From positions 1-36,433 of the forward strand of contig JABHUE010000127.1 in assembly GCA_018672825.1 (NCBI GenBank): DNA of 36,433 nucleotides, in the 5' to 3' direction. A program made the position numbers and the translations under genes. Source of the DNA: Pseudomonadota bacterium. Lineage in GTDB: Bacteria > Pseudomonadota > Gammaproteobacteria > Arenicellales > UBA868. A model generated the notes under the pieces. It was not told the DNA's origin and searched no databases. It was given only the letters and a program-made list of their open reading frames with translations. Positions 1 through 36,433 of this stretch are shown one piece after another. The stretch's first letter is position 1; each line of letters opens with the position of its first letter.

Positions 1-393
1 TCCTCGCTGATGATTTTGTCCCAAAACGTGCGTGACGAGTTGGGCTCCGAAAATCCGGTGCTCGCGGCAATTGACGCTCGCATGAACCAGGTCTATTGGG
101 GGCTGTTACGGCAAGATAACGCCTCTGTCAGTGGGTGGCGATGGCTGGAAACGCCAAAAGTGAGCGATCCGGGAGAACTCGCGAACTTTGTTGAAGGTTG
201 TGTGGGAGTTGGTAGCGGCTGGGATAGTTATGCAACCACGTTTCAAAAAACGAAGACTACATCGTGGGTACGGTCTAGATTTCCTGACGCCTCGAGTCAG
301 ATGCATATTGCCAAGCGCTTGATCGCATCAGGGATAAAAGAGACATGGCAGGAGGCGCTACCGACATACGTGCGGGATAAAGTGACCCATTAA
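1..393 (+). CDS. tsaB: TsaB, tRNA threonylcarbamoyladenosine synthesis (3' part)
   Basis: This is the C-terminal part of TsaB; the reading frame is open to the first base, so the start lies outside the window. TsaB is the inactive Kae1-like partner of TsaD in the complex that makes t6A37 on ANN-decoding tRNAs in the cytoplasm. About 130 residues are visible, roughly the last 55-60% of the usual 220-240. The diagnostic stretch AAIDARMNQVYWG near the beginning matches the TsaB ASKHA-fold segment, and the C terminus (ALPTYVRDKVTH) has the usual Tyr-hydrophobic-Arg-Asp-Lys-Val ending. An internal ATG at position 10 is not a plausible start because it would remove half the fold. It converges on the lipoprotein gene 15 bases downstream. 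Confidence 0.88.
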   Translation, partial: SSLMILSQNVRDELGSENPVLAAIDARMNQVYWGLLRQDNASVSGWRWLETPKVSDPGELANFVEGCVGVGSGWDSYATTFQKTKTTSWVRSRFPDASSQMHIAKRLIASGIKETWQEALPTYVRDKVTH

Positions 394-407
394 CGTAGGG
401 TAATGTT

Positions 408-1187
408 TTAGAGTCTTGTTAGACGGATATTGCCCGAGGTTTGCGCGGAACACTCTGAGGAACTGCCTTTCCAGACGCCGCTGTAGGTTCCATTCAGGCT
501 CGAGGATGATCCCACCAGATTCATTGTTACGCTGTCTGTGATTGTACTGGCATCAAGAGTTGCAGTCCCGATAGCGCCACTGCCTTCTCCTCCTGAAAAT
601 GTGACGGCGGGTCCAAAAATATATCCAGACCCCGGATCAGTGATGACGACCGAGGCGACTTGATCAGAAGTGGCATCGGTCCCGAGTACGGCAATACCGG
701 TAGCGCTTCTCCCCTCTGAAGTGGGTGTACCAAAAATGACGACGGGGGGTTCCACATAACCTGATCCGCCGGAGGATATCGTTACGGCGCTGATGCCGCC
801 AGACGTTTGGCCCGAGGCAAGGCTTACATTGACGCTGCCCAGATTGCTGTTTTCTTGGTCAGCGGTGAGTGGATTGTCATCGGTTGTATTCGCAGGCGCT
901 TGACTGGAAGTCCCGGTCAGATTGCCACCCGAAAAACACGTATGTCCGACCACGCTGATCGTGCCGGTTACGGTACCGCCTGAATCTGCAAAGGTCACCG
1001 TGGCCGCTCTTGCAACGCCCGTTGTTTCAGTGATGGTGCCAGACCATTGTCCGGATACGTTGAAGGTTTGACCAAAAACACCGCCGCCGCTGCTACTGCT
1101 TGAGCAGCCCGTTATGGCGAGAATTAGAAGAAGACCGCTAAACAGCGGAATAATAGTTGTCGCGCGGTGGAAGATCATTGCCGTCAT
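408..1187 (-). CDS. Lipoprotein with GSGY beta-repeats, function unknown
   Basis: 259 residues. A short basic N terminus and a hydrophobic run end in LAITGC, a good lipobox, so lipidation at Cys28 and export are expected. Next comes a Ser-rich linker, then a region (about residues 42-85) with alternating beta-type residues, NVSGQWSGTITETTG. Two repeats follow, near residues 130-160 and 172-205. Each has the pattern Val-x-hydrophobic-x-x-x-Gly-Ser-Gly-Tyr, then a Pro-Val-hydrophobic-Phe segment and a Gly/Ala-rich tail. Similar glycine-tyrosine repeats occur in bacterial surface and phage structural proteins, but I do not recognise a named family. Two Cys in the C-terminal half could pair. Start at 1187; an in-frame ATG at 1178 is also possible and leaves the signal intact. 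It lies downstream of gatB on the same strand, 82 bases away, with no clear terminator between. Confidence 0.7.
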   Translation of the reverse strand: MTAMIFHRATTIIPLFSGLLLILAITGCSSSSSGGGVFGQTFNVSGQWSGTITETTGVARAATVTFADSGGTVTGTISVVGHTCFSGGNLTGTSSQAPANTTDDNPLTADQENSNLGSVNVSLASGQTSGGISAVTISSGGSGYVEPPVVIFGTPTSEGRSATGIAVLGTDATSDQVASVVITDPGSGYIFGPAVTFSGGEGSGAIGTATLDASTITDSVTMNLVGSSSSLNGTYSGVWKGSSSECSAQTSGNIRLTRL

Positions 1188-1269
1188 TTTACTACTCTAC
1201 TATCCGTTTGAGGCATTCCGTGTTGATGACCAATGAGGATAGCAACATGCTGTTGTTTTTGTTAATAAA

Positions 1270-2703
1270 TCAGGATGACAGCTTTGATTTTATTAAATTG
1301 TTGACCGCTTGGGGGTTTGCCTTCCCGGAGGTCGCTTTCATCACTTGTCCCACAAGAAATCCGATCACTTTCTCCTCGCCGGCACGAACCTGATTCACTT
1401 GGGATGGAAACGCGGTAATCACGTCATCAACGGCTTTTGAGATCGCGTCAGTATCTGTAATTTGAGTCAGGCCTTGATTCTGGATGATATCGTCAACCTG
1501 TCCTTTCCCCTGCCAGAGATCACCAAACACCTGTTTTGCAATTTTCCCGGATATCGTATTGTCTTTGATCCGGTTTATTAATTGGCCAAGCATCTCAGGG
1601 GACACCGGACTTTCTGATATTGAGAGGGATTCACGATTTAAAGCAGAGCTTAGATCGCCCAGAATCCAGTTGGCAATAAGCCGGCTTTCACCGTTGGCGG
1701 TTCTGACTGCATCTTCAAAGAATTTGGCGAGATCACTGTCTGCCGCAAGTAACGCTGCATCATCATTACTCAGTTCATAACTGGAGACTAATCGAGTGAG
1801 TTTGGTATCTGGCAGTTCGGGCATCGCGCTGCGGATTGCGTCTAGTTCTTTCTTGGTAATCATCAGCGGAGGAAGGTCAGGATCGGGAAAATATCGATAG
1901 TCATGCGCCTCTTCTTTTCCGCGCATTGATCTTGTTAAGTCTTTATCAGGATCGTAAAGACGGGTTTCCTGAACAACAGAGCCACCGTCTTCAATTACGC
2001 CTATTTGGCGATCAATTTCAAAATAGATAGCGCGCTCAACAAAGCGAAAGGAATTGATGTTTTTCAGTTCGGCTCGTGTTCCCAGTTGGGCTTCTCCTTT
2101 GGGCCGAACAGACACATTAGCATCGCAGCGGAATGATCCCTCTTGCATATTACCGTCACATATCTTCAAAGTCCTTACGAGCGTATGAAGCTTCTTCAGA
2201 TACGCAACCGCTTCCTCAGGTGATCGAAGATCAGGCTCTGAGACGACTTCAAGGAGTGGCGTGCCAGCCCGGTTCAGGTCGATACCTGTCAGGCCGTGAA
2301 AGTCCTCGTGAAGCGATTTCCCGGCATCTTCTTCCAGGTGCGCTCGTGTGATCCGGATGGTGCGAGGTCCGTTGGCAGTTTGAATCTCAAGTTGACCCCC
2401 TTCGACAACTGGAATCTCGAACTGACTGATTTGATATCCCTTCGGAAGATCGGGATAGAAATAATTTTTTCGGGCAAAGACGGATATTTCATTAATCGTT
2501 CCGCCGATTGCAATACCAAATCGTGCCGCCATCATCACGGCTTCACGATTCATTACGGGTAAGACGCCCGGGAGACCAATATCAACCCCGCAAGCCTGTG
2601 TATTTGCGTCCGCGCCAAAGGTGGTGGATGCCCCTGAAAATATTTTGCTTTTGGTCTTGAGCTGCACATGCACTTCAAGACCGATTACGCATTCCCATTC
2701 CAT
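1270..2703 (-). CDS. gatB: GatB, aspartyl/glutamyl-tRNA amidotransferase subunit B
   Basis: Subunit B of GatCAB, which converts misacylated Glu-tRNAGln (and often Asp-tRNAAsn) to the amidated form. GatB phosphorylates the tRNA-linked carboxylate and holds the tRNA. The protein opens with [15 protein letters not shown], the family N terminus, then shows [14 protein letters not shown], the EEDAGKSLH motif and the [12 protein letters not shown] motif. The C-terminal YqeY-like tail domain ends with the typical [12 protein letters not shown] segment. I use the ATG at 2703 (477 residues) rather than the upstream in-frame ATG at 2724: it overlaps the gatA stop as TGATG, and the seven extra residues are not family-like. 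It is last in the gatC-gatA-gatB operon and translationally coupled to gatA. Confidence 0.96.
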
Positions 2704-4160
2704 CAGGAGAAATCCTCGGGACATCGCTCGTGCCAGTCGGTTTCAAGCTGAAACTGATGAGCCGTACCAATCAGAGACGTTTCATCCATGAATCGGCCTA
2801 TCAACTGCATTCCAATCGGTAGGCCTGCCCCATCGAGACCGACTGGTAAGGAAAGCGAGGGTAGCCCTGCGAGATTGACCGTATTAGTGAAGATGTCGTT
2901 TAGATACATCGACACGGGATCCTGAGTTTTTTCGCCAATTTTAAAAGCGGTCGATGGTGTTGTGGGCCCCACAATCACATCACACTTTTCAAAAGCCTTC
3001 TTAAAATCATCTGAGATTACGCGCCGTATTTTTTGTGCCTTCAGATAATAGGCGTCGTAATAGCCCGCCGATAACACATAGGTTCCGATAAGAATTCGAC
3101 GCTTGACTTCTTCCCCAAACCCCTCGGCGCGAGAGCATTCATAGAGGTCCAGGAGGCTGTCCGCCTGCTCGGACCGATGCCCGAATCGGACGCCATCGAA
3201 TCGGGAAAGATTAGATGAGGCTTCTGCGGGCGCAATGACGTAATAGCAGGGAATTCCGGCAGCACTGTTGGGCAGTGAGACATCGACCAGCTGGGCGCCG
3301 CGTTTTTCAAGGATCTGAAGTGCTTCCCTGACGCTCCCCAGAACAGCGGTATCGACTGAACTATCAAAAAACTCTGTCGGGAGACCGAGTCGAAGTCCAC
3401 GAAGGTCAAGATCAAGCAATTCGTTAACGCTGGGAACAGGTCGTTCGATAGAGGTTGAGTCTTTAGGATCAAAACCCCCCATCGCGTTGAACATGATCGC
3501 AGAATCCTCAGCCGAGCGCGTGAGCGGACCCCCCTGGTCAAGAGAGGAGGCAAACGCAATCATGCCGTAGCGTGACACTCGCCCATAGCTTGGCTTGAGA
3601 CCCGTGAGTCCACAAAACGCAGCCGGTTGGCGAATAGACCCACCGGTATCCGTTCCAGTTGCGGCGGGAATAAGGCGGGCGGCAACGGATGCTGCTGAAC
3701 CGCCCGAACTTCCGCCAGGGACTCGACTGGTATGCCACGGGTTTTTTACATTTCCAAAAAATGAAGTTTCGTTAGACGATCCCATTGCAAACTCGTCCAT
3801 ATTGGTTTTTCCAATAGTCACGCACCCCGCATTTGCGAGTCGCTCGACAACGGTCGCATCGTATGGCGCTGTAAAGCCAGAGAGCATTTTTGAGCCACAG
3901 GTCGTCCGCAGTCGTTTCGTGCAAAAAATGTCCTTGTGCGCGATTGGGATGCCGGTGAGATTGCCAGACTCCTTTTTGTTGAGCCTTTTGTCGGCGTTTT
4001 CAGCGCCTGCCAAGGCGCCTTCTTCATCGACGCTGATAAAAGCATTGAGATCGGAAAATCTGGCAATTCGATCGATGAAATGTTTGGTCAGTTCAACGCT
4101 ACTGACTTCTCGTTTTTGCAGTCGTTCGCGAAGCGCTTTTAGGCTGAGAAGGTGAAGCAT
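2703..4160 (-). CDS. gatA: GatA, amidotransferase subunit A (amidase)
   Basis: The glutaminase subunit of GatCAB: it releases ammonia from glutamine and channels it to GatB. It is 485 residues, normal for the family. The amidase-signature catalytic triad is complete: Lys76 (IAHKDIFC), cis-Ser151 ([11 protein letters not shown]) and nucleophile Ser175 ([13 protein letters not shown]). The C-terminal part carries [19 protein letters not shown], typical of GatA. The start is 48 bases downstream of the gatC stop. The bases before the ATG are pyrimidine-rich with no Shine-Dalgarno sequence, so the gene probably relies on coupling or a weak site. A long open frame on the opposite strand (3595-4155) is a shadow of this gene. 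Confidence 0.97.
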
Positions 4161-4208
4161 TTTTTATAATCAAAAGAGAGGAAGAAGAAAAGCAAGTGAA
4201 AGCCGACC

Positions 4209-4496
4209 TTATTCAATGACCCGGGGGACAAGATAAAGGCCGCTTTCAACTGCGGGCGCGCACTCTTGAAAAAGATCCCGTTCGTCATCTTCGGTGACTT
4301 GATCTTCCCGCAGTCGCAGGGAGATGTCCTGAGGGTGAGCCATAGGCTCAATATCATCTGTGACCGATTCGTGCAGTTGGGCGACAAGGTCAAGAATGCC
4401 GTCGAGACCCGCTTGATATTGCGGAATCTCGGCCTCAGTGACGCGAAGTCGGGCGAGGCGGGCAACACGGGTTACATCGTTTTCTGAAATTGGCAC
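4209..4496 (-). CDS. gatC: GatC, amidotransferase subunit C
   Basis: 95 residues, the usual length. GatC is a small strap that wraps GatA and GatB and stabilises the complex. The N-terminal helix pair VTRVARLARLRVTEAEI, the central LVAQLHESVTDDIEPMAHP and the tail LRLREDQVTEDDERDLFQ followed by a YLVPRVIE ending are all family hallmarks. First gene of the minus-strand gatCAB operon, divergent from mreB with 122 bases between the two starts. This gatCAB/mreBCD arrangement is typical of Pseudomonas-like gammaproteobacteria. Confidence 0.95.
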   Translation of the reverse strand: MPISENDVTRVARLARLRVTEAEIPQYQAGLDGILDLVAQLHESVTDDIEPMAHPQDISLRLREDQVTEDDERDLFQECAPAVESGLYLVPRVIE

Positions 4497-4531
4497 GTTT
4501 TTGTAAATGGGCGTTTTTTTAAAGAATGTGG

Positions 4532-4537
4532 ATTATA
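4532..4537 (-). promoter_or_regulatory. Probable -10 box of the gatCAB promoter
   Basis: On the minus strand the sequence reads TATAAT, a perfect sigma-70 -10 box, 36 bases before the gatC start. The predicted transcript start is near 4525. The -35 region 17-18 bases upstream (around 4555-4561) does not resemble TTGACA, so the element may depend on an activator or be weak. On the plus strand of the same gap, TGATAAATT at 4571-4579 looks like an extended -10 for mreB (TGn followed by a 4/6 box), also without a good -35. Confidence 0.4.
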
Positions 4538-4618
4538 TCTTAGCCAGTCGGCGCCTAATCAGATTCCCTGTGATAAATTACGCGCTCAATATTCGTCATT
4601 TATTTTTTTGGGCGACAC

Positions 4619-5659
4619 ATGATTTTGAAGCGATTATTTGGTCTTTTTTCTAACGACTTGGCGGTCGATCTTGGCACTGCGAATACGCTGGTGTACGTGC
4701 CGGATCGCGGTGTGATTCTCAACGAGCCGTCAGTGGTTGCGATTCGAACAGGGTCGCTGGCGCCTGAAAAGACAGTCCTCGCGGTAGGGCAGGAAGCAAA
4801 AATGATGCTGGGTAGAACGCCCGGTAATATTCAGGCGATTCGACCTTTGAAGGAAGGTGTAATCGCTGACTTTACGGTTGCGGAGGTCATGCTGAAGTAT
4901 TTCATTCGTAAAGTTCAGCAGAACAAGTTTTTTTCCTCCCCCAGAATTGTGATCTGCGTGCCCGGGGGGTCGAATCAGGTGGAGCGCCGCGCCATTCGAG
5001 AGTCTGCAATCACAGCCGGTGCACGAGAAGTATTTCTAATTGAAGAACCAATGGCGATGGCCATTGGCGCATCGTTGCCTGTTGCTGAACCCACCGGATC
5101 TTTGGTCGTTGATATTGGGGGTGGAACGACGGAGGTCGCTGTGCTCTCGTTGGGTGGTATCGTATATGCCACCTCGATTCGAGTCGCTGGCGATACGTTT
5201 GATGAGGCTATTATTAATTACGTTCGGAAGCGGCACGGTCTTTTGATTGGTGAAGCGACTGCCGAACGGGTTAAGAAAGCCATTGGAACCGCCTGGGAAG
5301 AGGCGGATCATCGTGAGATGGAAGTTAAGGGTCGGGATATCGCGGAAGGGATGTCGCACAGCTTAACCATTGGCAGCGATGAAGTTTATGAAGCGATCAG
5401 TGATTCATTAAGACAAATCGTGCTTGTTATTCGGGAGACGCTAGAAAATACGCCGCCTGAACTCGCTGCCGATATTGGCGATCGCGGTATGGTTATTGCA
5501 GGCGGCGGCGCGTTAATTCGGGATATGGACCGTCGTTTGATGCAAGAAACGGGCCTTCCCGTAGTCGTTGCAGATGACCCGTTGACTTGCGTCGCACGCG
5601 GTTGTGGAAGAGCGTTGGAAGAGATGAGCGCTTTGGGTGATGTATTTACTCACGAGTAG
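4619..5659 (+). CDS. mreB: MreB, rod-shape actin homologue
   Basis: 346 residues, the standard MreB length. It polymerises as membrane-bound antiparallel double filaments that orient the elongation machinery. ATP-binding loops are visible: phosphate-1 loop [11 protein letters not shown] near residue 17, phosphate-2 loop [18 protein letters not shown] near residue 163, and the adenosine motif [13 protein letters not shown] near residue 288. The N-terminal [15 protein letters not shown] forms the amphipathic membrane-binding helix. It heads a ten-gene plus-strand envelope cluster. There are 82 bases before mreC, more than at later junctions, which leaves room for separate control of mreB. Confidence 0.98.
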
Positions 5660-5686
5660 ATATTTTTTAACCTCGAACCCATACGT

Positions 5687-5715
5687 TTGACGGCTTGGAT
5701 AGCAGTGGACTTAAT
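5687..5715 (+). promoter_or_regulatory. Possible internal promoter before mreC
   Basis: TTGACG (5687-5692, 5/6 match to the -35 consensus), then a 17-base spacer, then CTTAAT (5710-5715, 4/6 match to the -10). It sits in the 82-base gap between mreB and mreC and would give a leader of about 20 bases. This could let mreCD and the downstream PBP2/RodA genes be expressed independently of mreB. It rests only on motif matches. Confidence 0.3.
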
Positions 5716-5741
5716 ACGGTTCAATATTTGGGAATAATTTG

Positions 5742-6608
5742 ATGGTGCCGCATGCGAAAAGCGGTTTCTGGCGCGGTCTCGCGCCTTATCTTCTGTCGTC
5801 GATTCTTTTAATTAGCGCGTATATGCATGTTGGCGCAGTCAAGGTTGCCGCATCAAGCCTCGCCGTTATTGGAATCCCTATTCACTTTGTCGCTTCGCTT
5901 CCGAGCATGACCTTAGCGGCAATGCAAGGTCGGCTTATAACAACAGACCAACTGCGGCGACAGTTTGAATTTTTACGAGAGCAAAATTTGATTCTTCGGG
6001 CAAGACTCCAGCGATTTGAGTTTCTTGAGAATGAAAATAATCGTCTTCGGGAGCTTCTGCAGGCCACACCCCAGGCTGTTGAAAAAGTGACCCTCGCTCA
6101 GTTGGTCGCCGTAAATCCTGATCTAGGCTCCCTGACCGTACTGGTTAATAAGGGAAGCGCCGATGATGTTTATATTGGACAGCCGGTAATCGATGCCGGC
6201 GGCATTGTGGGCCAGGTGACTAAATCCAGTCTTTTTACCAGCAAGATTAGTCTCATCACTGAAGAGAGCCAGGCGGTACCGGTTCAAGTGGTTCGAAGTG
6301 GCGTCCGTGCAATCTTATATGGTGGTGGAAAAAATCGAACCCTTCGCGTGATGTATTTAGACCGAAATGTCGATATTCAACCAGATGATGTTCTGGTCAG
6401 CTCAGGTTTGGGTGAAATCTATCCCCCCGGTTATCCCGTGGCGGTGGTTACGGCAGTCGAACGCAATGTTGCAGAGTCATTTATGAATATTGAAGCAAAA
6501 CCGATGTCCCATCTTGGCAGGGATCGTGAGGTGTTACTGCTTTGGCCAACGCAGTTGAAGTCTTCAGATCATGGCTCCGATGCAATAGTCGAGGAGAAAT
6601 CAGAGTGA
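5742..6608 (+). CDS. mreC: MreC, rod-shape determining periplasmic scaffold
   Basis: 288 residues from the ATG at 5742; a TTG directly before it (5739) is in frame but adds only one residue. MreC links cytoplasmic MreB through MreD to periplasmic PBP2 and activates the elongasome. Layout: a short N-terminal cytoplasmic tail, one membrane helix (about residues 12-32), a coiled coil (about 68-110; LRRQFEFLREQNLILRARL and ENNRLRELL) and then two beta-barrel domains. The segment GQPVIDAGGIVGQVTKSS and the later VLVSSGLGEIYPPGYPVA are the two best-conserved MreC blocks. The stop overlaps the mreD start as GTGA, so the two are translationally coupled. Confidence 0.96.
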   Translation: MVPHAKSGFWRGLAPYLLSSILLISAYMHVGAVKVAASSLAVIGIPIHFVASLPSMTLAAMQGRLITTDQLRRQFEFLREQNLILRARLQRFEFLENENNRLRELLQATPQAVEKVTLAQLVAVNPDLGSLTVLVNKGSADDVYIGQPVIDAGGIVGQVTKSSLFTSKISLITEESQAVPVQVVRSGVRAILYGGGKNRTLRVMYLDRNVDIQPDDVLVSSGLGEIYPPGYPVAVVTAVERNVAESFMNIEAKPMSHLGRDREVLLLWPTQLKSSDHGSDAIVEEKSE

Positions 6609-7105
6609 TTCAAGTCGATAGCGCGCCAAGAAGGCCTTGGATTCCTTTTCTGACCCTTTTTGCGGCGTTGATACTGCTGGTGTTGCCAATGCAGGAGTTA
6701 CCGGGCGGTTTTGTTCCTGACTGGGTATCTCTCGTACTGATTTACTGGGCATTAGCCTTCCCGGTTCGAATGGGAGTGCCCATTGCTTGGGTGACAGGCC
6801 TGATCGTGGATATCATTACGCTGGGTATCCCAGGGGCCCACGCATTTACTAAGTCGGTCATTGTTTATATCACCGGATCGCTTGCGCTGCGTATTCGCGC
6901 TTTCCCTATTTGGCAGCAAAGTGTAGTGGTTTTCTTGCTCCTGAGTCTAGAGTTGGCAAGCCTCGTGATCATTAGCGGTCTGACGGGAGAAGCGATTACC
7001 GGTATGCATCGATGGACAGCCGTTGTGGTGGGCGCCCTAGTGTGGCCCTTGATCTATCACGTGCTTCGCCGCAGTCGACACTCTTCCAACCTGAGAGGGT
7101 CGTAA
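6605..7105 (+). CDS. mreD: MreD, rod-shape membrane protein
   Basis: 166 residues from a GTG at 6605 that overlaps the mreC stop (GTGA) and is preceded by a good GAGGAG site around 6592-6597. A longer in-frame TTG start at 6542 would lie inside mreC and is rejected. MreD is a small polytopic inner-membrane protein that bridges MreC and the MreB/RodZ layer. Hydrophobic segments cover about residues 12-32, 40-58, 60-80, 100-120 and 125-150, giving five to six helices; the length matches the E. coli protein (about 162). GIPGAHAFTKSVIVYITGSLALRI resembles the conserved G-x-H-A/L central MreD block. The PBP2 gene follows after 6 bases. Confidence 0.93.
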   Translation: MIQVDSAPRRPWIPFLTLFAALILLVLPMQELPGGFVPDWVSLVLIYWALAFPVRMGVPIAWVTGLIVDIITLGIPGAHAFTKSVIVYITGSLALRIRAFPIWQQSVVVFLLLSLELASLVIISGLTGEAITGMHRWTAVVVGALVWPLIYHVLRRSRHSSNLRGS

Positions 7106-7111
7106 ATTACG

Positions 7112-8965
7112 ATGGTTTCTCGTAGTCGTATGGGACAGGCTCCTGGAGAGGATGCAATGGTACGGCAGCGGCTTAAGTTAGCTGGCATCATTGCGTTGAT
7201 TCTGGCGGCAATTTTGTTGGCGCGGCTTTATAGCCTTCAAGTCAGCCAATACGCCCGTTATCAAACCTTATCGCTGGATAATCATATTCGTCTACAAGCA
7301 TTGTCGCCGGTACGAGGGTTAATTTTGGATCGCAACGGCGTTGTTCTTGCCCAGAACACGGCGGTGTATGCCCTTAAGGTGACACCGGAACGCGTGCTCG
7401 ATATGGATTTAATGCTCGCTGAGGTAGGCCAGATTGTCGATCTCTCCGATCGAGAAATTCTTGCGTTTAAACAGCGGTCGTCACGCCGACCCGGATTTAA
7501 GAAACAACTATTGAAGACCCAGCTTGATGATGCTGAGGCCGCAAAGTTTGCCGTCAATGAGTATCGTTTTCCGGGTGTGACGTTGGAAGCGGTATTGCAT
7601 AGAGATTATCCATTTGCAGAATTGACTGCTCATTTTCTGGGTTATGTTGGGCGGATTAGCGAGAAAGATCAAAATCGCCTTGAAGAGGAGAAGTACAAGG
7701 GAATCTCACATACCGGTAAATCAGGGATCGAAAAACAGTATGAGCGCGCACTGGTGGGCAGTACGGGATTCGAAGAGGTTGAGATTGATGCGCATGGTAG
7801 AACGCTGCGGACGATTAGTCGGGAAGGCGCAATACCCGGAGACAATTTACGTCTCACGATTGATATTGAACTGCAACGTGAAGCGCGTCGAGCGCTAGGT
7901 GCGAGTCGAGGGGCCGTAGTTGCAATGGATCCGAATAATGGAGAGGTGCTTGCAATGGTGAGTAACCCCTCTTTTGATCCCAATTTATTTGTCGACGGGA
8001 TAGATCATGCGACTTACTCTGCGTTGCGAAGTCTAAAAGATAAACCGTTTCTAAACCGAGCGCTTCACGGTCGATATGCTCCAGGATCGACCATAAAGCC
8101 GGTTTTTGCCGAGGTTGTTATAGAAGAAGGTATTGACCCGGAGGAATCTGTTTTTTGCCCGGGATGGTACATGCTGCCTGGTAGTACCCGACAGTATCGA
8201 TGTTGGAAGAAAACAGGCCATGGGCGAGTCGACCTTCATGCGGCAATAGAGCAATCTTGTGATGTTTATTTTTATGAAATGGGAAAACGCCTCGGGATTG
8301 GACAGATGTCTGGCGTGCTAAAAAAATTCGGGCTGGGCAGTCAAAGTGGTGTGGATTTGCCGGGCGAACCCGATGGGTTGGTCCCCTCCGCCGAATGGAA
8401 ACTTGCGACCCGTAATGAGCCGTGGTATCCCGGTGAAGATCTCATTACGGCAATTGGCCAAGGTTTTTTAATGACGACACCGCTCCAGTTGGCGCGAGTG
8501 GCGTCGATTCTGGCGAATCGTGGCAGCGTTGTACAACCCCGCTTGCTGATGTCAAAAAATGATCCTTTGTCTGGCGAGCCTGAAGAGTTGAACAACAAAA
8601 AAAACACCCGCAATCTTCATATCAATACAGAAGCGATGGATCGTGTGATTCGGGCAATGACTGCGGTGATGAGTAGTCCTCGTGGTACCGCCCGAATGAG
8701 CGGACGACGTAGCGCCTATTCAATCGCTGGGAAAACGGGAACCGCCCAGGTTATCGCGATTGCGCAGGGAGAAGAATACGATGAAGATTCTCTCAAAGAG
8801 GAGTTTCGAGACCACGCGCTGTTTATTGCATTTGCACCGGTTGAAAATCCGAAGATTGCAATTGCAGTCGTTGTTGAAAATGGCGGCAGCGGCGCTGGCG
8901 TGGCAGCACCAGTGGCTCGAAAAGTGCTGGATCACTTTTTCCTGAAAGCGTTAGAACGCGCTTAA
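7112..8965 (+). CDS. mrdA: Penicillin-binding protein 2, elongasome transpeptidase
   Basis: 617 residues. A DD-transpeptidase that crosslinks new lateral-wall peptidoglycan as partner of RodA. A single N-terminal signal-anchor helix (about residues 22-45) is followed by the pedestal domain with SPVRGLILDRNGVVLAQN. The C-terminal penicillin-binding domain has all three active-site motifs: Ser326-x-x-Lys329 (APGSTIKP), Ser382-Cys-Asp384 (EQSCDVYFYEMG) and Lys541-Thr-Gly (GKTGTAQ). The IGQG block and the SGxDLPGE block are present as in PBP2 rather than PBP3. In the cluster it sits between mreD and rodA, so the Rod complex genes are contiguous. Confidence 0.97.
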   Translation: MVSRSRMGQAPGEDAMVRQRLKLAGIIALILAAILLARLYSLQVSQYARYQTLSLDNHIRLQALSPVRGLILDRNGVVLAQNTAVYALKVTPERVLDMDLMLAEVGQIVDLSDREILAFKQRSSRRPGFKKQLLKTQLDDAEAAKFAVNEYRFPGVTLEAVLHRDYPFAELTAHFLGYVGRISEKDQNRLEEEKYKGISHTGKSGIEKQYERALVGSTGFEEVEIDAHGRTLRTISREGAIPGDNLRLTIDIELQREARRALGASRGAVVAMDPNNGEVLAMVSNPSFDPNLFVDGIDHATYSALRSLKDKPFLNRALHGRYAPGSTIKPVFAEVVIEEGIDPEESVFCPGWYMLPGSTRQYRCWKKTGHGRVDLHAAIEQSCDVYFYEMGKRLGIGQMSGVLKKFGLGSQSGVDLPGEPDGLVPSAEWKLATRNEPWYPGEDLITAIGQGFLMTTPLQLARVASILANRGSVVQPRLLMSKNDPLSGEPEELNNKKNTRNLHINTEAMDRVIRAMTAVMSSPRGTARMSGRRSAYSIAGKTGTAQVIAIAQGEEYDEDSLKEEFRDHALFIAFAPVENPKIAIAVVVENGGSGAGVAAPVARKVLDHFFLKALERA

Positions 8966-8981
8966 GATTATTTACTAAGGC

Positions 8982-10061
8982 ATGCTCCGACGAAAAAAAT
9001 TGTTGTTTGATGGTCCACTGATGATTGGGTTGATTACGCTTTCTTTTTTGGGACTGTTTGTGATCTATAGCGCATCGGGGGAAAACTTCAGTGTGATGGT
9101 GCGTCAGGGTATTCGCCTCGGTATTGGGTGGGTGGTCATGATCCTTGTTGCTCAAATTTCGCCTGAGACGATTAAACGATTCTCGCCCCATCTTTTTATC
9201 GTTGGAGTGGTGGTGCTCATTTTAGTGTTACTTGTGGGCGTCGTTGCGAAGGGGGCTCAACGTTGGCTTGATCTTGGAATTTTCCGTTTTCAACCCTCTG
9301 AATTAATGAAGCTCGCATTACCGATGATGGTGGCCTGGTTAATGACAAGAGATAAGTTGCCACCTACTTTTGCCATTATTCTTTTGGCGTTAGTGCTGAC
9401 GGCTATTCCAACGGGGCTTGTTGTGATTCAGCCAGATCTTGGAACGGGCATTATGCTTGCCGCTTCAGGTTTGCTCGTTATTTTTCTTGCAGGTATTCGT
9501 TGGCGGCATTTAATGATGATGCTTGCAACGGTAGCCGCTGTTGCGCCGTTTCTTTGGTCGCAATTGCATGACTACCATCGGCAACGGATTCTTACTCTTT
9601 TTGATCCTTGGGCAGACCCAATGGGTAGTGGGTATCAAACTATTCAGGCTCAGATCGCAATTGGCTCTGCTGGAATCTGGGGAAAAGGCTGGCTTCAGGG
9701 GAGCCAATCGCACCTGGAATTTATTCCGGAACGCAGCACGGACTTCATTTTTGCGGTTTTTGCAGAGGAGTTCGGCCTAATCGGCGTGTTGATACTCATC
9801 GTGTTGTATCTTTTTATTGCGGGACGATGCCTGGCGATGGCGTATCAAACGAAGGAAACCTATTCACGCCTTTTGATCGGGGCGCTAGCGCTTACCTTTT
9901 TCTTCTACTTATTTGTTAATCTAGGAATGGTTTCGGGGATTTTGCCCATCGTGGGCGTGCCATTACCGCTCGTGAGTTACGGGGGGACTTCGATGCTGAC
10001 TTTAATGGCAGCATTTGGAATTATGATGGGCACGCATTCAAGACGCAGACTAATGACATGA
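8982..10061 (+). CDS. rodA: RodA, SEDS peptidoglycan polymerase
   Basis: 359 residues, ten predicted membrane helices. RodA is the lipid II glycosyltransferase of the elongasome, paired with PBP2. Family signatures: FQPSELMKLALPM (helix 3 region), the extracellular loop with FIPERSTDFIFAVFAEEFG, and the C-terminal PLPLVSYGGTSMLTLMAAFGIMMG. The catalytic Asp of SEDS proteins fits the conserved Asp in RSTDFIF. The start ATG at 8982 lies 16 bases after the PBP2 stop. A TAAGG sits unusually close to it (1-2 bases), so initiation strength is uncertain. The stop overlaps the mltB start as ATGA. Confidence 0.97.
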   Translation: MLRRKKLLFDGPLMIGLITLSFLGLFVIYSASGENFSVMVRQGIRLGIGWVVMILVAQISPETIKRFSPHLFIVGVVVLILVLLVGVVAKGAQRWLDLGIFRFQPSELMKLALPMMVAWLMTRDKLPPTFAIILLALVLTAIPTGLVVIQPDLGTGIMLAASGLLVIFLAGIRWRHLMMMLATVAAVAPFLWSQLHDYHRQRILTLFDPWADPMGSGYQTIQAQIAIGSAGIWGKGWLQGSQSHLEFIPERSTDFIFAVFAEEFGLIGVLILIVLYLFIAGRCLAMAYQTKETYSRLLIGALALTFFFYLFVNLGMVSGILPIVGVPLPLVSYGGTSMLTLMAAFGIMMGTHSRRRLMT

Positions 10062-11080
10062 TAAGAGAAAAAATTTTTTTTAAAAGTCGTAATTATTTGC
10101 AGCGCTGGAACATGAGCCTGATATGGGTATTGGCGTTTGGGGCGTTCTTCTGGTCAAACGTTGATGCCGTATCACTTGAAAAATATCCGGAATTAACCGA
10201 ACTTGCCGCTGAGCTTGATGGCAATCTGGGGTTGCGCAAAGAAAAAATCGAGTCTTGGTTTGAAGGTGCTGAGATAAAGACCAAAATTATTGATGCAATG
10301 AATCGACCGGCCGAAAGGCTTGATTGGCATCGTTATCGGTCTTTATTTGTGAATACCGCATCAATTGAGGGGGGCGTTAAGTTCCTCAAGGAGAATGCAG
10401 CCGTTCTTGATGAGGCTGAAGCTCGATACGGCATCCCAGCGGAAATCATTGTCGCCATTATTGGTGTTGAAACTCGATATGGGAAAGTGCTCGGGAACCT
10501 AAGGGTGCTTGATAGTCTGGTGACGCTTTCAGTCGAGTATCCACGCCGGAGTAAGTTCTTTTCCTCGCAATTAGCACATTTTCTTAAACTCACGGCGGAG
10601 GAGGGCCTGGATCCTACTGTGGTGAAGGGTTCTTACGCAGGCGCGATGGGGATTCCCCAGTTTATGCCGAGTAGTTACCGAGACTATGCGATTGACTTCG
10701 ACGACGATGGGCGGGCCGATCTTCTCAATAGCGTGGCAGATGCGATTGGAAGTGTGGCGAATTATCTCTCTCGATTTGGCTGGAAAGCCAAAACCCCAAT
10801 CATGGTTCGTATCTCGCAGCCACCATCAGAAATAGAAAATTTGGTTACTCGAAAACTTACGGCAAACACGCCGATCTCAGAAGTGCGCGAACTCGAAATT
10901 GAAATTCTGGGGCCTGATGATGGCAAGGTGGGGGTGATGAAATTTGATGGAAAATTGGGACCAGATTATCGTATTGGCCATCATAATTTCTTTGTGATTA
11001 CACGATACAACCGTAGTCAAAATTATGCGATGTCGGTCTATGAGCTTGCAGAGAAAATAGCGGCAGCGTCGAGCAATTGA
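10058..11080 (+). CDS. mltB: MltB-type lytic murein transglycosylase B
   Basis: 340 residues. It cleaves the MurNAc-GlcNAc bond of peptidoglycan with formation of 1,6-anhydroMurNAc. The catalytic Glu is Glu138 in VGVETRYGKVLGN. The other family motifs follow: GSYAGAMGIPQFMPSSYRDYA and then DFDDDGRADLLNSVADAIGSVANYL. The N terminus has a basic region and a hydrophobic stretch (about residues 20-36) but no lipobox Cys, so unlike E. coli MltB it is probably secreted or membrane-anchored rather than lipidated. An internal ATG at 10112 would give a more compact signal peptide. It overlaps rodA (ATGA) and rlpA (TTGA). Confidence 0.94.
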   Translation: MIREKIFFKSRNYLQRWNMSLIWVLAFGAFFWSNVDAVSLEKYPELTELAAELDGNLGLRKEKIESWFEGAEIKTKIIDAMNRPAERLDWHRYRSLFVNTASIEGGVKFLKENAAVLDEAEARYGIPAEIIVAIIGVETRYGKVLGNLRVLDSLVTLSVEYPRRSKFFSSQLAHFLKLTAEEGLDPTVVKGSYAGAMGIPQFMPSSYRDYAIDFDDDGRADLLNSVADAIGSVANYLSRFGWKAKTPIMVRISQPPSEIENLVTRKLTANTPISEVRELEIEILGPDDGKVGVMKFDGKLGPDYRIGHHNFFVITRYNRSQNYAMSVYELAEKIAAASSN

Positions 11081-11895
11081 TTTTTTCAGTCAGTCGGCTG
11101 CTTATTCTTGGAGTTGTTTTAGCGGTCGTGCCGGGCTGTGGCATTTTCAAAGAAAAAAACTCGGGTGCGTATTATCAGGATGACGGGCCACCAAAAGGAG
11201 GGCCTGATCCATCGACAGTCGCTAACCCAGTTCCGCGCGCTGAACCGCTGAGTAAGATCGGCAATTCGTCTTACGAGGTATTCGGTGTCCGGTATTATCC
11301 GATGTCTTCGATCGAATCCGGTTATAGCGAGGTGGGTGAAGCCTCTTGGTACGGCCGCAAGTTTCATGGACGACCCACCTCTAGTGGCGAGAAATACGAT
11401 ATGTTTGCCATGACGGCAGCTCATAAAACATTACCGCTGCCCACCTACCTGAGCGTTAAAAATCTGACCAACCAAAAAGAGGTTATCGTTCGGGTTAACG
11501 ATCGCGGTCCCTTTTTAGGCGGACGAATTCTTGACCTTTCCTACATGGCAGCTCAGAAATTGGGTGTTGTTGAGTCTGGCACTGCGAAGGTAAAGATTAC
11601 CGCGGTGGGTACCGTTTCGCCGGCGACTCAACAACAAACGAAAGAGTCTTCGACTCGTTCTCAGGTGTTATTGCAAGCGGCCAGCTTTCAACTTAAGGAG
11701 AATGCTGTTCGACTTCGATTAAAACTCATTCAAGACGGGATGAATGAGATTAGGATTCAGACTGTGAAAATTGATGAGAGGCTGTATTATCGAGTTCGAG
11801 CGGGCCCCTATCAAGATCAAGACGTGGTTCGTGAGAAAGTAAAAAAAATTAAATCGATTACAGGCACAGCGCCCAAGATATTGATGGTGAATTAA
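11077..11895 (+). CDS. rlpA: RlpA-like septal lipoprotein, DPBB plus SPOR domains
   Basis: 272 residues from a TTG that overlaps the mltB stop (TTGA); no ATG or GTG keeps the signal sequence. A hydrophobic N terminus ends in VVPGC, a slightly unusual lipobox with Pro at -2, so Cys21 is the likely lipidated residue. Residues about 85-180 form the double-psi beta-barrel with GEASWYGRKFHGRPTSSGE, the AAHKTLPLPT block and VNDRGPFLGGRILDLSYMAA. In some bacteria this domain is a lytic transglycosylase for denuded glycans. Residues about 198-272 form a SPOR domain that binds stripped glycan at the septum. Between mltB and dacA, the classic RlpA position. Confidence 0.93.
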   Translation: MIFSVSRLLILGVVLAVVPGCGIFKEKNSGAYYQDDGPPKGGPDPSTVANPVPRAEPLSKIGNSSYEVFGVRYYPMSSIESGYSEVGEASWYGRKFHGRPTSSGEKYDMFAMTAAHKTLPLPTYLSVKNLTNQKEVIVRVNDRGPFLGGRILDLSYMAAQKLGVVESGTAKVKITAVGTVSPATQQQTKESSTRSQVLLQAASFQLKENAVRLRLKLIQDGMNEIRIQTVKIDERLYYRVRAGPYQDQDVVREKVKKIKSITGTAPKILMVN

Positions 11896-13091
11896 TGCAA
11901 CAGACTTTAGAAAAATTTAGACAGGTAGTTGGTGTTTTTTTTATTTCTATTATCGGAGGTTTAGTAACCGGGTCAGCTGTGATCGCATCGGAGGTTGAGT
12001 CAGATCTTGAAGGTGCGATGAGATCAACGATTCCGGCCCCAAACCTTAAAGTATCGTCTTGGCTCTTGATGGATGCTAAAACAGGTTTAACCCTGGCCGC
12101 AAACAATCCAGATGCTCCGGTAGAGCCTGCCAGTCTTACAAAATTAATGACGGCATTTATCGTTTTTCGTGAAATCGAAAGAGAGACTATTTCACTTGAC
12201 GATATTGTTGTTGTCAGTGAAAAAGCGTGGCGTTCGGAAGGATCGCGGATGTTTATCGAGGTTGGCGATAAAGTGCGCATTGATGATCTTTTGATGGGCC
12301 TGGTGGTTCAGTCTGGAAATGATGCCGCTGTTGCGTTGGCTGAGCATGTTGCCGGGAGCGAAGAGGGTTTTGCAGATTTGATGAACCAAACCGCCTCTGA
12401 ACTCGGAATGGATAACAGCAATTTTGTAAACAGCGCCGGGATGCCGCATCCGGATCACTATACAACTGCGCGCGATATTTCCCAACTTGCCAGAGCGATT
12501 TTGATTGATCAGCCCGAACACTATGACCGATATAAAATTCGCGAATTTACCTGGAATGGAATTACCCAGAAGAATCGTAACCCGCTATTAGGGCGGGATG
12601 AGTCGATTGATGGTATCAAGACGGGACATACCCGATCCGCGGGTTATTGTCTTGTAGGTTCCGCTCAAAAAGATGGGATGCGGTTGATTGGTTCAGTGAT
12701 GGGCGCTTCGGGGGATCGCGAGCGAGGGGATGCTGTTTACTCATTGCTGCGGTTTGGGTTTGCAGCATACGAGCATCATGACCTTTACCCGGCGGGCGAA
12801 GTCATTGTGGATTCTTTTGTTTTTAAAGGCGCAAAAAATTCGGTGGCACTTGGATTATCTGATTCTATGACTCTTGTTTTGCCTAAAGGGGCAGGTAAAG
12901 ATCTTCAGGCCAGTGTCTCACTAGCTGATCCGGTGATCGCGCCTATAAGTTTGGGTGACGAGTTGGGCGTGTTGTCCGTTTCACTCGCGGGCGAGCAGAT
13001 TGTTTCCCGTCCCGTGGTGTCGCTTGAGCAGGTCGCGGCAGGCTCATTGTGGCAGAGGTTAAGTGATACCGCACGCCTCTGGTTTTATTGA
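11895..13091 (+). CDS. dacA: D-alanyl-D-alanine carboxypeptidase, PBP5/6 type
   Basis: 398 residues. It trims the terminal D-Ala from stem pentapeptides in the periplasm, limiting crosslinking. The N-terminal signal covers about residues 1-30. Active-site motifs: Ser80-x-x-Lys83 (PASLTKLM), Ser140-Gly-Asn142 (VQSGNDAAVAL) and Lys242-Thr-Gly (DGIKTGHTRSAGYC). The beta-rich C-terminal PBP5 domain spans about 290-380, and the final residues (SLWQRLSDTARLWFY) look like the amphipathic membrane anchor of this class. The start overlaps the rlpA stop as TAATG, and the stop overlaps the next start as TGATG. Confidence 0.96.
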   Translation: MQQTLEKFRQVVGVFFISIIGGLVTGSAVIASEVESDLEGAMRSTIPAPNLKVSSWLLMDAKTGLTLAANNPDAPVEPASLTKLMTAFIVFREIERETISLDDIVVVSEKAWRSEGSRMFIEVGDKVRIDDLLMGLVVQSGNDAAVALAEHVAGSEEGFADLMNQTASELGMDNSNFVNSAGMPHPDHYTTARDISQLARAILIDQPEHYDRYKIREFTWNGITQKNRNPLLGRDESIDGIKTGHTRSAGYCLVGSAQKDGMRLIGSVMGASGDRERGDAVYSLLRFGFAAYEHHDLYPAGEVIVDSFVFKGAKNSVALGLSDSMTLVLPKGAGKDLQASVSLADPVIAPISLGDELGVLSVSLAGEQIVSRPVVSLEQVAAGSLWQRLSDTARLWFY

Positions 13092-13378
13092 TGGGGATGG
13101 CGAACGACGCAGATGGACCGTCCCCTGAATTGTTGGATTTTCCCTGTCAGTTTCAGATCAAGGCAATGGGGCGCAAGGTTGATGGGTTTCAACAGAGAGT
13201 CAGCGAGATTGTGCTTCGCCATTTAAATGACGCCCCGATTCTGGATAAATCGATCAGAGAGAGTTCAAGTTCTCGCTATGTGTCGGTGAGTTGTACGATC
13301 CAAGCAACAAGTCGTGAACAGTTGGACGCAATTTATATGGATCTTAACAGCGAGCAAGATGTGCTGATGACCTTATAA
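13091..13378 (+). CDS. ybeD: YbeD/DUF493 family small protein
   Basis: 95 residues from the ATG at 13091, which overlaps the dacA stop (TGATG); an in-frame TTG three bases earlier and an ATG at 13097 are minor alternatives. DUF493 proteins have a ferredoxin-like, ACT-like fold suggestive of a regulatory role, but no biochemical function is established. The motif LLDFPCQFQIKAMG at the N terminus and the terminal DAIYMDLNSEQDVLMTL match the family. The placement between dacA and lipB is the same as in E. coli, which has led to proposals of a link to lipoate metabolism. Confidence 0.92.
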   Translation: MGMANDADGPSPELLDFPCQFQIKAMGRKVDGFQQRVSEIVLRHLNDAPILDKSIRESSSSRYVSVSCTIQATSREQLDAIYMDLNSEQDVLMTL

Positions 13379-13393
13379 CCACTCTGCATTTTG

Positions 13394-14014
13394 ATGAAAG
13401 AGTACTCTCCTATTCAGTTTCAGCATCTCGGCCGCTGTGAATATGTTGAGACGATGAATCGAATGCGAGCGTGGACTGATGAGCGAGATTCAAATACGGA
13501 CGACCAGGTCTGGTTTCTCGAGCACTTTCCGGTTTATACCCAAGGCGTAAGTTGTGACGCTCGACCCATGGATGAAAGTCAGGGAATCCCGGTTATAAAG
13601 TCGGATAGAGGTGGGCAAATTACTTACCACGCCCCGGGACAGTTGATCGCGTATTTTTTATTTGATCTTAAGCGTCGAAAACTTGGCGTCCGGAAACTCG
13701 TCTCCATGATTGAGCAGGCAACGATTGTGATGTTGGCTGAGTTCGGGCTTACAGCAAAAACCAAGGAAGGGGCGCCGGGGGTTTATATCGCTGGCGAAAA
13801 AATTGCGGCGCTAGGGCTTAGAGTGCGCTCCGGATGCAGCTATCACGGCCTGAGCATTAATGTAGACCTCGATCTTGATCCATTCTCGAATATTCACCCC
13901 TGCGGTTATCAAGGCCTTAACGTGACCAGTTTGCGAGATCACGGTATCTCTTTAACGGTCGCCGATGTTGCGGAGCGACTAAAAACGGTAATTGCTCATC
14001 TCGCTGAGCGGTAA
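13394..14014 (+). CDS. lipB: LipB, octanoyl-ACP:protein N-octanoyltransferase
   Basis: 206 residues from the ATG at 13394; the TTG directly before it adds one residue. It transfers octanoate from acyl carrier protein to lipoyl domains, the first step of lipoate assembly. Substrate-binding motif RGGQITYHAPGQLIAYFLFDL, catalytic Lys136 (GEKIAALGLRV) and catalytic Cys170 (IHPCGYQGLNVTSL) are present. Last gene of the plus-strand envelope cluster, 15 bases after ybeD. lipA, which usually follows lipB, is absent here; murU converges instead. Confidence 0.96.
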   Translation: MKEYSPIQFQHLGRCEYVETMNRMRAWTDERDSNTDDQVWFLEHFPVYTQGVSCDARPMDESQGIPVIKSDRGGQITYHAPGQLIAYFLFDLKRRKLGVRKLVSMIEQATIVMLAEFGLTAKTKEGAPGVYIAGEKIAALGLRVRSGCSYHGLSINVDLDLDPFSNIHPCGYQGLNVTSLRDHGISLTVADVAERLKTVIAHLAER

Positions 14015-14039
14015 CTGGGATGATCTCAGAAAGTCTTGG

Positions 14040-14723
14040 CTAGTCGTTGTTTTCGCTTTTTCGTGCAGCATCGAGACGTTCCGGAGTCCCAACATCAATC
14101 CAGCGACCTGTAAAAAGTGATCCGCTGATGAGGCCATCCTGTGATTTTTTTTTCAGAATTGGGGTAAGCGGAAACCTTCCAGGTGAGCAACTATTGAATA
14201 ATTTTTTACGATAGACGGCAATGCCTGAAAAAGTTAGATTTTCTTCGGGGCATTTGCTTGGCAACTTTACTTGCCCTGCATCCAGGCGAAAATCGCCTTT
14301 GGGGTGGTGGGCGGGATTTTTAACCAGGATCAGATGAGCATAACTGTCCATTTTGTTGGGCAATCGATCAAAAGCAAAGTCAGTTCGGATGTCGGCGTTA
14401 ACAACAACGAAGGGGTCTGATGCAACATGATCTAATGCCTGCAGGATGCCGCCTCCTGTCTCGAGTGCGCCGTTGGACTCCTGCGAGAAATAAATATCAA
14501 GGCCGCTCGGCGCATATCGCGAAACATGATCGATAATTTTTGCGCCTAAATGGGCAACATTGATCGTGATTTGGTCTATTCCAGCAGCATTCAGGGCTGT
14601 TAGATGGTGGTCAATCAGCGTGGTCTGGCCGATGTGGAGCAACGGTTTTGGGATCGTGTCGGTGATCGGGGATAGTCGTTCCCCTCGACCCGCGGCTAGG
14701 ATGATTGCTGATTTCGGAGGCAT
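14040..14723 (-). CDS. murU: MurU-like N-acetylmuramate-1-phosphate uridylyltransferase
   Basis: 227 residues, a nucleotidyltransferase of the sugar-1-phosphate family. The N-terminal pyrophosphorylase signature AIILAAGRGERLSPITDTIPKPLL binds nucleotide, and the LETGGGILQAL motif and FVVVNADIRTDF (metal-binding Asp) are intact. The close resemblance to Pseudomonas MurU, and the neighbouring divergent lptD-surA, point to the muropeptide recycling step that makes UDP-MurNAc from MurNAc-1-P, bypassing the fosfomycin-sensitive route. In Pseudomonas the partner kinase gene amgK sits between murU and lptD; here only 175 bases separate murU from the preferred lptD start and no kinase is present. A generic mannose-1-phosphate guanylyltransferase is the alternative reading. 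Confidence 0.83.
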   Translation of the reverse strand: MPPKSAIILAAGRGERLSPITDTIPKPLLHIGQTTLIDHHLTALNAAGIDQITINVAHLGAKIIDHVSRYAPSGLDIYFSQESNGALETGGGILQALDHVASDPFVVVNADIRTDFAFDRLPNKMDSYAHLILVKNPAHHPKGDFRLDAGQVKLPSKCPEENLTFSGIAVYRKKLFNSCSPGRFPLTPILKKKSQDGLISGSLFTGRWIDVGTPERLDAARKSENND

Positions 14724-14782
14724 GATGAAATTTTACCTTCATGTTTCTGGCGATGGAGATTCCGACAACCGATGACCTTGCC

Positions 14783-14788
14783 TATAAT
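14783..14788 (+). promoter_or_regulatory. Probable -10 box for lptD
   Basis: A perfect TATAAT; the -35 region 17 bases upstream (TTCCGA, 14760-14765) is poor. The predicted transcript start is about 14795, only a couple of bases before the first in-frame ATG of lptD (14797). That makes this ATG an unlikely start on an ordinary leadered message and favours the ATG at 14899. Confidence 0.4.
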
Positions 14789-14898
14789 AAAGCCTTATGA
14801 ATGTTGATTCTTTATGCCAGAAATTTCTGTTTTTTGTCAAAACTGTTGCACCTTTGTTTTGCGGTAAGGCCCTTCAAACATTAGGTATGGTTTTCCAT

Positions 14899-17445
14899 AT
14901 GAAAGATATCAGACGCGCTTATCGAGCGGCGCTCGTTGTATTATGGGTTAGCGTCGCTTTTGCTACCACTGTAAAGGCGCAAGCGCCCGTTATATTTGCT
15001 GACGAAGAGGCGTGTCCGGCAGATCTTATCGATGTACCGCTGGATTTAATTCCCTATCTGAACCGAGATCCTGCCCAGCTGCCGATCAATCTCGAGGCTG
15101 ATTCTATTGATATTCCGTCAGCGGATAAGCTTGAGCTAAGAGGGGGTGCCTTCGCAACGCAGGGCGCGCGGGCGATATATGCAAATGAAATTCTTTTTGA
15201 TAAAAAGACGATGTCTCTCGAGGCCAAGAAAGCAATCTTATTTTCTGAGCAAGGCGATCGGATTACTGCAGTTGCACTTGATCTCGACATGGAAACCCGA
15301 ATTGGAACCGCGTCGGACGTTACCCTGCAGTTATCAAGACGAGATCCCATTCCAAAGAGAAAAATTGAAGATTTTTCTGCTTTGTCTTTCGATCAATCAG
15401 GGTACACCATGGCGATTGCCGGAACGTCTGGGAGTATTAAAGGACCAAGCGCAACAGGTTATTCATCGGGAACGATTCGTCTGTCGTCGGGAGAGATATT
15501 AGCGATTAACAGCGATGAGTCAGAAATTACGGATGAGGCCAATATTGAGCCGATTAGTGTTAAAGCCAAAGCCCGCGCAACCGCGAGCCGTTTGTTTCTG
15601 GAGGGACATGATCGTGAGCGACTGGAGGATGTCGTTTATTCAAGATGTGTGGCTGGAGATGATGCCGTCTTAATTGAGGCAAGCGAGATCACCTTGGATC
15701 ATGCCTCCGGTATTGGGGTGGGCGAGAATTTGAAAGTTCGGTTTTATGGCGTGCCAATTGCGTATGCGCCGCGATTGAGTTTTCCGATTACCGAAGAAAG
15801 AAAAAGTGGTCTGTTATTCCCCACCATTGGCTATGGTAACAACTGGGGGTTTAATGTCGAAGTCCCTTATTACTGGAATATTGCACCATCCCAAGATGCA
15901 ACATTTGCGGGGCGCTATATGGGTAACCGAGGCGTTCTAGGGTCAGGGGAGTTTCGCTACATGGGCGAAACAACCTCCAGTGACTTCAATGGAATCGTTC
16001 GTGGAGAATTTATGCCCGATGACTCCGAGTATGGCGATGGCCGCTATGGATTCAGTTATCAGCATAGACAAAATATTGCAAAGCAGGGTTCAAGAATTTC
16101 ACTGAATGCGGATGTGGGATACGTATCAGATAAAGACTACCTTACAGACCTCGCAAACAATCTTGCGATTAGCAGCGCTTCGCATCTTCCCCAAAGGGCA
16201 GATGTTTCGATTGATCCTTCTGATATTTTTCTTGAGGACGAAAACTTTCTGTTAAATGTTGATGCGACGGCCTATCAGACGGTCGATAAAAATGTGTCAA
16301 AAGATAATGAGCCATATAGTCGACTACCCGGTATTCGCGCAGATTGGGAAAAAGACTTCACAGTAGGGTCACAGCGATCTGTAAGTTATAACGAGACTCG
16401 TTTTACTTTAAAACCTGAAGTTAAATCTGAGTTGGTCAACTTCGGGCATGCCTCTTCCAGTAAGACAACCGGATTGAGATGGGATACCGAGACGTCCCTC
16501 GCGGTGCCGATTGAAAGATCATTTATTGAAATTACACCAAAAGTCACTTATGCGTATACCGCATACAATGTGGAAACCCAGCCGATTGGCCAGTCGTCGG
16601 ATCCCACTCGAGGTATTTATCTTTTGGAATTGGGTTCAAAACTATTTTTGGAGCGTGAGGTCAGTTGGCGTGAAACAGGCCACACCCAAACTCTGGTTCC
16701 AAGTCTGACATATCACTATGTGCCCTACGAAGATCAAGACGATCTTCCGGTCTTTGATTCAGGCTCTGTCGGTTTCGACAATATCGCAGATGCTTTCCTT
16801 GGAAACGGTTTCTGGGGATCAGATCGGATTCAGAATTTTCAGGGGTTTACGCTGGGGCTCGCAAGTGAGACTTATCAATCGGATAGTGGCGACGATCTGT
16901 TGCGCTGGGATTTAGCGCAGCAAATTTATCTTGCTGACCGCGAAGTAACGATTGGTAGCGAAGAGGTGGATGATAGCGACCTCTCGCCGCTAGTCGGAAA
17001 GATTGATTTTTATCCGACAAAGACACTGAAGACAGATGGCTTCTTGAACTGGAACTGGGATGAGAGCAAGGTCGAGCACTGGCGGCTTGGCGCTGCGTTA
17101 AATCCAGATTTTCGTCGAAAACTTGCAGCGACCTACGGATGGTATGAGACGTCTAGCAGCATTCAGTTGGATTTCACCTGGCCGATTTCATCCCGATGGC
17201 AGTTTGGTACCAATCTGCTTCGCAGTGAGTCCGATTCCAGCGATGACGGAATCTATTCGAAAGTCAGTCTAGGTTACGATGCGTGCTGTTGGGCGATACA
17301 GGTTGCGCTTGAGGATCGACCGAACGGCTCTGACGAAGAGTCCGAAACGAGATTTATGGCAACGTTCAGCCTGAAAGGCATGGGCCGAATCTCGACTGAT
17401 CAGCTTGAAGGCGGATTCACAGCCGGTGCGCCCTCTCTTAATTAA
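14899..17445 (+). CDS. lptD: LptD, LPS assembly outer-membrane barrel
   Basis: 848 residues from the ATG at 14899. I prefer it because the protein then opens with a compact Sec signal peptide ending in TVKAQA, and because a -10 box overlaps the earlier ATG. Starts at 14797 (882 residues) or 14887 are possible. LptD forms the barrel that inserts lipopolysaccharide into the outer leaflet, plugged by LptE. An N-terminal OstA-like jellyroll (about residues 60-200) takes LPS from LptA; the rest is the beta-barrel. Four cysteines for the LptD disulfides are present: Cys39, Cys250 and the adjacent pair Cys796-Cys797 (DACCWAIQV). Its folding chaperone SurA is encoded 15 bases downstream. Confidence 0.95.
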   Translation: MKDIRRAYRAALVVLWVSVAFATTVKAQAPVIFADEEACPADLIDVPLDLIPYLNRDPAQLPINLEADSIDIPSADKLELRGGAFATQGARAIYANEILFDKKTMSLEAKKAILFSEQGDRITAVALDLDMETRIGTASDVTLQLSRRDPIPKRKIEDFSALSFDQSGYTMAIAGTSGSIKGPSATGYSSGTIRLSSGEILAINSDESEITDEANIEPISVKAKARATASRLFLEGHDRERLEDVVYSRCVAGDDAVLIEASEITLDHASGIGVGENLKVRFYGVPIAYAPRLSFPITEERKSGLLFPTIGYGNNWGFNVEVPYYWNIAPSQDATFAGRYMGNRGVLGSGEFRYMGETTSSDFNGIVRGEFMPDDSEYGDGRYGFSYQHRQNIAKQGSRISLNADVGYVSDKDYLTDLANNLAISSASHLPQRADVSIDPSDIFLEDENFLLNVDATAYQTVDKNVSKDNEPYSRLPGIRADWEKDFTVGSQRSVSYNETRFTLKPEVKSELVNFGHASSSKTTGLRWDTETSLAVPIERSFIEITPKVTYAYTAYNVETQPIGQSSDPTRGIYLLELGSKLFLEREVSWRETGHTQTLVPSLTYHYVPYEDQDDLPVFDSGSVGFDNIADAFLGNGFWGSDRIQNFQGFTLGLASETYQSDSGDDLLRWDLAQQIYLADREVTIGSEEVDDSDLSPLVGKIDFYPTKTLKTDGFLNWNWDESKVEHWRLGAALNPDFRRKLAATYGWYETSSSIQLDFTWPISSRWQFGTNLLRSESDSSDDGIYSKVSLGYDACCWAIQVALEDRPNGSDEESETRFMATFSLKGMGRISTDQLEGGFTAGAPSLN

Positions 17446-17460
17446 ACCTTTCATTCCAAG

Positions 17461-18801
17461 TTGAAAAGCAAAATTTTTTATAACCGTTACGTAGTGCAGA
17501 ACTGCCGAATTAGAAATTTTTCAGCTGTGTTCTTGATAGGTTTGTTTTGCTCATCATTTGCTTCCGGCGAGGAGATGATCAATAAGGCGCTCGTCATTGT
17601 CAATGAATCGATCATTACGCAGGCGGACCTTGACCAGCAGATGTCTATTGCCCGACTGGAATTTAACGCCAGCGGGCGTGCGCCACCGCCCGACTCTGTA
17701 CTGTCATCACAAGTACTGGAAGAAATGATTGTTGATAACCTGCTGCTTGACGTGGCGCAGCGGTTTGGCATTTCGACTACGAACAGTCAGGTTAATTACG
17801 CTCTTTCCGTCATTGCAAAACAGAATCAATTGAATGGTGCTCAGTTTAAGGCACTGATTGAGGAGAACGGCGTGAGGTTTGAAAACTACCGAATGGATTT
17901 GCGTCGACAACTTACGATTCGGCAATTAGTCAACAATCGGATTGGGCGGACGATTAATATCAGTTCGCAGGAGATTAATGATTACCTGCTTCAAAATCCG
18001 TATGAAATAGACGAACAAGACGACAAGTTCGAACTGGCTCAAATTCTGATATCTATTCCTGCTAATGCAACAGAAGAAACGCTTTTCGCGCTGGGGAAGA
18101 CGGCTAATGAGATTTATCAAAGTCTAATGGGCGGGCTTTCATTTGATGACGCGATTAAAAGCTACCTCCCTGGCGAGGGCGAGAGACAAAATGCATTTTT
18201 GGGATTGCGCAGTCGTTCCCAATTGCCGCAGATTTTTATTGATGCACTGGATAATGTGGAAATTGGCGGTGTTTCGGAGGTGTTTAAAAGCCCTCGGGGC
18301 TGGCATATCCTGAAATTGATCGACGTCCAGCAGGCGGGTGTCTCAATGGTATTGCAGCGACAGGTCAGGCATATTTTGCTTCGTCAGACTGATCTTTTGC
18401 GGAAAGAGCAGATTCGATCTCGATTAGAAAGAATTCGTGATCGAATTCTCGCGGGGGAAGATTTTGGGTCTGTCGCGCGATTGCAGTCGGAAGACCCTTC
18501 CTCGCGCGCATTAGGTGGGAGCCTTGGCTGGATCGATGCAGGGCAGTTGCCCGTTGAATTTGAACAAACGTTAGACGCGCTTGCACTCAATGAGATTAGT
18601 CTGATATTCGAAACAGGAGCAGGGCTGCATATTGCGCAGGTGATGGGTCGTCGAGAGATTGATATCGGAGAGAACCTTCGCAGGCTGGAGGCAGAACAGG
18701 TATTGAGGGGAAGGAAAACAGATGAGGCATTGGAGCAGTGGTCTCAATCCCTCCGGGAAGATGCCTATGTCGAATACCGCACGCCCCTGCTTAGCGAGTA
18801 G
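17461..18801 (+). CDS. surA: SurA, periplasmic chaperone and peptidyl-prolyl isomerase
   Basis: 446 residues from a TTG; the first ATG lies after the signal sequence, so a TTG or GTG start is needed. SurA escorts unfolded outer-membrane proteins, LptD among its chief clients, across the periplasm. The signal peptide ends near residue 36 (SSFASGEE). The N-terminal chaperone domain begins NKALVIVNESIITQADLDQQ. A first parvulin domain covers about residues 187-290, and a second, better conserved one covers about 300-400 (RQVRHILLR, EDFGSVARLQSEDPSS, GGSLGWIDAGQLP). The C-terminal strand completes the chaperone core. Usual neighbours pdxA and rsmA are not downstream; amtB converges instead. Confidence 0.95.
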   Translation: MKSKIFYNRYVVQNCRIRNFSAVFLIGLFCSSFASGEEMINKALVIVNESIITQADLDQQMSIARLEFNASGRAPPPDSVLSSQVLEEMIVDNLLLDVAQRFGISTTNSQVNYALSVIAKQNQLNGAQFKALIEENGVRFENYRMDLRRQLTIRQLVNNRIGRTINISSQEINDYLLQNPYEIDEQDDKFELAQILISIPANATEETLFALGKTANEIYQSLMGGLSFDDAIKSYLPGEGERQNAFLGLRSRSQLPQIFIDALDNVEIGGVSEVFKSPRGWHILKLIDVQQAGVSMVLQRQVRHILLRQTDLLRKEQIRSRLERIRDRILAGEDFGSVARLQSEDPSSRALGGSLGWIDAGQLPVEFEQTLDALALNEISLIFETGAGLHIAQVMGRREIDIGENLRRLEAEQVLRGRKTDEALEQWSQSLREDAYVEYRTPLLSE

Positions 18802-18826
18802 CGCCCTTTCGAAAAAGGACGCTACT
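18797..18826. terminator. Hairpin between convergent surA and amtB
   Basis: A 7-base arm (AGTAGCG) pairs with CGCTACT, then one mismatch, then CCTTT pairs with AAAGG around a CGAA loop, giving 12 pairs in all. It overlaps the surA stop codon. Neither side has a T-run, so it is a terminator-like or transcript-end-stabilising hairpin rather than a classical intrinsic terminator. Its position between converging genes supports a bidirectional role. Confidence 0.45.
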
Positions 18827-18858
18827 GCTGCGCCTAGCTACTTAGGAATTTATTGGAT

Positions 18859-20133
18859 CTAGGAGCTTTTTGTAAACTCTGGATAGGCCTCAAGACCGCA
18901 CTCCGATACGTCCACACCGCGATATTCCTCTTCCTCGCTAACGCGTAAACCGAATAGTACTTTAATCACCATCCAGGTAATTAAACTCGCAACTAATACA
19001 AATAAAAATATAATCCCGGCACCAGTTAGCTGAGTCAATAGAGAAGCGTCACCGTTGGTGATGGGAACCGCGACTAACCCCCAGATACCAGCGACCCCAT
19101 GTACAGAAATGGCGCCAACGGGATCGTCGATACGGATGCGGTCAAGAGCCAATACCGAGAAAACAACAATAACGCCTCCGACAGCACCAATTAGGGTGGC
19201 GGTAAGCGGCGATGGCATTAAGGGTTCTGCTGTAATCGAGACAAGACCCGCAAGCGCGCCATTGAGCACCATCGTAAGATCCGCCCGACCGAGAACAACT
19301 TTAGCTGTGAGTAATGCTGCGACGACACCCCCAGCCGCGGCTGCGTTGGTGTTTACAAATACCGCAGCGACTGCGTTGGCTTCACTTACATTTGAGATAA
19401 CCAATTCCGACCCGCCGTTGAATCCGAACCAGCCCAACCACAATATAAACGTGCCTAGCGTTGCTAATGGAAGGTTAGCGCCTGGTAACGCCTGGATTTT
19501 TCCATTTTTTCCATATTTCCCTTTGCGGGCGCCGACAAGCCAGACGCCGGCAAGCGCGGCTGTTGCGCCGGTCAGATGCACGACTCCCGAGCCTGCAAAA
19601 TCAGAGAAACCCATCGTATCTAGGAAGCCACCGCCCCATTTCCAGAAACCTTGAATAGGGTAGATGAATCCCGTTAGAACAACACAAAAAGCAAGGAATG
19701 GCCACAGCTTCATCCGCTCGGCTACAGCTCCTGAGACGATCGACATGGCGGTAGCGACGAAGACCACCTGGAAAAAGAAATCAGATCGACCGGAATAGTA
19801 ACTGCCCGAATACCATTCATCTCCGGTTACGCTTAGGACGGTCGCGGGGTCATTTTCGGCGCCTAATAGGAAAGTAATTCCCGGCCAAAAACTATTGACA
19901 GCATCTCCCGGATACATCAAGTTATACCCCACCAGCATGTACATGACGCAGGCGATCGAGTAAAGCGCTACATTTTTTGTGAGAATTTCCGTTGTATTTT
20001 TGGCGCGGACAAGTCCCGCCTCAAGCATAGAAAATCCCGCGGCCATCCACATTACAAATGCGCCCATCACAAGAAAATAAAGGGTATCGAGCGCGTACTT
20101 AAGGTTAAGAATTTCTTCCACTTTTTTCTCCAA
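18859..20133 (-). CDS. amtB: AmtB-type ammonium transporter
   Basis: 424 residues, eleven predicted membrane helices, no obvious cleaved signal peptide. Amt trimers conduct ammonium across the inner membrane. The twin pore histidines lie in GSGVVHLTGATAALAG and GAISVHGVAGIWG; the conserved FxxMWxxAGFSMLEAGLVRAKN block is at the N terminus. Its partner glnK lies 27 bases upstream on the same strand, so GlnK can block the pore when nitrogen is ample. A Shine-Dalgarno GGAG precedes the start. Transcription presumably comes from the sigma-54 promoter before glnK. A 199-codon open frame on the other strand (19055-19654) is a shadow. Confidence 0.97.
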   Translation of the reverse strand: MEKKVEEILNLKYALDTLYFLVMGAFVMWMAAGFSMLEAGLVRAKNTTEILTKNVALYSIACVMYMLVGYNLMYPGDAVNSFWPGITFLLGAENDPATVLSVTGDEWYSGSYYSGRSDFFFQVVFVATAMSIVSGAVAERMKLWPFLAFCVVLTGFIYPIQGFWKWGGGFLDTMGFSDFAGSGVVHLTGATAALAGVWLVGARKGKYGKNGKIQALPGANLPLATLGTFILWLGWFGFNGGSELVISNVSEANAVAAVFVNTNAAAAGGVVAALLTAKVVLGRADLTMVLNGALAGLVSITAEPLMPSPLTATLIGAVGGVIVVFSVLALDRIRIDDPVGAISVHGVAGIWGLVAVPITNGDASLLTQLTGAGIIFLFVLVASLITWMVIKVLFGLRVSEEEEYRGVDVSECGLEAYPEFTKSS

Positions 20134-20160
20134 GTTCTAAATTTTATTTGATAGGTATAG

Positions 20161-20499
20161 TTAAAGAGCGCCTGTGCTTGTTTCTCCGGTTCGAATTCGA
20201 ACGGCTTGGTCGATATCGAAAACAAATATTTTTCCGTCTCCAATTTTTCCTGTTTTTGCTGCGCTACTGATGGCTTCGATCGCCTGATCAACGAGATCAG
20301 TTGATATTGCAATCTCGAGTTTCACCTTGGGCAGGAAGTCCACAGCATATTCAGCACCTCGATAGAGTTCGGTATGACCTTTTTGCCTCCCAAAACCCTT
20401 CACTTCTGTGACAGTCATACCTTTCACTCCGATCGCCGACAGGGCGTCTCGTACATCGTCTAACCTAAATGGCTTTATGACGGCGCTTACAAGTTTCAT
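20161..20499 (-). CDS. glnK: GlnK/GlnB, PII nitrogen regulatory protein
   Basis: 112 residues, the standard PII length. PII trimers sense 2-oxoglutarate and ATP/ADP and report nitrogen status to NtrB, glutamine-synthetase adenylyltransferase and AmtB. The uridylylation site Tyr51 is present in the T-loop (RGAEYAVDFLPK); the B-loop TGKIGDGKIFV and C-loop are intact. Pairing with amtB makes the GlnK assignment better than GlnB. A strong AAGGAG lies before the ATG. The upstream region carries a sigma-54 promoter and NtrC-type sites, so expression should rise under nitrogen limitation. Confidence 0.95.
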   Translation of the reverse strand: MKLVSAVIKPFRLDDVRDALSAIGVKGMTVTEVKGFGRQKGHTELYRGAEYAVDFLPKVKLEIAISTDLVDQAIEAISSAAKTGKIGDGKIFVFDIDQAVRIRTGETSTGAL

Positions 20500-20568
20500 T
20501 TTTTCTCCTTATTAAAATGAACATCAAACGGATAAAAATCGCCAGATAACTGGATCACTGTTTTAGAA

Positions 20569-20583
20569 GCAATAAACGTGCCA
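20569..20583 (-). promoter_or_regulatory. Sigma-54 promoter of glnK-amtB
   Basis: On the minus strand the sequence reads TGGCAC, five bases, TTGC, an exact match to the RpoN -24/-12 consensus. The -12 GC is about 70 bases upstream of the glnK ATG, so the predicted start site is near 20557. Such promoters need an enhancer-binding activator, here presumably NtrC bound at the two sites upstream. Confidence 0.88.
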
Positions 20584-20643
20584 ACCTTGAAAAAATTTTT
20601 GGACAGGTTATACGAGCGGTCGTTAAATTTAGCGATTAAATAA

Positions 20644-20660
20644 TGCCCATAAGCAGGGCA
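20644..20660 (-). promoter_or_regulatory. Probable second NtrC site (inverted repeat)
   Basis: A 17-base inverted repeat with TGCCC and GGGCA arms around a 7-base centre. It deviates from the NtrC consensus in the inner bases. Its centre is 31 bases (three helical turns) from the centre of the better site at 20676-20690, the same-face spacing expected for paired NtrC dimers, and roughly 95 bases upstream of the predicted start. Confidence 0.45.
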
Positions 20661-20675
20661 TTTAATTTAGGCTTC

Positions 20676-20690
20676 GCACTGTAATGGTGC
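20676..20690 (-). promoter_or_regulatory. NtrC binding site upstream of glnK
   Basis: GCAC, five bases, TGGTGC: the spacing and arms of the classical NtrC enhancer (GCACC...TGGTGC). It is centred about 126 bases upstream of the predicted glnK start, in the usual enhancer range. It also sits about 77 bases before ubiK but is most sensibly assigned to glnK-amtB. Confidence 0.65.
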
Positions 20691-20766
20691 TTTAAACACA
20701 AGAAGACAGATGCGCTGTTAAGATTCGGTCTTCAGTCAACATCGTTTCTAAAAATTGTGATCACTA

Positions 20767-20997
20767 ATGACATCTCCGTTCAAAAAATTAACTGATTCTC
20801 TTCATGATGTGCTGCCAAATGATTTATCGAAGGAAATTAAGAGTAACGTTCGCGCTATGGTTGAGGCATCTCTTAGAAAGATGGATTTGGTGACCCGCGA
20901 AGAACTTGAAGTGCAAGAGAAGGTTTTGATGCGCACTCGTGAGAAACTTGAAGCGCTTCAGGCCCGTATCGAGGCATTAGAAGCAGGCCAGAAATAA
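20767..20997 (+). CDS. ubiK: UbiK accessory factor (BMFP/YqiC family)
   Basis: 76 residues. UbiK assists late ubiquinone biosynthesis, forming a complex with the lipid-binding protein UbiJ. The N-terminal half is amphipathic (DSLHDVLPNDLSKEIKSNVR), followed by the conserved VEASLRKMDLVTREELEVQ block and a C-terminal coiled coil (LMRTREKLEALQARIEALEA). Divergent from glnK and followed by comM, as in Pseudomonas. The 8-base palindrome GTGATCAC lies just before the start codon; its meaning is unknown. Confidence 0.93.
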   Translation: MTSPFKKLTDSLHDVLPNDLSKEIKSNVRAMVEASLRKMDLVTREELEVQEKVLMRTREKLEALQARIEALEAGQK

Positions 20998-21061
20998 GAA
21001 GTACAGTCTCATTCATCACAAGACTTCCCAAGGATGGGAAAAATGACAAGGAGTAGTCAAC

Positions 21062-22573
21062 ATGTCGCTAGCACGATTGCAGAGCAGGGCGGGGTACGGC
21101 CTTGAGACCCCGCGTGTTTCGGTAGAGGTTCACCTTTCAGGTGGATTGCCATCATTCAGTATCGTTGGCTTACCGGAAGTTGCAGTAAGAGAAAGTCGAG
21201 AACGGGTGAGAAGCGCTCTTCTGAATTCTGGATTTGATTTCCCTACCAGACGCATTACGGTGAACCTGGCCCCTGCTGATCTCCCAAAACAAGGTGGCCG
21301 ATTTGACCTGCCCATCGCACTTGGAATTCTTGCTGCCTCCGGCCAACTCGGTAAAACCTTGGTTGATCTGCCCGGTGAATATATTGGCGAGTTGGGACTG
21401 GGCGGAGAACTGCGTGCAGTTCCTGGCGTGCTACCCATAGCGCTTGAGGTTTGCAAGACAAACAATTTCCTAATGTTGCCTCGTCAGAACTTTTATGAGG
21501 CCTCTTTAGCTGAGGGTGCACAATTATTGCCATGCGATCATCTTGCTGAATGTGCAACGCATCTCCGGAACGATACCCTGATGGATCCCCGCCCCTCCAA
21601 AGGGTTGGTCGCCCGCCCTCATAGCGATGTACGTTGCCCTGATCTTTCTGAAATATCAGGGCAACACTTAGGACGAAGAGCGTTAGAGATATCAGCAGCC
21701 GGCGGACACTCACTTTTGATGATCGGCCCACCCGGATGTGGCAAGACCATGCTCGCGGAACGCTTGCCTGGCCTATTGCCGGAGATGAGTGAGACTGAGG
21801 CGCTTGACTCCGCAATGATTCATTCTGTGTCGAGTTTGGGGTTCGATATTGATCGTTGGAAAGTAAGACCTTTTCGAGCTCCTCATCATAGTGGATCAGC
21901 AGCTGCGCTTATCGGAGGCGGTAGAAACGCTCAGCCGGGTGAGATCTCTCTCGCTCACAATGGGGTCCTATTTCTTGACGAGTTGCCTGAGTTTCAACGA
22001 CAGACTTTAGATCAGTTGAGAGAGCCGCTGGAGTCAGGATTTATATCAATTTCAAGAGTCAATGCTTCGGTTCGTTATCCTTGCCAGTTTCAGTGGATTA
22101 GCGCGATGAATCCATGTCGATGCGGGTACGAGGGCGATTTATCAGGCCGTTGCCGTTGCACTGTCGAGGAAGCGAAGCGCTACCGGCAAAAAATTTCGGG
22201 ACCGTTGCAGGATCGCATTGGTCTTCAGGTGAGATTAAGCGCGATCGACCCGAGGGAATTGAAGAAATCAAGAGGGTCGATTGAGAATTCCAAGGCCGTT
22301 AAGCAACGAGTGATAAATGCCCGGATTCGTCAGTTAGATCGCTTGGGCTCAACCAATGCGCGAGCTCATCAGGCACGATTTGATTCTCGACTTAGTTTGG
22401 AAAAAAGTGCGGATAGGTTTCTCGATAAAGCGATGGCGGCACTCGCCATCTCGGCCCGCGGGTACCATCTTGTTTTAAGAGTTGCCCAGACAATTGCCGA
22501 TCTTGGTGGAGTTGATTGCGTCCAGGACGATCATATTGCTGAGGCATTGCAATACCGTTTACCGGAAATTTAA
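21062..22573 (+). CDS. comM: ComM/YifB, AAA+ Mg-chelatase-like helicase
   Basis: 503 residues. ComM is a hexameric helicase that promotes branch migration when imported single strands recombine during natural transformation; it is also found in many non-competent bacteria. The N-terminal LonC-like domain (about residues 20-140) contains FSIVGLPEVAVRESRERVR and NLAPADLPKQGGRFDLPIALG. The Walker A is GPPGCGKT at residues 222-229; Walker B is the VLFLDELPEF segment. Next come NPCRCGY and a short Cys-rich segment (GRCRCT), then the C-terminal lid with SARGYHLVLRVAQTIADL. A clear AAGGAG precedes the ATG. It follows ubiK with 64 bases between. Confidence 0.96.
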   Translation: MSLARLQSRAGYGLETPRVSVEVHLSGGLPSFSIVGLPEVAVRESRERVRSALLNSGFDFPTRRITVNLAPADLPKQGGRFDLPIALGILAASGQLGKTLVDLPGEYIGELGLGGELRAVPGVLPIALEVCKTNNFLMLPRQNFYEASLAEGAQLLPCDHLAECATHLRNDTLMDPRPSKGLVARPHSDVRCPDLSEISGQHLGRRALEISAAGGHSLLMIGPPGCGKTMLAERLPGLLPEMSETEALDSAMIHSVSSLGFDIDRWKVRPFRAPHHSGSAAALIGGGRNAQPGEISLAHNGVLFLDELPEFQRQTLDQLREPLESGFISISRVNASVRYPCQFQWISAMNPCRCGYEGDLSGRCRCTVEEAKRYRQKISGPLQDRIGLQVRLSAIDPRELKKSRGSIENSKAVKQRVINARIRQLDRLGSTNARAHQARFDSRLSLEKSADRFLDKAMAALAISARGYHLVLRVAQTIADLGGVDCVQDDHIAEALQYRLPEI

Positions 22574-22608
22574 TTCACTGGAGACAACGAACACATAATA
22601 TTTTTGGG

Positions 22609-23409
22609 TTAATTCCAGTTTGGCTGTCGTTTTTCAATAAAAGCGCTGATGCCTTCAATCGTGTCGTCGAAAAGCATGTTTTTCGCCATCGTTTGACCCG
22701 CAGTCGCGTAAGCGTCGACAAGCGGCATGTTTAACTGCCGGTAAAAAAGTGCTTTTCCTGCCCGAAGCGCTTGAGATGGCTTTGAGGCAATATTTTTCAC
22801 AAGTTGATCGACAGTGGCATCCAGTTCTTCTGCTGGCACAGCATGATTGATTAGGCCATAGTTGACCGCTGTTTCGGCATCAATAAATTCACCGGTGGTG
22901 AGCATCTCGAATGCGCGCTTGCGGGACACATTCCGACTCAGTGGCACGCTTGGGGTCGAGCAAAAAAGACCGAGGTTTATTCCAGAGACCGCGAATCGGG
23001 CAGCGCTAGAGGAAATAGCAAGATCAGCATTAGCGACGAGTTGGCAGCCAGCGGCTGTTGCCATCCCGTCTACTTTAGCGACCACAATCTGGGGCATGGA
23101 TGCAAGGGTCATCATCATCTCGGTGCATCGAGAGAATAAGTCTTCATAGTAACTTTGGTCAGGTCGAGCACGCATTTGTTTTAAATCATGCCCAGCGCAG
23201 AAGGCCTTTCCATTGGCAGACAGGATTACTACCTTGATGTCAGGATTATCCTTGATCTCGTTTATTGTTGAGATCATCGCCGACAGCATTTCCTCTGACA
23301 GCGCATTGTACTGAGAAGGATTATTCAGGGTAAGATTGATCACCCCAGGTGAATAGGCCGTCTTCAAAAAGAGGGATGTCGAGCCGTCATTGGGTAAGGG
23401 GTCAGTCAT
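22609..23409 (-). CDS. ECHDC3-like crotonase, probably not a hydratase
   Basis: 266 residues, crotonase fold. The oxyanion-hole segments are present: AFCAGHDLKQM (near Gly73) and the second at ATAAGCQLVAN (Gly121). Both catalytic glutamates of true enoyl-CoA hydratases are replaced: the position equal to rat Glu144 is Gln123, and that equal to Glu164 is Gly143. The block GINLGLFCSTPSVPLSRNVSR is a close match to what I recall of animal ECHDC3. It should bind an acyl-CoA, but hydration is unlikely; the reaction is unknown. Divergent from the thioesterase gene with 83 bases between; a shared acyl-CoA role is possible. It converges on comM. Confidence 0.85.
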   Translation of the reverse strand: MTDPLPNDGSTSLFLKTAYSPGVINLTLNNPSQYNALSEEMLSAMISTINEIKDNPDIKVVILSANGKAFCAGHDLKQMRARPDQSYYEDLFSRCTEMMMTLASMPQIVVAKVDGMATAAGCQLVANADLAISSSAARFAVSGINLGLFCSTPSVPLSRNVSRKRAFEMLTTGEFIDAETAVNYGLINHAVPAEELDATVDQLVKNIASKPSQALRAGKALFYRQLNMPLVDAYATAGQTMAKNMLFDDTIEGISAFIEKRQPNWN

Positions 23410-23492
23410 GGCGTTAATTGGATGTCAATTTCAGCGTAAGTTACATCGCTGGGCTCTTATAGTAAAGTGAAATACTGTTAGAGAGGACTACT

Positions 23493-23927
23493 GTGTCAAA
23501 AATTTCTCTGTCTCAACTTCTAGAGCTGGTTGATCAGCAGCTACCGTTTGCTCGGGAAAATGGCTTTGTTTTAGAGGTTTTGGAGGAAGGCGCGGCGACG
23601 GTGCGAGCGCCATATGATCGAAAATTCTTGCGGCCGGGAGATACGATTGCGGGTCCGGTTATGATGGGTCTTGCCGACTACGGGATTTATGCGGCACTCC
23701 TAAGTGAGATCGGCATTGTGCCGCTTGCTGTGACGACTAGTTTAAATATCAATTTTCTGAGCCGGCCTGGACCATCTGACCTGATTGCCAAAGCTCGCAT
23801 CATGAAGCTCGGGAAGCGCCTTGCGGTTGGCGAAGTTGAGATCTATAGCGATGGCGAGGATGCACTTGTTGCGCATGTGACCGCGACCTACTCCATTCCT
23901 CCAAAAAAAGAATTACTTGATAATTGA
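23493..23927 (+). CDS. PaaI-type hotdog thioesterase
   Basis: 144 residues from a GTG preceded by AGAGAGG. A single hotdog domain: the segment GDTIAGPVMMGLADYGIYAALLSE matches the central helix that carries the catalytic acidic residue (here Asp in LADY) of the PaaI/YdiI family, followed by TTSLNINFLSRPGPSDLIAKARI, the usual strand pair. It probably hydrolyses an acyl- or aryl-CoA; the substrate is not predictable. Just downstream, 13 bases away, is a haloacid-dehalogenase gene, so the two may be co-transcribed. Confidence 0.87.
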   Translation: MSKISLSQLLELVDQQLPFARENGFVLEVLEEGAATVRAPYDRKFLRPGDTIAGPVMMGLADYGIYAALLSEIGIVPLAVTTSLNINFLSRPGPSDLIAKARIMKLGKRLAVGEVEIYSDGEDALVAHVTATYSIPPKKELLDN

Positions 23928-23940
23928 AAGAATGGCTTAG

Positions 23941-24624
23941 ATGAACCAGAGCGCACTTAATGGAATTAAGGCCTGTGTGTTTGACGCTTACGGCACACTA
24001 TTCGACGTGCACTCGGCTGTAGCCCAGCACACTCACCGGATGGCCAATGCGTCAATCGTGTCTATGCTTTGGCGAACCAAGCAACTGGAATACACGTGGC
24101 TGCGAACCCTAATGGGGCGGTACGTTGACTTTTGGCAGGTCACTGGGGATGCGCTCGATTTTGCTTTGGATACCCACGGTATTTCAGATTCACAACTTCG
24201 AGCTGATCTTATGCAGGCGTATCTTGGTCTTTCCTGCTATTTGGAAGTGCCGGAGGTCCTTAATGAATTGAAATCAAAAGATATCCGTTGCGCCATTCTT
24301 TCCAATGGCTCTCCAGATATGCTATCGGCCGCGGTAAACCATGCGGGCCTTGAGGCTTACTTTGATGCCGTGCTTTCGGTTGATGGTATTCGAATTTACA
24401 AGCCTGACCCCCGCGTGTATCAGCAGGCGGTTGATGCATTAGGAGTCGATGCGTCAGAAATCGCTTTTCACTCCTCGAACGCGTGGGACGCAGCCGGCGC
24501 TGATGCCTTCGGCTTCAGGGTCATCTGGGTGAATCGCTTCGATCAGAAAGCCGAGCGGTTGGGCACCTCGGTGGCTGCTGAAATAAAGGATTTATCCTCC
24601 TTGACGGGGTTGATCTTCAGCTAA
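23941..24624 (+). CDS. Haloacid dehalogenase type II (HAD superfamily)
   Basis: 227 residues. L-2-haloacid dehalogenases replace a halogen by hydroxyl through an aspartyl-ester intermediate. The nucleophile is Asp15 in VFDAYGTLFDV; the cap domain spans about residues 22-95; the Ser/Asn motif is CAILSNGSPDML, the Lys is in YKPDPRVYQ, and the C-terminal FHSSNAWDAAGADAFGFRVIWVNR block is the type II dehalogenase signature rather than that of a general phosphatase. The natural substrate is uncertain: marine halogenated acids or another small 2-substituted acid are both possible. No clear terminator follows before the metZ promoter. Confidence 0.87.
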   Translation: MNQSALNGIKACVFDAYGTLFDVHSAVAQHTHRMANASIVSMLWRTKQLEYTWLRTLMGRYVDFWQVTGDALDFALDTHGISDSQLRADLMQAYLGLSCYLEVPEVLNELKSKDIRCAILSNGSPDMLSAAVNHAGLEAYFDAVLSVDGIRIYKPDPRVYQQAVDALGVDASEIAFHSSNAWDAAGADAFGFRVIWVNRFDQKAERLGTSVAAEIKDLSSLTGLIFS

Positions 24625-24695
24625 CTCTGTTTGAGTCGCTCTCTTACCGTATCGTTATCGGCTGACGTGGCGCGGCCCGCTTTCTTGAGATTTTT

Positions 24696-24724
24696 TTGAC
24701 AGGACCCTGCCAAGTTGCTAGATT
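24696..24724 (+). promoter_or_regulatory. Sigma-70 promoter of metZ
   Basis: A perfect TTGACA (24696-24701), a 17-base spacer, then TAGATT (24719-24724, 4/6). The predicted start, around 24731, falls at the first base of the riboswitch P1 helix, which fits an RNA leader of about 130 bases. Confidence 0.65.
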
Positions 24725-24727
24725 CCG

Positions 24728-24786
24728 CTTAGCGCCGATTTGAATATCAGCTTGCGGGCGCTTAAGAAATACGGCTAAAGCGAGGC
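24728..24786 (+). promoter_or_regulatory. SAM-II (SAM-alpha) riboswitch aptamer
   Basis: The P1 helix is AGCGCC (24731-24736) with GGCGCT (24757-24762). The loop opens with GATTTGA (24737-24743), and TTGC lies just before the P1 return strand. The downstream strand has GAAAT (24766-24770), GCTAAA (24774-24779) and GAGG (24782-24785). These elements occur in the same order and spacing as in the metX SAM-II aptamer crystallised from a marine metagenome, compared from memory. A pseudoknot pairing is available between GCTT (24750-24753) and AAGC (24778-24781). The gene downstream, metZ, is a methionine-synthesis gene, the typical SAM-II target. A covariance-model search would settle it. Confidence 0.85.
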
Positions 24787-24794
24787 TTATCGGT

Positions 24795-24829
24795 ACCCCG
24801 CTTCAGCCCCGACTGCAGTGGGTTTTTTT
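24795..24829 (+). terminator. Riboswitch-controlled intrinsic terminator before metZ
   Basis: The 5' arm (24795-24806) and 3' arm (24813-24823) pair as ACCC/GGGT, GCT/AGT (one wobble) and CAG/CTG, with a bulge and a mismatch, around the loop CCCCGA. Seven T follow (24823-24829). The 5' arm CCCCGCTT (24796-24803) can instead pair with AAGCGAGG (24778-24785) of the aptamer: seven pairs and one mismatch. The two structures exclude each other, so SAM binding would favour termination. Confidence 0.75.
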
Positions 24830-24864
24830 GTGCCCTGCGCTCGACCGGATTAAGGAGACAGGTT

Positions 24865-26079
24865 ATGTATGATTTCACCGAACCTTTAAGTATTGAGACG
24901 CTTGCGATTCGCGCGGGTCAGAGACGGACGGCTGAGTCGGAGCATAGCGATCCCATTTTCGCCACCTCGAGCTTCGTTTTCGACAATGCTGCAGATGCAG
25001 CGGCAAAGTTTTCGGGCGCAACGGAAGGTAATGTGTACTCTCGGTTTACCAATCCCACGGTGCGCGGATTCGAAGACCGTCTAGCGGCAATGGAAGGGGG
25101 TCGTTTTGCGATAGCCACTGCATCGGGCATGTCTGCGATTCTTTGTTTGGCGCTCTCGGTTTTAAAGGCAGGCGATCGCGTGGCGGTCTCAGAGAATGTC
25201 TTCGGATCGACCGTGTCATTATTCACCAAAACCCTCAGCCGCTTTGGCGTGACCACTGACTTTGTTGCCCTCACCGATTTATCGGCCTGGCAGCGGGCCA
25301 TGAGCCCAAGGACTCGTCTTCTTTTCGTGGAGACGCCTTCCAATCCGACCTGTGAAATCGCGGATCTGGCTTCGCTATCCAAAATCGCAAAGGAAGCCGG
25401 GGTGTTGTTTGTGGTGGACAATGTCTACTGTACACCGGTTTTACAAAAACCTCTTGAATATGGAGCAGATGTGGTGGTTCACTCTGCTACGAAGTATCTG
25501 GATGGTCAGGGTCGCTGTGTGGGTGGGGCTTTAGTCGTTAATGATCGAGCGCTCTATGATGAGTTGTTCAATACCTTGAGGACTTCGGGGCCTTCAATGA
25601 GCCCCTTTAATGCTTGGGTGTTTCAGAAGGGGCTTGAGACTCTTGCCCTTCGAATGAAGGGACACTGCGAGTATGCCGCTGAGCTGGCCGACTGGTTGCA
25701 GGGACATCCGGCTGTTCGAAGAGTGTTTTATCCAGGGTTATCTTCCCATCCGGGGCACCTGCTGGCTTTAAAGCAGCAACGGGGTTTCGGCGGGATTGTG
25801 GCTTTTGAAATCCATGGCTCGCGGTCCGATGCTTGGCAGATCATAGATCACACCCGGCTGCTTTCTATTACGGCTAATCTGGGAGATAGCAAATCGACCA
25901 TCACGCACCCGGCATCAACCACTCATGCACGAATTACCGAAAAGCAGCGCCAGGTGGCCGGTATCACGGACAGCCTGATCCGAATTGGTGTGGGCTTAGA
26001 GCATCCCGATGATATCAAGCTCGATCTTCGACGCGGCCTAGATTCCGTGGCGACCTCTGAGAGTCGCCTGGCGGATTAG
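24865..26079 (+). CDS. metZ: MetZ, O-succinylhomoserine sulfhydrylase
   Basis: 404 residues, a PLP enzyme of the Cys/Met metabolism family. It makes homocysteine directly from O-succinylhomoserine and sulfide, bypassing cystathionine. PLP Lys210 lies in HSATKYLDGQG; the cofactor phosphate-binding loop is ATASGMSAIL (near 84-93), and ETPSNPTCEIAD plus VVDNVYCTPVLQKPL are the usual central blocks. The length and the NLGDSKSTITHPASTTH tail match MetZ better than MetB or MetC. AAGGAG lies 7 bases before the ATG. Controlled, by inference, by the SAM-II leader. It converges on the HMG-CoA lyase gene with only 7 bases between. Confidence 0.94.
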   Translation: MYDFTEPLSIETLAIRAGQRRTAESEHSDPIFATSSFVFDNAADAAAKFSGATEGNVYSRFTNPTVRGFEDRLAAMEGGRFAIATASGMSAILCLALSVLKAGDRVAVSENVFGSTVSLFTKTLSRFGVTTDFVALTDLSAWQRAMSPRTRLLFVETPSNPTCEIADLASLSKIAKEAGVLFVVDNVYCTPVLQKPLEYGADVVVHSATKYLDGQGRCVGGALVVNDRALYDELFNTLRTSGPSMSPFNAWVFQKGLETLALRMKGHCEYAAELADWLQGHPAVRRVFYPGLSSHPGHLLALKQQRGFGGIVAFEIHGSRSDAWQIIDHTRLLSITANLGDSKSTITHPASTTHARITEKQRQVAGITDSLIRIGVGLEHPDDIKLDLRRGLDSVATSESRLAD

Positions 26080-26086
26080 GCGAGCT

Positions 26087-26992
26087 TCACGCTCGTTGTG
26101 CAAGTAGCGCACGGGCCGCCCGCGATGCGGGAGGGTGATTCAGTCGAGCGCAAAGATCGCTCGTGATATCCAGCAGCGCATTGAGATCAACTCCGCAGTC
26201 GATACCCAGTCCGTTGAGCATGTAAACCACGTCCTCGGTGGCCACGTTTCCCGCAGACCCTTTCGCATAAGGGCAGCCACCTAAACCTCCAACTGCTGTG
26301 TCTACAGTGCTAATGCCTAAATCAATACAGGCCAGGATATTGGCGAGCGCCTGACCATAGGTGTCATGAAAGTGAACTGAGATTCGATCGATTCCAATGA
26401 GTTCTGCACAGTGCTCAACGAGGATACGAGCATTGTCAGCAGTGCCAATACCGATGGTGTCACCAAGGGAGACCTCTGAGCAGCCCATTTCGATTAAATG
26501 CCGAGCCATTGATGCGACTTGAGCGGGGTTGACCTCACCTTCATAGGGGCACCCCAGGACACAAGAAATATAGCCTCGAATATAAATGCCATCATTGATG
26601 GCATGCTGACAAACTTCGGCAAATCGATCCAGACTTGCAGCGACGCTACAGTTGATATTCTTTTGTGAGAAAGTCTCGGTGGCGGCGCCAAAAACGGCAA
26701 TCTCTTTCGCCCCGGCCGCGCGGGCGTTGTTGTAGCCGGTTAGGTTTGGAACCAAAACGGGCAATCTCAAATCAGATCGACTGTTAAGTGCGGTTAGGAT
26801 TTCATCGCTGCCTGCCATTTGAGGTACCCAGCGGGTTGATACAAATGCGCCCGCTTCAATTTGTACCAGTCCCGCATCAGAAAGCTGTTCGATAAGAGTG
26901 ATTCGCTCTGAGGGTGAAAGATGTTGAGCTTCATTTTGCAAACCATCCCTAGGTCCCACTTCTACAATTTCAATACGTTTTGGTCTGGTCAT
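26087..26992 (-). CDS. mvaB: Hydroxymethylglutaryl-CoA lyase
   Basis: 301 residues, a TIM barrel of the HMGL family. It cleaves HMG-CoA to acetyl-CoA and acetoacetate, the last step of leucine degradation. Motifs: EVGPRDGLQNE with the catalytic Arg near the N terminus, HFHDTYGQALAN (metal-binding His pair) and the active-site loop signature GLGGCPYAKGSAGNVATEDVVY with the catalytic Cys. No liu genes for leucine degradation surround it, so its partners must lie elsewhere. It follows the GNAT gene on the same strand after 15 bases and may share its transcript. The Shine-Dalgarno is weak. Confidence 0.94.
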   Translation of the reverse strand: MTRPKRIEIVEVGPRDGLQNEAQHLSPSERITLIEQLSDAGLVQIEAGAFVSTRWVPQMAGSDEILTALNSRSDLRLPVLVPNLTGYNNARAAGAKEIAVFGAATETFSQKNINCSVAASLDRFAEVCQHAINDGIYIRGYISCVLGCPYEGEVNPAQVASMARHLIEMGCSEVSLGDTIGIGTADNARILVEHCAELIGIDRISVHFHDTYGQALANILACIDLGISTVDTAVGGLGGCPYAKGSAGNVATEDVVYMLNGLGIDCGVDLNALLDITSDLCARLNHPPASRAARALLAQRA

Positions 26993-27007
26993 TCGACGGT
27001 TCTCGTT

Positions 27008-27520
27008 TTAAAGATTGATGGCATAGTAAATACAGATGTCAGGGGTTAGATTATCCTGATAATCTCCTTCGATTATATGTATCGGTTGCGCGCCGAGGGA
27101 CTGGTTGAGTCTCCACATTTTTTGGGCGAGCACTGCGCGATTTCGACCTGAGATAAAGCGATATCCTTTTGTTTTTGCAACGGTTCTCTGGAGGAGTTTC
27201 AGTTCGCGACCGATGCCTCTGCCTTGGAATATTGGTGCGACGCAGGTATCTGCAGAGTAAAGCGTTTGAAAATGGCCACGGGTCGGGTCTTCTGAAGGTC
27301 CGCGAACATGGGGAAATAATTCAATCGGCCCGCCAAGGCAAAAACCGGCGACAGTCGATTTGTCGTGTGCGATGAGACTAGCGCTTTTGGGATGGCAGAT
27401 AATGTCTTGAAGCGTTTCGGGATTATCCTGCCTTGACGCTTCATATACAGTGGTTTCGAGCGCAATGATTTGGCGACGCCAAAGAGCCCAATTTTTGTGA
27501 TTGAGTGGTTCGTAATGCAT
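27008..27520 (-). CDS. GNAT-family N-acetyltransferase
   Basis: 170 residues. The acetyl-CoA-binding motif A is ADTCVAPIFQGRGIGRELKLLQRTV, with the Gln-Gly-Arg-Gly-Ile-Gly turn of GNAT enzymes; a preceding strand, STVAGFCLGGPIEL, and the C-terminal motif B helix region complete the fold. The substrate is unknown. Lying just after the polyamine-type spuC and puuA genes on the same strand, it could acetylate an amine, but a 317-base gap with a hairpin separates it from spuC. It precedes mvaB by 15 bases. Confidence 0.82.
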   Translation of the reverse strand: MHYEPLNHKNWALWRRQIIALETTVYEASRQDNPETLQDIICHPKSASLIAHDKSTVAGFCLGGPIELFPHVRGPSEDPTRGHFQTLYSADTCVAPIFQGRGIGRELKLLQRTVAKTKGYRFISGRNRAVLAQKMWRLNQSLGAQPIHIIEGDYQDNLTPDICIYYAINL

Positions 27521-27561
27521 CTTGCGGTCTTAATTGGAGATTCAACTTCTTACAGACTGAA

Positions 27562-27797
27562 TTAACTGATGGTGTCCTTATCCGTATGATATTTTCGAAC
27601 TAAAGAGTTCAGTTCTTAGGCGCTTTATCCATCGAACAATTCTATGTTTGTCATGACTTGATGCGCATTTTCTATGTCCCACGTGACTTTTCGCCATTAT
27701 GGGTTTTCCTGTTTCAAGCGGGTAGTCGGACGCTGACCAGTTCAGGGTTAGGCATTCAGTACACACCCAGCCTGACCACAGGTCAAGCTGGGTTTTA
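27562..27797 (+). ncRNA. Candidate small RNA in the spuC-GNAT gap
   Basis: The 317-base gap at 27521-27837 has no convincing gene. On the plus strand it holds TTAACT (27562-27567, 4/6), a 17-base spacer and TATGAT (27585-27590, 5/6). Downstream are a small hairpin (GAACT/AGTTC, 27597-27610) and, at 27765-27796, a strong hairpin with four T. A transcript from about 27597 to 27797 would be about 200 bases. No plus-strand protein gene needs this terminator. A short open frame over part of it (27658-27939) runs into spuC antisense and looks spurious. This is a motif-level prediction only. Confidence 0.25.
27765..27796 (+). terminator. Strong intrinsic-terminator hairpin
   Basis: ACCCAGC (27765-27771) pairs with GCTGGGT (27787-27793), then one C/A mismatch, then TGACC pairs with GGTCA around an ACA loop: 12 pairs in all. 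TTTT ends the 3' side on the plus strand. Read on the minus strand there is no T-run, though the hairpin could still mark the 3' end of the spuC transcript, whose stop codon lies about 40 bases upstream in that direction. Confidence 0.6.
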
Positions 27798-27837
27798 TCT
27801 GGAGGCGCGTGTTATCCGAGTTTTCAAGGCCACCTGT

Positions 27838-29202
27838 CTAAAGGCTTTTTTTAATCGCCGCAAGCGTTTGGTCAAGTGCTTGATGGGCAAGGGTGACCAG
27901 TTCATCGATTTGCTCATGAGTCATAATGAGCGGCGGTGAGATGATCATTGTGTCGCCAACTGCCCGCATCACAAGACCCGCTTGAGCCGAAAGATCTCGA
28001 CAGATGCCGCCAACCCCCGCGCCAGGTTCGAACTGTTTTCCGGATGCTTTGTCTGCTACCAATTCCATTGCGCCCAGAAAGCCTAACCCGCGAACTTCGC
28101 CAACGAGAGGATGCTCAGCGAGCTCTTTCCATCTTTTTTGCAGATAGGGAGCAGTTTGATCACGAACATTTTCGATAATGCCCTCATCCCTGAGGATTCG
28201 AATATTTGCTGACGCAACCGCGCAAGCGGCTGGATGACCTGCGTAGGTCATGCCATGAAAAAATTCGCCACCTTCTTCAATAACCACTCGTGAGACATGA
28301 TCAGCCACCATGACTCCCCCGATCGGGAGATATCCCGAAGAGAGTCCTTTCGCGATTGGCATCAAATCAGGCTTTAGATCGTAGTAATCGCTTCCGAACC
28401 ACTGGCCGGTTCGGCCAAAACCGCAGATCACTTCGTCTGCCACGAGGAGAATCTGATGACGATCACAGATCTCCTTGATGGTCGGCCAGTAGGTTTCAGG
28501 CGGGACGATAACCCCGCCTGCACCCTGAATCGGCTCGGCAATAAATGCGGCGACTTGATGTTCGCCAAGGGATTCAATTTTGTGTTCGAGTTCTAGCGCG
28601 ATTTTTTTACCGAACGCTTCGGGGGACAGATCGCCGCCTTCTCGATACCAGTACGGTTGATTAATATGTTCGACGCCTGGAATGAGACCGCCTTGCGCAT
28701 GCATGGCAGACATGCCTCCAAGACTGGCGCCCGCCACTGTGCTTCCATGATAGGCGTTCTTTCGACTGATAATAGTCTGCTTTTCGGGGTGTCCAAGGCT
28801 TGTCCAATAGTGGCGCACCATTCGAACAACGGTATCATTAGATTCAGAGCCCGAGTTGGTCAGGAATACATAATTAAGATGGTCGGGTGTTACCTCTGAG
28901 AGAAGTTTTGAAAGCTCGATAACCGGTGGATGCGCAGTCTGAAAAAAGCTGTTGTAGTAGGGAAGTTGCTCCATTTGTTTTTGAGCGACCGCTGCCAGGT
29001 CTTTCCGGCCATAACCGACATTAACGCACCAAAGGCCAGCCATCGCATCCAGTAGCCGGTTACCCTCTGAGTCAAAAAGGTAAACCCCATCAGCCCGCTC
29101 TATGATCCGACTGCCTTTTTGGTGCAGTTCTTTGTGATCAGTGAATGGATGAAGAAAATGAGCGCTATCAAGCGCTCGATATTCCGCGGTACTTAAAGCC
29201 AT
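27838..29202 (-). CDS. spuC: Putrescine/polyamine-pyruvate aminotransferase, SpuC-like
   Basis: 454 residues, class III PLP aminotransferase. PLP Lys285 is in MPIAKGLSSGYLPIGG and the cofactor Asp256 is in LLVADEVICGFGRTGQW. The sequence matches what I recall of Pseudomonas SpuC over its whole length: HPFTDHKELHQKG near the start, DAMAGLWCVNVGYGR, FFQTAHPPVIELSK and AAFIAEPIQGAGGVIVPP. SpuC converts putrescine and other diamines with pyruvate to the aldehyde and alanine. Beta-alanine or taurine-type substrates cannot be excluded. AGGAG lies before the ATG. It is 93 bases downstream of puuA on the same strand. Confidence 0.87.
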   Translation of the reverse strand: MALSTAEYRALDSAHFLHPFTDHKELHQKGSRIIERADGVYLFDSEGNRLLDAMAGLWCVNVGYGRKDLAAVAQKQMEQLPYYNSFFQTAHPPVIELSKLLSEVTPDHLNYVFLTNSGSESNDTVVRMVRHYWTSLGHPEKQTIISRKNAYHGSTVAGASLGGMSAMHAQGGLIPGVEHINQPYWYREGGDLSPEAFGKKIALELEHKIESLGEHQVAAFIAEPIQGAGGVIVPPETYWPTIKEICDRHQILLVADEVICGFGRTGQWFGSDYYDLKPDLMPIAKGLSSGYLPIGGVMVADHVSRVVIEEGGEFFHGMTYAGHPAACAVASANIRILRDEGIIENVRDQTAPYLQKRWKELAEHPLVGEVRGLGFLGAMELVADKASGKQFEPGAGVGGICRDLSAQAGLVMRAVGDTMIISPPLIMTHEQIDELVTLAHQALDQTLAAIKKSL

Positions 29203-29295
29203 TAATGTTCTCCTGTTAGGACAGCGGGCCAGATGTTACTTGACCAATTTTTTCGCACATCCGTGATGTTGGTTAGCACTGATGAGAAAAAAGAT

Positions 29296-30675
29296 CTAAA
29301 CATTTAAAAGTAGGTGTTCTCTTTCCCATGAACTGATGACATGTAAAAATGTTTCATGCTCTTTTTCTTTTACAGAGGTCCACGCCTGCACAAAATGTGA
29401 ACCGAGAATCTCGATCAACTCGGGGCATTCGTTAAGCGCGACAAGGGATTGCTCGAGACTTCTCGGTAATTCATAAGGCATTTCATAGGCGCTTCCACTA
29501 ATTGGCGCCGTGGGATCAATACGATTGATCATGCCCAGTAGTCCACATGCCAGGCTGGCTGCGATCGCAAGGTAGGGATTCGCATCAGCGCCCGGAACGC
29601 GATTTTCAACGCGGCGTGACTGTGGCGTGGAGTCAGGAACCCGAAGCCCGACTGTCCTGTTATCAAGACCCCACTGCACATTGATCGGCGCGGCGTTGTA
29701 ACGTTGGATTCGTCGATAGGAATTAATGTTGGGTGCCAGCAATGAAAGGATTGCAGGAAGATATCGTTGCAATCCGCCAATATGCCAATAGAACAACGGG
29801 CTCGCGGTGTCATCTGGCCCGCTGAAAATGTTGTGTCCATCGTCAGTTGATACAACGCTCTGATGGACGTGCATCGCACTTCCGGGTTCGTTTTCCATTG
29901 GCTTTGCCATGAAAGAGGCGTAGATCTTATGTCGAAGTGCGGTTTCTCTAACCGTGCGCTTCAATAAAAAAGCATGATCCGCCATAGCAAGAGGGTCACC
30001 ATGAAGCAAATTCACTTCCATTTGTGCAGCGCCAGATTCATGAATGAGAGTCTCAAGCGGAATTTCCAGGCTCTCGCAGTAGTCATATAAATCTTCAAAA
30101 AGCGGATCAAACTCGTTCACTGCATCAATAGAGTAAGACTGCCGTCCGGTCTCTGCCCGACCCGATCGCCCGATAGGCGGCTCTAGTGGATAGTCTGCAT
30201 CCGGATTCGGTTTGATCAAATAGAACTCGAGCTCTGGCGCGACTATTGGCTGCCAGCCCCGTTCACGGTACATATTTAAAATGTTCTTGAGAACATGGCG
30301 AGGCGACATTCCAACTGCACTGTCGTCTGCGTAAAAACAGTCATGAATGACAAGCGCAGTGGGCTCGGATGTCCAGGGCACTAGCCGAAACGTGTCAATG
30401 TCAGGCTTTAAAAAAATATCTTTATCAGCGGGATCAATAGCGCTCCAATCCTCTGGGTAATCACCGGTTACCGTTTGAAGAAAGATTGCTTCTGGCAATC
30501 GCAGGCCAACCTCCTCGCTGTATTTGTGCGCAGGAATGAGCTTTCCGCGGGCAATACCCGTCATATCAGGTATCACAGCCTCGATGTCTTCAATGTTATT
30601 TTCGTTGAGCCATTGTCGGATACTGCGCTCTGAGAGCGCTTCAGAATCACAATCAGGCTTGATCGGAGTCGACAT
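29296..30675 (-). CDS. puuA: Gamma-glutamylputrescine-synthetase-like enzyme
   Basis: 459 residues, glutamine synthetase superfamily, of the PuuA/SpuI amine-ligating branch rather than GlnA. It would join glutamate to an amine with ATP. N-terminal beta-grasp: DIEAVIPDMTGIARGKLIPAHKY. Catalytic domain: VAPELEFYLIKP (metal-binding Glu), the SGAAQMEVNLLHGDPLAMADHAFLLKRTVRE block, FMAKPMENEPGSAMHVHQS and NRVPGADANPYLAIAASLACG. A GAGG precedes the start. Divergent from the ABC importer with 283 bases between. Paired with spuC it suggests polyamine or related amine catabolism; the aldehyde dehydrogenase and oxidase of a full Puu pathway are not in the window. Confidence 0.88.
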   Translation of the reverse strand: MSTPIKPDCDSEALSERSIRQWLNENNIEDIEAVIPDMTGIARGKLIPAHKYSEEVGLRLPEAIFLQTVTGDYPEDWSAIDPADKDIFLKPDIDTFRLVPWTSEPTALVIHDCFYADDSAVGMSPRHVLKNILNMYRERGWQPIVAPELEFYLIKPNPDADYPLEPPIGRSGRAETGRQSYSIDAVNEFDPLFEDLYDYCESLEIPLETLIHESGAAQMEVNLLHGDPLAMADHAFLLKRTVRETALRHKIYASFMAKPMENEPGSAMHVHQSVVSTDDGHNIFSGPDDTASPLFYWHIGGLQRYLPAILSLLAPNINSYRRIQRYNAAPINVQWGLDNRTVGLRVPDSTPQSRRVENRVPGADANPYLAIAASLACGLLGMINRIDPTAPISGSAYEMPYELPRSLEQSLVALNECPELIEILGSHFVQAWTSVKEKEHETFLHVISSWEREHLLLNV

Positions 30676-30811
30676 AAAACCTCGGGAGTTAAAACGATGG
30701 CACGAGTCTACCTGACTCCAGTCAATTCGGGCGTCGAAGCGGGAGCTTGAGTTATCAATTTCGTGCTTTCGATACCAACCATCGCTGAATTACCCTTTTT
30801 TATCTATTGAT

Positions 30812-30841
30812 TTGACCGGAACGTGACACTTCCCGCACAAT
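30812..30841 (+). promoter_or_regulatory. Possible promoter of the ABC importer
   Basis: TTGACC (30812-30817, 5/6), an 18-base spacer and CACAAT (30836-30841, 4/6) in the 283-base divergent gap between puuA and the binding-protein gene. It implies a leader of roughly 110 bases. No operator or sigma-54 element could be recognised in the gap: a TGGCAC at 30700 lacks the matching TTGC. Confidence 0.35.
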
Positions 30842-30958
30842 AGGTGGACTGACGATTATAAAAAGCTAGTTATTTAAAGCGATAGAAAATTCGTCGAAAA
30901 AAGTTGGACAAATTTAATTTCTAATAAGTTCCAGCCAAACAAAGAGAGGAAGATCAAT

Positions 30959-32206
30959 ATGCAAAGAATATCTGTGCCAAAAATTTTAAGCGCCATCGCA
31001 ATCTGTTTTGGCGGCCTATCTGTGGTATCGACGGCAAACGCGGCTGACTGCCCAATTAAACTGGGCGGTTTAGCGCCATTGTCAGCTCCCGGCTCAGTAA
31101 CCGGTGGTGAAGCGATGCGTGATGCCATGCTGCTTGCCGAACGCGACATTAACGCGGCCGGCGGTGTGCTGGGGTGCGATGTCAAAGTTGTAATTGCAGA
31201 TACCGAAGGCCTGCCTGAGAAGGCTCGCGCCTTGATGGAAAAACTGATTACTCAGGATAATGTTGTAGCTGTTGGAGGCGGCTACCACAGTTCTGTGGGC
31301 GTGGCGGGTAAGGACATCGCAAACGATCGCGGTATTCCAGTCGTTTTCGCTGAAACCTGGAACGACACGATTACGGGCGACAAGCAAAAATATATATTTC
31401 GAATTGCGCCGCTTAGCTCCTGGGCGTCAGGTGTTATCTGGCAGTTTGCCGCACAGGCCCCGGGCGTGAAAAAAGTCGCAATTGTTACCGAAAATACCGA
31501 CTACGGTATACCAGCAGCAGCTGAGTGCGAGAAAGGACTTGGATCGAAAGGGATCAGTAGCACCACTTTTGGTGTGGATATTGGTACCCAGGATTTTTCT
31601 GGAATTGTCGAGCGTATCAAAGCGGAAAAGCCTGATTACACTATTGTCCTTCTGACCGGTGAAGCAGGTTACAACTACACACAGCAGGCAGCAGATGCAG
31701 GCATCGGTCCTCAGGATATGATGTTCCACGCGAATCAGGCGGGACTTGAAAGTAAGTCGTGGTGGGAAAACGTCCCCGATGGCAATCTTGCATTCATGGC
31801 CAGGATCGGTGTCCCCGAAACAATGTATAACGCTCGTGCAATTAAATTCGCCGCTGACTACAAGGCAAAAACCGGCAAGACAGGTGTGGAGAGTTATGCG
31901 CTAGAGGCTTATGACTCGATTGGTGTGCTTGCACAAGCCATTAACGAAGCAGGCTCAACAAACGGGGATGCTATTGTTAGCGCCCTCGAAAACATCAACC
32001 ACGAAGGCGCTCTGGGGAACATCTACTTTCCTTACGGCACCAAGAAAGATCCCGCTGCGGACGGTAAAGGCGATGAGTGGTGGCACCAGTGGCCCGATCC
32101 GGCAATTACGATGGTGCAGTATCAAAAAGAAGGTGAGTCCTCACCGGGTATGACTATTGTCTATCCTGATGTTTACAAAACTGGCGATCCTATCTACGTA
32201 GATTGA
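30959..32206 (+). CDS. ABC importer periplasmic binding protein (HAAT/LivK type)
   Basis: 415 residues. The Sec signal peptide (residues 1-28) ends in STANA before ADCP. The mature protein is a type I periplasmic binding protein: IKLGGLAPLSAPGSVTGGEAMRDAMLLAERDINAAGG is the standard opening of branched-chain amino acid, amide and urea receptors. Then come VAVGGGYHSSVGVAGKDIA, VAIVTENTDYGIPAAAECE and a Trp-rich C-terminal segment (DEWWHQWPDPAITMVQY). The family binds amino acids, amides, urea or aromatic acids, so the ligand is not fixed. AGAGAGGAAG precedes the ATG. A strong terminator follows the gene, which would keep it more abundant than the permeases. Confidence 0.88.
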   Translation: MQRISVPKILSAIAICFGGLSVVSTANAADCPIKLGGLAPLSAPGSVTGGEAMRDAMLLAERDINAAGGVLGCDVKVVIADTEGLPEKARALMEKLITQDNVVAVGGGYHSSVGVAGKDIANDRGIPVVFAETWNDTITGDKQKYIFRIAPLSSWASGVIWQFAAQAPGVKKVAIVTENTDYGIPAAAECEKGLGSKGISSTTFGVDIGTQDFSGIVERIKAEKPDYTIVLLTGEAGYNYTQQAADAGIGPQDMMFHANQAGLESKSWWENVPDGNLAFMARIGVPETMYNARAIKFAADYKAKTGKTGVESYALEAYDSIGVLAQAINEAGSTNGDAIVSALENINHEGALGNIYFPYGTKKDPAADGKGDEWWHQWPDPAITMVQYQKEGESSPGMTIVYPDVYKTGDPIYVD

Positions 32207-32230
32207 TAAATTGCCCGAGTGTTGTTCGTA

Positions 32231-32266
32231 ACCAGAGTGAGCCTCAAGCGCTCACTCTGGTTTTTT
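32231..32266 (+). terminator. Intrinsic terminator after the binding-protein gene
   Basis: A perfect 12-pair stem: ACCAGAGTGAGC (32231-32242) with GCTCACTCTGGT (32250-32261), seven-base loop, followed by TTTTTT. It lies between the binding-protein gene and the permease genes, so most transcripts would stop here with partial read-through to livH-type genes downstream. Confidence 0.85.
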
Positions 32267-32307
32267 CTCGTAGCTAGATGTTTCTCTAAGATCGACGCAA
32301 AATAAAT

Positions 32308-33576
32308 ATGCAGTATTCAAGTATTTTTTGGTGGACTATTCTCTGGGTGGTATCGTGGGGTGTTATCGGGGGCGTGGTTACCCGAAAGGTTTTCCTCCGC
32401 AAAGATCTCGATACTTCAAACGCGACGCTGGGAGGCTCTGTCATTGGAGCGGCATTTGGCCCTATTGGCCTCATCCCGCTTTGGGTGAGAGTTCCAGAAA
32501 TCACAAGAGTTATGATTACGCTGTCATCCCTAGTTGTTATTGGGATTGTTGCGGCCGCGTTCGCTAATGCGGATCCTGACAATAATTGCGTCTCGAATGG
32601 CTCTTTTGTCGCCTCGCAGGTCACCAATGGACTGATTATTGGAATCATTTACGGTCTGATGGCACTAGGGCTGACCCTTATCTTTTCAATCTTGGGTCTT
32701 GTTAGTTTTGCGCATGGCGCCTTTTATATGGTGGGCGGCATGCTGGTCTATTACATCGTCAATGTTTGGTTTCCTGGAACCCACCCATTGATCGGCGTAT
32801 TCGGCGCATGTGTGTTGACATTTATGCTCGGCGCGATTTTCGAAAGACTGTTTCTGACGCCGATGTATGACGGCCGAGTCGAACGTCCCGTTGAATACGG
32901 GATTTTAGTGACTTTTGGGCTGTCCTTTACGCTGACCTATCTGGTAGCCGCAGTTGCGGGCTCAAATCCAGTTAAGGTTCGACGCTTCTTCGATTTCCCG
33001 AGGATTCGATTGCCAGACGCATCAGATCCCTGGCTCATTAAAACCAGTCGTGGAAACATGGAGCTTTTCGATACAGTATCAATATCAAATCCTCGTTTCG
33101 TTGCAGCCGTTCTATCGATCCTGGTGCTTTTGGGGTTACTGTTTTTCTTGCATCGCACCTGGACCGGAAAAGGACTGCGGGCTGTTAGTCAAGACCAAGA
33201 TGCAGCAGCAATTACGGGTATTAATCCTAATCGTATGAATATGCTTGCGTTTTCACTCGGCTGCATGATTGCGGCGTTGTCGGGCGCTGTCCTTGTACAG
33301 GCTTTTTCATGGTTGCCGATCGTCGGACAGATTCCTGAAATGCGATCTTTCGTGATCGTGGTGCTCGGTGGTCTTGGCTCTTTGCCAGGAGCATTTGTGG
33401 GCGGCATTTTGGTTGGGTTAGTAGAGGCAGCGGGGACGGGCTGCGTGCCTAATGCACAAAAAGCGTCAAGTTATATTCCAGCCTATGGCATGATTATATT
33501 GACGATTATGCTTTTATTGCGGCCCATGGGTCTTTTCGGCCGAAAGTTTGCGAGCGGGGCGCACGGTAAGTTTTGA
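32308..33576 (+). CDS. LivH-type ABC permease with N-terminal extension
   Basis: 422 residues against about 290-310 for most LivH proteins. The core begins near residue 105 with VTNGLIIGIIYGLMALGLTLIFSILGLVSFAHGAFYMVGG, the family hallmark, and includes GLRAVSQDQDAAAITGIN (the loop that contacts the ATPase) and the GGLGSLPGAFVGGILVG block. The first ~100 residues add three extra hydrophobic segments (about 4-25, 39-60, 66-86) separated by a basic loop, RKVFLRKDLD. No Shine-Dalgarno precedes 32308; an ATG at 32512 preceded by AAGAG would remove most of the extension. It is followed by the LivM gene with a TTGA overlap. Confidence 0.88.
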   Translation: MQYSSIFWWTILWVVSWGVIGGVVTRKVFLRKDLDTSNATLGGSVIGAAFGPIGLIPLWVRVPEITRVMITLSSLVVIGIVAAAFANADPDNNCVSNGSFVASQVTNGLIIGIIYGLMALGLTLIFSILGLVSFAHGAFYMVGGMLVYYIVNVWFPGTHPLIGVFGACVLTFMLGAIFERLFLTPMYDGRVERPVEYGILVTFGLSFTLTYLVAAVAGSNPVKVRRFFDFPRIRLPDASDPWLIKTSRGNMELFDTVSISNPRFVAAVLSILVLLGLLFFLHRTWTGKGLRAVSQDQDAAAITGINPNRMNMLAFSLGCMIAALSGAVLVQAFSWLPIVGQIPEMRSFVIVVLGGLGSLPGAFVGGILVGLVEAAGTGCVPNAQKASSYIPAYGMIILTIMLLLRPMGLFGRKFASGAHGKF

Positions 33577-34811
33577 ACCGTCAGCAGATACCCCATGTCC
33601 TTGGCGCATTGATTATTGCGTTCTTTGTCGCATTTCCCTTTATTTATTCGGCGGGGAACTACGATTACATCATGCATATTTGTATCGTTGGCTTCTTTTA
33701 TGCAATTTTAGCTTCAAGCTGGTCAATGCTAGCGGGTTACGCAGGTCAGTTTTCTTTTGGCCACATGGCTTTCATGGGTCTTGGCGCCTATACCACTGCG
33801 CTGTTTTGCCATTATCTTTTTCTATCTCCAGAACCCACTGGAATTTGTACAGAATTTGCAATCGCGGGCCAATATCTCGTCATCAAAAATCCAATCGGTG
33901 TGACGTCGACGACCCTGACCCAGGATTGCCTAGCGCAAGCAATGGAATCATGGGATGGATCAGTTCAGATTACTCGAATGCCCGTCTGGCTTGGCATTAT
34001 TTTGGGTACCCTCGTCGGCGGCATCTTCGGGCTATTGATTGGATTATTGGTCCTTCGACTGCGAGCTGCTTATTTAGCGCTATTTACGCTCGGATTTTCA
34101 GAAATACTTCGCGCAACAATCAGTGCAGAAATTCAGGTCACGCGAGGTCAGGCAGGAATAGAGCTGCCCAGTCTGTTCGAGAATGGGATTACGGTTGCAG
34201 GACATGTTTTTAGTAAGACGGATAAGATCCCGCCTTATTTTGTGATGTTCTTTTTATTGCTTGGGTGTTTGGCACTACTCTATTGGTTGTCTCGTTCACG
34301 CTTTGGACTTTTTGTGCGGGCGCTTCGAGAGGATCAAGATGCAGCAGCCGCGCTTGGCGTTAATACGACTCGATATAAGATTCTGGTTTTTGTGGTGACT
34401 TCAATGATGGCTGCCCTAGCGGGTGCAGTCCAAGCACATTACGTGACGATTATTACTCCCAACAATCTGATGATTCTCCAAATGAGTCTTGTTGTAGCGA
34501 TGGCGGTGATTGCGGGCGTTGAGAATTTTATTGCCGCGGCGATCGGCGCAATTCTCATTGAATTTATGCTCGAAATGCTTCGAACGAGTTTTTCAATCGG
34601 CGGAGTAGAGATCGACATGTCACTTTGGCGACTCGTGTTTTTTGGTGTCCTCCTGATGTTGACCCTGAGATTCGCAAGAAACGGATTGCTGGCTCCCGTA
34701 ATCGATTATTTTCGTAGAGGGCATGTGGCGGCAGAAACGGTCGAAAAAAGAGCGTCTGACGCTGTTGATGACTCCAAGAACTCTCCATCACAGACGGGGA
34801 GTCATTCATGA
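33573..34811 (+). CDS. LivM-type ABC permease
   Basis: 412 residues from a TTG overlapping the previous stop (TTGA); no closer ATG exists. Family blocks: SWSMLAGYAGQFSFGHMAFMGLGAYTTALF, the ATPase-contact loop ALREDQDAAAALGVNTTRYK and the final RLVFFGVLLMLTLRFARNGLL. Residues about 85-137 form a long loop between helices with Cys92 and Cys119, probably periplasmic, which could form a disulfide. A hydrophilic C-terminal tail of about 35 residues is rich in acidic residues, Ser and Lys. The stop overlaps the LivG start (ATGA). Confidence 0.9.
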   Translation: MNRQQIPHVLGALIIAFFVAFPFIYSAGNYDYIMHICIVGFFYAILASSWSMLAGYAGQFSFGHMAFMGLGAYTTALFCHYLFLSPEPTGICTEFAIAGQYLVIKNPIGVTSTTLTQDCLAQAMESWDGSVQITRMPVWLGIILGTLVGGIFGLLIGLLVLRLRAAYLALFTLGFSEILRATISAEIQVTRGQAGIELPSLFENGITVAGHVFSKTDKIPPYFVMFFLLLGCLALLYWLSRSRFGLFVRALREDQDAAAALGVNTTRYKILVFVVTSMMAALAGAVQAHYVTIITPNNLMILQMSLVVAMAVIAGVENFIAAAIGAILIEFMLEMLRTSFSIGGVEIDMSLWRLVFFGVLLMLTLRFARNGLLAPVIDYFRRGHVAAETVEKRASDAVDDSKNSPSQTGSHS

Positions 34812-35572
34812 CTGAACTCAAGATTTCAAATTTAAATAAACGGTATGGGGGCAACCATGTCCTGAAAGATGTGTCGTTTACGATCAATGGTGCAGAGTTA
34901 ATTGGACTAATTGGCCCAAACGGCGCAGGAAAGACCACATTGACAAATGTGTTGGATGGAGCGGTCAAGCCGAACAGCGGGACGGTGTACTTGAATGGCA
35001 AACGAATCGATCAGCTGCCTTCATTCGAGGTTGCAAAGTCGGGACTCGGACGTACATTTCAAGTCACTCGATCTTTTCGGCGAATGACGGTTCTTGAAAA
35101 TCTTTACGTGCCTGCACTCGCATTAGGCAAAAGCCATAAGGGCGGGGCGGTTCAAAAAGAGGCCCTTGAGGTTCTTGATTTTCTCACCATGGGACATCTT
35201 CGAAACGAATACGCTCGAGCGCTATCTGGCGGGCAACAGAAACTTCTTGAACTGGGCCGTTTGATGATGCTTGATCCTGACGTGGTGATTCTTGACGAGC
35301 CTTTTGCCGGCGTGCATCCGAAACTGATGGAGGTTATATACGACTACATTCGCCGCGTGAACGAGCAAGGCAAGGCAATGATCATTATTAGTCATCAGAT
35401 GGATTCTATTTTCGCGCTGTGTGAGCGACTCCTGGTGCTGAACTACGGGGATTTAATCGCCGATGATACGCCTGATAAGGTTAAAAATGATCCGGTGGTG
35501 ATCGAAGCGTACCTCGGCACTAATGAGGATCGGTCAGGGACGGGCCAACCAGAGGGAACAAGGAGCTCGTAA
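34808..35572 (+). CDS. LivG-type ABC importer ATPase
   Basis: 254 residues. Walker A GPNGAGKTT (about residues 36-44), signature motif LSGGQQKLLEL, Walker B VVILDEPFAGVHP and the switch His in IIISHQMDSI. The LivG-specific Gly-Arg-Thr-Phe-Gln segment (GLGRTFQVTRSFRRMTVLENL) follows the Walker A domain. It powers the HAAT importer as a heterodimer with the LivF-type ATPase. ATGA overlap with the LivM gene; TAATG overlap with the next start, preceded by AAGGAG. Confidence 0.94.
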   Translation: MTELKISNLNKRYGGNHVLKDVSFTINGAELIGLIGPNGAGKTTLTNVLDGAVKPNSGTVYLNGKRIDQLPSFEVAKSGLGRTFQVTRSFRRMTVLENLYVPALALGKSHKGGAVQKEALEVLDFLTMGHLRNEYARALSGGQQKLLELGRLMMLDPDVVILDEPFAGVHPKLMEVIYDYIRRVNEQGKAMIIISHQMDSIFALCERLLVLNYGDLIADDTPDKVKNDPVVIEAYLGTNEDRSGTGQPEGTRSS

Positions 35573-36300
35573 TGGACGACCAGCAGGATGACGTTGTACT
35601 TGATCTTAAAGACCTTTATGTAGGCTACTATAAGGATCTCAATATTCTGCAAGCGCTCAATATCAAGGCGCGTAAAAATAAGATTACCGCCATTTTAGGG
35701 GCAAATGGAGTGGGGAAATCAACCGCCTTGAAAGCTGTTTTTGGATTCTTAAGGCCGAATGGGGGCGAGGTTTTACTGGGTGGCGAAGATATTATTAACG
35801 TGCCTACCCACCAACGAATTCTAAAAGGGTTGGCTTATATCCCTCAGCAACCGGGTGTATTTAAAGATATGTCGGTCGAGGAGAATCTCGAACTTGGCGG
35901 ATGGACGTTTAAGCGCGACAAAAAACAGATTGCCGAAAAGATCGAAGCAAACTACGAGCGATTTCCGGTTCTCAAAGAAAAGCGAAAGCAGATTACCGGA
36001 GAGTTGTCAGGTGGACAGCAGAGAATGGTGGAGATTAGCCGAACCCTGATGGCCGAACCTAAAATGCTTCTCGTGGATGAGCCGACCGCTGGGCTGTCAA
36101 AGATGCTCTCCGAAGAGGTCTATGAAATGCTCACCATGTTGGTTGAAAAAGAAAATTTAACGATTCTCCTGGTCGATCAGGAAATTCGACACGCACTCCA
36201 TATCTCTGATTACGTTTATGTGCTGGAGTTGGGTCGTAACAAATTTGAAGGTCCCGCATCTGATTTTGACGATCTTGAAAAAGCATTTTGGGTTGCTTAA
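35572..36300 (+). CDS. LivF-type ABC importer ATPase
   Basis: 242 residues. Walker A GANGVGKST, signature LSGGQQRMVEISRTLM, Walker B MLLVDEPTAGLSK, and the D-loop/switch region LLVDQEIRHALHISDYVYVLELG, in which Gln replaces the usual switch-His partner, as in many LivF proteins (LVEQN). GLAYIPQQPGVFKDMSVEENL resembles the LivF P-Q-x-R-x-F-x-x-L-T-V-x-E-N-L block. It is the fifth gene of the importer operon and is translationally coupled to LivG (TAATG). A further gene start follows 47 bases downstream. Confidence 0.94.
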   Translation: MDDQQDDVVLDLKDLYVGYYKDLNILQALNIKARKNKITAILGANGVGKSTALKAVFGFLRPNGGEVLLGGEDIINVPTHQRILKGLAYIPQQPGVFKDMSVEENLELGGWTFKRDKKQIAEKIEANYERFPVLKEKRKQITGELSGGQQRMVEISRTLMAEPKMLLVDEPTAGLSKMLSEEVYEMLTMLVEKENLTILLVDQEIRHALHISDYVYVLELGRNKFEGPASDFDDLEKAFWVA

Positions 36301-36347
36301 AGCGCTTGAGCAGTTATTTTGTACTCTAGATAAATTGTAAGGTTTTG

Positions 36348-36433
36348 ATGGCGGGGAATCGGAAACCACTGCGGGTCCTGGGCTGCCAAACGCTGGTTCC
36401 TGATTTTAGTTCTTTAACGCAGCGCGACCGACA
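36348..36433 (+). CDS. Start of an unidentified gene, cut by the window end
   Basis: An ATG at 36348 preceded by TAAGG (36338-36342) opens a frame of 28 full codons, with no stop before the window ends. The visible protein begins MAGNRKPLRVLGCQTLVPDF. The N-terminal pattern of basic residues then hydrophobic-x-x-Cys/Ala-Gln resembles the first strand of carbon-nitrogen hydrolases (nitrilase-like amidases), which would suit an amide-importer operon, but the fragment is too short to be certain. No terminator separates it from the LivF-type gene. Confidence 0.5.
   Translation, partial: MAGNRKPLRVLGCQTLVPDFSSLTQRDR

Follow-up and report, generated by a model that had tools for sequence, protein, structure and literature searches.

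The leader of metZ in this gammaproteobacterial genome raises the question of how the gene is controlled, and whether that control is as exceptional as it first appeared. A preliminary description of the window, i.e., the whole stretch of 36,433 nucleotides that was analysed, had placed a SAM-II riboswitch coupled to an intrinsic terminator in front of metZ, and had called the arrangement unusual and possibly due to horizontal transfer of the leader or of metZ. The results presented here indicate that the metZ leader very probably carries a SAM-II riboswitch that works as a transcriptional OFF switch. Taken singly, the element is ordinary, a switch of a familiar type that is common in the lineage.

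All positions in the preliminary description proved correct, each element lying where it had been placed (Table 1). Between 24696 and 24865 the order is promoter, SAM-II aptamer, switching strand, seven-T terminator, ribosome-binding site and then metZ, whose identity was confirmed by profile scores of 633.7 bits for NF006003 (cut-off 522), 523.1 bits for TIGR01325 (cut-off 510) and 446 bits for PF01053. Transcription would start at about 24730-24732, at the foot of P1, and a similarly placed promoter (at least 8/12 matches) is present in 51 of the 63 distinct leaders of the set, the shuffled mean being 7.4. Within the aptamer, the P1 helix, originally drawn as TTAGCGCC (24729-24736) with GGCGCTTA (24756-24763), the GATTTGA loop and the short blocks GAAAT (24765-24769), GCTAAA (24774-24779) and GAGG (24782-24785) were all found in SAM-II order. 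By analogy with SAM-II, the loop would provide the third strand of the SAM-binding triplex.

Table 1. Features of the metZ leader, in window coordinates.
Feature	Position	Strand	Basis or remark
Sigma-70-type promoter, TTGACA-17-TAGATT	24696-24724	+	Pattern scan, 10/12 consensus; 1 found vs 0.1 expected
Promoter hexamers TTGACA and TAGATT	24696-24701 and 24719-24724		17-nt spacer, TG before second hexamer
SAM-II aptamer	24728-24785	+	R1 76.1 bits, E 2.2e-17 genome-wide; RF00521 29.6 bits, E 9.3e-5 genome-wide
P1 5' strand, CTTAGCGCC	24728-24736	+	Pairs with 24756-24766; fold and relatives' alignment
Conserved loop L1, GATTTGA	24737-24743	+	GATTTG invariant in 43 aligned relatives
P2 (pseudoknot) 5' strand, GCTTGC	24749-24754	+	Pairs with GC.AA.GC of 24774-24781
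P1 3' strand, GGCGCTTAAGA	24756-24766	+	Fold and relatives' alignment
Switching strand, GGCTAAAGCGAGG	24773-24785	+	P2 3' strand and anti-terminator 5' arm; GCTAAA invariant
P2 3' strand, GCTAAAGC	24774-24781	+	Part of switching strand 24773-24785
Anti-terminator 3' arm, CCCCGCTTCAGCC	24796-24808	+	Overlaps terminator 5' arm
Intrinsic terminator	24797-24829	+	CCCGCTTCAG 24797-24806, loop CCCCGA, CTGCAGTGGG 24813-24822, T7 24823-24829
metZ ribosome-binding site, AAGGAG	24852-24857	+	Sequence; outside aptamer and terminator
metZ, O-succinylhomoserine sulfhydrylase, 404 aa	24865-26079	+	NF006003, TIGR01325, PF01053; regulated gene

A search with the Rfam model RF00521 (SAM_alpha), which had been proposed as a check, gave a divided answer. 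The match to the leader is significant (29.6 bits, E 4.3e-5, or E 9.3e-5 genome-wide) and has no rival elsewhere in the genome, where the next best score is 14.5 bits, but it falls under the gathering score of 36 bits, which is a database convention and not a structural feature. For this reason, a default Rfam scan of the window reports nothing. The low score arises because the Rfam model is shaped by the alpha-proteobacterial GUGG/CCAC P1 and by a long, GC-rich P2a. A covariance model built from 43 relatives with the window left out (R1; 57 positions) scores the window at 76.1 bits, with E-values that are only approximate owing to a short calibration; as some of the training sequences come from close same-genus relatives, this score measures membership of the lineage's element. 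The element belongs in SAM-II because some members of the R1 set pass Rfam's own threshold: with RF00521, homologous same-genus leaders score 39.2 and 36.3 bits, the higher value being that of the metZ leader L009, whose MetZ is 72% identical to the window's. On these model-based and comparative grounds, the stretch 24728-24785 is the aptamer of a real, well-conserved SAM-II riboswitch, and the aptamer identity originally claimed for it holds. Two related classes were tried and rejected. The SAM-II long-loop model (RF01726) reached 16.4 bits (E 1.1) against a gathering score of 44, and SAM-V gave no match in the leader even at E≤10. SAM-V and tandem SAM-II/SAM-V RNAs have a related pseudoknot and bind SAM almost alike (PMC6061858, PMC9481103), but SAM-V acts on translation.

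Conservation among the 43 relatives points to the same fold. P1 has six pairs, with 97.7% of cells paired and two-sided changes at four of the six, and across alpha and gamma sequences its pair types include CG, UA and GC. The window's P2 also comprises six pairs (GCUUGC with GC.AA.GC), of which the four core pairs are kept in at least 42 of the 43 rows and never or almost never vary; the two outer pairs, kept in 35 and 21 rows, do vary. As the core is invariant, covariation alone is no proof of P2 and lends it little support of its own. Taken together, P1 and P2 have a covariation score of 0.190 against 0.074 for shuffled alignments (0/500 as high), and 92.6% of their cells are paired, compared with 29-55% (maximum 54.7%) when the partner strand is slid. 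The nucleotides conserved in SAM-II, namely GAUUUG, the UU of the P2 5' strand and GCUAAA, are present in the window and invariant or nearly so in the relatives. The covariation check set out in the preliminary description was thus borne out for P1 and for the anti-terminator, where pair types change on both sides, but not for the pseudoknot core, which hardly varies. Folding the leader without constraints gives a minimum energy no better than that of shuffles (z -0.22), a comparison that is uninformative because such folding cannot represent a pseudoknot.

The element shares with RF00521 SAM_alpha the P1 helix, the GAUUUGA loop, a P2 with GCUAAA, a promoter a few nucleotides 5' of P1, an intrinsic terminator after P2 and a methionine gene 3' of it. 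It differs in its sub-threshold score, in a P1 that reads GCGCC/GGCGC and not GUGGU/GCCAC, and in P2a, which is almost absent from the window (duplex of -0.1 kcal/mol; median of the order -0.3), whereas the median of 19 alpha-proteobacterial sequences is -8.2 kcal/mol; the strand is engaged in an anti-terminator instead. The window's element belongs to a lineage-wide subtype in which P2a hardly exists because the P2 3' strand is taken up by the anti-terminator. A P2a of 5 bp occurs in about 60% of SAM-II RNAs, and the crystallised metX RNA has 2 bp (PMC6061858), so that a short P2a lies within the class, to which the extension is not essential.

The switch itself lies at the 3' end of the aptamer. 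The facing strands AAGCGAGG (24778-24785) and CCCCGCTT (24796-24803) had been recognised from the start, and the real pairing turned out to be longer, joining 24773-24785 to 24796-24808. The hairpin of GGCTAAAGCGAGG with CCCCGCTTCAGCC has 11 of 13 positions paired and a predicted energy of -13.3 kcal/mol, and the duplex of switching strand and tail, at -15.9 kcal/mol, is equalled by just 21 of 2000 dinucleotide shuffles. For the terminator CCCGCTTCAG/CTGCAGTGGG, which ends in seven T as described, the predicted energy is -11.3 kcal/mol; a terminator is recognisable in 56 of the 65 leaders of the set, the window counted among them. Both hairpins can be folded in 44 distinct leaders, and in every one of them the anti-terminator excludes P2 as well as the terminator, taking 3 nt or more from the P2 3' strand and 4 nt or more from the terminator 5' arm; this count alone is not independent evidence, since the method searches for such a hairpin. 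Compared with shuffled tails, 80% of 46 leaders do better at p≤0.05 (median z -2.8). From leader to leader, the base before GCUAAA (offset -1) forms a G-C, U-A or C-G pair in the anti-terminator, and the eighth base of GCUAAAGC (offset +7) a C-G or A-U pair. In co-transcriptional folds P1 appears first and then the anti-terminator, before the terminator. By prediction and comparison, the expression platform consists of a terminator and a mutually exclusive anti-terminator, and both this arrangement and the pairing of P1 are conserved in relatives.

Sequence, models and comparison give an aptamer homologous to SAM-II, two mutually exclusive pairings, the promoter and terminator patterns and the gene; the class suggests that SAM is the ligand and that its binding would trigger the switch. 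Transcription would begin at the foot of P1. When SAM is scarce in the cell, GGCUAAAGCGAGG (24773-24785) would pair with CCCCGCUUCAGCC (24796-24808), so that the terminator would be blocked and the polymerase would reach metZ. With enough SAM, the strand 24773-24785 would be held around the ligand in the P2 pseudoknot with GCUUGC, and the terminator arm CCCGCUUCAG would be free to pair with CUGCAGUGGG, leading to a stop in the seven U. The first gene is metZ in 32, a betaine-homocysteine methyltransferase gene (BHMT) in 27 and metK in one of the 60 leaders, out of 65, in which one of these genes comes first. The order of promoter, P1, pseudoknot and terminator is that given by Corbino et al. 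(PMC1273637). The metZ SAM-II of Sinorhizobium meliloti has the gene, the class and a predicted SAM-dependent terminator in common with the window, and a matching RNA of about 100 nt is up in a rich-medium, high-SAM condition (PMC9373788); it belongs to an alphaproteobacterium and was studied by Northern blots and reporters, whereas the window is known from sequence alone.

Other readings of the leader have to be weighed against this one. Some SAM-II RNAs act on translation, among them the one of metA in S. meliloti (PMC9373788) and the metX RNA that was crystallised (PMC6061858), and SAM binding might mask the metZ ribosome-binding site while transcription continues. This is very unlikely at a locus where that site lies about 67 nt past the aptamer and outside it, where a seven-T terminator stands between the two, and where a terminator is recognisable in most leaders of the set. 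The hairpin might also be the ordinary terminator of the upstream gene, a HAD hydrolase with its stop at 24622-24624, with an aptamer-like sequence that does not act on it; the genes upstream do run in the same direction. The promoter sits between that gene and the hairpin, however, and the series of promoter, aptamer and terminator turns up again ahead of metZ, BHMT and metK in very different gene neighbourhoods, which renders the idea extremely improbable. Equally hard to credit is a SAM-II fold that senses another ligand, such as SAH or some derivative of methionine. Variation outside the core is seen in SAM-II-like RNAs, and the window lacks the P2a extension, but GATTTG, the TT of GCTTGC and GCTAAA, which form the core around the SAM site of SAM-II and SAM-V (PMC6061858), show little or no variation among the 43 relatives, and the downstream genes are methionine and SAM genes.

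The conserved signal could, finally, reside on the other strand, as an antisense small RNA. The Rfam family RF02424 (Bp2_287), described as the Burkholderia sRNA Bp2_Cand287_SIPHT (PMC3521395), matches the minus strand of the window at 24699-24828 (21 bits, E 0.0073), and this strand too folds into a terminator-like hairpin. The score is far under the RF02424 gathering score of 70 bits, however; promoter, SAM-II core, terminator and metZ are on the plus strand, and RF02424 matches elsewhere sit opposite SAM-II elements. An antisense RNA is scarcely conceivable on this evidence, and the transcriptional SAM-II riboswitch is the reading that we adopt.

The idea that such a riboswitch is unusual in Gammaproteobacteria did not survive wider sampling. 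With R1, the element was found in 70 of 100 relatives (E≤0.001), among them every one of the 19 same-genus genomes searched and 12 of the 13 from the same family. RF00521 has matches in 65 of the 100 relatives at E≤0.1, some of them weak chance matches, and in five over its cut-off; twelve low-scoring matches without the SAM-II core, most at 21-23 bits and one (L110) at 27.3, were excluded. In a class sample of 369 evenly drawn genomes, R1 finds the element in 178 (E≤1e-4) and RF00521 in 109 (E≤5e-4), or in 30 over its cut-off, in runs with different E-value limits and with counts that pool gamma and beta, as the class probably includes the beta-proteobacteria (GTDB). Named loci before metZ occur in MAGs of Gammaproteobacteria (L066), Methylophilaceae (L071) and Rhodobacteraceae (L076), at 44.7-72.2 bits, and weakly in one of Nitrosomonadales (L064, 25.2 bits). 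A pattern search of Marinobacter metZ leaders returned no SAM-II core, so that the element is not universal beside metZ. The window's own genome has a second SAM-II (L193; G000:C165:6338-6393, minus strand; R1 67.0 bits), with a hairpin and T-run downstream, before a BHMT gene; RF00521 missed this copy, giving a false impression of a single copy in the genome.

Gammaproteobacterial cases had also been published. Corbino et al. (2005) found SAM-II mostly in alpha-proteobacteria, with few in other proteobacteria and Bacteroides (PMC1273637), SAM-II outside the alpha-proteobacteria, usually coupled to terminators, was reported in 2007 (PMC2258182), and Meyer et al. list the class in alpha, beta and gamma (PMC2704228). 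Together with the S. meliloti report (PMC9373788), these studies leave nothing new in the host group or in the coupling to a terminator, and the labels of unusual and horizontally transferred both fall. A recent transfer of the leader or of metZ from an alphaproteobacterium would agree with the first description of SAM-II in that group (PMC1273637), and Barrick and Breaker held transfer possible for scattered gamma cases (PMC2258182). It is nevertheless highly improbable, and was rejected on distribution, given the same-genus and same-family counts above and the presence of the element in about half of the class. Furthermore, the window's P1 reads GCGCC/GGCGC, whereas sampled high-scoring alpha sequences mostly have GUGGU/GCCAC, P2a is strongly different, and the closest named relatives found for MetZ are nearly all gammaproteobacterial (about 60% identity, against 36-41% for alphaproteobacterial ones).

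Variant copies were observed in several relatives. Tandem arrangements occur at L198 (G052), L200 (G026), L201 (G016), L203 and L206 (G014) and L205 (G006), where a short-loop SAM-II with its terminator is followed by a second SAM-II-like pseudoknot with the consensus CCGCC..RTTTAA..ACAACTTRC..GGGCGG..GYTAAAGCG; in most of these second copies a G-C pair of P2 has become A-U, with both sides changed. In L200, L201, L203 and L205 the next gene is rhodanese-like and encodes about 150 aa. Tandem SAM-II is already known (PMC9481103); in the literature consulted we found no description of the rhodanese link or of the variant second pseudoknot. The window's own genome retains only the second, variant aptamer at L204 (G000:C40:10756-10813, minus strand), a weak third copy (R1 23.3 bits) with an apparent terminator remnant upstream and no rhodanese gene. 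An unexpected neighbour was seen at L109 and L206 (G014) and at L231 (G710), where the longest ORF after SAM-II encodes an AAA ATPase, MoxR-like by eye. At L219 (G618) the element precedes a gene resembling metF, by eye, and at L223, L232, L240 and L241 the same kind of element stands before metK (BLAST).

RF02424 matches were observed opposite SAM-II riboswitches at L215-L244, at L245 and in the window. In the class sample, 38 of 42 RF02424 matches overlap a listed R1 match, 38 of 38 on the opposite strand, and three of the four others (L233, L235 and L243; G659 left out) have an opposite-strand R1 match (34.5 bits). The SAM-II core pattern is present on the other strand in 30 of 31 fetched RF02424 loci, with mostly metZ or metK as the next gene. 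L245 (1501-1703), at 107.5 bits the sole RF02424 match found over its cut-off, reads on its other strand TGCGTC-GATTTGA-GATCAGCTTGC-GGACGC, a 30-nt hairpin insert, CAGCTAAAGCG, a T6-ending terminator and a MetZ-like gene, whose protein is 52.9% identical to the window's MetZ; RF00521 has no match on L245 at E≤1. A hairpin insert between P1 and GCTAAA was seen in L233, L235 and L245, and such an insert breaks the match to the 57-position R1, so that further members are probably hidden. Matches to Bp2_287 coincide with SAM-II elements of the window's kind before metZ or metK; the family itself is catalogued as an opposite-strand sRNA. From these sequence overlaps, RF02424 is probably the reverse complement of the beta/gamma SAM-II leader.

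A further likeness concerns the metXZ element of Leyn et al. (2014), found in beta-proteobacteria before metX or metZ, in which conserved blocks form a pseudoknot that is followed by a terminator and a proposed anti-terminator, and which was not assigned to SAM-II (PMC4239095). Compared by description, the two have in common the metX/metZ leader, the pseudoknot, the terminator and the anti-terminator, and judging from that description and from L245 the beta-proteobacterial element is probably the same RNA. In the literature consulted we found no statement that equates RF02424 or the metXZ element with SAM-II. It seems likely, overall, that there is a beta/gamma SAM-II subtype that lacks P2a, uses its P2 3' strand as an anti-terminator, is carried by roughly half of the species in the class, is mostly missed by Rfam, and is identical with the metXZ element and the wrong-strand Bp2_287.

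The resulting annotation gap may matter. The standard Rfam scan is blind at this locus, and in the class sample the 178 genomes found with R1 compare with 109 for RF00521 at a permissive limit and 30 at its cut-off; when methionine control in Proteobacteria was surveyed in 2014, SAM_alpha was recorded in Rhizobiales and Rhodobacterales alone (PMC4239095). Should RF02424 indeed represent the reverse strand of the riboswitch, the family would have to be re-stranded and merged. In that case, expressed RF02424 'sRNAs', e.g., RIT77 in Burkholderia (PMC10987360), may be leader transcripts of metX or metZ cut short by termination.
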